Below, piece by piece: positions 1 to 64,000 of a stretch of 64,000 nt of DNA (its first letter is position 1; each line of letters opens with the position of its first letter). Source of the stretch: Streptomyces sp. NBC_01788 (GTDB taxonomy: Bacteria; Actinomycetota; Actinomycetes; Streptomycetales; Streptomycetaceae); NCBI RefSeq assembly GCF_035917575.1, contig NZ_CP109090.1:4216001-4280000 (forward strand), written 5' to 3'. The notes under the pieces were generated by a model that was not told the DNA's origin, did not search any database, and saw nothing but the letters and a program-made list of their open reading frames with translations. The position numbers and the translations under genes were made by a program.

Positions 1-698
1 ACGCGTACATCTCCTTCGACAACGAACTGGTGGGGGAGGTGCAGGGCCGCTCCCTGATCGAGGCGCTGGGCCCCAAGGTCGGCACCTCCGACAAGATCGT
101 CATGATCAACGGCTCGCCCACCGACCCGAACGCCAAGCAGTTCAAGGAGGGTGCGCTCTCCCAGCTCGGCGGGAAGGTCACGATCGCCAAGTCCTACGAC
201 ACCAAGGACTGGAAGCCGGAGAACGCCCAGGCGAACATGGCCCAGGCGCTCGCCTCGCTCGGCAAGGACAACATCGCCGCCGTCTACTCCGCCAACGACG
301 GTATGGCGGCCGGCGTCATCAAGGCCTTCAAGGACGTGGGCGTCACCGATCTGCCGGTCATCACCGGCCAGGACGCCGAACTCGACGCCGTGCAGCGGAT
401 CGTGGCCGGCGAGCAGTACATGAGCGTGTACAAGCCCTACCCGACGGAGGCCGAGACCGCCGCCCAGATGGCGGTCGCCAAGGTCCAGGGCAAGGACATC
501 CAGTTCGACTCCCTCACCAGGGACCGGGTCAGCAGCCCCACCCACCATGACATCCCGGCCCAGTTGGTCTCCGTGGTGGCCCTGACCCAGAAGAACATCA
601 AGAGCACGGTCGTCGACGACAAGATCTACAAGATGGAGGACATCTGCACCCCGAAGTACCAGGCGTCCTGCACGGCGCTCGGTCTCGTGCTGCAATAA
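1..698 (+). CDS. sugar ABC transporter substrate-binding protein (3' part)
   Basis: This is the C-terminal part of a periplasmic-type sugar-binding protein; the reading frame is open from base 3, so the start lies outside the window. The two-lobe type I fold is suggested by 'SANDGMAAGVIKAF' and 'ITGQDAELDAVQRI', typical of the xylose/ribose-binding (XylF/RbsB) family. In Streptomyces such proteins are usually lipoproteins that hand a sugar to an ABC permease. Two cysteines near the C-terminus ('EDICTPKYQASC') could form a disulfide. It is followed at once by a strong hairpin, so it is the last gene of its operon unless transcription continues. Family is clear; the sugar is not determined by what is visible, though xylose is the best guess. 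Confidence 0.85.
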   Translation, partial: AYISFDNELVGEVQGRSLIEALGPKVGTSDKIVMINGSPTDPNAKQFKEGALSQLGGKVTIAKSYDTKDWKPENAQANMAQALASLGKDNIAAVYSANDGMAAGVIKAFKDVGVTDLPVITGQDAELDAVQRIVAGEQYMSVYKPYPTEAETAAQMAVAKVQGKDIQFDSLTRDRVSSPTHHDIPAQLVSVVALTQKNIKSTVVDDKIYKMEDICTPKYQASCTALGLVLQ

Positions 699-701
699 CT
701 G

Positions 702-734
702 CCTGTCGGACCCGGCGCGTTCGGGTCCGACAGC
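702..734 (+). terminator. rho-independent-like hairpin after the binding protein gene
   Basis: A 12-bp perfect stem (703-714 with 722-733) around a 7-base loop lies 4 bases after the stop codon. There is no clear T-run, as is usual in Streptomyces. It separates the sugar transporter from the regulator island that follows. Confidence 0.7.
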
Positions 735-825
735 AGGCGCGATCACGCCGCGATCCGCCGGACACCGGCCCGTACACACCGGTCGAAACCGCTGGTTTTC
801 GAGGGTCGCGCCGACAGGAGCCGTG

Positions 826-854
826 TTGCACAGCCGGTCCGCTCCGCGCATAGT
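826..854 (+). promoter_or_regulatory. candidate promoter of the first LuxR-type regulator
   Basis: TTGCAC at 826-831 and CATAGT at 849-854 are separated by 17 bases, a good match to a housekeeping-type promoter, about 40 bases before the regulator start at 895. Inferred from the sequence only. Confidence 0.4.
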
Positions 855-894
855 TGCGCTGCGGAAGACGCGGAGACCGGGGGTGTGATGGGGC

Positions 895-1938
895 ATGACC
901 GGGCACGGGACGGCGGAGCATCCACACGGTGCCGACCGACTGTGCGAGGCCGGAGAGCACGTGTACGCCCGGGCCGTACGACGGGGCCGGGTGCCGCGCC
1001 GGATCGCAGAGCCGGTGCCCTGCCTGCTCGAACTCGCCCTGCTGCACCCTGACCCCGACGACATGGGCTTCCTGGTGCCGACCGCGCCGCAGGAGGTCAT
1101 GACCCGGCTGCTGCGCGGGATGTACGACGAGGTCAGTGAGAGCCACCGGCGGGTGAGCTCGGTGGTGGCCGCCGTCGAGCGGTACGGCGGGCTCGGCCGC
1201 CAGGCACGGGTGCCCTCCGCGGCCATGGAGGGTACGGCGATCCGGGTCCTGGACGGCCTGTCCCGCATCCAGGCGGCCATGGACGAGGCGACCGAGGCGT
1301 GCACCACCGAGGTGCTCACCGTCCAGCCGGGCGGCATCCGCCGCGAGCACGAACTGTCCGAGGGGCTGCACCGGGCGCTGGCGCTGCGCGGGCGCGGGGT
1401 GCGCATGCGGGACCTGTACACCCATGTGGCCCGGCACGGCCAGGGGCTGCTCAACTACCTGGAACTGCTGGGCGACGCGGTCGAGGCGCGCACGCTGGAC
1501 GAGGTGATCGACCGGCTGATCCTCTTCGACCGCACGGTCGCCTTCGTGCCCGCCAACGCCGACTGCACGATGGCGCTGGAACTGCGCCATCCCGCGCTGG
1601 TGGAGTACCTGGGGACGGTCTTCGAACGGCTCTGGCGGCTGGCGATCCCGCTGACCGCGCCGCTGCCCGACACGGGCATCGAGGGCATCTCCCACCGCGA
1701 GCAGTCCATCGCGGCGCTGCTGGCCGAGGGCCACCAGGACGCGGTGATCGCCGAGCGGCTGGGCATCAGCGTCCGCACCTGCCGGGCCCACATCGCCCGG
1801 CTGTCCGAGACGCTGGGGGCGGCCAGCCGTACGCAGTTGGGCGTGCGGATCGCCCAGGCGGGGCTCGACGGGCCGCCGCGCGCCGCGGGGGTGGGCCCGT
1901 TCACGGTTCCGGGTCCAGAAGTCCCGACCGTCCGATGA
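895..1938 (+). CDS. LuxR-type transcriptional regulator (paralogue 1)
   Basis: A 347-residue regulator with a C-terminal LuxR/FixJ-type helix-turn-helix (about residues 262-320; 'GISHREQSIAALLAEGHQD' and 'ISVRTCRAHIARL') and a long N-terminal part without a receiver domain. The middle contains 'MRDLYTHVARH' and 'LILFDRTVAFVPANAD', a layout seen in stand-alone Streptomyces LuxR regulators whose sensor half resembles TrmB/phospholipase-D-like folds without catalytic HKD motifs. Two paralogues lie next to it on the other strand and start with the same His-Pro...LC...Gly pattern, which supports the ATG at 895. Its last 38 bases overlap, tail to tail, the end of paralogue 2. The ligand is unknown; the DSHWP peptide encoded nearby is a candidate by context only. 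Confidence 0.8.
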   Translation: MTGHGTAEHPHGADRLCEAGEHVYARAVRRGRVPRRIAEPVPCLLELALLHPDPDDMGFLVPTAPQEVMTRLLRGMYDEVSESHRRVSSVVAAVERYGGLGRQARVPSAAMEGTAIRVLDGLSRIQAAMDEATEACTTEVLTVQPGGIRREHELSEGLHRALALRGRGVRMRDLYTHVARHGQGLLNYLELLGDAVEARTLDEVIDRLILFDRTVAFVPANADCTMALELRHPALVEYLGTVFERLWRLAIPLTAPLPDTGIEGISHREQSIAALLAEGHQDAVIAERLGISVRTCRAHIARLSETLGAASRTQLGVRIAQAGLDGPPRAAGVGPFTVPGPEVPTVR

Positions 1939-2890
1939 GGTAGCCCAACTGGGCGCGGCTGCCGCTGCCGAGGGTGGCGGCGAGCTTGGCGATGTGCTCA
2001 CGGGCGGTGCGTACGTTCATGCCGAGGCGGTCGGCGATGACGGCGTCGGTGTGCCCCTCGACGAGGAGGGCGGCGATGGCGCGCTGGCGGCGGGTGACGC
2101 CTCCGGCGGACGGTTGATGGACGATCAGCGGGTACATGGGCGTGGCCAGGCGCCAGAAACGGTCGAAGGCGGTGGCGAAGTGGCCGACCAGGGCAGGGTG
2201 GCGGACCGCGAGAGCGAGAGTGCCGTCCGCGTTGGCGGGGACGAAGGCGACGCTGCGGTCGACGACGATGAGCCGGTCGGTGACTTCGTCGAGGGAGCGG
2301 GCTTCGACATCGCCGGTGAGCTTCTCGTGGTAGGCGGGTATCGAGGGGACATGGCGCAGAGTGTGCTGGTAGAGGGTGCGAATACGCCCGCCGCGGTCCA
2401 GCAGCGCTTGATCGCGGTCCAGCGCCACTCCATGTGCCTCCTCGCCCCTTGGGCCGAGGAGGCCGGAGTGCGGCTGTACGCACAGGACTTCCTCGCTCGC
2501 TTCGGCCATGGCCTCGGTGATGGCCTGGTTGATCCGCGGTGTTCCGCTGAGGATCACGAGCGCCGAGGTGTCCGGCTTCCCGGTGCGCCGGCCGTCGATG
2601 CGCATCAGCGGCTCGAAGGTCCGGGCCAGCCGATCCTCACGCCGTCGCTCCTCCGCGATGCGCTCCTCGGCGGCGCGCAGTAGTCGGTGGAGGGCGGCGG
2701 CGGGCGCCACGGGCTCCAGCCGGTCGAGATCCTCGACCGCCGGGTGCAGCAGACCGAAGTCGATGAGACAGGGGGCTCCGCCCGCCTCCCCCGCACGCAC
2801 CCATCCGCTCCGCAGGGCGCGTTCGTACAACTCCGTGCCCGCTGGGCACAGGTCCTCCGGGCCGTGCTCCGGATGACGTGTCGGGCCCAC
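1901..2890 (-). CDS. LuxR-type transcriptional regulator (paralogue 2)
   Basis: A 329-residue paralogue of the flanking regulators. The C-terminal helix-turn-helix ('GVTRRQRAIAALLVEGHTD', 'MNVRTAREHIAKLAATLG') follows a sensor half with 'IRTLYQHTLRHVPSI' and 'VDRSVAFVPANADGT'. The GTG at 2890 was chosen over the ATG at 2944 because a GGGAGG box sits 5-7 bases upstream and the protein then starts like its paralogues. It lies 19 bases downstream of paralogue 3, so the two form an operon. Its 3' end overlaps paralogue 1 convergently by 38 bases, which could couple their expression by antisense transcription (inference). Confidence 0.8.
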   Translation of the reverse strand: MGPTRHPEHGPEDLCPAGTELYERALRSGWVRAGEAGGAPCLIDFGLLHPAVEDLDRLEPVAPAAALHRLLRAAEERIAEERRREDRLARTFEPLMRIDGRRTGKPDTSALVILSGTPRINQAITEAMAEASEEVLCVQPHSGLLGPRGEEAHGVALDRDQALLDRGGRIRTLYQHTLRHVPSIPAYHEKLTGDVEARSLDEVTDRLIVVDRSVAFVPANADGTLALAVRHPALVGHFATAFDRFWRLATPMYPLIVHQPSAGGVTRRQRAIAALLVEGHTDAVIADRLGMNVRTAREHIAKLAATLGSGSRAQLGYLIGRSGLLDPEP

Positions 2891-2909
2891 CCCGGTCCTC
2901 CCTGTGGCT

Positions 2910-3893
2910 TCAGTGTTTCTGCTGCAGAATCCCCGACTGGGCAATGAGATAGCCGAGTTGTGCGCGGCTGCCGCTGCCGAGGATGGCGGCGAGCTTGGCG
3001 ATGTGGGCCCGGCAGGTACGGACGTTCATTCCGAGGCGGCGGGCTATGGCCTCGTCGACGTGGCCCTCGATGAGGAGCTTGGCTATGGAGTGCTGGATGT
3101 CGTTGATGCCGCCGGGCGCGGTCTCGTAGGGGGCGCCCGCGCTCAGGGGGACCGAGCGGCCCCACATGAACTCGAAGACTCTGATGAGGTAACGGACGAG
3201 GCCCGGGTGGCGGAGTTCCAGAGCGACTTGCTGATCGTCGCGGGCGGGGATGAAGGCGACGGTCTCGTCGCACACGATGAGCCGTTCCACCACCTCGTCG
3301 ATGGTGCGGTACTCGGCCTTCCCCGTCGACAACTGGTCCACGTAGGCCAGCTTCTCGGGGCTGTAGCGCGCGGTGTGCTGATAGAGGGTCCGGATGCGCA
3401 CGCCGCGCTCGATCAGCGGCCGGTCCCGCTCGAGGCCCTGGGTGAGGCTGCGCTCGGAGAAGCGGTCGTCGCTCGGCTGGATGGTGAGCATCTCGGCGTG
3501 GCACTGGGCCGTGGCCGCGTTGAGCGCGGCGTTGATCCGCGCGCCTCCCTCCAGCACCGTGATGGAGTGGTCGGTCGTCGCCGACTGCGCGCTGAGCGCG
3601 AGGAACGGCTCAAAGAGCTCCGCAAGTTGGATGGACAGCCGTCGGCGGTCCGTGATCTCCCGCTCGATCGGATGGAGCCGCTCGGCCAGCGCGACCGACG
3701 GGTGTACCGGGCACAGCCAGTCCGTGTCGTCCGGATCCGGGTGGAGAAGGTCGAACTCCACGAGGCAGGGGGCGCTTTCGGCATCCGCCCGGCGGATCCT
3801 CCCCAGGCGGAGGGCGTTCGCGTAAAGTCGGCCACCTTCCTCACAAAGTTCGGTCACCGCATGGGGATGCGTCGCCTTAGTCTGATTTGCCAC
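2910..3893 (-). CDS. LuxR-type transcriptional regulator (paralogue 3)
   Basis: A 327-residue paralogue: sensor half with 'VRIRTLYQHTARYSPEKL' and 'CDETVAFIPARDDQ', then a C-terminal helix-turn-helix ('INDIQHSIAKLLIEGHVDE', 'MNVRTCRAHIAKLAAILG'). The GTG at 3893 has GGAG 6 bases upstream and gives an N-terminus (MANQTKATHPHAVTELCEEG) that aligns with paralogue 1; an ATG at 3923 would add 10 residues. It is the first gene of the operon with paralogue 2 and is transcribed away from the DSHWP peptide gene across a 116-base shared control region. It is the best candidate to regulate that peptide gene directly (inference). Confidence 0.8.
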   Translation of the reverse strand: MANQTKATHPHAVTELCEEGGRLYANALRLGRIRRADAESAPCLVEFDLLHPDPDDTDWLCPVHPSVALAERLHPIEREITDRRRLSIQLAELFEPFLALSAQSATTDHSITVLEGGARINAALNAATAQCHAEMLTIQPSDDRFSERSLTQGLERDRPLIERGVRIRTLYQHTARYSPEKLAYVDQLSTGKAEYRTIDEVVERLIVCDETVAFIPARDDQQVALELRHPGLVRYLIRVFEFMWGRSVPLSAGAPYETAPGGINDIQHSIAKLLIEGHVDEAIARRLGMNVRTCRAHIAKLAAILGSGSRAQLGYLIAQSGILQQKH

Positions 3894-4009
3894 GAAATCT
3901 CCACCCCCCAGGGTCCTGAACATGCAGGAACATGATGCATCGATCCTGTGGCCATGACGTGCTGGAATGAGCCATCGTCTTATCCGACGGGGGAAAAGGA
4001 GACTTTCAA
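3894..4009. promoter_or_regulatory. divergent control region with repeated half-sites
   Basis: This region separates regulator 3 (minus) from the secreted peptide gene (plus). It contains the half-site TCCTG at 3914-3918 and 3944-3948 and its inverse CAGGA at 3925-3929, giving an inverted repeat TCCTG-N6-CAGGA and a third half-site two turns away. It is A/T-richer than its neighbours. AAGGAG at 3996-4001 is the ribosome binding site of the peptide gene. Operator function is inferred. Confidence 0.45.
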
Positions 4010-4225
4010 GTGAGGACGAAGCCGACTATGCGTAAGAGAATGCTTCGCTCGGTGCTTGTGGCCGCCTTCTCCGCCGTTGCGGTCTTCGGGGCGATGGGTG
4101 GTCACTCCGGTGCGAAGAGCGACGATCGGGCGGACAGCCACTGGCCGGCAGTTGTGATCGCGGGTCCTACCGACTCGCACTGGCCGGGCTCTCCCGCGGC
4201 AGTTGATTCTGGAGAGCTGATGTGA
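4010..4225 (+). CDS. secreted small peptide with repeated DSHWP motif
   Basis: A 71-residue protein starting at GTG 4010, 8 bases after AAGGAG. It has a classic Sec signal: basic start (RKRMLR), then a hydrophobic stretch of about 14 residues (LVAAFSAVAVFGAM). The predicted mature part contains the motif DSHWP twice ('RADSHWPAVVIAGP' and 'TDSHWPGSP'), about 15 residues apart, and no cysteines. The stop codon overlaps the start of the next gene by four bases (GTGA), so the two are translationally coupled. The product could be an exported signal peptide sensed by the adjacent regulators, or the precursor of a processed peptide; nothing here proves either. I know of no characterised family with this motif. 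Confidence 0.75.
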   Translation: MRTKPTMRKRMLRSVLVAAFSAVAVFGAMGGHSGAKSDDRADSHWPAVVIAGPTDSHWPGSPAAVDSGELM

Positions 4226-4557
4226 CCACTCCACCCGACGACCGGTCCTTCCGCCGCGAGATGGCCACGGCCTACCGCTCCGGTTGGCACTTCATCGACC
4301 TGGTCACCGCCATCCCCCACAGCGGTGACTCGCTGATGGTGACCGTCTTCGGTGAACCGGTCGTCGTGACGAGGGACGACGACGGTGACGTACGGGCGTA
4401 CCGGTGTCTGCGGCGGCCTCGGGGGGCGCCGCAGCCCGTACGGTGTGCCGTCCGTTACGGAATGATCTTCGTCAACCTGGACCAGAGGGACCACCGTCAG
4501 GTGCCGGCACCGCCCTCGGTCCTCAGAGCCATCTCCGCCACCCCCCGCAGTGCCTGA
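4222..4557 (+). CDS. shortened Rieske-like protein lacking cluster ligands
   Basis: A 111-residue protein coupled to the DSHWP peptide gene (4-base overlap; GGAGAG 6 bases before the GTG). Residues from about 20 to 55 ('WHFIDLVTAIPHSGD', 'FGEPVVVTRDDDGDVRAYR') read like the start of a Rieske domain of ring-hydroxylating oxygenase alpha subunits, and 'YGMIFVNLDQRD' reads like the segment just after it. The ligand motifs are missing: the expected C-x-H-R-G is 'CLRRPRG', and the stretch that should carry the second C-x2-H pair is absent. It is therefore either a non-iron-binding relative with a new role beside the peptide, or an internally deleted remnant. A terminator follows at 4602-4640. Confidence 0.65.
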   Translation: MTTPPDDRSFRREMATAYRSGWHFIDLVTAIPHSGDSLMVTVFGEPVVVTRDDDGDVRAYRCLRRPRGAPQPVRCAVRYGMIFVNLDQRDHRQVPAPPSVLRAISATPRSA

Positions 4558-4601
4558 CGCGATTCCCCCGTCGTAACAGATCGCTCAGGTGCTTCCCCCC
4601 G

Positions 4602-4640
4602 CAGCGGCGTCACCGTGACCTGAACACGGTGACGCCGCTG
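4602..4640 (+). terminator. terminator of the peptide/Rieske-like operon
   Basis: A perfect 16-bp stem (4602-4617 with 4625-4640), a 7-base loop and the following TCGTTTT make this one of the clearest terminators in the window. Confidence 0.85.
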
Positions 4641-4762
4641 TCGTTTTCCCGGAAACCTCCGGGTATCAGCGGATTCGATCGCTGGCCGAAAATAGCCACC
4701 GCTCCGCGGATCGCCGCTCCGTCTCCGCCTCCGCCTGCCCTGCGGGCGCCTCTTCCTCCCTC

Positions 4763-4808
4763 TTCCTGCCCCGGGAAAGCTCCCGTTCCTGCCCCGGGAA
4801 AGCTCCCG
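4763..4808. repeat. 23-bp tandem duplication upstream of clpB
   Basis: Two identical 23-base units (4763-4785 and 4786-4808), each containing CCCCGGGAAAGCTCCCG, sit head to tail and end 7 bases before the HAIR operator. Each unit holds a small palindrome, so the pair may form hairpins or be a duplicated protein site. Confidence 0.8.
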
Positions 4809-4815
4809 GCGTCAC

Positions 4816-4836
4816 CTTGAGTGGAATAGACTCAAG
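4816..4836. promoter_or_regulatory. HAIR operator (HspR site) of clpB
   Basis: CTTGAGT at 4816-4822, a 7-base spacer and ACTCAAG at 4830-4836 match the HspR-associated inverted repeat consensus exactly. TTGAGT (4817-4822) may double as the -35 element, so HspR binding would block the promoter. A further half-site TTGAGTC is at 4851-4857. HspR repression of clpB at normal temperature is established for Streptomyces. Confidence 0.92.
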
Positions 4837-4908
4837 TTTGTGTACGCTGATTGAGTCAGCACTGGGAGATGTGGCAGAGAGCGCTCGTCAAGGAGGAGAG
4901 AAGCGACC

Positions 4909-7506
<2,598 letters not shown>

Positions 7507-7668
7507 GGGGGTGTCTGACACATGCCCGCGGCGTCGCGGCGCCTGTCACGCACGCTCGCCGCGTTGCCGAAACGCCCACGTGGCTCCGCCACGAGGACGC
7601 TCCGGCGCCTTGCGATCGCACGCGCCAGACACTGCTCCTTCTCCCGCGCTCATGTGTCAGACACCCCC
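7507..7668. mobile_element. MITE-like element with 18-bp terminal inverted repeats
   Basis: An 18-bp sequence (GGGGGTGTCTGACACATG, 7507-7524) is perfectly inverted at 7651-7668, enclosing about 126 bases that code for nothing obvious. The left repeat touches the clpB stop codon. Similar intergenic sequences occur repeatedly in Streptomyces genomes as far as I recall, so a non-autonomous transposable element is likely. Transcribed, the repeats would form a long hairpin and could also serve as the clpB terminator. The flanks show no clear target duplication. Confidence 0.65.
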
Positions 7669-7945
7669 TAGCCCCGGCGCGGTCCGCCGCCACGGCGGGT
7701 GGCGGACCGCGTCACACCGTGAAGGACCGGAACCGTGTCCGGGCCGGCGCGGGAAGTTCCGTGGGTCCGCCGCTCAGTGGGTACTCGGAGGCCGACAGGG
7801 CCGTCATGGCCTCCCCCTCCGTTCGCCGGACGTCCACCTGACGGCCGGATCATGTCAGCCCAGGGCTGACAGCCTCCCGGAGGGCTTGCCACCCCCCTCC
7901 CCGGATGAGGGAGGATGGCGAGATCCGTACGAAGGGAAAAACACG
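7669..7945. other. intergenic region before the YbjN gene
   Basis: No gene was found in these 277 bases. A GAAGGG box at 7931-7936 is the ribosome binding site of the next gene; no strong promoter or hairpin was picked out. Confidence 0.4.
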
Positions 7946-8509
7946 GTGAGCATCGACCCGTCCTCGATTCCGAACTTCGGGGGCCAGCCCGAGCCGCAGC
8001 CCCAGGGACCGGCGGGCCCCGTCGTCCCGGATCAGGACCTCGTGAAGCAGCTCCTGGACCAGATGGAGCTCAAGTACGTCGTCGACGACGAGGGCGACCT
8101 CGCGGCGCCGTGGGAGCAGTTCCGTACGTACTTCATGTTCCGCGGCGAGGCGGACCAGCAGGTCTTCTCGGTGCGGACGTTCTACGACCGGCCCCACAAG
8201 ATCGACGAGAAGCCGCAGCTGCTGGAGTCCATCGACGACTGGAACCGTCGGACCCTGTGGCCCAAGGTGTACACCCACACCCACGACGACGGCACCGTCC
8301 GCCTCATCGGCGAGGCGCAGATGCTGATCGGCATGGGCGTGAGCCTGGAGCACTTCGTCTCCTCGACGGTCAGCTGGGTGCGAGCCGCCATCGAGTTCGA
8401 CCGGTGGCTCGTCGAGCAGCTCGGCCTCGAGGAGGACGTCAACGCAGCGGACCAGCCCGCCGACCAGAACGCCGACGAGGCGGACAAGCCCGAGGACGAC
8501 GAGAAGTAG
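7946..8509 (+). CDS. YbjN-family protein
   Basis: A 187-residue cytoplasmic protein of the YbjN family, whose fold resembles type III secretion chaperones and which is common in actinobacteria; its biochemical role is not established. The core runs from about residue 25 to 165 ('LDQMELKYVVDDEGD', 'FDRWLVEQLGLEEDV') and the last 20 residues are an acidic Asp/Glu/Ala tail. The start is GTG 7946, 9 bases after GAAGGG; longer versions of this frame run back through clpB and are not credible. It is a single-gene unit ended by a hairpin at 8533-8558. Confidence 0.8.
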   Translation: MSIDPSSIPNFGGQPEPQPQGPAGPVVPDQDLVKQLLDQMELKYVVDDEGDLAAPWEQFRTYFMFRGEADQQVFSVRTFYDRPHKIDEKPQLLESIDDWNRRTLWPKVYTHTHDDGTVRLIGEAQMLIGMGVSLEHFVSSTVSWVRAAIEFDRWLVEQLGLEEDVNAADQPADQNADEADKPEDDEK

Positions 8510-8532
8510 TCCCACGGCCGTCACACACAGCG

Positions 8533-8558
8533 GTGTCCGCGTGAGCGCGCGCGGACAC
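8533..8558. terminator. hairpin after the YbjN gene
   Basis: A 9-bp GC-rich stem (8533-8541 with 8550-8558) lies between the convergent YbjN and aminotransferase genes. A second possible stem pairs sequences near 8575 and 8625. Either could end transcription from both sides. Confidence 0.55.
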
Positions 8559-8656
8559 GTGCCGTAGCCGAGCGAGAGCCCGGCCCAGGACGCGAGCCGG
8601 CACTGGCCGCGTACCCGGGACCGGGCTCTTCGCCGTAGCGGCGGAAGTACCCCGGC

Positions 8657-9841
8657 TCACAGGCTCCCGAGGCGGGACACGGCCTCGTTCAGGACGTCCG
8701 TCCGTTTGCAGAAGGCGAAGCGGACCTGGGTGCGGCCCGCCTCCCGGTCGTCGTAGAAGACCGCGTTGGGGATGGCGACCACGCCGCAGCGTTCGGGCAG
8801 GGCGCGGCAGAAGGCGATGCCGTCCTTCTCGCCGAGCCGGGCGATGTCGGTGGTGATGAAGTACGTGCCCCGGGGGCGGAAGACCTCGAAGCCCGCGTCG
8901 GCCAGGCCGGAGGCGAGCAGGTCGCGCTTGGCGCGCAGGTCGTCGCGGAAGCCGGTGAAGTGGCTGTCGGGGAGGGCGAGGGCCTCGGCGATCGCGTACT
9001 GGAACGGCCCGGCGCTCACATAGGTGAGGAACTGCTTGGCCGAGCGGACCGCCGTGACCAGGGGAGCGGCGGCGGTGACCCAGCCGACCTTCCAGCCGGT
9101 GAACGAGAACGTCTTGCCGCTCGAAGAGATGCCGACCGTGCGCTCGCGCATGCCGGGGAACGTGGCGAGCGGGATGTGCTCGGCGTCGTCGTACACCAGG
9201 TGCTCGTACACCTCGTCGGTCACCACGAGCAGGTCGCGTTCGACGGCGAGCCGTGCGATCTCGGCCAGTTCGGCGCGGGTGAGGACGGTGCCGGTCGGGT
9301 TGTGCGGGGTGTTCAGGAGCAGCAGCCGGGTCCGCGGGGTCACCGCGTCGCGCAGTTCGTCCAGGTCGAGCCGGAATCCGGCGTCCCCGCCGTGGTGCGG
9401 CCGGAGGGTCACCGGCACTCGCTTCGCGCCCGCCATCGCGATGCAGGCGGCGTAGGAGTCGTAGTACGGCTCCAGGGCGATCACCTCGTCGCCGGGCTCC
9501 AGGAGCGCGAGCAGCGCCGCCGCGATCGCCTCGGTGGCGCCCGCGGTGACCAGCACCTCGGTGTCCGGGTCGTAGGAGAGCCCGTACCGCCGCCGCTGGT
9601 GCTCCGCGATCGCCGTGCGCAGCTCGGGGACGCCCGGGCCCGGCGGGTACTGGTTGCCCCGCCCGTCGCGCAGGGCGCGCACGGCCGCCTCCCGGATCTC
9701 CTCGGGGCCGTCGGTGTCGGGGAAGCCCTGCCCCAGGTTGATCGACCCGGTCCGCACGGCGAGCGCGGACATCTCGGCGAAGATCGTCGTCCCGAACTCG
9801 GCGAGCCGGCGGTTGAGGAGCGGGCGTGCGCTGGAGGTCAT
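8657..9841 (-). CDS. PLP-dependent class I/II aminotransferase
   Basis: A 394-residue fold-type I aminotransferase. It has the substrate loop 'GQGFPDTDGP', 'TAGATEAIAAALLALLEPGD', the cofactor-binding 'NTPHNPTG', 'TDEVYEHLVY' and the lysine motif 'SSSGKTFSFTGWKVGW'. This combination is typical of the kynurenine/methionine aminotransferase-like group that in actinobacteria is often annotated as succinyl-diaminopimelate transaminase (DapC) or aspartate aminotransferase. The ATG at 9841 is chosen over 9850 because GGAGG lies 9 bases upstream of it but touches the other. Exact amino donor cannot be read from the sequence; the lysine-pathway genes ask and asd lie 40 kb away. Confidence 0.85.
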   Translation of the reverse strand: MTSSARPLLNRRLAEFGTTIFAEMSALAVRTGSINLGQGFPDTDGPEEIREAAVRALRDGRGNQYPPGPGVPELRTAIAEHQRRRYGLSYDPDTEVLVTAGATEAIAAALLALLEPGDEVIALEPYYDSYAACIAMAGAKRVPVTLRPHHGGDAGFRLDLDELRDAVTPRTRLLLLNTPHNPTGTVLTRAELAEIARLAVERDLLVVTDEVYEHLVYDDAEHIPLATFPGMRERTVGISSSGKTFSFTGWKVGWVTAAAPLVTAVRSAKQFLTYVSAGPFQYAIAEALALPDSHFTGFRDDLRAKRDLLASGLADAGFEVFRPRGTYFITTDIARLGEKDGIAFCRALPERCGVVAIPNAVFYDDREAGRTQVRFAFCKRTDVLNEAVSRLGSL

Positions 9842-10041
9842 GCCGGCCATCCTCCGTCCAAGCTCTGGACTTCCTCAAGTGTGCTTTGGCCGGTCCGGCG
9901 GCCGGGCATCTCCCGGGCACGCTGCGAGGCGCCCACGGGGGGCCGCTTCGGCAACAACGCCCCGGGAAGGTCCGGCGGGCGTCCCGGGGAACGGTCCGGG
10001 GCGCGGTCGGCGGGTTCCGGGGACGGAGGGAGGGGGACGCC

Positions 10042-10374
10042 ATGGTCTGGGGCATCGTCCTGGCGGTGATCGCGGTGCTGTGCGTGACCGCCGTGGCGGC
10101 GGGGCGCCGCAGGGCCCGCCGCGACCGGTTCGTCAAGTCGTACCGCGGCCGGCGCACCGGGTCGGGCGGCGGGGGGAGCGCGAGCGGCGGGGCTGCCGGC
10201 TGGTGGGCCGGGTCGGACGGCGGCGGTGGCTGTTCGTCCGGCGGCGGCCATCACTCGGGTGGGGGTCACTCGGGAGGGGGGCATCACTCGTGTGGGGGTC
10301 ACTCCTGCGGAGGGGGCTCCTCGTGCGGGGGCGGGTCGTCGTGCGGAGGCGGCGGATGCGGAGGAGGCAGCTGA
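10042..10374 (+). CDS. small membrane-anchored Gly/His/Cys-rich protein
   Basis: A 110-residue protein with one N-terminal membrane segment (residues 2-20, 'VWGIVLAVIAVLCVTAVAA'), a basic stretch (RRRARRDR), and then a glycine-rich tail with regularly spaced His and Cys (GGGHHSGGGH, SCGGGSSCGGG). The start ATG 10042 follows GGAGGGAGGGGG. The many His and Cys residues suggest metal binding on one face of the membrane, but low-complexity composition alone does not prove this. A strong hairpin follows at 10412-10456. Function unknown. Confidence 0.65.
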   Translation: MVWGIVLAVIAVLCVTAVAAGRRRARRDRFVKSYRGRRTGSGGGGSASGGAAGWWAGSDGGGGCSSGGGHHSGGGHSGGGHHSCGGHSCGGGSSCGGGSSCGGGGCGGGS

Positions 10375-10411
10375 CACGGGGCAGCCGAGCTCCGCGGGGG
10401 AAACCGCATCC

Positions 10412-10456
10412 GGGCCGGCGCCCGTCGGAGGCAGTCTCCGGCGGGCGCACCGGCCC
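10412..10456 (+). terminator. long hairpin after the Gly/His/Cys-rich gene
   Basis: The stem 10418-10430 pairs with 10436-10448 (one mismatch) and is extended by GGCCG and CGGCC outside a 2-base bulge. It sits 38 bases after the stop codon. The rest of the 340-base gap (10375-10714) contains no gene that I can support. Confidence 0.75.
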
Positions 10457-10714
10457 CGTTGCGCGACTCCTGTCACCTGCCGGCGTTGAACAGTTGAGCT
10501 GTGGGGCCCTCTGAGGGATGGAAACCGCACGAAGTTGGGTAAAAACCCTGTGGTGGAACCGCAGTTCGTGATTGCCTCTACCGACGCAGCCCCTCGGACG
10601 TCCCGCACACCCCCCTCCCGAGCTGGGCTGACCGGGCCGTCGTCCCCGTGTCCACCGGGGCGTGCCGGCCCGTTCCTCCCCTTCTTTTTCTTTGCGTGCT
10701 AGCGGAGCCGATCC

Positions 10715-11242
10715 ATGCTCACGACCCTGAACACCTCCTACACCGACACGCGTGCGGCCGACCTCGCCTGGGCCCTGGGACGCGAGCCGTTGCCCGCACT
10801 GGCCACCCTCGACCTCGAACCGGCCGGGGCCAAGCTCCAGTTGAGACTCCTCGGCGCGTCCCACCAGGTGCTCCTGGAGGAGGAGCGGGGAAGCTGTTCG
10901 GAGACCGTGGCGTGCATCCCGGGCTCCAGCACCCCGCTGCCGCTCGGCGTCGCCAAGCGGTCCGACGACTGGGAGTACGAGTTCGCCGCCCGCGTCGAGT
11001 TCCTCTCGCCGGGCTCGTTCACCGGCCGCGCCCAGGAGTTGCTGGCCCTCGTCTCCGAGCATCCGCACGGTCTGGCGGGTGTCTTCCCGGGCAGTCCGAA
11101 CGCGTTCACCGCGATGCTGGCGCAGTGGCACGACGGCCAGGTGCACTGGCGGACCTGGCACGCCTACCCGCAGGACGGCCAGTTGGTGGCGACCAGGACG
11201 AGGGTGGGGGTGCGTCGTTCCGCGTTGGCCGGAGCGAGTTGA
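10715..11242 (+). CDS. DUF2617 family protein
   Basis: A 175-residue protein of the actinobacterial DUF2617 family, recognisable by 'YTDTRAADLAWALGREPLP' at the start, 'ALVSEHPHGLAGVFPGSP' in the middle and 'WRTWHAYPQDGQLVATRT' near the end. No signal peptide or membrane segment; function unknown. It precedes the spermidine-synthase-like gene by 89 bases, and the two are neighbours in other Streptomyces as far as I recall. No strong Shine-Dalgarno sequence precedes the ATG. Confidence 0.8.
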   Translation: MLTTLNTSYTDTRAADLAWALGREPLPALATLDLEPAGAKLQLRLLGASHQVLLEEERGSCSETVACIPGSSTPLPLGVAKRSDDWEYEFAARVEFLSPGSFTGRAQELLALVSEHPHGLAGVFPGSPNAFTAMLAQWHDGQVHWRTWHAYPQDGQLVATRTRVGVRRSALAGAS

Positions 11243-11312
11243 GCGGGGGTAAACCTGCGAGGCACGTCAACTTCCTTTTCCACACGTGTGGGTGACGAGG
11301 CGTGCTGCTCCC

Positions 11313-11327
11313 GTGACGTAACGTCAC
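11313..11327. promoter_or_regulatory. 15-bp palindrome at the start of the spermidine-synthase-like gene
   Basis: GTGACGT-A-ACGTCAC is a perfect inverted repeat with a single central base, ending 4 bases before the GTG start codon at 11332. A protein bound here would cover the translation start or the promoter, so it is a candidate operator. Confidence 0.5.
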
Positions 11328-11331
11328 AGGG

Positions 11332-12963
11332 GTGATCGAACCGCACGCCCCGGCCCCGCCCGGCGCGGCGCCGCCCCTCGGCGGCCCCGCGCGACTGCCC
11401 GTCCGGCCGGGAACCGGCCGGTTCCTCGTCCTCGCGGGGGTGTTCGTCTGCGCGGCCTGCGGTCTTGTGTACGAGCTCGAACTCGTGGCGCTGGCCTCGT
11501 ACCTGATCGGCGACTCGGTCACCCAGGCGTCCATCGTGCTGTCCGTCATGGTGTTCGCGATGGGCATCGGCTCGCTCGCCGCGAAGCGGCTGCGCCGGCA
11601 CGCCGCCGTCGCCTTCGGCGCGATCGAGGCGACGCTCGCCCTGGTCGGCGGGTGCAGCGCCATGGCGTTGTACGCGGTGTTCGCCTGGACCGGCGGCTGG
11701 GGCGGTGTGTGGGCCAACGGCCCGCGCTGTCTGCTGGTCGCCTTCTCCCTGGCCATCGGCCTGCTGATCGGGGCCGAGGTGCCGCTGCTGATGGAGCTGA
11801 TCCAGCGGATCCGGCGCCAGGACGCGGGCGGCGCGGTCGCCGACCTGTTCGCGGCGGACTACGTGGGCGCGCTCGTCGGCGGACTCGCCTTCCCGTTCCT
11901 CCTGCTGCCGCTGCTCGGGCAGCTGACCGGGGCGCTGGTGACCGGCGCCGTCAACGCCGTGGCGGGCGGCGTGCTCGTCCTCGGCCTGTTCGCGCGGGAC
12001 CTGACCCCGCGCGGCCGCTGGCTGCTGATCGTCGCCAACCTCGCCGTGCTCGGCCTGCTCGCCTCGCTGACCGCCCTGGTCGGCGACTTCGAACGGGCCG
12101 CGCGGCAGGCGATGTACGGCGGGGACGTCCGGGTGGCGCTGCGGACCGGCGAGCAGGAGGTGGTCCTCACCGGCGGCACCCGGGGCCGTCCGCTGCGCCT
12201 GTACCTCGACGGGCGGCTGCGGGTCGGCGGCCGCGACGAACTCCGGTACCACGAGGCACTGGTCCACCCAGCGATGACCGGGCCGCACGCGCGGGTGCTG
12301 ATCCTCGGCGGCGGCGACGGCCTCGCCGCGCGCGAGGTGCTGCGGCACCCCGGCGTCGAGCGGGTGGACGTCGTCGAGCGCGACCCGGCCCTCGTACGGC
12401 TGGCGCGCGGTGACCCGGCACTGGCCCGGCTGGACGAGCACGCCTTCGACGACCGGCGGGTGCACGTGAGCATCGCGGACGCCTTCGACTGGCTGCGCGG
12501 GGCGCCGGCGGCGGCGTACGACGTGGTGATCGAGGACCTGCCCGATCCGGCCATCACGGCGAGTACGAAGCTCTACGCGCAGGAGTTCTACGGCCTGGCC
12601 CGGCGGGCCCTGGCACCCGGCGGGCGCCTGGTGGTGCACGCCGGACCGGTCTCCTCCCGGACCCGGGTGTTCTGGACGGTGGAGGCCACGGTCCGGGCCG
12701 CCGGGCTGCGTACGGTGCCGTACCGCGTGGACGGCCGTGCCGCCGGCGCCACCGGTCCCGACCCGACGGCCTCGCGCGCCCCGCGTGACTGGGGTTTCGT
12801 CCTGGCGTCCCGTATGCCGCCCGCCCTCCGTCTGGACCCGCGGGCCCCCGCTCCCCGCACGCTCACGCCGGAGTCGCTCACGGCGGCCGCCCGCGCGGCG
12901 GCCCGCACCCGTGTCCCGGGCCTTCCGCCCTCGACGCTGGTCCATCCCCGGTACACGGACTGA
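11332..12963 (+). CDS. membrane-fused spermidine synthase-like protein
   Basis: A 543-residue protein with an N-terminal membrane domain of about seven helices (residues 25-245; '[19 protein letters not shown]', '[17 protein letters not shown]') fused to a polyamine aminopropyltransferase domain (about 255-480). The latter shows the SAM-type nucleotide motif '[16 protein letters not shown]', acidic 'VVERDP' and the catalytic-loop region '[11 protein letters not shown]'. Such fusions are frequent in actinobacteria; whether they make spermidine is uncertain because the membrane part suggests transport or another methyl/aminopropyl transfer. The GTG start at 11332 directly follows a 15-bp palindrome. 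The last 60 residues are a Pro/Arg-rich tail. Confidence 0.85.
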
Positions 12964-13055
12964 TCCGGCCCGCCGCCGGCGTGTGCGGTGCGCGGGGGAC
13001 GGGTTCTGGGCGAGGGGAGGGTAATCGGGAGCGGCACTGGGTACCCTCGGCTGAC

Positions 13056-14192
13056 ATGGAGCACGAGGTGTTCGTTCCGGTTCCGGCTCGGCTGCTGCGG
13101 AGGGCGCTCGCCGATCCGGCGCGGGTTGCCCGGGCGGTTCCCGGGCTCCAGCAGGACGCGGGCGGCGAGCCCGTCACCGGCCGGCTCAAGATGCGGATCG
13201 GCGGCCACTCCATCACGTACCGCGGCACGCTGCGTGTCCGCGCCCTCGACGAGGGTTCCTACGCCGTCGAGGGCGACGCGACGGAGTCCCGCGGCAGCGG
13301 ATCCGTGAAATTCACGCTCACGCTCCGCCTCCGCGACACCGACGGCGGCTCCACCGTCACCTTCGACGGCACGGCCACGGCCGAGGGGCGCGTCACCGAG
13401 CTGCCCCCGGACTCCGTACACGCCGCCACGACCCGCCTCCTGACCCGCTTCACGGAACACCTGTGCGCGGGCCCGGAGAAGCCGGAACCGGCCACCGCCG
13501 GGCCGGGTGACGCCGACTCGGGTGGCGCCGGGTCCGATGGCGCCGGGCCGGGCGTCGGAGAGCCGGAGGCCCCGCGGGCGGCCGGCGGTGACCGCCCCGC
13601 AACGGCTGCCGCCGGACCGGCCGACGCGGAGCGGGAGGACTCCGGGCCGGCTGCCGCCGACTCGGATCGCGGCGGGGAGCCGGAGGAGTCCGAGGCGGAA
13701 GGCTCCGAGTCGTCCGAGGGCGACGGGGGCGTGGAGCTGGCCGAGGAGGCGACCGAGGACTTCGCTCCGTCGGCGAGCGGGGACTTCGAGGCCGCACCGG
13801 ACGCGGACGACGCCCCGGCGCCGCCGCTCGGGGACGAGGGCGAGGCCCACCCGGCCGCACCGTCCGGGCGCGGTTCCCGCTTCGACGCCGATGTTCCGCC
13901 TTCCTCCCTCGACCCGTTGGCCGACGAGGAGGACGAGGACGACGAGCCCCCCGTCTCCGAGGACTTCGCCGAGACCGCCGAGCCGCCCGCCGAGGCGGCA
14001 CACGCCCGGCGGACGATGATCGGCCGCAGCGCCGAGGAGGTGGACCACGCCCCGCCCCGCGGCCGCTACGCCCCCGTCCCCGCGCCGCTCACCGTCTCAG
14101 CCGGCCCGACCCTCCGCTGGGCCGCGCCCGCCGCGGCGCTGATCGTGGCGTCGGTGATCGTCGTGGGCCGGGCTTTGAGGCGCCGCCGCTGA
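13056..14192 (+). CDS. membrane-anchored SRPBCC (CoxG/START-like) protein
   Basis: A 378-residue protein with an N-terminal SRPBCC domain (1-145; 'VFVPVPARLLRRALADPARV', 'ITYRGTLRVRALDEG', 'FDGTATAEGRVTELP') like the carbon monoxide dehydrogenase accessory protein CoxG and other lipid-binding-fold proteins. Residues 146-350 are an acidic, low-complexity linker rich in Asp, Glu, Ala and Pro. A single membrane helix ('AAPAAALIVASVIVVG') and a basic RALRRRR end form a C-terminal tail anchor, so the binding domain faces the cytoplasm. TACCCT at 13042-13047 lies 8 bases upstream of the ATG, suggesting a leaderless transcript. The gene's 3' end is the apparent source of the tandem repeats that follow. 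Confidence 0.75.
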   Translation: MEHEVFVPVPARLLRRALADPARVARAVPGLQQDAGGEPVTGRLKMRIGGHSITYRGTLRVRALDEGSYAVEGDATESRGSGSVKFTLTLRLRDTDGGSTVTFDGTATAEGRVTELPPDSVHAATTRLLTRFTEHLCAGPEKPEPATAGPGDADSGGAGSDGAGPGVGEPEAPRAAGGDRPATAAAGPADAEREDSGPAAADSDRGGEPEESEAEGSESSEGDGGVELAEEATEDFAPSASGDFEAAPDADDAPAPPLGDEGEAHPAAPSGRGSRFDADVPPSSLDPLADEEDEDDEPPVSEDFAETAEPPAEAAHARRTMIGRSAEEVDHAPPRGRYAPVPAPLTVSAGPTLRWAAPAAALIVASVIVVGRALRRRR

Positions 14193-14930
14193 GCGTGGCG
14201 TCGGCGCCACGCCTTCCGCCGGGCCGCTGGGCGGCGTCCCCGCGGCTTCGCGGCGCTGGCGTGCTCGCCCGCCGGTCCGAAGCTCGGTTGGGCGGCGCCT
14301 GCGGCGGGTTGGTCGTGGCGTCGGTGGTCGTGCCGCCGCTGAGCGTGGCCTCGGTGTCGCGCCTTCGGCCGGGCCGCTGGGCGGCGTCCCCGCGGCTTCG
14401 CGGCGCTGGCGTGCTCGCCCGCCGGGCCGAAGCTCGGTTGGGCGGCGCCTGCGGCGGGTTGGTCGTGGCGTCGGTGGTCGTGCCGCCGCTGAGCGTGGCC
14501 TTGGTGTCGCGCCTTCGGCCGGGCCGCTGGGCGGCGTCCCCGCGGCTTCGCGGCGCTGGCGTGCTCGCCCGCCGGGCCGAAGCTCGGTTGGGCGGCGCCT
14601 GCGGCGGGTTGGTCGTGGCGTCGGTGGTCGTGCCGCCGTTGAGCGTGGGCTTGGCGCCGCGTCTTCCGCCCTGCCGCTGAGCGGCATCCGCGTGGCTTCG
14701 AGGGGCTCGCGTCCTCGTCCGCTGGATCGGAGCTCGGTTGGGCTGGGCCTGCGGCGGGGTTGGTCGTGGCGGCGGTGGTTGTGGTGGGCGGCCTGAGGCG
14801 CCGCCGCTGAGCGTGGCCTCGGTGTCGCGCCTTCGGCCGGGCCGCTGGGCGGCGTCCCCGCGGCCTCGCGGCGCTGGCGTGCTCGCCCGCCGGGCCGAAG
14901 ATCCGTTGGACGGCGCCCGTGGGCGTCGGT
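14191..14930. repeat. about five tandem 150-bp repeats derived from the upstream gene end
   Basis: Units begin with GAGCGTGG at 14191, 14341, 14491, 14641 and 14809; the first three periods are exactly 150 bases, the fourth is 168. The two central units are nearly identical; the outer ones diverge. Each unit contains a copy of the coding end of the SRPBCC gene (CTCSGYTGGGCSGCGCC... to CGCCGCTGAGCG), including its stop codon in the same frame, plus about 100 bases of spacer. Long open frames on both strands across the array are a consequence of the 50-codon period and composition, not evidence of a gene. Confidence 0.85.
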
Positions 14931-15145
14931 GATCGGGTGACCGAGCCCTGAGCCGCAGCCGTTGGGCGGCGCTCGCGGCTTTGCGCTTTTGGTGCGGCGT
15001 CGCCGGCCGTTTCCGCCGGGTCCCTGCCGTTGGGCGTCGTGGGGCGGGCCCGCAGGCGCCGTCGCCGAGCGATGCCTCGGCTCGCCGTGCCGGCCTCTGC
15101 CCTTCCAGCCACCCGCGGCGCGAAACGCCTTCTTGATCCGGCCAG
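14931..15145. other. spacer between the repeat array and the epimerase gene
   Basis: G/C-rich sequence with degenerate remnants of the repeat (GTTGGGCGGCGCTCGCGG near 14962 and similar) and no supportable gene. It ends at the likely promoter of the epimerase gene. Confidence 0.4.
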
Positions 15146-15157
15146 TAGCCTCGTGGG

Positions 15158-15955
15158 GTGAGTAACGAAGACATCACGCTGACCGCGGGTGACGCGGAAG
15201 CGGTCGTGCAGCCGGGCAACGGCGGGCGCATCGGGAGTCTGCGCGTCGGCGGGCTCGAACTGCTCCGCCAGGGAGAGCGTTTCGGCTGCTTCCCGATGGT
15301 CCCCTGGTGCGGCAGGATCCGCGACGGCCGCTTCCGGGACGGCGCCGCCGTCCACCAGATGCCGCTCAACTCCCCACCGCACGCCATCCACGGCACCGCC
15401 CGCGACGGCGCCTGGCGCACCGCCCGCACCTCCGCCACCGAGGCGGTGATCACGTACGACCTCGTCGACCCCTGGCCCCACCCCGGCCGCGTCACCCAGG
15501 CCGTCACCCTGACCGAGGACGCCCTGACGTTGACGATCTCCGTGGAGACGTACGAGTCCTCCTTCCCGGCACAGATCGGCTGGCACCCGTGGTTCAACCG
15601 CACCCTCGGGGGCCCCGGCGCCCAGGACGCCCGCGTCGACTTCCGGCCCGCCTGGCAGGAGGAGCGCGGCGACGACCACCTGCCCACCGGCCACCGCGTC
15701 GAGCCCAAGCCAGGCCCCTGGGACGACTGCTTCGGCATGCCTGACGGAGTCGACGTCACGCTCACCTGGCCCGGACAGCTGGAGCTGAGGGTGACCAGCC
15801 GTGAGGAATGGGTCGTCGTCTACGACGAGCAGCAGGCCGCCGTGTGCGTGGAACCGCAGACCGGCCCGCCCAACGGCCTGAACACCCTTCCGCGCCTGGT
15901 CACCCCGCTGGAGCCGCTGGAGGCCTCGACGACCTGGACCTGGCACCGCGCTTAA
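15158..15955 (+). CDS. aldose 1-epimerase family protein
   Basis: A 265-residue member of the galactose mutarotase-like superfamily. Recognisable segments are 'PGNGGRIGSLRVGGLELL', the His-containing 'SPPHAIHGTARDGAW', 'QIGWHPWFNRTLG' and the closing 'VCVEPQTGPPNGLN', whose His and Glu residues carry out general acid/base catalysis in the family. It interconverts alpha and beta anomers of an aldose; the sugar is not known. TAGCCT at 15146-15151 sits 6 bases before the GTG start, so translation is probably leaderless. The gene ends 10 bases before pyrE and its stop codon overlaps the likely pyrE -10 element. Confidence 0.85.
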   Translation: MSNEDITLTAGDAEAVVQPGNGGRIGSLRVGGLELLRQGERFGCFPMVPWCGRIRDGRFRDGAAVHQMPLNSPPHAIHGTARDGAWRTARTSATEAVITYDLVDPWPHPGRVTQAVTLTEDALTLTISVETYESSFPAQIGWHPWFNRTLGGPGAQDARVDFRPAWQEERGDDHLPTGHRVEPKPGPWDDCFGMPDGVDVTLTWPGQLELRVTSREEWVVVYDEQQAAVCVEPQTGPPNGLNTLPRLVTPLEPLEASTTWTWHRA

Positions 15956-15958
15956 GCT
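15953..15958 (+). promoter_or_regulatory. candidate leaderless -10 element of pyrE
   Basis: TAAGCT begins with the epimerase stop codon TAA and lies 7 bases before the pyrE ATG, the spacing expected when transcription starts at the A of the start codon. No Shine-Dalgarno sequence is present. Confidence 0.45.
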
Positions 15959-15965
15959 GACTGTC

Positions 15966-16514
15966 ATGAGCGACGTTCGCGGCGAGCTGCTGCAGCAGAT
16001 CAAGGACAAGGCCGTGGTCCACGGCAGGGTGACGCTGTCGTCCGGTCTCGAGGCCGACTACTACATCGACCTGCGCCGCGTCACCCTCGACGGCGAGGCG
16101 GCCCCGCTGGTCGGTCAGGTGCTCCTGGACCTGACCGCCGACTTCGACTTCGACGCGGTGGGCGGCCTGACGATGGGCGCCGACCCCGTCGCGGCCTCGA
16201 TGCTGCACGCCGCCGCCGCGCGCGGTCGCAGACTGGACGCCTTCGTGGTCCGCAAGGCCGCCAAGGCGCACGGTATGCAACGGCGCGTGGAGGGCCCGGA
16301 GATCAGGGGCCGCCGCGTCCTGGTGGTGGAGGACACCTCCACCACGGGCGGCTCCCCGCTCACCGCCGTGGAGGCGGTCCGCGAGGCGGGCGCCGAGGTG
16401 GTCGCCGTGGCGACGATCGTCGACCGTGCCACGGGCGCCGCCGAGAAGATCACCGAGGGCGCCGGAGTGCCGTACGTCTTCGCGTACTCGAAGGACGACC
16501 TCGGACTGGACTGA
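15966..16514 (+). CDS. pyrE: orotate phosphoribosyltransferase
   Basis: A 182-residue enzyme that joins orotate to PRPP to give OMP, the fifth step of pyrimidine synthesis. The PRPP-binding motif is clear in 'RRVLVVEDTSTTGGSPL', and 'GRVTLSSGLEADYYIDLRR' is the conserved N-terminal segment. 'VRKAAKAHGMQRRVEG' carries the catalytic-loop lysines. Length is normal for the family. It is not with the other pyr genes here, which is usual in Streptomyces. The final codons run into a 15-bp tandem repeat that contains the stop codon. Confidence 0.95.
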   Translation: MSDVRGELLQQIKDKAVVHGRVTLSSGLEADYYIDLRRVTLDGEAAPLVGQVLLDLTADFDFDAVGGLTMGADPVAASMLHAAAARGRRLDAFVVRKAAKAHGMQRRVEGPEIRGRRVLVVEDTSTTGGSPLTAVEAVREAGAEVVAVATIVDRATGAAEKITEGAGVPYVFAYSKDDLGLD

Positions 16515-16600
16515 GCCGGACCGGACTGAGCCGGACCGGACTGAGCCGGACCGGACTGAGCCGGACCGGACTGAGCCGGACCGGACTGAGCCGGACCGGA
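16511..16600. repeat. six tandem 15-bp repeats spanning the pyrE stop codon
   Basis: CTGAGCCGGACCGGA occurs six times in a row from 16511, the first copy containing the pyrE stop TGA (16512-16514). Because 15 is a multiple of three, every unit places another TGA in the pyrE frame. The unit also pairs partly with itself (CCGG), so the array may fold or act as a terminator. Such arrays vary in copy number by slippage. Confidence 0.9.
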
Positions 16601-16791
16601 CCGGTTCGGACTGATACAGGGCAACCGGGACGGCACCGGGTCCGCACCGCGCGACCCGGTCGTCCACCGGTCGGGCAGGGTGTCCTACACATCAGGCAAC
16701 GTCTGCGAAGATGGGGCCGACGATGACGTCACTCCCTAGGTCAGGGCCGTAAGTACGCAGAACGCACCCCGCACATACAAGGAGCGGACAG

Positions 16792-17823
<1,032 letters not shown>

Positions 17824-17841
17824 CTCCCGCTCTCCCGCGAA

Positions 17842-17865
17842 GGTCCGGTGCCACGGCACCGGACC
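17842..17865 (+). terminator. terminator of fba
   Basis: GGTCCGGTGCC (17842-17852) pairs perfectly with GGCACCGGACC (17855-17865); the sequence then turns to CTTCGTCCGTTCC. It lies 19 bases after the fba stop codon. Confidence 0.8.
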
Positions 17866-17944
17866 CTTCGTCCGTTCCGGCAGCCCGCCGATCCGCCCGT
17901 CCGCCCGTCTGGCCCGGAGCCGGCCGGCGCGGGATGATCCCCTC

Positions 17945-19495
17945 ATGGCTGTCACCGCACAGCACGCCCCCGCCGTCAGGATCTCCAGCCCCACCGGCCG
18001 CTGGATCCTGCTCACCACCGTGCTCGGCTCCAGCATGGCCCTGCTGGACTCGACCGTCGTCAACGTCGCCCTGCCCCGCATCGGCCGCGACCTGGACGCG
18101 AACCTCGCCGCGCTGCAGTGGACGGTCAACGCCTACATGGTCACCCTGGCCGGCCTGATCCTCCTCGGCGGCTCACTCGGCGACCGCTACGGCCGCCGCA
18201 GGATCTTCGTGCTCGGTGTCGTCTGGTTCGCCTCCGCCTCCCTGCTGTGCGGCCTCGCCCCGAACGTGACCGTCCTGATCGCCGCCCGCGCCCTGCAAGG
18301 GATCGGCGGGGCCCTCCTCACCCCCGGCTCGCTCGCCCTCATCCAGGCCTCCTTCCACCCGGACGACCGGGGCAGGGCCGTCGGCCTGTGGTCCGGCTTC
18401 GGCGGCATCGGCGCGGCCGTCGGCCCGTTCCTCGGCGGCTGGCTGGTCGCCGGGCCCGGCTGGCGCTGGGTCTTCCTGCTCAACATCCCGGTGGCCCTGG
18501 TCTGCGCCCCCGTCGCCCTGCGCCACGTCCCCGAGTCCAGCGCCGCCACCGGCGGCACCTCCCCGTCCCAGCGCGGCCGGGAGCCCGGGAAAGGCGCCGC
18601 CCACGGCCGCTTCGACGTGCTGGGCGCGGCCCTCGGCGCCCTGTCCCTGGCCCTCGTGACGTACGCCCTGATCGAGGCCCGCCACGGCACCCTGGCCGTC
18701 GCCCTCACCGCCGCCGCGGGCGTGCTCGCCGCCGTCGCCTTCGTGTACGTGGAGAAGCACCGCGCCGATCCGATGGTGCCGCCGGACATCTTCGCCTCCC
18801 GCCAGTTCACCGCCGTCAACCTGGTCACCCTGTGCGTGTACGCGGCCTTCGGCGGCTTCTTCTTCCTCACCGCCCTGCAACTCCAGGTGGTGGCCGGTTA
18901 CTCACCGCTGAAGGCGGGCACCGCCCTGCTCCCGACCACCGTCCTCATGCTGCTGTTCTCGGCCCGTTCGGGCGCCCTCGCCGACCGCATCGGGCCGCGC
19001 CTGCCGCTCACCGTCGGGCCGTTGCTGTGCGCGGTGGCGATGCTGCTGATGCTGCGGGTCGGCAAGGGCGCGCACTACCTCACGGACGTGCTCCCGGCCC
19101 TGCTCGTCATGGGCGCGGGCATGGTCACCCTGGTCGCCCCGCTCACCGCCACCGTGCTCGCCTCGGTGGACACCTCCCGCGCCGGGCTGGCCAGCGGCAT
19201 CAACAACGCCGCCGCCCGCGCGGCCGGCCTGATCGCGGTGGCCGCGCTGCCGCTGCTGGCCGGGATGGGCCCCGAGGCGTACCGCTCGGCGGACGCCTTC
19301 GACGTCGCGTTCCGCCGGGCCATGCCGATCTGCGCGGCGGTCCTGGTGGTGGGGGCGGTCCTCGCCTTCGTCGCCGTCCGCCGCCCGGTCAAGGGCTGCC
19401 GCCGGCCCGAGTGCCGCACCCACGGCAGTGTGACGACACCGCCGCTGGAGACGGGCCGCGGAGGTGCGGCCCCCGGCACCGGTCCGGCTTCGTGA
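17945..19495 (+). CDS. DHA2-type MFS multidrug exporter
   Basis: A 516-residue membrane protein with about 14 transmembrane helices of the EmrB/QacA drug:proton antiporter group. Markers are 'GSSMALLDSTVVNVALPRIG' in the first helix (motif D1), 'GSLGDRYGRRRIFVLG' (motif A, loop 2-3) and 'GGALLTPGSLALIQASF' with 'GGIGAAVGPFLGGWL' (motif C). A charged loop of about 30 residues lies near residues 195-225. No TetR or MarR regulator is adjacent, so the substrate and control are unknown. No Shine-Dalgarno box is visible before ATG 17945. Confidence 0.9.
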   Translation: MAVTAQHAPAVRISSPTGRWILLTTVLGSSMALLDSTVVNVALPRIGRDLDANLAALQWTVNAYMVTLAGLILLGGSLGDRYGRRRIFVLGVVWFASASLLCGLAPNVTVLIAARALQGIGGALLTPGSLALIQASFHPDDRGRAVGLWSGFGGIGAAVGPFLGGWLVAGPGWRWVFLLNIPVALVCAPVALRHVPESSAATGGTSPSQRGREPGKGAAHGRFDVLGAALGALSLALVTYALIEARHGTLAVALTAAAGVLAAVAFVYVEKHRADPMVPPDIFASRQFTAVNLVTLCVYAAFGGFFFLTALQLQVVAGYSPLKAGTALLPTTVLMLLFSARSGALADRIGPRLPLTVGPLLCAVAMLLMLRVGKGAHYLTDVLPALLVMGAGMVTLVAPLTATVLASVDTSRAGLASGINNAAARAAGLIAVAALPLLAGMGPEAYRSADAFDVAFRRAMPICAAVLVVGAVLAFVAVRRPVKGCRRPECRTHGSVTTPPLETGRGGAAPGTGPAS

Positions 19496-19570
19496 GCCGT
19501 GGAAGGGGCCGTTCCGCTGCTGCCGGGATCGGCCGTCACCGACGACGGACCATGCATCAGACTGAACCCC

Positions 19571-19888
19571 ATGACCATTCACGAGAACCTCCTGGGCGGG
19601 CCCCCGCCCACGCACCTCCCCGACGACCCGGAACCCCGTGAGCTCCTCGCCAAGGGGACCTCGCCGGCCGAGGTGGCGGCGCGTTACCCGGCGTCGTCGC
19701 TGGCCTGGGCGCAGCTCGCCGACGACGCCTTCGAGCGGGGGGCGGCCGTGGAGTCGTACGCGTACGCCCGTACGGGCTACCACCGCGGACTGGACGCCCT
19801 GCGCCGCAGCGGCTGGAAGGGCCACGGTCCGGTCCCCTGGGAGAAGGGTGCTACACGTGATCGTGCACTCGGTGCCGCCGCTTCCTGA
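19571..19888 (+). pseudogene. 5' part of a DUF3151 gene, interrupted by an integrated element
   Basis: The first 90 codons encode a typical DUF3151 protein ('NLLGGPPPTHLPDDPEPREL', 'YPASSLAWAQLADDAFERG', 'YARTGYHRGLDALRRSGWKG'), but after 'GPVPWE' the sequence leaves the family and stops 15 codons later at 19888. The missing end is found 2.97 kb downstream at 22813-22958, beyond a serine-recombinase element. CAGACT at 19558-19563 lies 7 bases before the ATG, suggesting a leaderless start. DUF3151 proteins are conserved across actinobacteria and have no assigned function. Confidence 0.85.
19840..19857. other. left attachment junction (attL)
   Basis: Host DUF3151 sequence ends at the shared core GGAG (19840-19843). 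The element side carries TACACG (19852-19857), an arm inverted relative to CGTGTA at the other end. The exact crossover dinucleotide cannot be fixed without an uninterrupted homologue. Confidence 0.6.
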
Positions 19889-19924
19889 GAGCGGCGGCAC
19901 ATTTCGTTTGAGCCTCGGTGACGG

Positions 19925-20344
19925 TTACCGCTTCAGCTCGGCGTACGCCTCGGCGCTGCTGTCCTGAAGGAATTGCCAGCAACGCTCCGTCTCGTCCTTC
20001 TCGTTGATCTCGCCGGCGGCGCGGCCGAGGGCAGCGAGGCAGCGCAGGAAGCCGCGATTGGCGCGGTGGTCCCAAGGGATGGGGCCATGCCCCTTCCATC
20101 CGGCCCGGCGCAGGGCGTCCAGGCCGCGGTGATAGCCGGTGCGCGCGTAGGCGTACGACTCGACAACTCGCCCCGCTTCGAAGGCGTCGTCGGCGAGCAT
20201 TGCCCAGGCGAGCGAGAACGTGGGGTGCTGCGCCACGACCTCGGCCGGGGGCTGGGACTCCTCGCCCAGCAGGCGGTACGCCTCTTCGTTCTCCGGCAGG
20301 TATGTCGGCTCCGGGCCGCCGAGCAGGTTCTTGTGAGTCGTCAT
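19925..20344 (-). CDS. intact DUF3151 protein carried by the element
   Basis: A complete 139-residue DUF3151 protein ('NLLGGPEPTYLPENEEAYRL', 'FSLAWAMLADDAFEAGRVV', 'WDHRANRGFLRCLAALGRAA', 'CWQFLQDSSAEAYAELKR'). It covers both the region left in the host 5' fragment and the region stranded in the 3' fragment, but differs at many third positions and in protein sequence, so it is an old paralogue and not a fresh copy of the broken gene. CAGACT lies 6 bases before the ATG, as at the host gene. It is transcribed divergently from the recombinase. By position it can replace the function destroyed by insertion (inference). Confidence 0.85.
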   Translation of the reverse strand: MTTHKNLLGGPEPTYLPENEEAYRLLGEESQPPAEVVAQHPTFSLAWAMLADDAFEAGRVVESYAYARTGYHRGLDALRRAGWKGHGPIPWDHRANRGFLRCLAALGRAAGEINEKDETERCWQFLQDSSAEAYAELKR

Positions 20345-20429
20345 GCCGCCAGTCTGCCACTTGTGGCCAGGTATACGGGACGTCTACGGGAGAGAACGGC
20401 CGTGGATCGATGGCAAATCAGAATGGCGG

Positions 20430-20459
20430 TTGATGTATCTGATCGCAATGTGCGACGAT
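20430..20459 (+). promoter_or_regulatory. candidate promoter of the recombinase gene
   Basis: TTGATG (20430-20435) and GACGAT (20454-20459) are 18 bases apart, and the -10 element ends 7 bases before the ATG, consistent with a leaderless transcript. Confidence 0.4.
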
Positions 20460-20466
20460 CCGGCGC

Positions 20467-21915
20467 ATGGCAGCACGACGGGGGTCCTCCGGGGCCGTAC
20501 AGGTGGGCATTTACACCCGGATCAGCAAGGACGACGAGGCCGAGGGGCTGGGCGTCGCGCGTCAGGAGGAGGACTGCCGACTGCACTGTGCCGCCAGGGG
20601 CTGGGAGGTGGCCCGGGTCTACGAGGACAACGACCTCTCGGCGTACAAGCGCAAGACCGTGCGCCCGGAGTTCCGTCAGATGCTGGAGGACCTCAAGGCC
20701 GGGCGGATCGACGGAGTCGTCGCCTGGGACATCGACCCCTTCACGCGCCAGCCGCGCGAACTGGAGGCATGGATCGACGAGTACGAGGATGCCGAGCGCC
20801 GGAAGCGCCACCTCGTCTTCGATTCCGTCTCGGCGTCGGACATCGACCTGTCCACGGAAAACGGCCGGTTCATCGCGCGGATCAAGGTGACCATCGCCAA
20901 CAAGTCTTCGGCAGACACGTCGAAGCGGACGAAGCGCAAACACCTGGAACTGGCGGCGAAGGGCAAGCTCCCTGGTGGTCGGGCGCCGTACGGATGGAAC
21001 CGCGAGGACCGCAGGACGCTGGTGCCGGAAGAGGCCGAGAACCTCCGCAAGGCAGTGAAGGACTTCCTGGGGGGCATCCGTTGGGCGTCGATCGCGCGTG
21101 AGTGGCGGGACAAGGGGATCCGGTCGCACAGCGGAGGCTTCTTCGACGACTCCAAGATCAAGCGGATGCTGATGAACCCGCGGATCTGTGGCTACCGGAT
21201 GCATCAGGGGGAGTTGTTCCTGGACGAGGGTGGGGAGCCCGTCGTGGGTGACTGGGAGCCGGTCATCACCCCCGACGACTGGTATCTGCTCACGGAGAAG
21301 GTCCGGCGTGAGGCGGAGGGACGAGCTGTACGGGACTACGCCACCAAGTACCTGCTCTCGGGCATCGCCCGGTGCGGGCGGTGTGGTGCGAAGATGCGGG
21401 CGTTCCCGTCGTACCGGAAGTCGAAGACGTCATCCCAGTTCAGGTACGCGTGCCCCGGCAAGAACGACGGTGGATGTGGGGGAGTGGCCAGGGCGGGCGA
21501 ACCAGTCGATCGCCTCATCAGAAACGCTGTGTTCCTCAGCTCGGACAGGGCGCCGGCGAATGTCCGTGTGCGCATGCCGGAATGGGGCAAGGAGGAGCAA
21601 CTGGCCTCCCTGGAAAGAGACATGGCAGAGTTCAAGCAGGCGTGGCAGGAGAAGCGCATGTCGGCCGCTCGCTACATCGCGCTCACCGAGGATCTGGAGA
21701 AGCAGATCGCGGAGCTGCATCGGGAGCGAGCCCTGCATCGTGCCGAGGCCGCGACCTTCTCGGTCGGCCCTGTCGACATACGGGAGCGGTGGGAGAAGCT
21801 GACGATCGAGCAGCAGCGGGCAGCCGTTCTCAAGGTCTTCCGCGCGGTCATCGTCAAGCCCGCGTCCAACGGGCCGATTTTCGCCCCCGCGGACATCGAG
21901 CCGGTGCTTAGGTGA
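20467..21915 (+). CDS. large serine recombinase (integrase)
   Basis: A 482-residue serine recombinase. The N-terminal catalytic domain (12-155) holds the nucleophile Ser20 in 'IYTRISKDDEAEG', with 'LEDLKAGRIDGVVAWDIDPF' and 'RFIARIKVTIANKSSADTSK'. A Recombinase domain follows (about 175-290, 'LPGGRAPYGWNREDR', 'LMNPRICGYRMHQG'), then a zinc ribbon with Cys pairs in 'GIARCGRCGAKM' and 'YACPGKNDGGCGG', and a coiled-coil stretch near 375-425. This is the architecture of phage and element integrases that join short attP and attB sites. All parts look intact, so it may still be active. 'DPFTRQPRELEAW' replaces the more common 'DRLTRxPxE'. Confidence 0.93.
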   Translation: MAARRGSSGAVQVGIYTRISKDDEAEGLGVARQEEDCRLHCAARGWEVARVYEDNDLSAYKRKTVRPEFRQMLEDLKAGRIDGVVAWDIDPFTRQPRELEAWIDEYEDAERRKRHLVFDSVSASDIDLSTENGRFIARIKVTIANKSSADTSKRTKRKHLELAAKGKLPGGRAPYGWNREDRRTLVPEEAENLRKAVKDFLGGIRWASIAREWRDKGIRSHSGGFFDDSKIKRMLMNPRICGYRMHQGELFLDEGGEPVVGDWEPVITPDDWYLLTEKVRREAEGRAVRDYATKYLLSGIARCGRCGAKMRAFPSYRKSKTSSQFRYACPGKNDGGCGGVARAGEPVDRLIRNAVFLSSDRAPANVRVRMPEWGKEEQLASLERDMAEFKQAWQEKRMSAARYIALTEDLEKQIAELHRERALHRAEAATFSVGPVDIRERWEKLTIEQQRAAVLKVFRAVIVKPASNGPIFAPADIEPVLR

Positions 21916-21960
21916 AGAACGAAGCCGGCCCCCGTTGCGGCTGGGGCCCGGCTTCGTTCT
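21916..21960. terminator. bidirectional terminator after the recombinase
   Basis: AGAACGAAGCCGG (21916-21928) pairs perfectly with CCGGCTTCGTTCT (21948-21960), with further C/G pairs inside. It begins right after the stop codon and has A/T-rich ends on both strands. Confidence 0.85.
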
Positions 21961-22530
21961 TTCACGACCGGTCTATGCCGAAGATGCGCAGCAGGTCGTC
22001 GACCCACTCCTCGTCCGGTCAGGGAGCTGAGCCTCTACTCGGCGCAGCCACTCGTCTTCAGCCCGCGGGCGACGAACCCGATGTCGTGCCTGTGTCCGAG
22101 GGGGCGCAGATACTGGCTGACCTGCGTGGGTGAGCCCGCGCTTGGCTGGCCGAGGAGGGCTGCTTTCCGAGCCTCCCTGCGCCGCCGCGGACGGTGGAAT
22201 CCTGACCCGTCCACCGCGTCGTGACGAGACCGAGGCGTTCTCTACCTACGTAGTTCCGCCACGGCTTGCCGAGCCTGGTCGCGAGGAAGGACAGCTCCGC
22301 CACTTGCACACCATATTGGCGCGCGTCGTCAAGTGTGAGCGGACAGGTGGCACAAGCTGGACCGGGCGGCATCCCGTGCTCGGTCGCTCGTCGCTGACCA
22401 GTGGAAACACGACGCGGCGGCACCGCCCGGCAGCCGTCGTCGCGATCTTGCAGGCGCTCGTAGTGCGCAGGTCTCAGCTCCGTCGAACCAATCTGGACCG
22501 AACCTCATTCGGGACGAAGAGGCCATCGGT
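21961..22530. other. decayed cargo of the integrated element
   Basis: No intact gene is convincing here and G/C content is lower than in the neighbours. Fragments of coding character are visible on the minus strand: an 18-residue end ('PDEEWVDDLLRIFGIDRS', stop at 21962-21964) and a stretch near 22200-22370 ('CPLTLDDARQYGVQVAELSF', 'RLGKPWRNYVGRERLGL') in a frame with no plausible start or end. These look like broken accessory genes. Confidence 0.5.
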
Positions 22531-22764
22531 TCAGCTTCTGTCGGTTTGCGAGGGAGCCTGGACCCTCGTCGACTCGCTGGTGTGCCTCGAAGCGTCGCCG
22601 TCATTGAGAGCGGCACTGGTCCCGGCGGGTTGGCAAGCCTCTCCCGTCGGGGGCTTGTCACCTGCCCACTCCGTGGAGCAGATCCTGGCGAGGTCCGACA
22701 CCCATTCCAGGTTCCGCTTCGGCAACTGGGCCGCGAGGTTGTCCAGCCACTCCTGCTCGGTCAT
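22531..22764 (-). CDS. small hypothetical protein of the element, possibly truncated
   Basis: A 77-residue reading frame whose first 35 residues look genuine ('MTEQEWLDNLAAQLPKRN', 'LEWVSDLARICSTEWAGD'), preceded by GAGGG about 9 bases before the ATG. The remainder is Ser/Thr-rich and less convincing, so the frame may be shifted. Its 'EWVSDLARI' resembles 'EWVDDLLRI' in the minus-strand fragment ending at 21962, suggesting two members of one small family. Function unknown. Confidence 0.4.
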   Translation of the reverse strand: MTEQEWLDNLAAQLPKRNLEWVSDLARICSTEWAGDKPPTGEACQPAGTSAALNDGDASRHTSESTRVQAPSQTDRS

Positions 22765-22786
22765 AACCGTGCCCTCGTAGGTCTCT

Positions 22787-22816
22787 CGTGTACATCCTCC
22801 GCCACTTTCTTAGGAG
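22787..22816. other. right attachment junction (attR)
   Basis: CGTGTA at 22787-22792 is the element-side arm and GGAG at 22813-22816 the shared core, after which the interrupted DUF3151 coding sequence resumes. It is the partner of the left junction at 19840-19857. Confidence 0.6.
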
Positions 22817-22958
22817 CGCGAGCCCAACCACCGGCTTCCTGCGCGCCCTGCACGCCCTCGCGCGCGCCGCCCGGGCGATCGGCGAGCAGGAGGAGTACGA
22901 GCGCTGCGCGCAGTTCCTGAAGGACTCCTCGGAGACGGCCGCGCAGACGCTGGGCTGA
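22813..22958 (+). pseudogene. 3' part of the interrupted DUF3151 gene
   Basis: From 22833 to the stop at 22956-22958 the sequence encodes the C-terminal half of a DUF3151 protein ('GFLRALHALARAARAIGEQE', 'CAQFLKDSSETAAQTLG'). It has no start codon of its own. Re-joining it to the 5' fragment through the GGAG core gives a one-base frame offset near 22828, so either the core is slightly different or the stranded end has begun to decay. It is closely similar to the family consensus, so the insertion is not very old. Confidence 0.8.
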
Positions 22959-22972
22959 CCCGTACGGATGTG

Positions 22973-23001
22973 AGGCCCGCCCCCGCGACCGGGCGGGCCT
23001 T
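22973..23001 (+). terminator. terminator of the original DUF3151 gene
   Basis: AGGCCCGCCC pairs with GGGCGGGCCT around a short loop, 14 bases after the stop codon of the 3' fragment. Its survival shows that the element did not remove the end of the host transcription unit. Confidence 0.7.
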
Positions 23002-23006
23002 GCGAT

Positions 23007-23025
23007 CTGCGCACGTGATGCGCAG
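23007..23025. promoter_or_regulatory. inverted repeat upstream of the kyn operon
   Basis: CTGCGCA (23007-23013) and TGCGCAG (23019-23025) form a perfect 7-bp inverted repeat with a 5-base spacer, about 80 bases before kynA. It is a candidate operator for tryptophan- or kynurenine-responsive control. Confidence 0.45.
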
Positions 23026-23103
23026 GATGCGGTTGGGGACCGGGGCCCCCGTGCCGGAATCGGCAGGGGCGGACCGCTACCCGGAGTACTACAGGAGACA
23101 GCG

Positions 23104-23961
23104 ATGTCCCAACCGGCTCACCCGACCCCTCAGCCCGCTGAGGCCTCTGAGCCCGAGACCCCGCATCTCGACTTCGCCGGCACGACGCCGTACGAGGACT
23201 ACGTCAGGGCGGACGTGCTCACCCACCTCCAGCACACCCTCTCCGACGACCCCGGAGAGATGGTCTTCCTGGTCACCACCCAGGTGATGGAGCTGTGGTT
23301 CACCGTCATCGTCCACGAGTGGGAGACCGCGGCCCGCGCCCTGCGCTCGGACGACGTGCCGACGGCGGTCGCCGCGTTGAAGAGGTCCGTACGGGAGCTG
23401 CAGGCGCTGAACGCCTCCTGGAAGCCGCTCGCCGGGCTCACTCCGGCCCAGTTCAACAGCTACCGCGGCGCCCTCGGCGAGGGTTCCGGATTCCAGTCCG
23501 CGATGTACCGCCGCATGGAGTTCCTGCTCGGCGACAAGTCCGCCTCGATGCTCGTCCCGCACCGCGGCGCCCCCCGCGTCCACGCGGAACTGGAGAAGGC
23601 GCTGCACGAGCCGAGCCTGTACGACGAGGTGCTGCGGCTGCTCGCGCGCCGCGGGCACGCGGTCCCGGACGCCGTGCTCGGCCGGGACGTGACGCTGCGC
23701 TACGAGCCCAGCGAGGAGGTCGAGGCCGTCTGGACGGCCCTCTACTCCGGTGACCAGGACGACGAACTGGCCCGGCTCGGCGAGGCGTTGACCGATGTCG
23801 CCGAACTGGTGTGGCGCTGGCGCAACGACCACCTCGTGGCCACCCGCCGTGCGATGGGCGCCAAGTCCGGCACGGGCGGCTCCGCCGGGGTGGCCTGGCT
23901 GGAGAAGCGGGCCCGGAAGAACGTCTTCCCCGAGCTGTGGACGGCGAGGTCCCATGTCTGA
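23104..23961 (+). CDS. kynA: tryptophan 2,3-dioxygenase
   Basis: A 285-residue haem dioxygenase that opens the indole ring of L-tryptophan to N-formylkynurenine. Family signatures are 'LDFAGTTPYEDYVRADVL', the haem/substrate region 'EMVFLVTTQVMELWFTVIVH' and 'SWKPLAGLTPAQFNSYRGAL', and 'MGAKSGTGGSAGVAWLEKR' near the end. Length is normal. AGGAGA is 6 bases before the ATG at 23104. It overlaps kynU by 8 bases, so both are made from one message. In S. coelicolor the orthologous genes are known to form the tryptophan catabolic cluster. Confidence 0.95.
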   Translation: MSQPAHPTPQPAEASEPETPHLDFAGTTPYEDYVRADVLTHLQHTLSDDPGEMVFLVTTQVMELWFTVIVHEWETAARALRSDDVPTAVAALKRSVRELQALNASWKPLAGLTPAQFNSYRGALGEGSGFQSAMYRRMEFLLGDKSASMLVPHRGAPRVHAELEKALHEPSLYDEVLRLLARRGHAVPDAVLGRDVTLRYEPSEEVEAVWTALYSGDQDDELARLGEALTDVAELVWRWRNDHLVATRRAMGAKSGTGGSAGVAWLEKRARKNVFPELWTARSHV

Positions 23962-25153
23962 GCTGACGATCAGGGCGGAGAAGCTGGACGCCGCCGACGA
24001 ACTCGCCGGGCTGCGCGACCGGTTCGTCCTCGACGAGGGCGTCTACCTGGACGGCAACTCGCTGGGCGCGCTCCCGGCGAACGTCCCGGACCGCATCGGC
24101 GACGTCGTACGCCGCCAGTGGGGCGAGCTGCGCATTCGTTCCTGGACGGAGGGCGGCTGGTGGACCGCGCCCGAGCGGGTCGGCGACCGGATCGCCCCGC
24201 TGGTCGGGGCCGCGCCGGGCCAGATCGTGGTGGGCGACTCGACCAGCGTGAACGTGTTCAAGGCGCTGGTGGCGGCGGTCCGGATGGCCCGGGAGGCCGG
24301 TGACGGCGAGCGGGACGAGATCCTGGTCGACGCGACGACGTTCCCCACGGACGGGTACATCGCGCAGTCGGTGGCCCGGATGACGGGCTGCGCGCTGCGC
24401 CCGGTGACGCCCGCCGAGGTGCCCGGTGCGCTGAGCGGGCGCACCGCCGCGGTCCTGCTGAACCACGTCGACTACCGCACCGGCCGGCTGTACGACCTGC
24501 CGTCCCTGACCGCCGCGGTGCACGCGGCGGGCGCGTACGCCGTCTGGGACCTGTGCCACACCGCGGGCGCCCTGCCGGTGGGGCTGGACGAGCACGGGGT
24601 GCGCCTGGCGGTCGGGTGCACCTACAAGTACCTGAACGGCGGCCCGGGTTCACCGGCCTTCCTGTACGTCAGCGGTGATGTGCAGGACCGCTTCGACACC
24701 CCGCTGCCCGGCTGGAACTCGCACGCCGAGCCCTTCGGCATGCGGCCCGGCTACGAACCGGCGGAGGGCGCGCTGCGGGGCCGGGTCGGCACCCCCGACA
24801 TCCTCTCCCTGCTCGCCCTGGAGGCGGCGCTGGAGGTCTGGGACGGGGTGACGGTCGAGGCCGTGCGCGCCAAGTCCCTCGCGCTGACGGACTTCTTCCT
24901 GGAGTGCGTCGCCGCGTACGTCCCCGCCGGACGCGTGGAGGTGCTGACCCCGGTGGCCCACGAGGAGCGCGGCAGCCAGGTGGCCCTGCGCTGCCAGGAC
25001 GCCGGGGACGTGATGAAGCGGCTGATCGGACGCGGGGTGGTCGGCGACTTCCGGCACCCCGACGTCCTGCGCTTCGGCTTCACCCCGCTCTACGTCGGGT
25101 TCGCGGACGTGGAGCGGGCGGCGCGGGCGCTGGCGGAGGAACTGGCCGGCTGA
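23954..25153 (+). CDS. kynU: kynureninase
   Basis: A 399-residue PLP enzyme that splits L-kynurenine into anthranilate and L-alanine. Signatures: 'YLDGNSLGALPANVPDRIGD', 'VGDSTSVNVFKAL', 'LNHVDYRTGRLYDL', 'YAVWDLCHTAGALPVGLDEH' and the Schiff-base lysine in 'GCTYKYLNGGPGSPAF'. The ATG at 23954 lies inside the end of kynA, giving an 8-base overlap and translational coupling. The product anthranilate can feed secondary metabolism or be oxidised further. A very strong hairpin at 25189-25217 ends the operon before the formamidase-like gene. Confidence 0.95.
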   Translation: MSELTIRAEKLDAADELAGLRDRFVLDEGVYLDGNSLGALPANVPDRIGDVVRRQWGELRIRSWTEGGWWTAPERVGDRIAPLVGAAPGQIVVGDSTSVNVFKALVAAVRMAREAGDGERDEILVDATTFPTDGYIAQSVARMTGCALRPVTPAEVPGALSGRTAAVLLNHVDYRTGRLYDLPSLTAAVHAAGAYAVWDLCHTAGALPVGLDEHGVRLAVGCTYKYLNGGPGSPAFLYVSGDVQDRFDTPLPGWNSHAEPFGMRPGYEPAEGALRGRVGTPDILSLLALEAALEVWDGVTVEAVRAKSLALTDFFLECVAAYVPAGRVEVLTPVAHEERGSQVALRCQDAGDVMKRLIGRGVVGDFRHPDVLRFGFTPLYVGFADVERAARALAEELAG

Positions 25154-25188
25154 CGCACTCCGGTACGGCCGCACCGGAACGAAGGTGC

Positions 25189-25217
25189 CTGCCGCACGGT
25201 CCCGGACCGTGCGGCAG
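25189..25217 (+). terminator. terminator of the kynA-kynU operon
   Basis: A perfect 14-bp inverted repeat (25189-25202 with 25204-25217) leaves almost no loop and lies 35 bases after the kynU stop codon. It separates kynAU from the hydrolase gene at 25348, which must have its own promoter or rely on read-through. Confidence 0.8.
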
Positions 25218-25347
25218 AACCGTTTGGCCTCACCCAGCGTGACATCCCCATGTCGGCGCACGTCACCCGCCTGATACCGTCCCGGCCAACGGCCGGTTGA
25301 TTCTTTCCCGGGCCCCCAAAACCGTTTCACCGCTGAGAGGTTGGAGC

Positions 25348-26316
25348 ATGCCGGAAGCCGACGCCCCCCTCCCCCGTTCGCTCGGGTCCGAGCGAACGGG
25401 CGGGAACCCCACCGCCGCGGAACCGGGGAACACCGGCGGCCGTGACGCGGCCGCGCGCGCCGCGGCGGAGGAGGAGTCGGTCTTCTCGCACGCGCCCGTC
25501 GCACCCGACAGTACGGCCGCCTACGGCGACCACCCCGACCAGGTCGTCGACTTCTACCGCCCGCGCGGCGCGGCGGACTCCCCGGGGCCCTCCCCGCTCG
25601 TGGCGGTGCTGCACGGCGGCGCCTGGCGGGCCCCGTACGACCGTCGCCACATCACCCCGTTCGCGGACTTCCTCGCCCGCCGGGGCTTCGCCGTGGCCTG
25701 CGTCGAGTACCGGCGCGGCAGCGCCACCCCGGCGGGACCGGGCGAGGACCCGGTCGCGGGCCGCTGGCCGGACACCTTCGACGACGTGGCGGCGGCGCTC
25801 GACGCGCTGCCCGCGCTGGCCCGGGAGGCGCTCCCGCAGGCCGACATACGCCGCACGGTGGTCACCGGCCACTCGGCCGGCGGTCACCTGGCCCTGTGGG
25901 CGGCGGCCCGGCACGTCCTGCCCGCGGACGCGCCCTGGCGCACGGACCGCCCCGCGCCGCTGCGAGGCGTGGTCGCGCTGGCCCCCATCGCCGACTTCGC
26001 GGTCGCCGAGAAGCTGGACGTGTGCGGTGGGGCGGCCCGTCAACTGCTGGGCGGAGAAGAGGGGTTCGTCCAGCGGCAGCCCTACGCCGACCCGGCCCTG
26101 CTGCTGCCGACCGGCATCGCCACGACCGTCGTCCAGGGCCGCGAGGACGTGGTCGTACCGCAGGTGGTCGCGGAGTCCTACACCGAGGCCGCGGCGAAGG
26201 CGGGCGAGGTGGTGGGCCTGACCCTCCTGGAGGAGGTCGGCCACTTCCCCCTGATCGACCCGGCGGCCGACGCGTGCGCGGTGGTGGCGGAGGAGATCGC
26301 CCAGCTCGCGTGGTGA
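25348..26316 (+). CDS. alpha/beta hydrolase, probable kynurenine formamidase
   Basis: A 322-residue serine hydrolase with the oxyanion motif 'VLHGGAWRAPYD' (HGGxW) and the nucleophile elbow 'TGHSAGGHLALWAA', the pattern of the KynB-type/arylformamidase-like esterases. A candidate catalytic Asp is in 'VQGREDVVVP' and the His in 'EEVGHFPLID'. Residues 1-45 are a variable Ala/Glu/Gly-rich extension. Placed right after kynA and kynU, it supplies the missing step N-formylkynurenine to kynurenine, so the three genes convert tryptophan to anthranilate. The assignment rests on family plus context; no true KynB (cyclase-type) gene is visible. Confidence 0.8.
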   Translation: MPEADAPLPRSLGSERTGGNPTAAEPGNTGGRDAAARAAAEEESVFSHAPVAPDSTAAYGDHPDQVVDFYRPRGAADSPGPSPLVAVLHGGAWRAPYDRRHITPFADFLARRGFAVACVEYRRGSATPAGPGEDPVAGRWPDTFDDVAAALDALPALAREALPQADIRRTVVTGHSAGGHLALWAAARHVLPADAPWRTDRPAPLRGVVALAPIADFAVAEKLDVCGGAARQLLGGEEGFVQRQPYADPALLLPTGIATTVVQGREDVVVPQVVAESYTEAAAKAGEVVGLTLLEEVGHFPLIDPAADACAVVAEEIAQLAW

Positions 26317-26342
26317 CGCGGACCGGGCCACCCGGCGCGGGT

Positions 26343-26357
26343 GGTACCCGTAGTACC
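26343..26357. promoter_or_regulatory. palindromic candidate operator shared with the second kinase promoter
   Basis: GGTAC-CCGTA-GTACC is a perfect inverted repeat with a 5-base spacer. The 12-mer TACCCGTAGTAC within it, followed by CTGAG, recurs at 31002-31013 (followed by TTGAG) before the second histidine kinase gene. It lies 113 bases before the hydrolase gene at 26470. Confidence 0.55.
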
Positions 26358-26469
26358 TGAGAGCTACGGCCGCGAACACCTCCCTGGCATGACGCGGGCT
26401 ACGACTCCGGCTCCGTAATTTTCCTTCCAGCCCGGCCCACCGGCCGGACAAGGCCGGAGGGGATGAGCC

Positions 26470-27684
26470 GTGGGGCGCGATGGGGAGAGACGGGACACGG
26501 CGGCGAGCCGGGGCGGAATCGCGCGCCTGGGCGTGGCCGCGAGTCTGGACGGGGTCGCGAGCGTGGACAGGCTCGCGGGACTGGACAGGGATTCGGCGAG
26601 CGGGGCGGATACCGGCCCGGCAGTGGGCGTGAGTGCCAGCCCGGGGGCGGGTCCGGGAGCTGGTCCGGGTCCCGGCCCGGGAGCGGGCCCGAGTCCCGGT
26701 CCGGGGGTGACGCCCGGCGTCGGGGCCGGGGCCGGCAGATGGCGTCGGGCGCTGCTCGCCCTTCTCGTCACCGGCGCCCTCGTGGTACCTCTGTCGGCCG
26801 CCGCCCGGCCTCGAATTCCCGCGCCGGCCCCGGCGACTCTCGCACCCCTGACCGGGACCACCCTCGACGCCTCCTACGGGGCGAACCGCGCCGACGCCGC
26901 CCGCGCCGCCGACATGGCCGCGGCGCACGGCGACACGCACCGGGCGGCCGTGGACCGGGCGCTGGCGTCGCCCTCCCGTCACCTGCTCTCCTTCGACGGA
27001 CGCGGCTCCGGCCGCGTGGCGGAGGTGTTCGGTGACCTGGCGCACGCCGACCGCACAGCGGTCCTCGTCCCGGGTTCCGACACCTCCCTGGACACCTACG
27101 ACCGCTTCCGGAAGGGCGCGCTCGCCCTGTACCAGGAGCTCGGCCGCGAGGCCGCGGCCGGTGCGCGTCCGGCGGTCGTCGCCTGGCTCGGCTACGAGAC
27201 ACCGGGCACGGTCAGCACCACGGTGCTCACCACGGGCCGCGCCGAACAGGCGGCCCCCGGCCTCAGGGAACTGATACGCGACCTGCGTGCCGTGGCGGGC
27301 CGGGCGCCGCACATCACCCTGGTGTGCCATTCCTACGGTTCGGTGGTGTGCGGGCGCGCCGCGTCCGGCCTGGACGTGGACGACATCGCCCTCATCGGCA
27401 GCCCCGGCACCGGAGCGGACTCCGTGCCCGCGCTGCACACCCGGGCCCGCGTCTGGGCGGCCCGCGGCGACGGCGACTGGGTGGCGAACGTGCCGCACGT
27501 CCGCGCCGAACTCTTCGGCACGACCGTCGGCCTGGGCGCCGACCCCATGGACCTCGCCTTCGGCGCCCGCAGGTTCACGGCCGGAAGCGGCGGCCACAGC
27601 GCCTACTTCACCCCCGGCTCCCTGTCCCTCTCGAACCTGGCCCGGATCGTCCTGGGCACCACGAACGAGGTGCAAGGTGACTGA
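26470..27684 (+). CDS. secreted or membrane-anchored alpha/beta hydrolase (DUF1023-like)
   Basis: A 404-residue protein. Residues 1-95 are Gly/Pro/Ala-rich and lead into a hydrophobic segment (about 97-115, 'ALLALLVTGALVVPLSAAA'), so the rest is outside the membrane or membrane-tethered. The hydrolase domain shows 'TAVLVPGSDTSLDTYDRF' and the nucleophile elbow 'ITLVCHSYGSVVCGRAA', with 'DIALIGSPGTGADSV', as in the actinobacterial DUF1023 family. GGAGGGG precedes the GTG at 26470 by about 8 bases. It overlaps the acyltransferase gene by 8 bases and starts a run of overlapping genes that continues into a two-component system. Substrate unknown. Confidence 0.8.
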   Translation: MGRDGERRDTAASRGGIARLGVAASLDGVASVDRLAGLDRDSASGADTGPAVGVSASPGAGPGAGPGPGPGAGPSPGPGVTPGVGAGAGRWRRALLALLVTGALVVPLSAAARPRIPAPAPATLAPLTGTTLDASYGANRADAARAADMAAAHGDTHRAAVDRALASPSRHLLSFDGRGSGRVAEVFGDLAHADRTAVLVPGSDTSLDTYDRFRKGALALYQELGREAAAGARPAVVAWLGYETPGTVSTTVLTTGRAEQAAPGLRELIRDLRAVAGRAPHITLVCHSYGSVVCGRAASGLDVDDIALIGSPGTGADSVPALHTRARVWAARGDGDWVANVPHVRAELFGTTVGLGADPMDLAFGARRFTAGSGGHSAYFTPGSLSLSNLARIVLGTTNEVQGD

Positions 27685-28894
27685 CCGCCTTTCCGCAGCA
27701 CTCACCCGCGTACGAGCCTTCGCGCACAGCCTCCACGTCCGGACCCCGCCGCAGCGGGACCGTGCCGTGGACGCCCTGCGGGCCCTCGCCATCCTCGGCG
27801 TGGTCCTGGGGCACTGGCTGGTCACGGCCCTGGTCGCGGATACCCGCACCCAGCCCCGCCCCACCCTGCACACCGCGAGCCCCCTCCACTACATGCCCGC
27901 CCTGGTCCCGGTCTCCTGGGCGTTCCAGACCCTCGCCGTGTTCTTCCTCGTCGGCGGGCACGTCGCCACCCGCAGCCACCTCTCGGCCCGCGCCCGCGGC
28001 ACCGGCTACCGGCAGTGGCTCCGCGCTCGCCTGTCCCGGCTGTTCGGGCCGGTCGCGGCCGTACTGGCCCTGTGGACGGTCACCGCCGTCGCCCTCCTCC
28101 TGACCGGTGCGGACCTCGACACGGTCCGCACCCTCGTGAAGCTGGCCCTGTCTCCCCTGTGGTTCCTCCTGGTCTTCGCCGTACTGACGGCGGCGACCCC
28201 CCTGCTCACCCGGATCAGTCCCCTGTGGCCCCTGGCCGTCGTCCTGCACGTGGACCTCCTCCGCTTCGGCCTCGGCGCCCCCTCCTGGCTCGGCTGGCTG
28301 AACCTGCCGGCCGGCTGGCTCGTGCCGTACACCCTGGGCGCGGCCTGGACCCGCGGCGAGCTGGACGGCCGCCGCGCGGGCTGGACCCTGCTGACCTGCG
28401 GCGCGGCGGCGACCGCGGCCCTCGTCGCCTGGGCGGGCTACCCGGCGTCGATGGTCGGCATACCGGGGGACGCGGTCTCCAACCTCAACCCGCCGACACT
28501 GGCGACCGTCACCTTCGGCCTGGCCCAGTGCGGCCTGGCCCTGCTGCTGCGCGAGCGGCTGCGCCACGCGATGTCCCGCCCGCTCGCCTGGGCAGCGGTG
28601 GCGCTGGTCAACCTCTCCGCGATGACGATCTTCCTCTGGCACCAGACGGCCCTGATGGCGACCACCGCCATGGGCCTCCTCGCGGGCCGCCTCCCGGGCC
28701 TGCACACGCTTCCCGACGGCCCCGGCTGGGTGGCGGCCCGGCTGGCCTGGCTCCCGGTCTTCGCCCTCGCCCTGGCCGTCTGCTGGGCCGCTTTCCGCAC
28801 CTGTGAGCAGGGCGGTGACCGGCGCCGTTCCCGGGTGGTGCGGACTCATCGCCCCGGGACGGCCCCCGCACCAGACCCTAGAGTGGGCGCGTGA
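27677..28894 (+). CDS. membrane acyltransferase (acyltransferase 3 family)
   Basis: A 405-residue integral membrane protein with about ten helices. The N-terminal 'RDRAVDALRALAILGVVLGH' is the start of acyltransferase-3 family proteins, with the conserved Arg and His of the family (R in DALRA, H in GHW). Such enzymes O-acylate extracellular sugars, antibiotics or wall polymers. The GTG at 27677 overlaps the end of the hydrolase gene by 8 bases; its own stop TGA shares a base with the kinase ATG. The C-terminal 30 residues are basic and cytoplasmic. Coupling with an exported hydrolase and a sensor kinase suggests a cell-envelope function (inference). Confidence 0.85.
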   Translation: MTDRLSAALTRVRAFAHSLHVRTPPQRDRAVDALRALAILGVVLGHWLVTALVADTRTQPRPTLHTASPLHYMPALVPVSWAFQTLAVFFLVGGHVATRSHLSARARGTGYRQWLRARLSRLFGPVAAVLALWTVTAVALLLTGADLDTVRTLVKLALSPLWFLLVFAVLTAATPLLTRISPLWPLAVVLHVDLLRFGLGAPSWLGWLNLPAGWLVPYTLGAAWTRGELDGRRAGWTLLTCGAAATAALVAWAGYPASMVGIPGDAVSNLNPPTLATVTFGLAQCGLALLLRERLRHAMSRPLAWAAVALVNLSAMTIFLWHQTALMATTAMGLLAGRLPGLHTLPDGPGWVAARLAWLPVFALALAVCWAAFRTCEQGGDRRRSRVVRTHRPGTAPAPDPRVGA

Positions 28895-30312
28895 TGCGAT
28901 GGCAAGGCCGCGTCAGGCACGGACTGCGGGTGCTGCGCGACGACCTGTGGACCGCGCGGCAGGACCCGCTGCCCCCGTCCGTCTGGCTGCGCTGGCTGCC
29001 GCACGGCATCGTGTGGCTGGCCGCGTTCGCGGTGCTGCTGGGCGCCTCGGGCCACCTGTGGAGCGGCGCGCGGCTGGCCTTCGGGTACGCCTTCCTCGTC
29101 GCGCTCGGACAGGCCGGTGCGATGGTGCTGGCCCTGTGGCGGCCCATCCCGGCGTGGTGGCTGTCCATGGCGGCCACGCTGCTGGGGGCGGTGGCCCTGC
29201 ACGGCCTGCTGGTCGCCGGCGATCTGCAGGGCTTCACCTGGCCCTGGACCACGTCCGGGATCATCGCCCACCTGTTCGTCCTGCTGCTGCTCGCCCTGCG
29301 GGTGCGCACCCGCGTCGCCGTGGAGGCGCTGGCCCTGACCGCCCTGGTCACCTACGTCCTCCAGGGCGTGTGGGGCGCCCCGCGCTACGAGCCCACCGGT
29401 GTTCTCGCGCTGGTGCTGTTCGCGGTCGTGGTGGTGCTGGGCACCGCCCTGCACGGCCGCCGCGAGGCCCGTGCGCAACTGGTGCAGCAGACCACGCTCA
29501 CCGCGGAGGAGCGGGCCCGCCGCACGCTTCTGGAGGAGCGCAGCCGCATCGCCCGTGAGCTGCACGACGTGGTCGCCCACCACATGTCGGTGATCTCCAT
29601 CCAGGCGCAGGTGGCACCGCACCTCACACAGGACCCCTCGCCGGAGCTGAAGGAGAACCTCGACGGCATCCGGCAGAACGCGCTGGAGGCGCTCGGCGAA
29701 CTGCGCCGGGTGCTCGGCGTGCTGCGTTCGGAGAACCCCGAGGACCCCTACGGCCTGGGCGACTCCGGCACCCGGGCCGCCCCGGACGCCCCGCAGCCCA
29801 CCCTCGACCGCCTCGGCGCCCTCGTCGAGAACACCCGCGCCGCCGGTCTGACGGTCACCATGGACGTCGAGGACTCGCGGCGTGAGCAACGGCCGTATCC
29901 GCCGGCCGTGGAGCTGTCGGCGTACCGCATCGTCCAGGAGGGCCTGAGCAACGCCCTGCGGCACGCCCCCGGGTCGACGGTCCGCGTGGAGGTCGGCCAC
30001 GTGCCCGACGGCCTGTTCCTGAGCGTGGTCAACTCCCGGCCCCGGCGGCCCGTCCAGCCCTCCCCGGGCGCCGGGCACGGCCTGCTCGGCATGCGCGAGC
30101 GGGCGACCATGCTGGGCGGGCACGTCACGGCCGTCAGGACACTGCACGGCGGCTTCGCGGTCACCGCCTTCCTCCCCCACGACGGCATCGTGCCCGTGAC
30201 CGGGATCGGCTCGCCCCGCCTGCCCGTCATCTACTCCGACCCGCCCGACATCCCCGTCGTCCACCTCGAACCGCCCGGCTCACCGTCCCCGACAGGAGAG
30301 GACACTCCATGA
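28894..30312 (+). CDS. sensor histidine kinase of the NarL-partner type (first pair)
   Basis: A 472-residue kinase. The N-terminal half has about six hydrophobic segments (residues 30-185) with short loops, so it senses something in or at the membrane. A HisKA_3 dimerisation domain carries the phospho-acceptor His224 in 'IARELHDVVAHHMSVIS', and the HATPase region has 'ELSAYRIVQEGLSNALRHA' (N-box) and 'GAGHGLLGMRERATMLGG' (G-box). The C-terminus is a Pro-rich extension of about 50 residues. ATG 28894 overlaps the acyltransferase stop by one base; a GTG codon directly before it is an alternative. The response regulator gene overlaps by four bases. Confidence 0.9.
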   Translation: MRWQGRVRHGLRVLRDDLWTARQDPLPPSVWLRWLPHGIVWLAAFAVLLGASGHLWSGARLAFGYAFLVALGQAGAMVLALWRPIPAWWLSMAATLLGAVALHGLLVAGDLQGFTWPWTTSGIIAHLFVLLLLALRVRTRVAVEALALTALVTYVLQGVWGAPRYEPTGVLALVLFAVVVVLGTALHGRREARAQLVQQTTLTAEERARRTLLEERSRIARELHDVVAHHMSVISIQAQVAPHLTQDPSPELKENLDGIRQNALEALGELRRVLGVLRSENPEDPYGLGDSGTRAAPDAPQPTLDRLGALVENTRAAGLTVTMDVEDSRREQRPYPPAVELSAYRIVQEGLSNALRHAPGSTVRVEVGHVPDGLFLSVVNSRPRRPVQPSPGAGHGLLGMRERATMLGGHVTAVRTLHGGFAVTAFLPHDGIVPVTGIGSPRLPVIYSDPPDIPVVHLEPPGSPSPTGEDTP

Positions 30313-30983
30313 CGAGCGGCAGCATCCGCGTCCTCATCGCCGACGACCAGCAGATGGTGCGTCAGGGGTTCACCGTGCTGCTCAACGCCCAGCCGGACAT
30401 CGAGGTGGTGGGCCAGGCGGTGGACGGCCTCGACGCCGTCGCCAAGGCTGCCGAGGCCTCCCCGGACGTCGTCCTCATGGACATCCGCATGCCCGAACTC
30501 GGCGGCATCGAGGCCACCCGCCGCATCACGACCGCCACCCCGGACATGAAGGTCCTGGTGCTCACTACCTTCGACCTGGACGAGTACGTGTACGAGGCGC
30601 TGCGCGCCGGCGCGTCCGGCTTCCTGCTCAAGGACGCCTCCGCGGACCAGCTCGCCGAGGCGGTCCGGGTGATCGCGGCCGGAGACGCGCTGCTGGCACC
30701 GGGGATCACCCGCCGGCTGATCGCGGAGTTCTCCCGGCTGAAGGACGCGCCGCGCGCCCCGCTGAAGTCCCGCGTCGGTGTGCTGACCGAACGCGAGACG
30801 GAAGTGCTAGCCCTGATCGCGCAGGGCCTGTCCAACGCGGAGATCGCCCGGCATCTCGTCGTCGCCGAGCAGACCGTGAAGACCCACATGGGCCGCATCC
30901 TGGTGAAGCTGGGCCTCAGGGACCGCACTCAGGCGGCGGTGTTCGCCTACGAGTCGGGACTGGTCCGCCCCTCCGGGTACTGA
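30309..30983 (+). CDS. NarL/FixJ-type response regulator (first pair)
   Basis: A 224-residue response regulator with an N-terminal receiver (acidic pair Asp12-Asp13, phospho-acceptor Asp58 in 'VVLMDIRMPEL', Thr in 'VLTTFD', Lys in 'FLLKD') and a C-terminal LuxR-type helix-turn-helix ('LTERETEVLALIAQGLSNAE', 'VVAEQTVKTHMGRIL'). ATGA overlap with the kinase shows that the two are a pair. It is very similar to the second regulator at 32438, so the two systems are paralogous and cross-regulation is possible. A shared site near 26343 and 31000 is a plausible target. Confidence 0.93.
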   Translation: MTSGSIRVLIADDQQMVRQGFTVLLNAQPDIEVVGQAVDGLDAVAKAAEASPDVVLMDIRMPELGGIEATRRITTATPDMKVLVLTTFDLDEYVYEALRAGASGFLLKDASADQLAEAVRVIAAGDALLAPGITRRLIAEFSRLKDAPRAPLKSRVGVLTERETEVLALIAQGLSNAEIARHLVVAEQTVKTHMGRILVKLGLRDRTQAAVFAYESGLVRPSGY

Positions 30984-30999
30984 TCGCGGACGGCGGGGC

Positions 31000-31014
31000 G
31001 ATACCCGTAGTACT
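31000..31014. promoter_or_regulatory. second copy of the shared candidate operator
   Basis: TACCCGTAGTAC at 31002-31013 repeats the 12 bases found at 26345-26356, followed by TTGAG in place of CTGAG. The outer arm is imperfect here (GATAC...GTACT). It lies about 60 bases before the candidate -10 element of the second kinase gene. Confidence 0.55.
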
Positions 31015-31072
31015 TGAGGCGGACCGTGAAGGACCCCTCTCACAGGGGACGACCGCGACCACCGCCTGCGCC

Positions 31073-31078
31073 TACCGT
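31073..31078 (+). promoter_or_regulatory. candidate leaderless -10 element of the second kinase gene
   Basis: TACCGT ends 7 bases before the GTG at 31086, and no Shine-Dalgarno sequence is present, which fits a transcript starting at the start codon. Confidence 0.45.
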
Positions 31079-31085
31079 TTTCAGC

Positions 31086-32441
31086 GTGACCGAGACGACG
31101 CAGACGCAAGCGACGCCGCCGGACGGCGCCTTCAGCCCGCACAAGCCACGCAGCCCGGAGTACAAGTTCGCCGAGAGCGCTCTGCGCGGGCTGCGGCAGG
31201 GCCTGTTCCACGACGCCTTCGCCTACCGTCCGCTGCGGCCCGCGGGTGTCGACGGCCCGCTGATCCGGCGGCTGCCGGACCGCCTGCGTGCCTACGCGGC
31301 CTGGAGGCGGCACGCCGTGGTGGTGGCGGCCGGCCTGCTGGCGCTGTTCGTCGGCTGGGCGAACGGGGCGGCCCCGGTAGCGGGTCTGCTGGCCCTCGCC
31401 CCGGTGCTGCTCACCCTGACCCGCCCGGTCGGAGCGTTCTGGGTTTCCCTGATGGCGGCCACGGCCTCGTCGTGGTTCGTCGGCACCCCCTCGGACTGGC
31501 CGTGGCAGCCCGGCAGTTACATCGCGCACCTGACAGTGCTCACGGTGGTGGCGATACGCACCCGGCCGCGCACGGCGGCATGGATGTGGGCGGCCACCGC
31601 TTTCTACGCCCTGATCCCCAACGCGCTGTTCGGCCACACCTACGGCAACAACTCGGCGCCGCTGCTGGTCCTCTCCGCGCTCATCCTCCTCGCCGTCACC
31701 GTCTGGCACATACGCAAGGAGGCCGAGCAGGAGGTGACCGCCCAGCAGACGGTGACCGCGCACGAGCGCTCCCGCCGCACCCTGCTGGAGGAGCGCACCA
31801 CGATCGCCCGTGAGCTGCACGACGTCGTGGCCCACCACATGTCCGTCGTCGCCATCCAGGCCGAGGCCGCACCCTACCGGGTGGAGAACCCGCCGCCGGA
31901 GCTGGAGAAGGCCTTCGCCACCATCCGGGAGAACGCGGTGGCGGCCCTCACCGAACTGCGCCGCGTCCTCGGTGTCGTCCGCGCGGAGGACTACGAGGCC
32001 CCCGAGGCCCCGCAGCCCACCCTCGCCGACCTCGGCACCCTGCTGGCGAACGTGCGGGAGGCCGGCCTGGCGGTGGACAGGACCACGATGGGCGCGGTGC
32101 GCGAACTCCCTCAGGGAGTCGAGCTGTCGGCGTACCGGATCGTCCAGGAGGCACTGAGCAACACCCTGCGGCACGCGCCCGGCGCGAGCGCCCGCGTCGA
32201 GATCGGCTACGTCCTCGGCGGGCTGGCCCTGCGCATAGTCAACGGCCCGCCGCCCAAGCCGTCCCTCCTCAAGCCCTCGCCGGGATCCGGGCACGGCATC
32301 ACGGGCATGCGGGAGCGGGTGTCGATGCTCGGCGGCGAGATGACGGCGGGCCCGGCCGACGACGGCGGATACGAGGTGGCGGTGTTCCTGCCGGTCGCCA
32401 CCGTGACCGATCCCGCGGACGACGACGAGGCCGGCGCATGA
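31086..32441 (+). CDS. sensor histidine kinase of the NarL-partner type (second pair)
   Basis: A 451-residue kinase paralogous to the first. Residues 1-75 are soluble; about five hydrophobic segments follow (80-205). The HisKA_3 motif 'IARELHDVVAHHMSVVA' holds His245, and the ATPase domain has 'ELSAYRIVQEALSNTLRHA' and 'GSGHGITGMRERVSMLGG'. The GTG at 31086 was chosen because a frame start further upstream (31014) would overlap the shared operator and lacks signals. The stop overlaps the regulator start as ATGA. It has its own promoter region, unlike the first pair. Confidence 0.88.
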   Translation: MTETTQTQATPPDGAFSPHKPRSPEYKFAESALRGLRQGLFHDAFAYRPLRPAGVDGPLIRRLPDRLRAYAAWRRHAVVVAAGLLALFVGWANGAAPVAGLLALAPVLLTLTRPVGAFWVSLMAATASSWFVGTPSDWPWQPGSYIAHLTVLTVVAIRTRPRTAAWMWAATAFYALIPNALFGHTYGNNSAPLLVLSALILLAVTVWHIRKEAEQEVTAQQTVTAHERSRRTLLEERTTIARELHDVVAHHMSVVAIQAEAAPYRVENPPPELEKAFATIRENAVAALTELRRVLGVVRAEDYEAPEAPQPTLADLGTLLANVREAGLAVDRTTMGAVRELPQGVELSAYRIVQEALSNTLRHAPGASARVEIGYVLGGLALRIVNGPPPKPSLLKPSPGSGHGITGMRERVSMLGGEMTAGPADDGGYEVAVFLPVATVTDPADDDEAGA

Positions 32442-33112
32442 GGACGGGCACGATCCGGGTGCTGGTCGCGGACGACCAGATGATGGTGCGCGAGGGCTTC
32501 TCGGTCCTGCTGAACGCGATGCCGGACATCGAGGTCGTCGGCGAGGCCGTCAACGGCCGCGACGCGGTGGAGCGGGTACGCGAACTGGCCCCGGACGTCG
32601 TCCTGATGGACATCCGCATGCCGGAGCTGAACGGCATCGAGGCGACCCGGGAGATCGTCGCCGCGGACGGTACGGCGAAGGTGCTGGTGCTGACCACGTT
32701 CGACCTGGACGAGTACGTGTACCAGGCGCTGCGGGCCGGGGCCTCCGGGTTCCTGCTCAAGGACGCCTCGGCGCGGCAGCTCGCCGACGGGGTGCGGGTG
32801 GTGGCGGCCGGCGAGGCGCTGCTCGCCCCCTCGGTCACCAGGCGGCTGATCACGGAGTTCTCGAAGCTGACCGAGCCCCCGCGGCTGGCGGCCACCGCGC
32901 GGGCGGCGTACGGGGAGCTCACCGAGCGGGAGACGGAGGTGCTGGTGCAGATCGCACAGGGCCTGTCCAACGCGGAGATAGCGGAGCGGCTGGTGGTCGC
33001 CGAGTCGACGGTCAAGACCCATGTGAGCCGCGTCCTGGTCAAGCTGGGCCTGCGGGACCGCACCCAGGCGGCGGTGTTCGCCTACGAGGCGAGACTGGTC
33101 ACACCCGGGTGA
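32438..33112 (+). CDS. NarL/FixJ-type response regulator (second pair)
   Basis: A 224-residue regulator with receiver residues Asp12-Asp13, phospho-acceptor Asp58 ('VVLMDIRMPEL') and Lys in 'FLLKD', then a LuxR-type DNA-binding domain ('LTERETEVLVQIAQGLSNAE', 'VVAESTVKTHVSRVL'). Same length and residue numbering as the first regulator. The recognition helices differ mainly at 'AEQTVKTHMGR' versus 'AESTVKTHVSR', so the two may bind overlapping sets of sites. Followed by a hairpin at 33168-33188. Confidence 0.93.
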   Translation: MRTGTIRVLVADDQMMVREGFSVLLNAMPDIEVVGEAVNGRDAVERVRELAPDVVLMDIRMPELNGIEATREIVAADGTAKVLVLTTFDLDEYVYQALRAGASGFLLKDASARQLADGVRVVAAGEALLAPSVTRRLITEFSKLTEPPRLAATARAAYGELTERETEVLVQIAQGLSNAEIAERLVVAESTVKTHVSRVLVKLGLRDRTQAAVFAYEARLVTPG

Positions 33113-33167
33113 GCCGCCCCCGGGCCGTTGTCGGCCGGGGGCGCGCCGCACGGGGCCTGCGACCGGC

Positions 33168-33188
33168 ACCCCTGGTCGGATCAGGGGT
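33168..33188 (+). terminator. hairpin after the second two-component system
   Basis: ACCCCTG (33168-33174) pairs with CAGGGGT (33182-33188) around a 7-base loop, 55 bases after the regulator stop codon and just before the P450 promoter. Confidence 0.55.
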
Positions 33189-33196
33189 GGCCGGGC

Positions 33197-33202
33197 TAAC
33201 GT
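33197..33202 (+). promoter_or_regulatory. candidate leaderless -10 element of the P450 gene
   Basis: TAACGT lies 6 bases before the ATG at 33209 and there is no Shine-Dalgarno sequence. Confidence 0.45.
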
Positions 33203-33208
33203 CCGGTC

Positions 33209-34438
33209 ATGTCTGGTCTTTCTGGTCCTTCCGGCCTCGCCTTCGACCCGTGGGACCCGGCGTTCCTCGCCGACCCCTACCCGGCCTACGCCGAGCTGCG
33301 CGCGCGGGGCCGCGTGCTCCACTACGAGCCGACCGACCAGTGGCTTGTTCCGCACCACGCGGACGTCTCGGCGCTGCTGCGGGACCGGCGGCTGGGCCGG
33401 ACGTACCAGCACCGCTTCACGCACGAGGACTTCGGCCGTACGCCGCCTCCGCCGGAGCACGAGCCGTTCCACGTCCTCAACGACCACGGGATGCTCGACC
33501 TGGAGCCGCCGGACCACACCCGGATCCGGCGTCCGGTGTCGAAGGCGTTCACGCCGCGCACGGTGGAGCGGCTCAAGCCGTATGTGCACGACCTGGCGGG
33601 CGAGCTGGTGGCCGCACTGGTGGCGGCGGGCGGCGGCGACCTGCTGAGGGACGTGGCCGAACCGCTGCCGGTGGCCGTGATCGCCGAGATGCTGGGCATC
33701 CCCGAGTCCGACCGGGCGCAGCTGCGGCCGTGGTCGGCGGACATCTGCGGGATGTATGAGCTGAACCCGTCCGAGGACACGGCGGCGAAGGCGGTACGGG
33801 CGTCGGTCGAGTTCTCCGACTACCTGCGGGAGCTGATCGCCGAGCGCCGCAAGGAGCCGGGCGAGGACCTCGTCTCGGGGCTGATCGCCGCGCACGACGA
33901 GGGCGACCGGCTGACCGAGCAGGAGATGATCTCCACGGCCGTGCTGCTCCTCAACGCCGGTCACGAGGCGACCGTGAACGCCACGGTCAACGGCTGGTGG
34001 GCGCTGTTCCGCAACCCGGAGCAGCTGGCGGCCCTGCGCGCGGACCACTCCCTGATCCCGACCGCGATCGAGGAGCTGATGCGCTACGACACCCCGCTCC
34101 AGCTCTTCGAGCGCTGGGTGCTGGACGACATCGAGATAGCGGGCACCACGATCCCGAGGGGAGCGGAGATCGCCATGCTCTTCGGCTCGGCCAACCACGA
34201 CCCGGCGGTCTTCACCGACCCCGGGCACCTGGACCTCACCCGCCGGGACAACCCCCACATCTCCTTCAGCGCCGGCATCCACTACTGCATCGGCGCCCCC
34301 CTGGCCCGCATCGAACTGGCCGCCTCCATGGCCGCCCTCCTGGACCGGGCCCCCACGCTCACCCCGACCACCGAGCCACGGCGCAAGCCCAACTTCGTGA
34401 TCCGCGGACTGGAGGGGCTGAACGTGACGGTGGGCTGA
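33209..34438 (+). CDS. cytochrome P450 (CYP107 family, CYP107P1-like)
   Basis: A 409-residue class I bacterial P450 with the haem-binding 'FSAGIHYCIGAPLARIE' (Cys360 ligand), the ExxR motif in 'AIEELMRYDTPLQL' and the I-helix 'LLLNAGHEATVNATVN'. The I-helix has AGHEA-T where most P450s have AGxxT, so the oxygen-activating threonine is displaced by one position. By context (between the two-component genes and purA) it matches the S. coelicolor CYP107P1 gene as I recall it. No ferredoxin or partner biosynthetic gene is adjacent, so the substrate is unknown. The start is probably leaderless. Confidence 0.9.
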   Translation: MSGLSGPSGLAFDPWDPAFLADPYPAYAELRARGRVLHYEPTDQWLVPHHADVSALLRDRRLGRTYQHRFTHEDFGRTPPPPEHEPFHVLNDHGMLDLEPPDHTRIRRPVSKAFTPRTVERLKPYVHDLAGELVAALVAAGGGDLLRDVAEPLPVAVIAEMLGIPESDRAQLRPWSADICGMYELNPSEDTAAKAVRASVEFSDYLRELIAERRKEPGEDLVSGLIAAHDEGDRLTEQEMISTAVLLLNAGHEATVNATVNGWWALFRNPEQLAALRADHSLIPTAIEELMRYDTPLQLFERWVLDDIEIAGTTIPRGAEIAMLFGSANHDPAVFTDPGHLDLTRRDNPHISFSAGIHYCIGAPLARIELAASMAALLDRAPTLTPTTEPRRKPNFVIRGLEGLNVTVG

Positions 34439-34539
34439 CGCCCGCGCCCGGTTCACCTGTTCGGCTGATCTCCGTACCAGTACGTCCGGTCCTGATCGAG
34501 GACTCGCCATGCTGGTGTCGGCCTGCGAGAGGAGGCAGC

Positions 34540-35136
34540 ATGACGGTTATGGCGCAGCACACGTCGTCCCAGATGTCCGTGGAGGAGTTCGAGGAACTCG
34601 CCGCACACGTGGCCGAGAGGTTCGACGCCGTCAGGTTGGAATTCGTCAACGGACGGGTCGGGATCAAGGGCATGACGAACGGCAGTCACGGTGAGATCGC
34701 CATGTGGTTGGTCTTCCAGTGCAAGCATGCTCGGCCCGATCTCACGCTCAACACCACTGGTCAGGGGCTGAAGGTCGAGGCGTACCGGAACGGGCGAGCA
34801 CGGCCCGACGCCGTGCTCGCCCCGGTGGGCCACTTCAACGGACAGGGCGAATGGGCCGCCCCCGACGGTGTCCTGATGGTTGTCGAGATCACGTCGTACG
34901 ACTCGGACACCCATCGTCGCGACCGAGTCGAGAAGCCCCAGGCATACGGCGAGGCCGGCATCCCGGTCTACCTTCTGATCGACCGCGACCGACTGAAGAT
35001 CGTCGTCCACAGCGACCCGGACCCGCGGATCGGCTACCACAACGTCCGCGTCGTGGAACTCGGCGAAAGGACGACCCTCCCCGAACCTCTCGGGTTCGAA
35101 CTCGACACCGAGGACCTCACGGGGTACGTCGACTGA
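34540..35136 (+). CDS. Uma2-family (DUF820) putative endonuclease
   Basis: A 198-residue protein of the Uma2 family, which has a PD-(D/E)XK-like restriction-endonuclease fold. Candidate catalytic residues are in 'RARPDAVLAPV' (Asp) and 'LMVVEITSYDSDTHRRDRVE' (E-x-T...K region, with 'EKPQAYGEAGIPVYLLIDRD' following). Streptomyces genomes carry many copies; biological role is not established. The ATG at 34540 follows GAGAGGAGG. G/C content is slightly lower than in the neighbours, fitting a gene acquired or duplicated recently. It converges on the ABC permease gene with 9 bases between stops. Confidence 0.85.
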   Translation: MTVMAQHTSSQMSVEEFEELAAHVAERFDAVRLEFVNGRVGIKGMTNGSHGEIAMWLVFQCKHARPDLTLNTTGQGLKVEAYRNGRARPDAVLAPVGHFNGQGEWAAPDGVLMVVEITSYDSDTHRRDRVEKPQAYGEAGIPVYLLIDRDRLKIVVHSDPDPRIGYHNVRVVELGERTTLPEPLGFELDTEDLTGYVD

Positions 35137-35145
35137 GCCGGAGGC

Positions 35146-36759
35146 TCAGCCGGCGATGTCCCGTCTGCGCAGGCCTGCCAGTCCTGCGGTCACCAGGAGT
35201 GCCGTGAGGGCGAGCAGGGTGGCGACCGGGGCCCACTCCATCCGGCCGCCCGGCAGCTTGGGGAGGTGGCCGAAGGGGGAGAGGTCCAGCACGAGCTGGG
35301 GGACGTTCAGGGCGGGACCGATCCAGCCGATCAGCAGGACCGCTCCGGCCACGCCCCACGCGGCCACGGCGCCCCGCGGCAGGACGCCGTAGAGCAGGAC
35401 GGCGATGCCGCCGATCACCCACACCCCGGCCACCTGCACGAGGCACGCGCCGAGCACCGGACCGGCCTGCTTGCCGTGGCCGATCGCGATGCCCGCTCCG
35501 GCCAGGAGCATGAGCAGGGCGGAGCCGCCGAAGGCGATCAGCAGATGCCCCGCGGCCCAGCGCAGCCGGCCCACCGCGCCCGCCAGTACCGGCTCGGCGC
35601 GGCCGGAGGTCTCCTCGCCGTTCAGGCGCAGCACGGACGCCACGACGTAGAGCGCGGCGACCAGGCCCAGCATCCCGGACATCGCGGCGAGGAACGCGTC
35701 CGTCATGCCGGACTGACCGCCCATCCGCTGGAAGATCTCCCGCGCCTTGGCGTTGTCGCCGACGAGCTGGGCCGCGCCGTCCGCCATCCCGCCGTAGACG
35801 ACTCCGGCGACGAAGAAGCCGGCGCTCCAGCCGAGCACGCTGCCGCGTTGCAGCCGCCAGGCCAGCGCGCCCGCCGTGGCGAGGCGGCCCCGGGCCGGTC
35901 CCGGCCTGGTGGGCAGGAAGCTCATGCCGATGTCCCGGCGGCCGGCGAGCTCGTAGGCGATGCCCGCCTGGAGGGCGGTCGCCGCGGCGAACAGCAGCAG
36001 CACCCACCAGCGTTCGGCGGCGAAGGGGCGCAGGTCCTCCAGCCAGCCGAGCGGGGACAGCCAGGTCAGCACGGACGAACCGTCGTCCGTCCCCGAGTCG
36101 CCCGCGGCCCGCAGCACGAAGGCGGCGCCCAGGACGGCGGACGTCAGGCCCCGGGCCAGCCGGGCGCTCTCCGTGAGCTGGGCGACGATCGCCGCCATCG
36201 TGGCGAAGACCATGCCCACGCCCGCCACCCCGAGCCCGAGGGCCAGGGAGCCGGCGGCTCCCCGCCCGGCGAGACCGGCCGTGATCAGCAGGGCCAGGGC
36301 CGCGTTCGCGACCGCCGCGGCCAGCAGCGCCGCCGTCAGCGGTGCCCGGCGGCCCACCATCCCGGACGACACCAGTTCCTGCCGTCCGCTCTCCTCCTCG
36401 TCCCGGGTGTGCCGGACGACGACGAGCAGACTCATGACGGCGGCGAGGGCCCCGGCGTACACCCCCACCCGCCAGGCCGTCAGCGCGCCCAGCGAGTCGC
36501 CGAACACCGGGCCGACCATGGCGCGCAGGGAGGCGTTCGTCGCCATCTGGCGCACCAGCTCGGCGCGTTCGGCCGGGGTGGCGTAGAGGCCCTTGAGCGT
36601 GCCCGGCATGGACAGAACCATCAGCGCGTTCACCGCGACCCACACCGGGATCATCACGCGGTCGCGGCGCAGGGCGAACCGCAGCAGGGTGCCGGTGCCG
36701 GCCAGGTTGCGGGAGCGTCCGGCGGGCACGGCGGCGGGCGTGGAGACGGCGGCGGTCAT
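35146..36759 (-). CDS. ABC-2 type exporter permease
   Basis: A 537-residue integral membrane protein with about twelve helices in two similar halves (first half '[20 protein letters not shown]' onward, second half '[20 protein letters not shown]' onward), as in the ABC-2 permeases of actinobacterial antibiotic exporters such as TetR-linked 'polyketide antibiotic transporter' types. ATG 36759 overlaps the ATPase gene by four bases (ATGA). It forms with the ATPase one transporter complex that probably exports a drug or lipid. The substrate is unknown. Confidence 0.85.
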
Positions 36760-37703
36760 CGCGCCACCTCCGCGGCTTCCGCGCCGGTCCCGGAATTCGC
36801 CCCGGCCTCGGTCTCGTCCTGGTAGTGCCGCAGGAACAGCTCCTCCAGCGTCGGCGGGGTGGAGGTCAGCGACCGCACGCCCGACTCGCTCAGCGTGCGC
36901 AGCACCTCGTTCAGCTTGTCGGTGTCCACCTGGAGGCGGACCCGGCGGCCCTGTACGTCGAGGTCGTGCACGCCGGGCAGCAGGGAGAGCCCGCTCGGCG
37001 GTCCGGCCAGTTCGGCGGTGACGCTGGTGCGGGTGAGGTGGCGCAGGTCGGCGAGGGAGCCGCTCTCCACCGTGCGGCCGTTGCGGATGATGCTGACCCG
37101 GTCGCACAGCTCCTCGACCTCGCTGAGGATGTGGGAGGAGAGCAGGACGGTGCGGCCCCGGTCGCGTTCCTCGGCCACGCACCGCTGGAAGACCTCCTCC
37201 ATCAGCGGGTCGAGGCCCGAGGTCGGCTCGTCCAGGATCAGCAGGTCGACGTCGGAGGCGAAGGCGGCGACCAGGGCGACCTTCTGCCGGTTGCCCTTGG
37301 AGTACGTCCGCCCCTTCTTGGTCGGGTCCAGCTCGAAGCGTTCGACCAGCTCGTCCCGGCGCCGCCGGTCGAGGCCTCCGCGCAGCCTGCCGTACAGGTC
37401 GATGACCTCACCTCCGGAGAGGTTGCGCCACAGGGTCACGTCGCCGGGCACGTAGGCGATCCGGCGGTGCACCTCGACCGCGTCCGCCCAGGGGTCGCGG
37501 TCCAGCACCCGCGTGGCGCCCGAGTCGGCGCGCAGCAGGCCGAGCAGGACCCGGATGGTGGTGGACTTGCCGGCGCCGTTGGGGCCGAGGAAGCCGTGCA
37601 CCTCGCCGGCGGCGACGTTCAGGTCGAGGCCGTCCAGTGCCCGCGTGCCGCCGAACGACTTGCACAGGCCGGACACCTCGATGGCGCAGTTTGCCTTGGT
37701 CAT
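36756..37703 (-). CDS. ABC exporter ATP-binding subunit
   Basis: A 315-residue ATPase with Walker A '[20 protein letters not shown]', a signature region '[16 protein letters not shown]' (SKGNRQK replaces the usual LSGGQ), Walker B '[16 protein letters not shown]' and H-loop '[13 protein letters not shown]'. The DrrA-like form and the C-terminal extension with '[14 protein letters not shown]' are typical of drug and antibiotic exporters. It is the first gene of the operon, divergent from the GbsR/MarR regulator across the palindrome at 37724-37739, and is likely repressed by it. Confidence 0.92.
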
Positions 37704-37723
37704 GCTTTGGAACGTACGTGAAT

Positions 37724-37739
37724 TTCACAAATTTGTGAA
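37724..37739. promoter_or_regulatory. perfect 16-bp palindrome, operator of the GbsR/MarR regulator
   Basis: TTCACAAATTTGTGAA is perfectly self-complementary, very A/T-rich for this genome, and lies midway between the divergent ABC operon (start 37703) and the regulator gene (start 37814). MarR-type regulators commonly bind such sites and repress both directions. TATAAA (37752-37757) and TAGACT (37766-37771) nearby are possible -10 elements for the regulator. Confidence 0.8.
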
Positions 37740-37813
37740 GTTAAGGAAGCGTATAAAAGCAAGGTTAGACTCGAAGGTGGTGTCCGAACAGGAGAGCAGG
37801 GGAGAGGTCCGGG

Positions 37814-38311
37814 ATGACGGAACGGGACGCGGCGGTGGAGCGGGACCCCGAGGTGGTGTCGCAGTTCGTCGAGCACTTCGCGGCCCAGCTCGTCGAGGCG
37901 GGCGTGCCGCGCATGCCGGCCCGGGTCTTCGGTGCGCTGCTCGCCTCCGACGCCGGCGCCCTGACCTCAGCCGAGCTCGGGGGCCAGTTGAAGATCAGCC
38001 CCGCGGCCGTCTCCGGCGCGGTGCGCTACCTCGCCCAGGTGCACCTGGTCTCCCGCGAGCGGGAGCCCGGCTCGCGGCGGGAGCGCTACCGGGTCCGCAG
38101 CGACCAGTGGTACGAGGCGCTCACCAGCCGTGACGCGCTCATCAAGCGCTGGGAGGAAGCCCTGCGGGACGGCGTGGCCAGTCTGGGGGCCGAGACCCCG
38201 GCGGGACGCCGGCTGGCCGAGACGCTGGCCTTCTTCGAGTTCATCGAGCAGGACGTCGCCGGAATGATGGAGCGCTGGCGCCGCTACCAGGAGGAGAACT
38301 CCCGCGGATGA
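37814..38311 (+). CDS. GbsR/MarR-family transcriptional regulator
   Basis: A 165-residue winged-helix regulator of the GbsR-like MarR group: 'MPARVFGALLASDAGALTSA', 'LKISPAAVSGAVRYLAQV' (recognition helix) and 'HLVSREREPGSRRERYRVRS' (wing). A helical dimerisation tail follows. The start ATG is preceded by GGAGAGG. Divergent placement from an ABC exporter and the perfect palindrome between them point to local repression relieved by the exporter's substrate. No metal-binding or cysteine switch is visible. Confidence 0.9.
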   Translation: MTERDAAVERDPEVVSQFVEHFAAQLVEAGVPRMPARVFGALLASDAGALTSAELGGQLKISPAAVSGAVRYLAQVHLVSREREPGSRRERYRVRSDQWYEALTSRDALIKRWEEALRDGVASLGAETPAGRRLAETLAFFEFIEQDVAGMMERWRRYQEENSRG

Positions 38312-38344
38312 CCCGGCCGGGCGCCGGCCCGCCCGCCGGCGGCG

Positions 38345-39208
38345 TCACCCCGGCACCGGCAGCGTCAGGCCCCACGCCCCCTCCACGACCCGCCACGTCC
38401 GCGTCCGTACCGGTCCCGACACCACCGTGTCCGCCCGGTAGCGGAAGCCGGCTCCCGAGACGGTCACCGTGCGACCGTGGGCCAGCAGCGGCGAGGCCTC
38501 CGCGCCCACCGACAGCCGCCGCACCTCCACCTCGGCCTTCCCCGTGCCGCCGCCCGGCGTGACCGAGACCGCCTCCACCGGCTGCTCCAGGTCCACGACC
38601 GTCTCCCCGTCGACCTCCACCCGCAGCCGGGAGGGGCCGGGCCCGGCGATCACCGTGGCCCTCGGCGGGCGGCTCACCAGCGTCCGCACGAGGGACTGGC
38701 AGGTCCGCAGCCAGGGATGCCCCGCCCCCGGCGGGACCGCCGCCGACCCCGCCGGATCCGCATGCCGCGAGGAGACCGGCGGGATGCGCAGCGTGCCCAG
38801 CACCACGCCGTCACTGTCGTCGACGAGCAGGTCCAGCCGCCGCTCAGCGCCCTCGAGTACCGCCCGCGCCGCCGCCACCGGCCCCGTCGGCACCCCCAGC
38901 GAACGGGTCAGCGACAGGGCGCCCCCGACCGGAACCACCGACAGGGCGCATCCGGCCAGCTCCCGCTGCCGGTGCAGCGCCGACACCGCCCGCAGCAGCG
39001 CCCGGTCGTCGCCGACCACCACCGGCCGCCGCGAGCCGCGCCGCGCCAGCGCGCGGGTGAACTCCTCCGGACCGTCCGGCAGGCACACCTTGGTGGCCGC
39101 ACCCGCGCTGAGCACGTCTTTCGCGATCCGTACGGACTCACCGTCCGTCCTCCGGGCGACCGGGTCGATGACCACCAGCAGCTGATCGGACGTCGGATAG
39201 GTCGCCAC
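38345..39208 (-). CDS. diacylglycerol kinase-like protein
   Basis: A 287-residue protein with the layout of the bacterial DAG/sphingosine kinase family: an N-terminal half ('LLVVIDPVARRTDGESVRIA', 'VVVGDDRALLRAVSALH', 'VVPVGGALSLTRSLGVP') and a beta-rich C-terminal half ('RLRVEVDGETVVDLEQPVEA'). The canonical GGDGT motif is replaced by VGDDRAL, and GT-N near the active site by GGALSLT, so phosphoryl transfer may be altered or absent. It is transcribed away from purA. The ATG at 39208 is the first credible start. Confidence 0.75.
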   Translation of the reverse strand: MATYPTSDQLLVVIDPVARRTDGESVRIAKDVLSAGAATKVCLPDGPEEFTRALARRGSRRPVVVGDDRALLRAVSALHRQRELAGCALSVVPVGGALSLTRSLGVPTGPVAAARAVLEGAERRLDLLVDDSDGVVLGTLRIPPVSSRHADPAGSAAVPPGAGHPWLRTCQSLVRTLVSRPPRATVIAGPGPSRLRVEVDGETVVDLEQPVEAVSVTPGGGTGKAEVEVRRLSVGAEASPLLAHGRTVTVSGAGFRYRADTVVSGPVRTRTWRVVEGAWGLTLPVPG

Positions 39209-39250
39209 CTCGGTCCTGCCTCGCTTCCTCGGGTAGCATCTTTGTGCAAG

Positions 39251-39279
39251 AGCCCCTTTGCGCTATTGCGCCAGGGGCT
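39251..39279 (+). promoter_or_regulatory. hairpin in the purA leader region
   Basis: AGCCCCT (39251-39257) pairs with AGGGGCT (39273-39279) and GCGC (39260-39263) with GCGC (39268-39271), with a TATT loop. Lying between the divergent DAG-kinase-like gene and purA, about 130 bases before purA, it may be a leader structure or attenuator; there is no upstream gene on this strand that needs a terminator. Confidence 0.45.
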
Positions 39280-39405
39280 TCGTCTATTCCGGGGCATCCG
39301 GTCCGACGGTTGAGCGGCCGACGACGGTCGTGGTGCACGCGGCGGTGAACCCTCCGCGTACGCCCCTGACCCTGGACATGCCCCGCCCGGAAGGGGTGTA
39401 CGCGC

Positions 39406-40689
39406 GTGCCCGCACTTGTGCTGCTCGGTGCTCAGTGGGGTGACGAGGGCAAGGGGAAGGCCACCGACCTGCTCGGTGGTTCGGTGGACTATGTAGTGCG
39501 ATACCAAGGCGGAAACAACGCCGGTCACACCGTCGTCGTCGGTGATCAGAAGTATGCACTGCACCTCCTCCCTTCCGGAATCCTCTCGCCCGGTTGTACG
39601 CCGGTGATCGGCAACGGTGTGGTCGTCGACCCGTCGGTCCTGCTCTCCGAGCTGAGCGGTCTGAACGAGCGGGGCGTCGACACGTCCAAGTTGCTGATCA
39701 GCGGCAACGCCCACGTCATCACGCCGTACAACGTCACCGTCGACAAGGTGACGGAACGCTTCCTCGGCAAGCGGAAGATCGGCACCACGGGCCGGGGCAT
39801 CGGCCCGACCTACGCGGACAAGATCAACCGCGTCGGCATCCGGGTGCAGGACCTGTACGACGAGTCGATCCTCACCCAGAAGGTCGAGGCGGCCCTCGAC
39901 GCCAAGAACCAGATCCTCACCAAGCTGTACAACCGCCGCGCGATCGCCGTGGACCAGGTGGTCGAGGAGCTGCTGGGCTACGCCGACCAGATCAAGCCGT
40001 ACGTCGCCGACACGGTCCTGATCCTCAACCAGGCGCTGGACGAGGACAAGGTGGTCCTCTTCGAGGGCGGCCAGGGCACGCTGCTGGACATCGACCACGG
40101 CACGTACCCCTTCGTCACCTCCTCCAACCCGACCGCGGGCGGTGCCTGCACGGGCGCCGGCGTCGGCCCGACGAAGATCAGCCGCGTCATCGGCATCCTC
40201 AAGGCCTACACCACCCGCGTCGGCTCCGGCCCCTTCCCGACCGAGCTGTTCGACGAGGACGGCGAGGCGCTGCGCCGGATCGGCGGCGAGCGGGGTGTGA
40301 CGACGGGCCGCGACCGCCGCTGCGGCTGGTTCGACGCGGTGATCGCCCGCTACGCGACCCGGGTCAACGGCCTGACCGACTTCTTCCTCACCAAGCTCGA
40401 CGTCCTCACCGGCTGGGAGCAGATCCCGGTCTGCGTCGCCTACGAGATCGACGGCGAGCGCGTCGAGGAGCTCCCCTACTCCCAGACCGACTTCCACCAC
40501 GCGAAGCCCGTCTACGAGTACCTCCCCGGCTGGCAGGAGGACATCACGAAGGCCAAGACCTTCGGCGACCTCCCGAAGAACGCCCAGGCCTACGTCAAGG
40601 CCCTGGAGGACATGTCCGGCGCCCCGATCTCCGCGATCGGCGTGGGCCCGGGCCGCGACGAGACGATCGAGATCAACTCGTTCATCTGA
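39406..40689 (+). CDS. purA: adenylosuccinate synthetase
   Basis: A 427-residue GTP-dependent enzyme that joins IMP and aspartate, the first committed step to AMP. It shows the phosphate loop '[18 protein letters not shown]' with the catalytic Asp and His ('[10 protein letters not shown]'), '[20 protein letters not shown]', '[19 protein letters not shown]' and the aspartate-binding '[16 protein letters not shown]'. The GTG at 39406 gives the normal N-terminus, with GGAAGGGG about 10 bases upstream. A hairpin at 40716-40751 ends the unit. Confidence 0.97.
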
Positions 40690-40715
40690 CGCGTCCCCCT
40701 TCCGGGAGACGCGAC

Positions 40716-40751
40716 GGGACGGCCGGCGCGGTGAATCCGCCCGGCCGTCCC
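40716..40751 (+). terminator. terminator of purA
   Basis: GGGACGGCCGG (40716-40726) pairs perfectly with CCGGCCGTCCC (40741-40751), 27 bases after the purA stop; it lies between convergent genes and may serve both. Confidence 0.75.
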
Positions 40752-40772
40752 GCGTCCACCTCCGCCTCGGCC

Positions 40773-41423
40773 TCAGCTGAAGACGATCATCGAGCCCTGG
40801 GCCAGGCTCCGCGTGGCCGCCGCGTGCAGGCCCAGCCACACGTGGCGTTCGCGCGCGAACGGGCTGGGGTCGTAGGGGGCGGGTGCGGCGGGCTGTTCCA
40901 GCTCCGTGGGCGCGGACGGCGGTTGCGGGGCCGCGGGCGGGTTGGCCGGGTCGATGCCCAACGACGGTGCGACGTGCTCCAGTTCGCGCAGCAGGGCCTG
41001 CGAGGAGCCCAACGGGCCGCCACCGGCCAGGAGTTCCTCGTTGGACAGCGGGTGCGGGAAGTCCAGCGGGACGTAGGCGCCGGCGTGGTCGTAGTGCCAG
41101 ACCAGGTGGGACTGCTGGGCCGTCGACTCGAACATCTCCAGCAACTGCTCGTAGTCGCCGCCCAGTTCGTCGACCGGGGTCAGCGGCAGGCCGCAGACCT
41201 GGAGGAGGTGGGCGCGGCGCAGGAAGTGCAGCGCGTCGTAGTCGAAGCCGGCCACCGGCGCCACCTCCCCGGACAGGCCGGGCATGTACTGGTACACCGG
41301 CACCGGTGGAAGCCCGTTTTCGGCGAGCACCTTGTTGTACTGCGCGAGTTCCTCGGCGAACGGGTTGTCCGGGGTGTGGCACAAGACGTCGACGAGCGGT
41401 ACCAGCCACAGGTCACAGGCCAA
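40773..41423 (-). CDS. conserved actinobacterial protein of unknown function
   Basis: A 216-residue soluble protein ('DLWLVPLVDVLCHTPDNPF', 'YNKVLAENGLPPVPVYQYMP', 'HLVWHYDHAGAYVPLDFPHP'), with a Pro/Ala-rich linker around 160-185. I recognise it as a protein kept beside purA in Streptomyces but know no function or domain name. The start is TTG 41423, 6 bases after GAGGAG; no ATG or GTG is available in frame near it. It ends 22 bases from the purA terminator. Confidence 0.75.
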   Translation of the reverse strand: MACDLWLVPLVDVLCHTPDNPFAEELAQYNKVLAENGLPPVPVYQYMPGLSGEVAPVAGFDYDALHFLRRAHLLQVCGLPLTPVDELGGDYEQLLEMFESTAQQSHLVWHYDHAGAYVPLDFPHPLSNEELLAGGGPLGSSQALLRELEHVAPSLGIDPANPPAAPQPPSAPTELEQPAAPAPYDPSPFARERHVWLGLHAAATRSLAQGSMIVFS

Positions 41424-41502
41424 AGAGGGCTCCTCGGGGAGGGCAGGACGTTAGCGTGTTCGGTGGTCGAAGAGTGTAGAAGCCTAGTCGGTACGGAGCC
41501 GC

Positions 41503-43932
41503 TCAGCTCACCTCGTGCAGGTCCCATACCCATACCCCGCCGGTCCACGTGCCCGGACGGCCCACCAGCTTCGTCACCGCGTCCCGCAGCGGTTCCTCGT
41601 GCGGCTGGGGTGCCAGCACCAGGACACCGGCGTGCCAGTCGGCGAAGTCCCGCCGCGCCTGGGCCTGCCAGTCCTTGCCGATGGCCGGTACGGACCCGGT
41701 GTAGCTCACGTCCCGCAGCAGGTTGGAGGTGTAGCGGGGAACGGCGCCGTAGATGCCGACGCGGTCGGGTCCGTAGGGGCCGTTGAAGTAGCCGCCGGGC
41801 AGCTTGAAGCCGAGGTGGGCCGCGGTCTGCCAGTGCAGGGCCTCCGCGTTGCCCGGGTCGGGCAGCGGGATCGGCACCAGGGACTCGCCGTCGCGGACGT
41901 AGGACTTCCACTGGCCGGCCGTGATGAACTCCGGAACCGGGACGCGGTCCTCGGCCTTAAGCGGCGCCGGGACCAGCGGCAGCAGCGCGAGACAGACGGC
42001 CAGCAGGCCGCCGTAGAGCGTGCCGACGCGGCCGGTGGCGGTGGTCCTGGCGACGGCGATCGCCAGCAGCATGCCCAGCGCCGGGGCGCAGATCATCGCC
42101 ACGCGGCCCTCGATGACCGATTCGAACAGCGGCAGATGCGCGAGCGGCGCCCACGGGCCGGGGTAGACCGTATCGGTCAGCGGGACGCGGAACTTCGGGC
42201 CCAGGGACAGCAGGGCCGCGGTGGCCGTCGTGACCGCCAGCGCCTTCACCAGCGCGTGCTCCCACAGCCGTACGGCGATGCCGAAGGCGAGCAGGAGCAG
42301 CGGCCAGCCGTAGAAGGCGTTCTGCTCCGTGGGGTTCAGGGAGAGCGCGTTCGCCTTCTGGGCGTCGCCCGCGAACAGGGAGCGCTCGGCGAACGAGATC
42401 AGGGCGAGCGGGCTGTTGCCGGCGTTGTCGCCGTGCAGCACGCTCTTGTAGCTCTGCGGTCCCGCGAACTGCCAGTACAGCGGGTAGGCGACGATCGGCA
42501 GGCACACCGCCGCGGCGATCAGCAGTCCCTTCAGCAGGGGCCGCCAGGCCGCCCGCGCGACCTCCCGGCGGACGAGCCCGTACGCGGCGGCGAACAGGGC
42601 CATGCCGATCGCGGCGAGCAGCAGCGGCTCCTCGCCCAGGAAGATCTGGTACGCCGTCATCAGCCCGAGCACGATCCCGTCCCGCCGCACCCGGGCGCCC
42701 TCGGCCAGGCGCAGCGCCCGGTCGACGATCAGCGGGATCATGAACAGGATCACGAAGTTCGGGTGCGCGTTGGCGTGGCTGACCATCGGCGGGGCGAAGG
42801 CGGCCAGGCAGGCGCCGGTGAAGGCCGCGCCCCGGTGCCGTACGACCCGCTTGACGATCAGCCAGTACCAGGCGGCCGCTGTGGCCGCGAGCCCCAGGGT
42901 CATGCAGACGCTCAGCGAGAGCGCCGGACCGAGGGCCAGCGTGAGCGGGGCGAAGGGCACGGACATCCCCAGCATGACCGTGTTGGCCATGAGGTTCACG
43001 CCGTCCGGGAAGTTCTGGAGGTCGGTGAACAGGGGGTTGCGCAGATGGGCGACGCTGTCGGCGGTGACCGCGAAGAACCACTCCCACTGGTTCTGGTCCT
43101 GGAGGGAGTCGGGGAGGTAGCGGTGGCCGGGGTCGACGAGGCGGCCCGAGTAGAGGGTGACCGCCATCAGCAGGAACAGCGCGCCGGCGAACAGGTCGGC
43201 CGGGCGGACGGAGCGGGCCTTGAGCCGGCCCAGTTCGGCGAGGACCCGCAGGTAGTCCAGCGGGGCGACCTTCGAACCGGACTGATGGGCCCAGCGGACC
43301 GGCACCTCGGCCACCGGCCAGTCACGGCGGCGGAAGTGCTGGAGGACCTCCACGTCTATGCCCCAGCCGCTCAGCCTGGAGGCGGCGAAGGCCTCGCGGG
43401 CCTGGTCGCCCTCGAAGAGTTTGAAGCCGCACTGGGTGTCGCGGATGCCGGGCACCGCGACCCGCCGTATCAGGAAGTTCCCCGCGCGGCCGAGCAGTTC
43501 GCGCACCCGGTGCTGGCGTCTGGCTATCGTCGCGCCCGGCACCGAGCGGGAGCCGATCGCGGCCGCGCCGCCCTCGCCGAGCGCCTTGTCGAGCTGTTCC
43601 AGTTCCTCGATGGGGGCGGCCAGGTCCGCGTCGGTGACCAGCACCCGGCGGCCGTGGGTGGCGGCCACCCCGAGGCGCAGGGCGTGGCCCTTGCCGCGGT
43701 TGCGGTCGCCGGCGACCAGCCGGACACGCGGGTCCCGGCGGTCCGTGACCAGGCCGCCGGTGCCGTCGGTGGAACCGTCGTCGGCGACGACGACCTCCCA
43801 CGAGCCGAAGCGGTCCTCGTGTTCGGCCAGATACGCGGTGACCGCGTCGAGGGTGGGGCCGAGGCGCCGTTCCTCGTTGTAGGCCGGGATGACGACGGAC
43901 AGGTCGACGGTCCCGGTGACGGTCCCGCTCAT
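41503..43932 (-). CDS. fusion of a dolichyl-phosphate-sugar-type glycosyltransferase and a membrane glycosyltransferase-like domain
   Basis: An 809-residue protein. Residues 1-245 are a GT2 domain ('VDLSVVIPAYNEERRLGPTL', 'VVVADDGSTDGTGGLV', 'VLVTDADLAAPIEELEQ', 'IRDTQCGFKLFEGDQAREAF') like ALG5/DPM1-type polyprenyl-phosphate sugar synthases. Residues 250-660 hold about ten membrane helices resembling GT-C transferases, and the last 150 residues form an exported domain. The two halves are separate proteins in many bacteria; together they could make a lipid-linked sugar on the inside and use it outside for wall or protein glycosylation. ATG 43932 overlaps the GntR gene by four bases, so the two are one operon. 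Confidence 0.82.
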   Translation of the reverse strand: MSGTVTGTVDLSVVIPAYNEERRLGPTLDAVTAYLAEHEDRFGSWEVVVADDGSTDGTGGLVTDRRDPRVRLVAGDRNRGKGHALRLGVAATHGRRVLVTDADLAAPIEELEQLDKALGEGGAAAIGSRSVPGATIARRQHRVRELLGRAGNFLIRRVAVPGIRDTQCGFKLFEGDQAREAFAASRLSGWGIDVEVLQHFRRRDWPVAEVPVRWAHQSGSKVAPLDYLRVLAELGRLKARSVRPADLFAGALFLLMAVTLYSGRLVDPGHRYLPDSLQDQNQWEWFFAVTADSVAHLRNPLFTDLQNFPDGVNLMANTVMLGMSVPFAPLTLALGPALSLSVCMTLGLAATAAAWYWLIVKRVVRHRGAAFTGACLAAFAPPMVSHANAHPNFVILFMIPLIVDRALRLAEGARVRRDGIVLGLMTAYQIFLGEEPLLLAAIGMALFAAAYGLVRREVARAAWRPLLKGLLIAAAVCLPIVAYPLYWQFAGPQSYKSVLHGDNAGNSPLALISFAERSLFAGDAQKANALSLNPTEQNAFYGWPLLLLAFGIAVRLWEHALVKALAVTTATAALLSLGPKFRVPLTDTVYPGPWAPLAHLPLFESVIEGRVAMICAPALGMLLAIAVARTTATGRVGTLYGGLLAVCLALLPLVPAPLKAEDRVPVPEFITAGQWKSYVRDGESLVPIPLPDPGNAEALHWQTAAHLGFKLPGGYFNGPYGPDRVGIYGAVPRYTSNLLRDVSYTGSVPAIGKDWQAQARRDFADWHAGVLVLAPQPHEEPLRDAVTKLVGRPGTWTGGVWVWDLHEVS

Positions 43933-44630
43933 GCGGTGGCCAGCCGCTCGACGAGAGCGAGGTCGTGCGCGTTGTACGCGGCGACGACCGCCCGGGCGGC
44001 CGGGGCGTCGCCCCTCGCCATGGCGTCGACGAGTTCGGTGTGGGAGGACCACAGCAGGCCGCGCAGATCGCCGCGGCGGCGCAGGTGCTGCACCGCGCAC
44101 ACCCAGAACTGCACGCGCAGCCGGTTGAGGAAGTCGGAGAGGTACGGGTTGCCGAACAGGGCGCCGAGCTCCCGCCAGAACCGCAGGTCGTAGCCGATCA
44201 GGACGGTCAGGTCGCCGGCGGTGGCCGCGCGCTGGGCCTCCTCGCCGCGCCGCCGCACCCCGGTGAGTGTGGCCTTGACGTAGGGGTCGTCGGGCCGGCG
44301 GAACTCCTGGGGCGCCGAGACGGCGGCCTGGAACATGCCGTCGGTGATCAGGGCACGGGCCTTGATCATGTCGTAGAGGTCGTGCAGCGAGTACTCGCGC
44401 ACATGGAAGCCGCGGTGCTGGTCGGCCTCCAGCAGGCCCTGCGCGGACAGGTCGACGAGCGCCTCGCGCACCGGGGTCGCGGACACCCCGTACTGCTCGG
44501 CTATCTCCTTGACCGTGAACTCCTGCCCCGGCTGGAGCCGCCCGGCCAGCACCTCGTCCCGGAGCGCGTCCGCGATCTGCTGCCGCAGGGTGCTGCGCGT
44601 CACGGCGCCGTTGCCGCTGATGCCGGGCAT
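43929..44630 (-). CDS. GntR-family regulator (FadR/FCD type)
   Basis: A 233-residue regulator: N-terminal winged helix ('TLRQQIADALRDEVLAGRLQ', 'VKEIAEQYGVSATPVREALV') and an all-helical FCD effector domain ('LITDGMFQAAVSAPQEFR', 'LLWSSHTELVDAMARGD', with Asp/His residues that often bind a metal and a carboxylate). The ATG at 44630 with AAGGAGA 10 bases upstream is preferred; 44678 would add 16 residues. It lies between an aminotransferase gene upstream and the glycosyltransferase gene it overlaps. The effector may be an amino or organic acid linked to the aminotransferase (inference). Confidence 0.85.
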   Translation of the reverse strand: MPGISGNGAVTRSTLRQQIADALRDEVLAGRLQPGQEFTVKEIAEQYGVSATPVREALVDLSAQGLLEADQHRGFHVREYSLHDLYDMIKARALITDGMFQAAVSAPQEFRRPDDPYVKATLTGVRRRGEEAQRAATAGDLTVLIGYDLRFWRELGALFGNPYLSDFLNRLRVQFWVCAVQHLRRRGDLRGLLWSSHTELVDAMARGDAPAARAVVAAYNAHDLALVERLATA

Positions 44631-44741
44631 GGTCGGGGCGTCTCCTTGCGCGTGCGGGTGGCGTACTCGTACGTCCATGTCTACGAGCACGCCACCTTAC
44701 GCGTTCGCGATGCCTCCGAATCCGGCTCGTCGCGGCCCGCG

Positions 44742-46100
44742 CTACTGCACGGTGTGCTCGTCGGCCACGGCCAGCGCGGTGTCCAGCGCCGCCAGGCCCT
44801 CCTTCAGCTCGGCCTCGGTCGCGTTGCACGGCGGGACGACGTGCGTGCGGTTCATGTTGATGAAGGGCCACAGGCCGTTCGCCTTCGCGGCGGCGCCGAA
44901 GGCCGCCATGGGGGCGTTCGCCTCACCGGCCGCGTTGTACGGCACCAGCGGCTCGCGGGTCTCGCGGTTCCTCACCAGTTCAAGGGCCCAGAACATGCCC
45001 GTGCCGCGCACCTCGCCGACGCTCGGGTGCCGTTCGGCCAGCTCGCGCAGCCCCGGCTCCACGACCTCGGCGCCGAGCCGCTTGGCGTTCTCGACGACGC
45101 CCTCCTCGGTCATCACGTTGATCGTCGCGACGGCCGCCGCGCACGCCAGCGGGTGCCCGGAGTACGTCAGGCCGCCGGGGTAGGCCCGCTTGCCGAAGGT
45201 CTCCGCGATCTTCCCGGAGATGGCGACGCCGCCCAGCGGCACGTATCCCGAGTTCACGCCCTTGGCGAAGGTCATCAGGTCCGGCACGACGTCGAAGAGG
45301 TCCGCCGCGAACCACTCACCGGTACGCCCGAAGCCGGCCATGACCTCGTCCAGGACGAAGACGATCCCGTACTTGTCGCACAGCTCGCGCACCCCGGCCA
45401 GGTAGCCGGGCGGGGGCACCATGATCCCGGCGGTGCCGGGGATGGTCTCCAGGATGATCGCGGCGATGGTCGCCGGGCCCTCGAAGGCGATCGTCGCCTC
45501 CAGGTGCTCGAGGGCCCGCGCGCACTCCTGCTCCTCGGTCTCGGCGTAGAACCGGGAGCGATAGAGGAACGGCGCCCAGAAGTGCACCACACCCGCCGAG
45601 CCGGCGTCCGACGCCCAGCGCCGCGGGTCGCCGGTGATGTTGATGGCCTGCTGCGTGCCGCCGTGGTACGAGCGGTACGCCGAGAGCACCTTGGGGCGCC
45701 CGGTGTGCAGCCGTGCCATGCGCACCGCGTGCTCGACGGCGTCCGCGCCGCCGTTGGTGAAGAAGATCTTGTCCAGGTCGCCCGGTGTCCGCTCGGCGAT
45801 CAGCCGCGCCGCCTCGGACCTGGCCTCGATGGCGAACGCCGGCGCGAACGTGGCCAGGGTGGCGGCCTGCTCCTGTATCGCGGCGACGACCTTGGGGTGC
45901 TGGTAGCCGATGTTGGTGAAGACGAGTCCGCTGGTGAAGTCCAGGAAACGCTTGCCGTCGTAGTCCCAGAAGTAGGACCCTTCGGCACCGGCCACGGCCG
46001 GCGGGTCGATGAGGTCCTGGGCGGACCAGGAGTGGAACACGTGCGCCCGGTCCGCGGCCTTGACGACTGCGCCGGCTTCGGGATTCGGCTGAGGGGTCAT
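44742..46100 (-). CDS. class III PLP-dependent aminotransferase
   Basis: A 452-residue omega-type aminotransferase. It shows 'KIFFTNGGADAVEHAVRMAR', 'YRSYHGGTQQAINITGDPRR', 'VFVLDEVMAGFGRTGEWFAA', the Schiff-base lysine in 'MTFAKGVNSGYVPLGGV' and 'YPGGLTYSGHPLACAAAVAT'. Such enzymes use amines, beta-alanine, taurine or 4-aminobutyrate as donors with pyruvate or 2-oxoglutarate. TACCCT lies 7 bases before ATG 46100 on the minus strand, so translation is probably leaderless; ATG 46121 is the alternative. The neighbouring GntR regulator suggests induced catabolic use. Confidence 0.88.
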   Translation of the reverse strand: MTPQPNPEAGAVVKAADRAHVFHSWSAQDLIDPPAVAGAEGSYFWDYDGKRFLDFTSGLVFTNIGYQHPKVVAAIQEQAATLATFAPAFAIEARSEAARLIAERTPGDLDKIFFTNGGADAVEHAVRMARLHTGRPKVLSAYRSYHGGTQQAINITGDPRRWASDAGSAGVVHFWAPFLYRSRFYAETEEQECARALEHLEATIAFEGPATIAAIILETIPGTAGIMVPPPGYLAGVRELCDKYGIVFVLDEVMAGFGRTGEWFAADLFDVVPDLMTFAKGVNSGYVPLGGVAISGKIAETFGKRAYPGGLTYSGHPLACAAAVATINVMTEEGVVENAKRLGAEVVEPGLRELAERHPSVGEVRGTGMFWALELVRNRETREPLVPYNAAGEANAPMAAFGAAAKANGLWPFINMNRTHVVPPCNATEAELKEGLAALDTALAVADEHTVQ

Positions 46101-46316
46101 GCGGCCGAGGGTAAACGGCATGGGCGGGGGCGCGACATCGGCGCCCTGTCTGTGGACGCGGGGTTTTAGCGACAGGTTGTCGGGAGGGGGACCGCGCGGG
46201 TCGGACCTGTTACGGAACCGTAGACGCCGGGTCGCCCGGCCGTCCGGGCCGCCGCACTATTCTCGGTCTGACGCACAGGAGCCGTATCGGGGGATATCGG
46301 GGGAGGCGGTTCGGCG

Positions 46317-48623
<2,307 letters not shown>

Positions 48624-48629
48624 CCGGAG

Positions 48630-49379
48630 TCAGCGTGGTTCAGGCGGTCGCTGCCGGGGCATGTTCGGCCGTGCGGCGCCCGGCGGCAGCGGCAGGCGCC
48701 CGTGCCCGCCACCCGGCTCGGACCGCCCGGCGGTCCCGGGCCCCGCCGCCTGGAGCCCCATCGGCGCCGAGCCGATACGGAACTCCACCATCCAGTCCGC
48801 CGTCTCCGTGCGCACCAGCTCCGTGACGTCCTCCGAGAACCGCCGCAGCACCCCCAGGCACCGCTCGGCGGCCTCACCGGCCGTCCCCTCCGCCGGGCCC
48901 AGGACCTCCCGTACGTTCTCGGACGCCCAGTCGAACTGCAGCGCCTGCAACCGGCGCTGCACGGCCTGCGCGGTCGCCACGTCCCGCATCCACCCCGCCG
49001 TCACCCCGAAGTACCGGTCGATCCCCACACACGCCACGCACAGCAGCAGCGCCACATACCCCCACGGCGCCGCGCCCCCGGCCGCCCCGGTCAGATCGAG
49101 CAGCGGCAGCGCCGCCCCGGTCACCGCCCCCACCGCGGCCCCGACCCGCAGCGCACGGGCCCCGCGCCGCTTCCACACCCGCTCCCCGAGATACCAGGCC
49201 ACAGTCTGCAGCGCCCCCCGCTCCACCCAGCGGTACAGCTCGTCCAGCCGCTGCGCGGGCTCGCCCCAGTCGCCGAGCGGGAACGGCCGCCCGGTCAGAT
49301 CGCCCGGCCGCAGCCCGGCCGCCCCGTCGCCCCGCCCGTCCTGCGGCGGACGCTCGGGCTGCATCTCCGGCTGACCCAC
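48630..49379 (-). CDS. SLATT-like two-helix membrane protein
   Basis: A 249-residue protein with two membrane helices (about 88-103 and 111-130; 'VGAVTGAALPLLDL', 'WGYVALLLCVACVGIDRYF') followed by a helical domain ('AVQRRLQALQFDWASENVRE', 'DVTELVRTETADWMVEFR'), the layout of SLATT domains. SLATT proteins are known elsewhere as membrane effectors beside nucleotide-signal defence enzymes; here no cyclase or SLOG gene is adjacent, and the protein is widespread in Streptomyces, so another role is likely. GTG 49379 is chosen because AGGGAG lies 7 bases upstream; ATG 49364 is the alternative. It is convergent with the kinase gene, 6 bases apart. Confidence 0.7.
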   Translation of the reverse strand: MGQPEMQPERPPQDGRGDGAAGLRPGDLTGRPFPLGDWGEPAQRLDELYRWVERGALQTVAWYLGERVWKRRGARALRVGAAVGAVTGAALPLLDLTGAAGGAAPWGYVALLLCVACVGIDRYFGVTAGWMRDVATAQAVQRRLQALQFDWASENVREVLGPAEGTAGEAAERCLGVLRRFSEDVTELVRTETADWMVEFRIGSAPMGLQAAGPGTAGRSEPGGGHGRLPLPPGAARPNMPRQRPPEPR

Positions 49380-49634
49380 CCGGCACTCCCTACTGATCAC
49401 GGTCCGTGACGCTGGCTCACACGCCGGACCCTTCCTACCCCCCAACGGGTGGCGAGGCGCCTGGGAGCACGGCTTTTCCGCTCGTAAGAGGGCCTTGATC
49501 AGGTACAGGGCTCATCCAGGACTCATTCGAAAGAGTGGCGGGGCGCTGCCTGCCCGGACCACGTAGGCTCGTGCCAGCGGGGAACCGGTCCCTCGGCCCC
49601 CGCCCGGACAGCCGTACGAGAGCAGGAGCTGATC

Positions 49635-49979
49635 GTGATTCCCGGTGGTGGCCAGCCCAACATGCAGCAGCTGCTCCAGCAGGCCCAGAAGATGCAGCAG
49701 GACCTTCAGCGGGCCCAGGAGGAGCTGGCGCGGACCGAGGTCGACGGGCAGGCGGGCGGCGGTCTGGTGATGGCCACCGTCACCGGCGCCGGCGAGCTGC
49801 GCGCGCTGAAGATCGACCCCAAGGCGGTGGACCCGGAGGACACCGAGACCCTCGCCGACCTGATCATCGCCGCCGTCCAGGCGGCCAACGAGAACGCTCA
49901 GACCCTCCAGCAGCAGAAGCTCGGTCCGCTGGCCCAGGGCCTGGGCGGCGGCACCGGAATCCCCGGGCTGCCTTTCTGA
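49635..49979 (+). CDS. YbaB/EbfC nucleoid-associated protein
   Basis: A 114-residue YbaB-family DNA-binding protein ('[20 protein letters not shown]', '[17 protein letters not shown]', '[17 protein letters not shown]'). It forms dimers that bind DNA without strong sequence preference. As in most bacteria it is next to recR (58 bases upstream), usually downstream of dnaX. GTG 49635 follows AGAGCAGGAG. TAGGCT at 49564-49569 may be a -10 element. Confidence 0.92.
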
Positions 49980-50037
49980 GAAGGCCGCCGGGCAACTACC
50001 GTACGTACCGAAGCGATCCAGGAAGGGCGGCAGTCCG

Positions 50038-50637
50038 TTGTACGAAGGCGTGGTCCAGGACCTCATCGACGAGCTCGGGCGGCTGCCCGGCGTCGGTCCC
50101 AAGAGCGCGCAGCGGATCGCCTTCCACATCCTGCAGGCGGAACCGGCGGACGTACGGCGGCTCGCCCAGGCCCTGCTCGAGGTGAAGGCGAAGGTCCGCT
50201 TCTGCGCGACCTGCGGCAACGTCGCGCAGGAGGAGCTGTGCGGGATCTGCCGCGACAGCCGCCGCGACCTCTCGGTCATCTGTGTGGTCGAGGAGCCGAA
50301 GGACGTCGTCGCCATCGAGCGCACCCGTGAGTTCCGCGGCCGTTACCACGTCCTCGGCGGGGCGATCAGCCCCATCGAGGGCGTCGGCCCGGACGACCTG
50401 CGCATCCGGGAACTCCTGGCCCGTCTGGCGGACGGCACGGTCACCGAGCTGATCCTGGCCACGGACCCGAATCTCGAAGGCGAGGCGACGGCGACGTACC
50501 TCGCCCGCATGATCAAGCCCATGGGCCTGAAGGTCACCCGCCTGGCCAGCGGCCTCCCGGTGGGCGGTGACCTGGAATACGCGGACGAGGTCACCCTCGG
50601 CCGCGCCTTCGAGGGGAGACGACTCCTAGATGTCTGA
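50038..50637 (+). CDS. recR: recombination mediator RecR
   Basis: A 199-residue protein of the RecFOR gap-repair pathway. It has a helix-hairpin-helix ('[20 protein letters not shown]'), a four-cysteine zinc finger ('[19 protein letters not shown]') and a Toprim domain ('[20 protein letters not shown]', '[20 protein letters not shown]'), and a C-terminal Walker-B-like region. The start is TTG 50038 preceded by AGGAAGGG, an uncommon codon that is the only one giving the usual N-terminus ([12 protein letters not shown]). It overlaps the next gene by 8 bases. Confidence 0.96.
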
Positions 50638-51289
50638 CGCCACGCTGCACGCCACCAGCCAGAACCCGGACGACTTCGCGGTCCAGATCGCCGACCAGGT
50701 GGAGAGCTTCCTGGTCGCGGTCACCGAGGTCGCCAAGGGCGACGAGCCGGACTCGGCGGTGCCCTTCCTGCTGCTGGAGGTCTCCCAGCTGATGCTGGCC
50801 GGCGGCCGGCTCGGCGCGCACGAGGACATCGTCCCCGACGAGCGCTACGAACCCGACCCCGGTCCGGAGCCGGACGTGGACCAGCTCCGCGAGAACCTCG
50901 CGCGCCTGCTGGAGCCGATCGACGTCTACTCCGAGGTCTTCGACCCCTACGAGCCGCGCCGGGCGCCCGTGCCGGCCCGTATCTCCGACGACCTGGCGGA
51001 CGTCATGGCCGACCTGCGGCACGGCATGGCCCACTACCGCGCGGGCCGCACCACCGAGGCCCTGTGGTGGTGGCAGTTCTCCTACTTCTCCAACTGGGGT
51101 TCCACGGCCTCCGCCACCCTGCGCGCCCTGCAGTCCCTGGTCGCCCACGTCCGCCTCAACCAGCCCCTGGAGGAGCTGGACGGCCTGGACACCGACCAGG
51201 GCATGGGCGACGAGACCCTGGAGTTCGAGGCCGGCAAGGTCATGGCACAGGAGATCGCGGACCCACTGGGCCTGCGCCGCGCGCGCTGA
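50630..51289 (+). CDS. DUF5063 domain protein
   Basis: A 219-residue acidic soluble protein of the DUF5063 family ('[20 protein letters not shown]', '[20 protein letters not shown]', '[20 protein letters not shown]'). It is translated together with recR (8-base overlap) and the pair is conserved in Streptomyces as I recall, so a part in DNA repair or replication is possible but not shown. No catalytic motif or membrane segment is visible. Confidence 0.85.
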
Positions 51290-51476
51290 GCGCCGGTGTG
51301 ACGCGGCGCACTTTCCGAGTGGCGTTCCGGTCCCTGGGCATGAGCCGTCTGACCAGCGGGCGCCGGGCATCTCACCATGCGATATCGCGAATGGGAAATT
51401 CGGACGCTCGATAGACTGAGCCGACCGCACCGCGTATGCGCGAGTGCGATGGACACGGACTGAGCGAGGAGCGCAC

Positions 51477-52754
51477 GTGGGCCTTGTCGTGCAGAAGTAC
51501 GGAGGCTCCTCCGTAGCCGATGCCGAGGGCATCAAGCGCGTCGCCAAGCGGATCGTGGAAGCCAAGAAGAACGGCAACGACGTGGTTGTCGTGGTTTCCG
51601 CGATGGGCGACACGACGGACGAGCTGATCGATCTCGCCGAGCAGGTTTCCCCGATGCCTGCCGGGCGCGAGCTCGACATGCTGCTGACCGCCGGAGAGCG
51701 GATCTCCATGGCCCTGCTGGCCATGGCGATCAAAAACCTGGGCAACAAGGCCCAGTCGTTCACCGGCAGCCAGGCAGGTGTCATCACCGACTCGGTGCAC
51801 AACAAAGCCCGGATCATCGACGTCACGCCGGGCCGCATCCGGACCGCGCTGGACGAGGGCAACATCGCCATCGTCGCCGGTTTCCAGGGCGTCAGCCAGG
51901 CGGGGAAGGACATCACCACGCTGGGGCGTGGCGGGTCCGACACCACCGCCGTGGCGCTCGCCGCCGCCCTCGACGCCGAGGTGTGCGAGATCTACACCGA
52001 CGTCGACGGCGTGTTCACCGCCGACCCGCGGGTGGTGGCGAAGGCCCGGAAGATCGACTGGATCTCCTTCGAGGACATGCTGGAGCTGGCCGCGTCCGGC
52101 TCCAAGGTGCTGCTCCACCGCTGTGTGGAGTACGCGCGCCGGTACAACATCCCGATCCACGTCCGCTCCTCCTTCAGCGGGTTGCAGGGCACGTGGGTCA
52201 GCAGCGAGCCGATTCAGCAAGGGGTCAAGAAGGTGGAGCAGGCCATCATCTCCGGTGTCGCACACGACACCTCCGAGGCCAAGATCACGGTCGTCGGCGT
52301 GCCCGACAAGCCCGGCGAGGCCGCCTCCATCTTCCGTACGATCGCCGATGCCGAGATCAACATCGACATGGTCGTGCAGAACGTGTCCGCCGCCGCCACC
52401 GGCCTGACGGACATCTCCTTCACGCTGCCCAAGGCCGAGGGCCGCAAGGCCATCGACGCGCTGGAGAAGAACAGGGCCGGCATCGGCTTCGACTCGCTGC
52501 GCTACGACGACCAGATCGGCAAGATCTCCCTGGTCGGCGCGGGTATGAAGACCAACCCGGGTGTCACCGCCGACTTCTTCACCGCGCTGTCCGACGCGGG
52601 CGTGAACATCGAGCTGATCTCGACCTCCGAGATCCGTATCTCGGTCGTCACCCGCCAGGACGACGTGCCGGGGGCCGTGCGCGCCGTGCACAGTGCCTTC
52701 GGGCTCGACTCCGACAGCGACGAGGCCGTCGTCTACGGAGGCACCGGGCGATGA
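51477..52754 (+). CDS. ask: aspartate kinase
   Basis: A 425-residue aspartokinase that phosphorylates L-aspartate, opening the route to lysine, diaminopimelate, threonine and methionine. The kinase domain (1-245) begins '[20 protein letters not shown]' and contains '[20 protein letters not shown]' and '[11 protein letters not shown]'; two ACT domains follow ('[20 protein letters not shown]', '[20 protein letters not shown]') and bind threonine and lysine. Actinobacterial genes of this kind often have an internal start for a separate beta subunit; ATG near 52077 or GTG codons near residue 250 could serve. GAGGAG precedes GTG 51477. It overlaps asd by four bases. Confidence 0.95.
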
Positions 52755-53851
52755 GCGACCGACCGACGCTCGCGGTCGTGGGAGCGACCGGAGCCGTCGG
52801 CACGGTCCTGCTCCGGATCCTGTCCCAGCGCGCGGACATCTGGGGTGACATCCGCCTGCTCGCCCTGCCTGCGGGCTCCCCGGGCTCTCACTCGCGTACG
52901 GCGGGCGGGGAGCCCGAGCGCGCGGTCGGCCGCAGGCTGGCCGTGCGCGGCGAGGAGGTCGAGGTGGCCGCGCTCGCCGAGGACGCCTTCGACGGGGTGG
53001 ACATCGCCCTGTTCGACCTCCCCGACGAGGCCGCCGCGCACTGGGCGCCGCTCGCCGCCGCCCGGGGCGCGGTGGTGGTCGACAACTCGGGCGCCTTCCG
53101 CGCGGATCCGGAGGTGCCGCTCGTGGTGCCCGAGGTCAACCCGCACGCGGTGCGGCGGCGGCCGCGCGGGATCGTCTCCAGCCCCCACTGCACCACCCTG
53201 TCCATGATCGTGGCGCTGGGCGCGCTGCACGCCGAGTTCGGCCTGCGCGAGCTGGTCCTCTCCTCGTACCAGGCGGTGAGCGGGGCCGGGGACGAGGGCG
53301 TGGAGACCCTGCGTCGGCAGCTGTCCCTGGTGGCGGGCACGGAGCTGGGGACCAGCCCCGGTGACGTGCGGCGGGCCGTCGGGGACGACACCGGTCCGTT
53401 CCCGGAGCCGGTGGCGCTGAACGTCGTGCCGTGGGCCGGGTCGCTGTGCGAGGAGGGCTGGTCCTCGGAGGAGATGAAGCTGCGGGACGAGTCCCGCAAG
53501 GTGCTCGGGCTGCCGCGGCTGCCGGTCGCCGTGACCTGCGTGCGCGTCCCGGTGGTCACCACGCACTCCCTGACCGTCCACGCCCGCTTCGAGGACGAGG
53601 TCACGGTCGGCAGGGCACGGGAGATCCTCGCCACAGCGCCCGGCGTGGTGCTCTACGACAACCCGGCCGCGGGCGAGTTCCCCACGCCCGCCGACGTGGT
53701 GGGCACCGATCCGACCTGGGTCGGGCGGGTGCGCCGGGCGCTGGACGATCCCACGGCGCTGGAGTTCTTCGTGTGCGGTGACAACCTGCGCAAGGGCGCG
53801 GCGCTGAACATCGCGCAAATCGCGGAGCTGGTGGCCGCCGAGGCACCGTGA
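52751..53851 (+). CDS. asd: aspartate-semialdehyde dehydrogenase
   Basis: A 366-residue enzyme that reduces aspartyl phosphate to aspartate semialdehyde. The NADP-binding start is '[19 protein letters not shown]', the catalytic cysteine is Cys147 in '[15 protein letters not shown]', and '[17 protein letters not shown]', '[16 protein letters not shown]' and '[18 protein letters not shown]' complete the family pattern. The active-site motif is SPHCTT instead of the usual NPNCTT, and an insertion rich in Gly, Ser and Arg lies near residue 45. Translationally coupled to ask by ATGA. A hairpin at 54014-54052 may end the operon. Confidence 0.93.
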
Positions 53852-54240
53852 CTCCTGTCGCACGGGACCGTCGCCGCCGGAAATACCGTGGCCAGGGGCC
53901 TTTCCGTTTGTAGGATCCATGTGAGAATCAAGTCGGCTGGTGGGCTGGGCCACTTGATCCATGCTGTTCGCTGTTCGGCGGCCGATGATTTGCCTCCCCG
54001 TCCTTTGCAACCGCGCGAAGGGCGGGGAGCGTCTTTGCGGTCGCCCTTCGCGGGCGTGGGGACGCTGCGGGGCGTGGGGACGTTCCGGCGATTCAGGCAT
54101 AGGGGATGAACGGGACGCATGAGGGCATACGAGGCGCATTTTGTGCCGCCTGCCACGAGAACGGCGCCGGACGTGTCACCTGGCGCAATCGACTTGCCCG
54201 GCACGTACAACCTCAGTGGGGGGAGACGTGTCCAACTGGC
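53852..54240. other. 389-base region before the sigma factor gene
   Basis: It contains a hairpin (CGCGAAGGGCG 54014-54024 with CGCCCTTCGCG 54042-54052) that may terminate the ask-asd operon, and a short direct repeat of GGCGTGGGGACG around 54053-54085. The sigma factor frame is open back to 54106, so some or all of 54106-54240 could be coding if an earlier start is used. No other gene was found. Confidence 0.45.
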
Positions 54241-54936
54241 GTGGCAGAGGTTCTCGAGTTCACCCCCAAGCTCTTCGAGCGGGCGGTATCCCCGGCGGCG
54301 ACCCGCGGCGCCGCCCTCCGACCGCCCCGCGCGGCGCTCCGTCCGCGCGTGCCCGGCGGCATGCCGGTGATCGCGCCCGTGCCCGCCGCGCGGCCAGCCC
54401 GCATACCCAGCCAGCGTGAGGCCGCCGAGGAGACCGCGGCGGCCGGCACCACCGTCGACCACCTCACCGAGACCTATCGCGCGCACTACCGGTCCCTGCT
54501 GGGCCTGGCCGCGCTCCTCCTCGACGACACCGCCTCCTGCGAGGACGTGGTCCAGGAGGCCTTCATCCGGGTCCACTCCGCCCGCAAACGCGTCCGGGAC
54601 CCGGAGAAGACCCTCGCCTATCTGCGGCAGACGGTCGTCAACCTCTCCCGCTCCGCCCTGCGTCGCCGCATCCTCGGCCTGAAGCTGCTGTCCAAGCCGA
54701 TGCCGGACATGGCCAGCGCCGAGGAGGGCGCCTACGACCAGCTGGAGCGCGACTCCTTGATCAAGGCGATGAAGGGCCTCCAGCGCCGTCAGCGCGAGGT
54801 CCTGGTGCTGCGCTACTTCGCGGACATGACCGAGGCGCAGGTCGCAGAGACCCTCGGCGTCTCGCTGGGCTCGGTCAAGGCCTACGGCTCGCGCGGCATC
54901 GCGGCGCTGCGGGTCGCGATGGGGGCGTCGGCATGA
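54241..54936 (+). CDS. SigE-type (ECF) RNA polymerase sigma factor
   Basis: A 231-residue ECF sigma factor. Region 2 is 'HYRSLLGLAALLLDDTASCE' with 'DVVQEAFIRVHSARKR' and region 4 'GLQRRQREVLVLRYFADMTE', 'VAETLGVSLGSVKAYGSRGI', typical of the actinobacterial SigE-like subgroup. Residues 1-75 before region 2 are a variable basic/Pro/Ala extension. The start is uncertain: GTG 54241 (GGGGGAGA about 14 bases upstream), ATG 54106 or ATG 54361. The stop overlaps the next gene's start as ATGA, marking that gene as a likely regulator of this sigma factor. Confidence 0.85.
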   Translation: MAEVLEFTPKLFERAVSPAATRGAALRPPRAALRPRVPGGMPVIAPVPAARPARIPSQREAAEETAAAGTTVDHLTETYRAHYRSLLGLAALLLDDTASCEDVVQEAFIRVHSARKRVRDPEKTLAYLRQTVVNLSRSALRRRILGLKLLSKPMPDMASAEEGAYDQLERDSLIKAMKGLQRRQREVLVLRYFADMTEAQVAETLGVSLGSVKAYGSRGIAALRVAMGASA

Positions 54937-56096
54937 GGAAGCACGACGAGGACCGCGACACGTACGAGGAACATGAACCCGACGCGTCGCCCGAGCCGCA
55001 TCATCAAGAGCACACGTCATCGCACGCTGGGAACGGAACCGTGAACCACAGCCCCGACGAACTCGGCCCGGACGGGCTCGACTCGGACGAGCTGGCACTG
55101 CGCAGGATGCTGCACGACGCGGTCCAGGACGTCGAGCCACGGGACGGCACACTGGACCACCTGCGGCGCGCGGTCCCGGCGCGGCGGGCCCGCAAGCGGC
55201 AGGCCGTCGTCGGCATGGCGGCCGCCGCCCTGTTCGTCGGCACCGCCATCCCCGCCCTCGTGCACGTCTCCAACACCGCCGCCTCCGACGCCAACCCGGC
55301 CATCGCGGGCCAGGCCTCACAGGCCCAGGGCGACGCGGGCCAGGGCAAGGGCCCGGACGGCGGCGAGAGCGCCATCGGCGGCTCCTCGGGCAAGGCCGCC
55401 GGCGAGGGTACGAAGGACCGGAAGGACGACAGCAAGGGCGGCCCGAGCAGCGCAGCCGACAGCGGACCCACCGGTGGTCCGGACAGCCCCGCGGCCGACC
55501 CGGGCGGCGACACCCCGGTGTGCGAGGCCTCCCAGCTCGGCTCCGCCACCGCCACCGTCGACGCCCCCGACTCGGCCGGTGTCGTCTACGGCACCTTCCA
55601 CGTCACCAACGTCTCCGGCGGCAGTTGCCGGGTCGGCGGCTCAGGCTCGGTGGGCACCCTCGCGCAGGGCGCGGCCGACGCCACCAGGATCACCGTGGTC
55701 GACCACACCTCCGGCGACGCGGCGGCCGGACTCCCCGACCCCTCCACCGAGGTGCCCGGGCTGGTCCTGCCGTCCGGCTCGGCGTACGAGGTGAAGTTCG
55801 CCTGGGTGCCCTCCCAGACCTGTCCGACCACCGGCGGCGGCAGCAGCACCGGCGGCAACGAGACCGGCGGACCCTCGTCCGATCCGTCCCCCACCCAGGG
55901 CGTCAGCACCACGGGCGCCACGACCACGGGCGGCGACTCCGGCGTCTCCACCCAGATGCTCCTGACGGACGGCACGGCCGACGGCGGCGTCGTGGTCTCC
56001 CACACCCCGGAGGCCGGCTCGCCCTCGGCGTCGGTGACGGTGACGAACGCGTGTGCGGGGACGATCTACCGGACCGGGGTGCTTCCGGCGTCGTAG
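54933..56096 (+). CDS. membrane protein coupled to the sigma factor, putative anti-sigma
   Basis: A 387-residue protein with a charged cytoplasmic part (1-90, 'SDELALRRMLHDAVQDVEP'), one membrane helix (about 90-110, 'AVVGMAAAALFVGTAIPALV') and an extracellular half with a Gly/Ser/Thr-rich linker, four cysteines ('TPVCEASQ', 'GSCRVGG', 'SQTCPTTG', 'TNACAGT') and a beta-rich fold. Its four-base overlap with the sigma gene suggests it holds the sigma factor at the membrane, but no zinc-binding HxxxCxxC motif is present, so it is not a ZAS-type anti-sigma factor. The extracellular half could sense wall or redox state. Confidence 0.7.
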   Translation: MRKHDEDRDTYEEHEPDASPEPHHQEHTSSHAGNGTVNHSPDELGPDGLDSDELALRRMLHDAVQDVEPRDGTLDHLRRAVPARRARKRQAVVGMAAAALFVGTAIPALVHVSNTAASDANPAIAGQASQAQGDAGQGKGPDGGESAIGGSSGKAAGEGTKDRKDDSKGGPSSAADSGPTGGPDSPAADPGGDTPVCEASQLGSATATVDAPDSAGVVYGTFHVTNVSGGSCRVGGSGSVGTLAQGAADATRITVVDHTSGDAAAGLPDPSTEVPGLVLPSGSAYEVKFAWVPSQTCPTTGGGSSTGGNETGGPSSDPSPTQGVSTTGATTTGGDSGVSTQMLLTDGTADGGVVVSHTPEAGSPSASVTVTNACAGTIYRTGVLPAS

Positions 56097-56166
56097 TGAC
56101 CCGGCAGGCAACGTTTGCCCCGTCGCCCGGCAGGCGCGCTCGCCGGAACAGGCCCCGGGGAGCCGG

Positions 56167-56973
56167 TCAGGCGCCGGACGCGCCGCTCGACGCGGGCGCC
56201 GACACCGGCGCCTGCTCGGGCGCGAGCCCCAGCTCCGCGTCCCGTGCGGCCTCCACCTCGCGGCGCAGCAGCCGGAACCACATGAAGACCACGAAGCCGG
56301 CGAAGACGAACCACTCGCCGGTGTAGCCGAGGTTCTGGAACGCCTTCAGGTCGAGCCCGGTGTTGTCCGGGGCCTTCGCCGGTACCGCCGTCATCCCGGC
56401 ATCGGCGTGGTTGAGGGTGACCCACGCGTCGTACACGGGGTACGGCACGAGGTTCACCAGCGAGGCCGCGCTGATCGCCGCGGTCTGCCCGGACGGCAGC
56501 CCGCCCCGGGCGCTGACCCCGTTGTCACCCGGCGTCTCCGACGCCTGGAGCGCTCCGGTGACCGCGACCTCGCCCGTGGGCGGCGCCGGGACCCCGGCCG
56601 CGTCCGGCTTTCCGGGCAGCCAGCCGCGGACGACCGGCAGCGCCTTGCCGGAGTCGGTGCGCAGCAGCGTCAGCACGTAGTACCCGGCCCTGCCGTCCAG
56701 ATCGCGGTCCGGGACCAGCAGCTGATCGGCGTACCGGCCGGCCGCGGTGGTCTGCATGCCGGACGTGCGCTTGTCGACGGGCAGCAGCCGGTCAAGCGGG
56801 CGCGGCGCCTCCTTGCGGTAGGAGGCGGCCTGCTCGGTCGCGGTCCGGTGGTCCTGCACTCGCGCCTCGAACCGGCTCAGCTGCCAGGACCCCATGAACA
56901 CGCAGAAGGGGATGGCGAGCAGCACGAAGACGTTGATGCCCCACCAGCGAGGTGTCAGCAGAAACCGGTACAC
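56167..56973 (-). CDS. SURF1-family cytochrome oxidase assembly protein
   Basis: A 268-residue SURF1 protein: N-terminal helix ('GINVFVLLAIPFCVFMGSWQ' then 'LSRFEARV'), the periplasmic core ('GYYVLTLLRTDSGKALPVVR', 'GWLPGKPDAAG'), and a second helix near the end ('EWFVFAGFVVFMWFRLLRRE'). In other bacteria SURF1 helps insert haem a into cytochrome c oxidase. GTG 56973 is the start; TACCGT at 56981-56986 (minus strand) is 7 bases upstream, so the message is probably leaderless. No oxidase gene is adjacent in the window. Confidence 0.88.
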   Translation of the reverse strand: MYRFLLTPRWWGINVFVLLAIPFCVFMGSWQLSRFEARVQDHRTATEQAASYRKEAPRPLDRLLPVDKRTSGMQTTAAGRYADQLLVPDRDLDGRAGYYVLTLLRTDSGKALPVVRGWLPGKPDAAGVPAPPTGEVAVTGALQASETPGDNGVSARGGLPSGQTAAISAASLVNLVPYPVYDAWVTLNHADAGMTAVPAKAPDNTGLDLKAFQNLGYTGEWFVFAGFVVFMWFRLLRREVEAARDAELGLAPEQAPVSAPASSGASGA

Positions 56974-57055
56974 GCCCTCAACGGTACGGTGCCGGACGCC
57001 GCGCCCCGGTCGCGGGGTCGGGCCCGGCAGCGCGCCGGGGGGACGGGACGCAGGG

Positions 57056-57131
57056 CACCGGGCGGGCGGGAACGGTGCAGGGCGCCGGGCGGGCGGGAAC
57101 GGTGCAGGGCACCGGGCGGGCGGGAACGGTG
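57056..57131. repeat. 27-bp tandem repeat between the SURF1 and peptidase genes
   Basis: Two full 27-base units (57056-57082, 57083-57109) and 22 bases of a third (57110-57131), each containing GGGCGGGCGGGAACGGTG, with one A/G difference between units. G-runs on one strand could form quadruplexes. The rest of the 256-base gap holds no gene that I can support. Confidence 0.85.
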
Positions 57132-57229
57132 TGGAAATGGCAAGAGGATGCGAAGAGTCCGGGCGGAGTTTTCCACAGGCTGGGGAGACCGGACAGCGCG
57201 TTGTCCTCGGAACCGTGCAGTATGGGGTC

Positions 57230-59089
57230 ATGACTGAGAGCAACGGGTCCGACTCGCCGCAGCAGCTCGACCGGCGGCCACTCATCGAGGAGATGCCGGA
57301 CTGGGAGAAGCGCTTCCGAGCGCCCCGGGTGTCCCTGCCCGACTGGGCGGAGGACGCGCCGGAGCGCTCCCTGTTCGTGTCGAACGCGACGGGGACGTAC
57401 GAGCTGTACGCCTGGGACCGGACGACGGGTGACCAGCGGCAGGTCACCGATCGGCCGAACGGCACGACGGACGGTGTGCTCTCGCCGGACGGGCGCTGGA
57501 TCTGGTGGTTCGACGACAAGGACGGCGACGAGTTCGGCGTCTGGCGGCGCCAGCCCTTCGAGGGCGGGGTCGACGAGGCCGCCGTGCCCGGCCTCGGCGC
57601 GTCGTATCCGGCGGGGCTCGCGCTCGGCCGGGACGGCCGCACGGCGGTCGTGGGGCGCTCCACGGACGAGGACGGCACGACCCTGCACCTGGCCCGCGAC
57701 GGGCAGGTGACGGAGATCTACCGGCACCGCGAGTCGGCGGGTGTCGGCGGCCTCTCCCACGACGGCTCGCTGATCGCCCTGGAGCACACCGAGCACGGCG
57801 ACGCGATGCACTCGGCGCTGCGCGTGCTGCGCCCGGACGGCACGACGGTCGCCGAGCTGGACGACACCAAGGGCGGGACGGTCGAGCTGGGCCTGGACGT
57901 CCTGGGCTTCGCCCCGGTCGACGGGGACACGCGGCTGCTGGTCGGCCACCAAAGACGCGGCCGCTGGGAGCCGCTGGTGTGGGACGTGGCGACGGGCGAG
58001 GAGCACGACCTGGCCCTCGACCTGCCCGGCGACGTGAGCGCCGAGTGGTGCCCGGACGGCGGGGGCCTGCTCGTGGTGCACGGCTTCGAGGCCCGCAGCG
58101 AACTGTTCCACTACGACCTGGCCACCCGCGAGCTGACGCGGGTACCCACCCCGCCCGGCACGGTCTCCGGAGCGACCGCCCGCCCGGACGGCAGCGTGGA
58201 GTACCTGTGGTCCTCGTCGGCCGAGCCCTCCGCGGTCCGCTCGACGCACGGCGGGGTGGTCCTCGACCCGCCCGGCATGAAGTCCCCGGGGTCGGTGCCG
58301 GTGGAGGACGTGTGGGTGGAGGGCCCCGGCGGCCGTATCCACGCCCTGGTCCAGAGGCCCGCGGGCGCGACCGGACCGCTCCCCACGGTCTTCGACATCC
58401 ACGGCGGCCCCACGTGGCACGACAGCGACTCCTTCGCCGCGGGCCCGGCCGCCTGGGTCGACCACGGATACGCGGTGGTCCGGGTCAACTACCGCGGCTC
58501 GACGGGCTACGGCCGGGCGTGGACCGACGCGCTCAAGCACCGGGTGGGCCTGATCGAGCTGGAGGACATCGCGGCGGTCCGCGAGTGGGCCGTCGGCTCG
58601 GGACTGGCCGACCCGGCCCGCCTGATCCTCACCGGCGGCTCCTGGGGCGGCTATCTCACCCTGCTCGGTCTCGGCACCCAGCCCGAGCTGTGGGCGCTGG
58701 GTATCGCGGTGGTCCCGGTCGCCGACTACGTCACGGCGTACCACGACGAGATGGAAGCCCTGAAGGCCATGGACCGCACGCTGCTCGGCGGCACCCCGGA
58801 GGAGGTGCCGGAGCGCTTCGAGGCCTCCTCGCCGCTGACGTACGTCGACCGGGTCGCGGCGCCGGTCTACATCTCCGCCGGGGTCAACGACCCGCGCTGC
58901 CCGATCCGTCAGATCGAGAATTACGTCAAGCGCCTGGAGGCGCGCGAGGTAGTCCACGAGGTGTACCGCTACGACGCCGGCCACGGCTCCCTGGTCGTCG
59001 ACGAACGCATCAAGCAGATCCGCCTGGAACTGGACTTCGCGGAGCGGTATCTGCCGAAGGAGAAGCAGCCGAAGGAGAAGCAGAAGTAG
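57230..59089 (+). CDS. S9-family prolyl oligopeptidase-like serine peptidase
   Basis: A 619-residue protein with an N-terminal beta-propeller (about 40-360; repeats such as 'DGVLSPDGRWIWWFDDKDGD' and 'GVGGLSHDGSLIALEHTEHG') and a C-terminal alpha/beta hydrolase domain. The latter has 'VFDIHGGPTWHDSDSF', the nucleophile elbow 'ILTGGSWGGYLTLLGL' (Ser in GGSWGG), a candidate Asp in 'SAGVNDPRCPI' and the His in 'DAGHGSLVVDE'. Such enzymes cut short peptides or act as acylaminoacyl peptidases. There is no signal peptide, so it is cytoplasmic. The C-terminus is Lys/Glu/Gln-rich. Confidence 0.9.
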   Translation: MTESNGSDSPQQLDRRPLIEEMPDWEKRFRAPRVSLPDWAEDAPERSLFVSNATGTYELYAWDRTTGDQRQVTDRPNGTTDGVLSPDGRWIWWFDDKDGDEFGVWRRQPFEGGVDEAAVPGLGASYPAGLALGRDGRTAVVGRSTDEDGTTLHLARDGQVTEIYRHRESAGVGGLSHDGSLIALEHTEHGDAMHSALRVLRPDGTTVAELDDTKGGTVELGLDVLGFAPVDGDTRLLVGHQRRGRWEPLVWDVATGEEHDLALDLPGDVSAEWCPDGGGLLVVHGFEARSELFHYDLATRELTRVPTPPGTVSGATARPDGSVEYLWSSSAEPSAVRSTHGGVVLDPPGMKSPGSVPVEDVWVEGPGGRIHALVQRPAGATGPLPTVFDIHGGPTWHDSDSFAAGPAAWVDHGYAVVRVNYRGSTGYGRAWTDALKHRVGLIELEDIAAVREWAVGSGLADPARLILTGGSWGGYLTLLGLGTQPELWALGIAVVPVADYVTAYHDEMEALKAMDRTLLGGTPEEVPERFEASSPLTYVDRVAAPVYISAGVNDPRCPIRQIENYVKRLEAREVVHEVYRYDAGHGSLVVDERIKQIRLELDFAERYLPKEKQPKEKQK

Positions 59090-59164
59090 GGCGGCCGCGG
59101 CGCGGGACGCGGGTGGTTCGAGGGCAGAGCGCCTTGGGCCACCTGTGCCCGCCCCGCGCGCCTC

Positions 59165-61186
59165 CTACGTCCCTTGTGTTCCCGTCCGCCCCCGCGGCCC
59201 GCGGCCCAGCAGCTCCGCCAGCCCGCGCCGGGTCGCCGCGAGCACCACCCGGTCCTGCCCGCGCAGGACGTAGGTGCCGGGCAGGTTCCACACCAGGCCC
59301 GAGGCCCGGTCCGGGTGCTCGGCCGCCGCCTCCGGTGCCGCCGGCTCCCGCCGGGCGTCCGCGGTCATCCCCACGTCCAGCGCCAGCACCCGCCAGTACC
59401 CGGGGCGGAAGGCCTCCGCGAGCGTCCTGCCCTCGAGCTGCGGATGCCCGCCCACGTCCACGGACGCGAACAGCAGCACCCGCCGCTCCACCGGGATGGC
59501 CCCCAGGATCTGCCGGCCGAACATCGCGCCGGCGAACGCGGGCGCCGCCAGGTGCGTCACGCTCCGGCTGCGGGTCAGGGCGTGCGGGTGCGCGGCCCGC
59601 AGAGTGCGGTACACCGCGGTGGCGAAGTCGTCGTCGTACAGGCGCAGCACCACCCGCAGGTCGGGGCGCACGGACCGCGCGTACAGCACGGCCTCCAGGT
59701 TCGTCGTGTCCGCGCTGGTCACGGCGAGCAGCGCGTGCGCGCGGTGGATCTTCGCGGCCTCCAGCACGCCCTCCTGCGTGACGTCCCCGAGCACCACCGG
59801 CACCCGCAGCCGCCGTGCCGTGGCCACACCGCGCGCCTCCGGGTCCGACTCCACGCACACCACGGGAATCCGCAGTTCCCGCAGCCGCGTCAGCACCCGG
59901 GTGCCGATCTTGCCGAGTCCCAGCAGGACGACGTGCCCGCCGAGCCCCCGCGGCGGCCTGCGCAGCGCGGACGCCGACCGGAACGTGCCCAGCGCCTCGA
60001 GCACCGCCGCCAGCACCACCGGCAGCAGCAGCACGCCCACCAGCCCGGTCAGCAGTTGCAGGAGCTGCCGTCCGACCGGTTCGCCGAGCGCCGGGTCGTC
60101 GATGGCGAACAGGTCGAGCAGCGTCAGGTACACCGCGCCCAGCGGATGGACCCCGGCCACCACCCACAGCGCCACCGCGAGCGCGAACACGCACGCCAGC
60201 AGGCCCGCCACCGTCCACCGCAGCCGCCGTGAGAACAGCGACGTCAGCGGAGGCACGGCCGCCGCCACCACGCGCCGGGCGGACAGCGGCTGGCCGGCGC
60301 CGTACGAGACCTGCTCCAGCACCACGGTCCCGCGCCCGGTGGCCGCCTCCACCGCCGCCTCGTCCGGGAGCAGCTGCGGCCGCTGGTCGCCGCTGTCCTC
60401 GGAACCGTCCGCTCCGGCCGGGTCGCTGCTCGTCGCGGACAGCAGGGCCAGGGTGCACAGCCCGGGATCGGCGACCTGTCCCGGCGCGGGCGGCGGCCGC
60501 TCCACCGCGCGCAGCAGCAGTCCGTCGGTCTGGACGACCTTGCTGGTGCCCACGACGGCACTGGCGGCCAGCGCGGGCGCGGCGGTGTCCGCGTCGGACA
60601 GCACGGTCGTGGACGCGTAGGTGCCCGCCGCCGCGTCGCCGCCGTCGACCGCCAGCGCGGCGGCCTGGTCGAGGAGTTCCTCGATGTGCTGGCCCAGCCG
60701 CCGGTTGTACAGGCGCACCACGAGCCGCAGCCGCGGGTTGAGACGGCGGGCGGTCAGGGCGGCGCGGATGTTGGTCTCGTCGTCGTCGTACACCAGGGCC
60801 AGTGCCGCCGCCCGCTCCACGCCCGCGTCCGCGAGCACGGCCTCGGTCAGTTCGGCGGCCTCCAGCAGCCGGTCCGGGCCTGCCGGTTGACCGCCCGTGC
60901 CGTTGCCGTTGCCATTGGCCGCGCCGCCGGCGCCCACTCCGGCCCGGCTCACGGCCGCGCTCACCACCCGGTCCACCCGGTCGAGCAGCGCCGACGCCGT
61001 ACGGGTCCGGCCCACCACCGGCGGCCGTACCGTGCGCTCGGAGGGCGGTACGACCAGTGTCACGTGCTCGCCGTACACCCCCCGCAACTCGGCGGCCAGC
61101 CGGTGCGCGAGCCCGTCGTCCCCGCACACCACCATGTGCGCGCGCGTGCCGTCCGGCACCCCACCCTGATACGGAACGCTCCCCAC
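59165..61186 (-). CDS. TrkA-type membrane protein with two nucleotide-binding domains
   Basis: A 673-residue protein. An N-terminal TrkA-N-like domain (18-235; 'MVVCGDDGLAHRLAAELRGV', 'LVYDDDETNIRAALTARRLN') is followed by two or three membrane helices (about 320-420) and a second Rossmann domain ('VVLLGLGKIGTRVLTRLREL', 'LLAVTSADTTNLEAVLYARS') with a C-terminal region. This is the arrangement of CASTOR/RCK-type ion channels, but the loop between helices reads 'GAVYLTLLDLFAIDDPALGE' and has no TVGYG-like filter, so potassium conduction is doubtful. GTG 61186 is a tentative start; MVVCGDD (about 18 residues on) is the first conserved position. Confidence 0.78.
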   Translation of the reverse strand: MGSVPYQGGVPDGTRAHMVVCGDDGLAHRLAAELRGVYGEHVTLVVPPSERTVRPPVVGRTRTASALLDRVDRVVSAAVSRAGVGAGGAANGNGNGTGGQPAGPDRLLEAAELTEAVLADAGVERAAALALVYDDDETNIRAALTARRLNPRLRLVVRLYNRRLGQHIEELLDQAAALAVDGGDAAAGTYASTTVLSDADTAAPALAASAVVGTSKVVQTDGLLLRAVERPPPAPGQVADPGLCTLALLSATSSDPAGADGSEDSGDQRPQLLPDEAAVEAATGRGTVVLEQVSYGAGQPLSARRVVAAAVPPLTSLFSRRLRWTVAGLLACVFALAVALWVVAGVHPLGAVYLTLLDLFAIDDPALGEPVGRQLLQLLTGLVGVLLLPVVLAAVLEALGTFRSASALRRPPRGLGGHVVLLGLGKIGTRVLTRLRELRIPVVCVESDPEARGVATARRLRVPVVLGDVTQEGVLEAAKIHRAHALLAVTSADTTNLEAVLYARSVRPDLRVVLRLYDDDFATAVYRTLRAAHPHALTRSRSVTHLAAPAFAGAMFGRQILGAIPVERRVLLFASVDVGGHPQLEGRTLAEAFRPGYWRVLALDVGMTADARREPAAPEAAAEHPDRASGLVWNLPGTYVLRGQDRVVLAATRRGLAELLGRGPRGRTGTQGT

Positions 61187-61311
61187 GAGGGAAGAGACTG
61201 CCCTACCGGGACGGGTGGTTCCACCCTCCGCCCCGACTCCCGCGCGGCCCTCTGCCCGGTGCCGTTCCGCGACAGGGCGCGGGCAGGGCGGTCCCGCGCG
61301 AGAATCGGAGT

Positions 61312-61956
61312 ATGGGATTCCGGTTCGGGCGGGCAATCCCTGGACGGGGATGGTCCGTATATACGGATGTGTCGAGATTCTGGTTCCCCGTGGGCCGGCT
61401 CCCGGACGAGGCTCTGCTGTCCGGGCTCGCCACGGGTGATCCGGAACTCGCGGTCAGCTTCGTAAGGAGGTTCCAGCACCGGGTCTTCGGTGTCGCCGTC
61501 GCGGTCACCGGGGATCCGCAACTGGCGGAGGACATCGCACAACAGACATTCGAGCGGGCGTGGCGGCACGCGCAGATCTACGACTCGCGCCGTGGGTCGG
61601 TCACGACCTGGCTGACCACCATCGCCCACAACCTCGCCATCGACGCCGTACGGTCGCGGCGTCAGGAGCCGGTGGCGCCGGAGGACCTCGACGCGATCCT
61701 GGACGTCGTCAGCGACACCCCCGAGCGGCACGCACTGGCCGACGAGGCGTCGTCCCGGCTGCGGGCCGCCGTGGCCGAGCTGCCGCGCGAACAGGGCCGT
61801 GCCCTGGTGATGGCCGGCATCTACGGCATGACCGCCCAGCAGATCGCCGACTGGGAGCACATTCCGCTGGGCACCGCCAAGACACGGGTCAGGGCGGCGA
61901 TGGGGAAGCTGCGCACCACCCTCGCCTCCTTCCAGCGAGGCGACCATGGCCAGTGA
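61312..61956 (+). CDS. ECF RNA polymerase sigma factor (SigK-like)
   Basis: A 214-residue ECF sigma factor. Region 2: 'SFVRRFQHRVFGVAVAVTGD' and 'LAEDIAQQTFERAWRHAQIY'; region 4: 'LPREQGRALVMAGIYGMTAQ', 'IADWEHIPLGTAKTRVRAAM'. The first 40 residues before region 2 are variable. CGGAG is 2 bases from ATG 61312, closer than ideal, so a slightly different start is possible. It overlaps the anti-sigma gene by 11 bases, and together they form a membrane-controlled stress switch. Confidence 0.92.
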   Translation: MGFRFGRAIPGRGWSVYTDVSRFWFPVGRLPDEALLSGLATGDPELAVSFVRRFQHRVFGVAVAVTGDPQLAEDIAQQTFERAWRHAQIYDSRRGSVTTWLTTIAHNLAIDAVRSRRQEPVAPEDLDAILDVVSDTPERHALADEASSRLRAAVAELPREQGRALVMAGIYGMTAQQIADWEHIPLGTAKTRVRAAMGKLRTTLASFQRGDHGQ

Positions 61957-62698
61957 GACCAGCTGCGAGAAGCTCCGCGAGATCGGCGCCGAGCTCGCGC
62001 TGGGTGTGCTGCCCGGCCGCGAGCGTGCCGGCGCCGTCGCGCATCTGGAGAGGTGCGCGGACTGCCGCGAGTACATCGCACAGCTCACTCTGCTGGGTGA
62101 CCGGCTGATCGGGCTCCTGCCGGGGAGCGAGCCGCCGGTCGGGTTCGAGAGCCGGGTGGCGCAGGCGCTGACGCAGAGGGCGGCGCACGAGAGGCGTCCG
62201 CACACCCGGGCGCCGGGCATCCCGCGTCCGGGCGTGCTCGGCCGGCTGCGGCCGCGGGTCGCCGCCGCCGCGGGCGCGGTCGTCCTCGCCGTCGGCTTCG
62301 GCGGCTGGGCGGTCGGCACGGCGATCGAGTCCACGATGTCCCGGCCCGCCGCGACCGCTTCCGGGACGGGCATGCTGTGGGGCGGTCTCACCTCGGCCGA
62401 CGCGGTCGGAAGGCCGGCCGGCGAGGTCTACGCCCACCCCGGCTCCCCGGGCTGGATCTACATGACCGTCGACCTCACCAGGGCCGGCGGACCCCACGAG
62501 GGCAAGGTCACCTGCCGGCTGGTGCGCAAGGACGGCACCACGGTCCGCGTCGGTGACCTCACCCTGCACGGCGGCCGCGGCTCCTGGGGCGGCCCGGCCA
62601 CCATCGACCCCGCGAAGCTGGCCGGCGCACGGGTGATCGCCCCCGACGGCACCGTCCTGGCCAGAACCCACTTCGCCACGGGCGAGGACACGTCCTGA
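61946..62698 (+). CDS. membrane anti-sigma factor (zinc-finger HC2/ZAS type)
   Basis: A 250-residue protein with a cytoplasmic zinc-binding motif His33-x3-Cys37-x2-Cys40 ('VAHLERCADCREYIAQLTLL'), one membrane helix (about 108-130, 'VAAAAGAVVLAVGFGGWAVG') and an extracellular domain of the RskA/anti-sigma-K type ('GSPGWIYMTVDLTRAGGPHE', 'GTVLARTHFATGED'). It would bind and silence the adjacent sigma factor until an outside signal triggers release. Coupled to the sigma gene by an 11-base overlap. Confidence 0.93.
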   Translation: MASETSCEKLREIGAELALGVLPGRERAGAVAHLERCADCREYIAQLTLLGDRLIGLLPGSEPPVGFESRVAQALTQRAAHERRPHTRAPGIPRPGVLGRLRPRVAAAAGAVVLAVGFGGWAVGTAIESTMSRPAATASGTGMLWGGLTSADAVGRPAGEVYAHPGSPGWIYMTVDLTRAGGPHEGKVTCRLVRKDGTTVRVGDLTLHGGRGSWGGPATIDPAKLAGARVIAPDGTVLARTHFATGEDTS

Positions 62699-62734
62699 GG
62701 GCTGCCCGTCCCGAAGGCTCCCGGGGAGGACCGC

Positions 62735-63592
62735 TCACGGACTCGGGAGCACGGTGCCCAGGGCCTCGGCCAGTCCGGGGAGCGCGGGGCGGTTCGCCGG
62801 GTCCAGGCTCAGACAGGCGTCGACGACCCCGGCGAGCGTGCGCGGCAGTCGGCGGCGCGACGCGACCGGCGGGGCGGCCTCCTCGAGGAGCGGGCACCGG
62901 ACGCCGCCCGCGCTGTCCTCGCTCCCGTCCTCCTCGCCCTCGGGGAAGGGCACGTCACCGCAGGCCGTCTCGTACAGCGTGACGCCGATGCCCCACACAT
63001 CGGCCGCGGCCGACAGCGGCCCGCCGCGCGCCTGCTCCGGCGAGCGGTAGTACAGCGTGCCCGTCCCGCGCGGCGCGTACCCGGGAGGCCGGGCCACGCT
63101 GAGGTCGAGCACTTTGACGTGTCCGCGGTCCACGACGATGTTGGCCGGCTTGAGGTCCAGGTGGAGCAGCCCCCGTCCGTGCAGGTAGTGCACCGCGGAG
63201 CACAGCTGCACCCCGAGAAGCGCCACGTCGGTGGCGCCCGGCCGGCGCCGCAGCCGGCCGAGGAGATGCGCGAGCGTCTCCCCGGTCAGCGTCTCCATGA
63301 CGACGAGCGGCTCGGGCTCCGTGAACGTCTCGTACGCGCGGGCCAGGTGCGGGTGGGTGAAGTCGCGCAGCCACCCGCCCTCCCGCAGCAGCCTGGCGCC
63401 CAGCCCCGGGTGGCCACGCAGATCGGGGCGCAGCACCTTGATGACGCAGCGGCAGGTCCGTTCCTCGCTCCAGGAGTCGTACAGGTCCAGCCAGCCCGTG
63501 CGGTCCAGGTGCCCGAGGATCTCGTAGCCGGGGACCGGGCGGGTGCCCGCGGGCAGCGGCGGCTCCACGGCCGTCCGCGTGGCGGCGGTCAT
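62735..63592 (-). CDS. small Ser/Thr kinase-like protein with altered motifs
   Basis: A 285-residue protein with a Hanks-kinase fold but no membrane helix or extra domain. The nucleotide loop is '[17 protein letters not shown]' without the GxGxxG pattern; Lys52 in '[12 protein letters not shown]' is kept. The catalytic loop is '[13 protein letters not shown]' (Leu for the usual Arg of HRD), and the metal motif is 'VLDLSVARP' (DLS for DFG). '[13 protein letters not shown]' and '[18 protein letters not shown]' are normal. It may be a weak or dead kinase acting as a scaffold. Its ATG at 63592 overlaps the stop of the ABC exporter gene upstream by four bases, so the two are made together. Confidence 0.85.
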
Positions 63593-64000
63593 GACAGCAC
63601 CGTGCCCTGCGGCGGCGGCCCCGTGGGCGCGGCCGCGCTGTGCAGCCGGTGCAGCCGCGCGTACGTGCCGCCGCGCGCGAACAGCTCGTCGTGGGTCCCG
63701 GACTCGGTGACCCGGCCCTGGTCGAGCACCACGATCCGGGTGGCGTCGCGGACCGTGAGCAGATTGTGGGAGATGACGACGGTGCTTCGGCCTGCCATGA
63801 GCCGGCGCAGCGGGTCCATGATGCGGCGGCCCGACAGGGCGTCCAGGCCGGTGGTGGGCTCGTCGAGCAGCAGCACGGGCGCGTCCCTGATCATCGCGCG
63901 GGCGATGGCGAGCCGCTGGCGCTGCCCGCCGGACAGCATCCGGCCGCGCTGTCCGACCACGGTGTCGTAGCCGTCCGGCAGCAGCCGGATGAACTCGTCG
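63589..64000 (-). CDS. ABC transporter ATP-binding/permease protein (C-terminal part)
   Basis: The last 137 residues of an ABC ATPase; the frame stays open to the window end, so the start is outside. It has the Q/D-box approach '[17 protein letters not shown]', signature '[20 protein letters not shown]', Walker B '[14 protein letters not shown]', H-loop '[12 protein letters not shown]' and the exporter-type ending '[20 protein letters not shown]'. This is the usual end of half-size exporters with fused membrane domain. The gene overlaps the kinase-like gene by four bases, suggesting that the kinase-like protein may control this exporter. Confidence 0.88.

Follow-up and report, generated by a model that had tools for sequence, protein, structure and literature searches.

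Some mobile elements that enter protein genes, such as SXT in prfC and SCCmec in rlmH, preserve or rebuild the end of the entered gene; in Cleave and Rescue drives the rescue copy is recoded. According to the sections of PMC5704250 consulted here, integrative mobilizable elements (IMEs) with serine integrases disrupt genes that are dispensable for the host, and elements at gene ends, mostly with tyrosine integrases, leave their target intact. For GInts at an ssb homologue, the consulted part of PMC5385486 describes a host function that is kept after entry into a conserved gene, and for Cleave and Rescue (ClvR) that of PMC7951863 describes a synthetic system for sexual animals.

We analysed a 64,000-nucleotide stretch of the Streptomyces sp. 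NBC_01788 genome (hereafter, the window) in which a DUF3151 gene is broken by an inserted element that carries an intact DUF3151 gene. Like the IMEs described, the element has a serine integrase, relaxase and MobC-like genes in its larger forms, and a conserved protein gene as its point of entry; unlike them, as far as the consulted sections go, it carries a complete foreign gene for the broken one. As with the GInts, the host function appears to be kept. One end of the entered gene is rebuilt or spared in the available descriptions of GInts, SXT and SCCmec, whereas in the present case the native gene is left broken and its place is taken by a separate gene on the opposite strand. The nearest logic, within what the consulted part of PMC7951863 describes, is that of ClvR, which breaks the native copy of a needed gene and carries a resistant copy; the present element differs in that it is natural, belongs to bacteria and relies on an integrase, one insertion bringing both break and rescue. 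No bacterial precedent for a whole-gene rescue element was found in the open-licence PubMed Central literature, the only literature searched, and the absence is a weak one for that reason. We consider it likely that the element is a shrunken descendant of an IME with built-in whole-gene rescue that has repeatedly replaced a core gene.

The broken gene and its replacement in the window

The native DUF3151 gene starts with an ATG at 19571 and is interrupted after exactly 91 codons of the window sequence (19571..19843, + strand), close to where the first-pass annotation had put the cut (about codon 91, with the remainder 2.97 kb away). Its frame continues for 14 codons beyond the left junction to a stop, 105 aa in total. 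The inserted element measures 2,973 bp (19844..22816), and the native 3' part follows at 22817..22958 (+ strand), one base out of frame with the 5' part; both parts match PF11349. The GGAG that had been reported as common to both junctions lies at 19840-19843, within a left core TGGGAG (attL; 19838..19843, + strand), and at 22813-22816 (attR, + strand). The inverted arms were also located as described, TACACG at the left end (19852..19857, + strand) and CGTGTA at the right end (22788..22793, + strand). Three related elements (G268, G395 and G394) have the same core at their left junctions, with TACATG (G268 and G394) or AGATGT (G395) at the position of the left arm, and their native 5' fragments are 85-88% identical to that of the window.

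The element-borne gene, our proposed rescue gene, encodes a complete DUF3151 protein of 139 aa on the opposite strand (19925..20344, - strand; Pfam E 4e-56). It scores 189 bits against a PF11349 cut-off of 28.4, matches positions 2-126 of the 127 in the model, and is 68% identical to the native 5' part, in agreement with the earlier description of it as complete and diverged. The whole genome (8.27 Mb, one contig) has three PF11349 matches, namely the two native pieces and the element gene, and the latter is this genome's only complete DUF3151. The junction does not repair the host frame; the intact DUF3151 is a separate gene. Hereafter we call the element form type B and the native form type A.

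Both window copies have the motif CAGACT before their start codons, as had been claimed, and the sequence directly upstream of the type B ATG, CAGACTGGCGGC (20345..20356, - strand), may act as the -10-like element of a probably leaderless mRNA, this placement being as expected of a leaderless promoter. CAGACT adjoins the ATG on its upstream side in 58 of 61 type B genes, in 22 of 39 Streptomyces type A genes (13 more are one base off and 4 show neither) and in 3 of 7 type A genes of other genera. It thus appears to be a shared promoter-like feature, with no sign that one copy derives from the other. With the motif in this position, the rescue gene probably brings its own promoter along, and type B should not depend on host sequence.

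An intact large serine recombinase of 482 aa (20467..21915, + strand) lies beside the rescue gene. Its Resolvase N-terminal, Recombinase and zinc-ribbon Pfam domains are all over cut-off, and it matches the PHROGs integrase family phrog_95 with an E of 5e-97. Near the right end, a small ORF beginning MTEQEWLDNLAAQL (22531..22764, - strand) is a candidate directionality factor or other end-linked protein; such an ORF starts adjoining the right end in seven of the eight right ends searched (20-77 aa), and the window copy has no Pfam or PHROG match. The four ORFs scanned in the 2,973 bp gave family matches for the integrase and DUF3151 only, mobilization genes were not found in the window copy itself, and this copy is a reduced derivative of elements of 25-29 kb. 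The locus is flanked on the left by what we take to be genes for an MFS transporter (mfs; 17945..19495, + strand) and, one further out, fructose-bisphosphate aldolase (fba; 16792..17823, + strand), and on the right by a presumed tryptophan 2,3-dioxygenase gene (tdo; 23104..23961, + strand), a homologue of which adjoins DUF3151 in most loci read. All three neighbours served as synteny markers, and fba and tdo also for a tree.

DUF3151 is mentioned within lists in PMC13118837 and PMC9425974. The AlphaFold2 model of type B (mean pLDDT 91) is all-helical with seven helices. DUF3151 had no match among PDB sequences, and most entries of the Foldseek list against PDB are TPR proteins, none of them with an E of 0.01 or lower, which is only suggestive of a predicted TPR-like fold.

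Recurrence, larger forms and attachment sites

Scanned against genome contigs, the integrase matched five named Streptomyces loci with 89-95% identity; among 392 Streptomyces genomes, four had a match at 92-100%, the window included, and the next match was at 45%. With S. luteolifulvus (L004) and G382 taken as one genome and counted once, eight genomes have a close integrase, which is complete in all of them (the window, G268, G395, G394, G393, G253, G382 and G396) and free of internal stops in the window and its seven relatives. In these seven further genomes the integrase is 89-95% identical to that of the window and is always inserted at the same DUF3151 site. Type B lies directly beside the integrase, on the opposite strand and downstream of fba, in 8/8, with a transporter gene between fba and type B in 7/8. 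Given its recurrence in seven other genomes, the arrangement goes beyond chance. An assembly artefact or a chance duplication in one genome has a negligible probability and is already refuted by the same arrangement in independent assemblies, including the single-contig G000, G268 and G253. The expectation that similar recombinases would be found beside DUF3151 genes was borne out, and the earlier finding is right and larger than first seen, namely the recurrent replacement of a whole gene by an element that has this gene as its target.

In a protein collection, 13 full-length clusters fall at 81-93% identity and five are shorter (293-344 aa), followed by a drop to 45%. We inspected the loci of 20 more distant integrases (40-45% identical), from 20 of the 47 genomes beyond the four close ones and over about 7 kb per side or to the contig end, and none had a broken gene together with an intact copy; the rescue trait looks confined to the close integrase clade. 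Separately, repeats were noted near some of the distant integrases, as related ORF pairs in L206 and L220 and as a duplicated transposase-like pair in L214.

Three copies are less reduced than that in the window: G268 (25,052 bp) and G395 (28,796 bp), both with relaxase genes, and G394, which is split over contigs. The Pfam scan covered 17 of the 24 ORFs predicted by a simple script in the G268 stretch and 13 of 31 in that of G395. A MobA/VirD2-like relaxase (PF03432) is over cut-off in both, and MobC (PF05713) is over cut-off in G268 and just under it in G395 (22.9 vs 23.2 bits). Both elements encode HTH regulators and DUF2637, with DUF3631 in G268 and a DnaB-like protein in G395. Cargo genes of G268 include those for an 884-aa class II alanyl-type tRNA synthetase and an ABC transporter ATPase; those of G395 include genes for an alkyl sulfatase and a two-component system. 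No complete conjugation apparatus was seen among these 17 and 13 simple-script ORFs, and no phage structural or packaging family among the 30 large-element proteins scanned with Pfam or the ten scanned with PHROGs. Based on the relaxase and mobilization genes of the large forms and the lack of phage structural families in these scans, we call the element an IME and reject a prophage.

An origin from a phage or plasmid was likewise considered and rejected. DUF3151 had no match at E 1e-5 in 50,697 phage records, viral_contigs held no relative of the integrase or of type B, and the best plasmid integrase reaches 32% identity; in the plasmid set, DUF3151 occurs in four large actinobacterial replicons. 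The integrase belongs to the same large serine recombinase family as phrog_95 and the integrase of Streptomyces phage Ibantik (NC_073462; 39% identity), and the element differs from such phages in its DUF3151, absent from the phage records at that threshold, and in having no phage structural family among the proteins scanned.

The putative attachment sites were derived from four elements. TGGGAG occurs at both junctions of G268 and G394 and at the right junction of G393, and the right site reads TTAGGAG in the window and CTGAGAG in G395, so that the core shared by both junctions is TGGGAG in G268 and G394, GGAG in the window and GAG in G395. Uninterrupted Streptomyces loci had been proposed as the means to fix attB, and the core TGGGAG-CAC-GA is found in 30/30 such type A loci, these being the 30 best Pfam matches and not a random draw. 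When the flanks are joined, a complete native protein of 137 codons results in three of the four elements tried (G268, G395 and, across two contigs, G394), and in the window a frameshift appears just past the junction, owing to a one-base shift in the right native piece. The suggestion that excision restores the frame thus holds for the three larger elements and fails for the window; the larger elements would be reversible in principle and the window copy not.

At the core, GAG is found in none of 8 integrase carriers, in 15 of 51 other type B copies and in 37 of 39 type A genes (G091 and G297, where the motif was not found, are dropped from the count). Correspondingly, the crossover codon is Glu in 37/39 type A genes (9 of them preceded by TTC), Asp or Ser in 8/8 integrase carriers, and Glu in 15/51 type B copies without a complete integrase; 11 of the 39 type A genes deviate from TGGGAG. 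Judging from these differences from attB at and around the crossover, type B is probably no target of the integrase itself. By eye, type B has diverged no further in the attB region than over its full length. The data lean towards the rescue copy having been selected for a recoded attB, a claim that we do not make, the rows being few and non-independent.

Two DUF3151 types across Streptomyces

With a close relative of the element gene (P0001) as query, DUF3151 was detected in 381 of 392 Streptomyces genomes. Type B accounts for 43 of these at 75-97% identity to P0001, the other matches listed being ≤73%, and subtraction of the 43 from the 381 leaves about 338 type A genomes. The element-type gene is the sole complete DUF3151 in 43/381 genomes, about one in nine. 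An inverted outlier at 70% identity (G297) was kept outside the 43 and included in the trees.

The first-pass annotation had pointed to two observations that would weaken a rescue, a second DUF3151 in strains without the element and hosts that tolerate its loss. Neither was convincingly seen in the 392 genomes. None of them, with the best ≤10 candidates scored in each, was seen to have two intact copies, and in the six genomes with more than one PF11349 match the extras are fragments or, in G119, a single gene split by a frameshift that lies in a fragmented draft. No DUF3151 match was found in 11 genomes: one shows a run of N at the locus, in three a contig breaks off just upstream of the neighbour gene, six also lack a match to the neighbour gene, and in the remaining one (G168) the sole match to the neighbour gene is 67% identical and in a different context; a partial match in G180 reflects a run of N. 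We find no convincing natural loss among the 392 genomes, and most absences are explained by assembly gaps.

The ten carrier type B genes are complete 139-aa frames, and the remaining type B matches list no stops. The median dN/dS (NG86) is 0.134 for type B (45 pairs, 10 copies), 0.098 for the integrase (n = 8) and 0.136 for type A (n = 15); type B is under purifying selection. These results bear on whether DUF3151 is dispensable, with no rescue needed and type B a neutral or beneficial cargo of another role. That reading agrees with the report, in the consulted sections of PMC5704250, that serine-integrase IMEs disrupt dispensable genes, and essentiality data for DUF3151 were not found in the open-licence PubMed Central literature. 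Against it stand the near-universal presence of DUF3151, the one intact copy per genome, and a type B that stays intact under purifying selection while the integrase and native gene decay, and we regard it as quite unlikely. On our reading, DUF3151 would be essential and the foreign copy would take over the work of the native one.

In the DUF3151 protein tree (119 rows, 139 columns), one branch with SH-aLRT 93 splits all type B from the rest, and forks within type B are mostly weak. All four broken 5' fragments are placed within type A, that of the window adjoining G148 (SH-aLRT 96), which is also the window's nearest row on the tree of fba and tdo. With the fragments inside type A and nearest to G148 by both trees, and type B across one branch, the broken gene is read as native and the intact gene as foreign. 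The earlier proposal of a whole-gene replacement by a separate paralogue is supported as to the replacement; the element gene forms a separate lineage on the protein tree, is no duplicate of the host gene, and would better be called a xenologue.

The flanking tree of fba and tdo comprises 96 genomes, 53 of type B (40 Streptomyces, 12 from other genera, and G297) and 43 of type A (38 Streptomyces and 5 others). The A/B label changes at least 26 times on this tree, 18 of the changes being forced by branches with support ≥95, and 23 times among Streptomyces without G297. This is slightly more clustered than in shuffles (mean 31.7; 9/500 as low), the count is blind to gain versus loss, and the tree reflects only the two genes beside the locus. 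As the type A rows are a small sample, the true number of changes is likely higher.

The two types also differ in direction. Type A has the same orientation as fba, mfs or tdo in 30/30 and 39/39 loci of two sets, or 65/65 distinct genomes (four are shared), and type B is opposite to these genes in 46/47 Streptomyces loci (36/37 newly read, 6 known and 4 named). In the exception, G377, DUF3151 is upstream of fba and not inverted, and we take this locus as rearranged. Among the outgroups, Nonomuraea and G397 have fba in range and DUF3151 on the native strand; six others have no fba in range. From other Streptomycetaceae genera, 13 of 16 type-B-like genes were read, with 9 inverted, 3 on the native strand and 1 of undetermined direction, and no integrase match was found beside the 9; the 3 speak against the element route.

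Native type A remnants lie beside type B clearly in nine loci (the window, G268, G395, G394, G393, G253, G382, G370 and G376), which gives the direction of change as A to B. The loci show different degrees of erosion. Only the native 3' piece is kept in G393, G253 and G382, and none in G396. G370 keeps the native 3' piece with the integrase gone or reduced, G376 has both native pieces and short integrase pieces, and G293 has integrase pieces. A native piece in G221, a possible tenth remnant (E 5e-5), and an integrase trace in G326 (E 4e-4) are weak, reversed-sequence matches reaching E 0.002. In 34/47 type B loci, neither integrase nor native-gene remnant was found within the stretches read, i.e., 2.5 kb before and 4.5 kb after type B, plus stretches of 6-14 kb, some ending at contig ends; the G370 piece lies outside the 2.5/4.5-kb span and was seen in a separate reading of that locus.

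These trace-free loci raise another explanation, in which type B is an old native variant with an inverted locus that spread by ordinary recombination and became chance cargo of one element, so that its pairing with the DUF3151 target is secondary. The inverted genes with no integrase match in 9 of the 12 other-genus loci of known direction fit this, as does type B being more diverse overall than its integrase-bearing subset. Type B nucleotide distances among the 8 carriers also track fba distances (r 0.75, p 0.01) more closely than integrase distances (r 0.51, p 0.08), a sign of old insertions more than of free movement in recent times. Against this explanation, type B is scattered among type A on the flanking-gene tree and has native remnants adjoining it in nine loci, the insertion would have to match the same orientation by chance, and the two outgroups with fba in range have the native strand. 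Moreover, integrase carriers (8 rows, 8 changes on the DUF3151 tree) and remnant carriers (5 rows, 5 changes) are intermixed with trace-free type B copies, and only 2 and 1 of these changes, respectively, are forced by well supported branches. We consider the old-variant explanation unlikely. Based on orientation and the tree, the trace-free type B loci would also have arisen via the element.

A proposed route of replacement and its meaning

The route proposed here builds on features that can be read from the sequences themselves: anatomy, attachment sites, recurrence, one intact copy per genome, orientation, remnants and purifying selection. An active serine integrase would recombine attP with attB near codon 91 of the conserved DUF3151 and so break the gene, and the element would supply a complete foreign type B beside the integrase, on the opposite strand and expressed from its own promoter-like sequence, as a functional equivalent. 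As long as both native halves are intact, exact excision would restore the native gene. Once they have decayed, as in the window, the host would depend on the element copy and the element would be locked in, after which the transfer genes and finally the integrase would erode and leave type B as a permanent replacement in inverted orientation.

With moderate confidence, we regard this as a natural insert-and-rescue element that destroys a core gene by integration, brings a recoded whole-gene replacement that its integrase would be unable to hit, and makes the host dependent on it. Such elements would have displaced the native DUF3151 on many occasions throughout Streptomyces, and probably once or more among the ancestors of other Streptomycetaceae genera.

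If true, this would be a third way for elements to live inside needed genes, by carrying the whole gene as opposed to avoiding such genes or rebuilding their ends, and a natural counterpart of man-made cleave-and-rescue drives. It would also give a concrete route for the in-place swap of a core gene by a foreign version, with an intermediate visible for each stage, from the large element through the reduced element and the integrase remnant to the bare replacement gene. For Streptomyces, it draws attention to DUF3151, an uncharacterised protein predicted to be all-helical and possibly TPR-like, of which these bacteria keep just one intact copy.

Small open reading frames and cargo of the elements

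Immediately next to the right (attR) junction, the window element carries a small ORF on the minus strand (22531-22764) with the start MTEQEWLDSLAAQLPERDLEWVVDLARICSTEW. This start is kept at the right ends of the elements in six further Streptomyces genomes (G268, G395, G394, G393, G253, and G382), and the ORFs that share it, 20-77 aa long, all directly adjoin the right junction; the right-end ORF is a possible directionality factor. The two large elements, 25 kb in G268 and 29 kb in G395, have in common a DUF2637 protein (L092:9184-10269 and L095:9172-10164, respectively); the G268 protein also weakly matched PHROG 733, labeled excisionase (E 8e-9). Another housekeeping-type gene was found among the cargo of the G268 element, encoding an alanyl-type tRNA synthetase of 884 aa (L093:3748-6402; PF01411, E 3e-188).

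More distant integrases

Other Streptomyces elements hold integrases 40-45% identical to that of the window (L201-L220). Several of these adjoin a conserved VAGFRIGRGRDN ORF, as judged by eye, and this ORF is perhaps their common insertion site.

DUF3151 genes within and beyond Streptomyces

In the window, CAGACT lies immediately 5' of the ATG of both DUF3151 genes, within 20345-20356 for the element-borne (type B) gene and within 19558-19570 for the native (type A) gene, as in 58 of 61 type B copies and 22/39 Streptomyces type A copies; the motif resembles the -10 box of a putative leaderless promoter. In two genomes with few contigs (L102 in G180 and L263 in G010), runs of N coincide precisely with the position of DUF3151.

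In three other Streptomycetaceae genera (g7, g18, and g12; loci L181-L193), DUF3151 is frequently type-B-like and in most cases inverted beside fba, the second left-hand neighbor gene in the window, and g18 and g12 each contain both types. This pattern suggests an older replacement.
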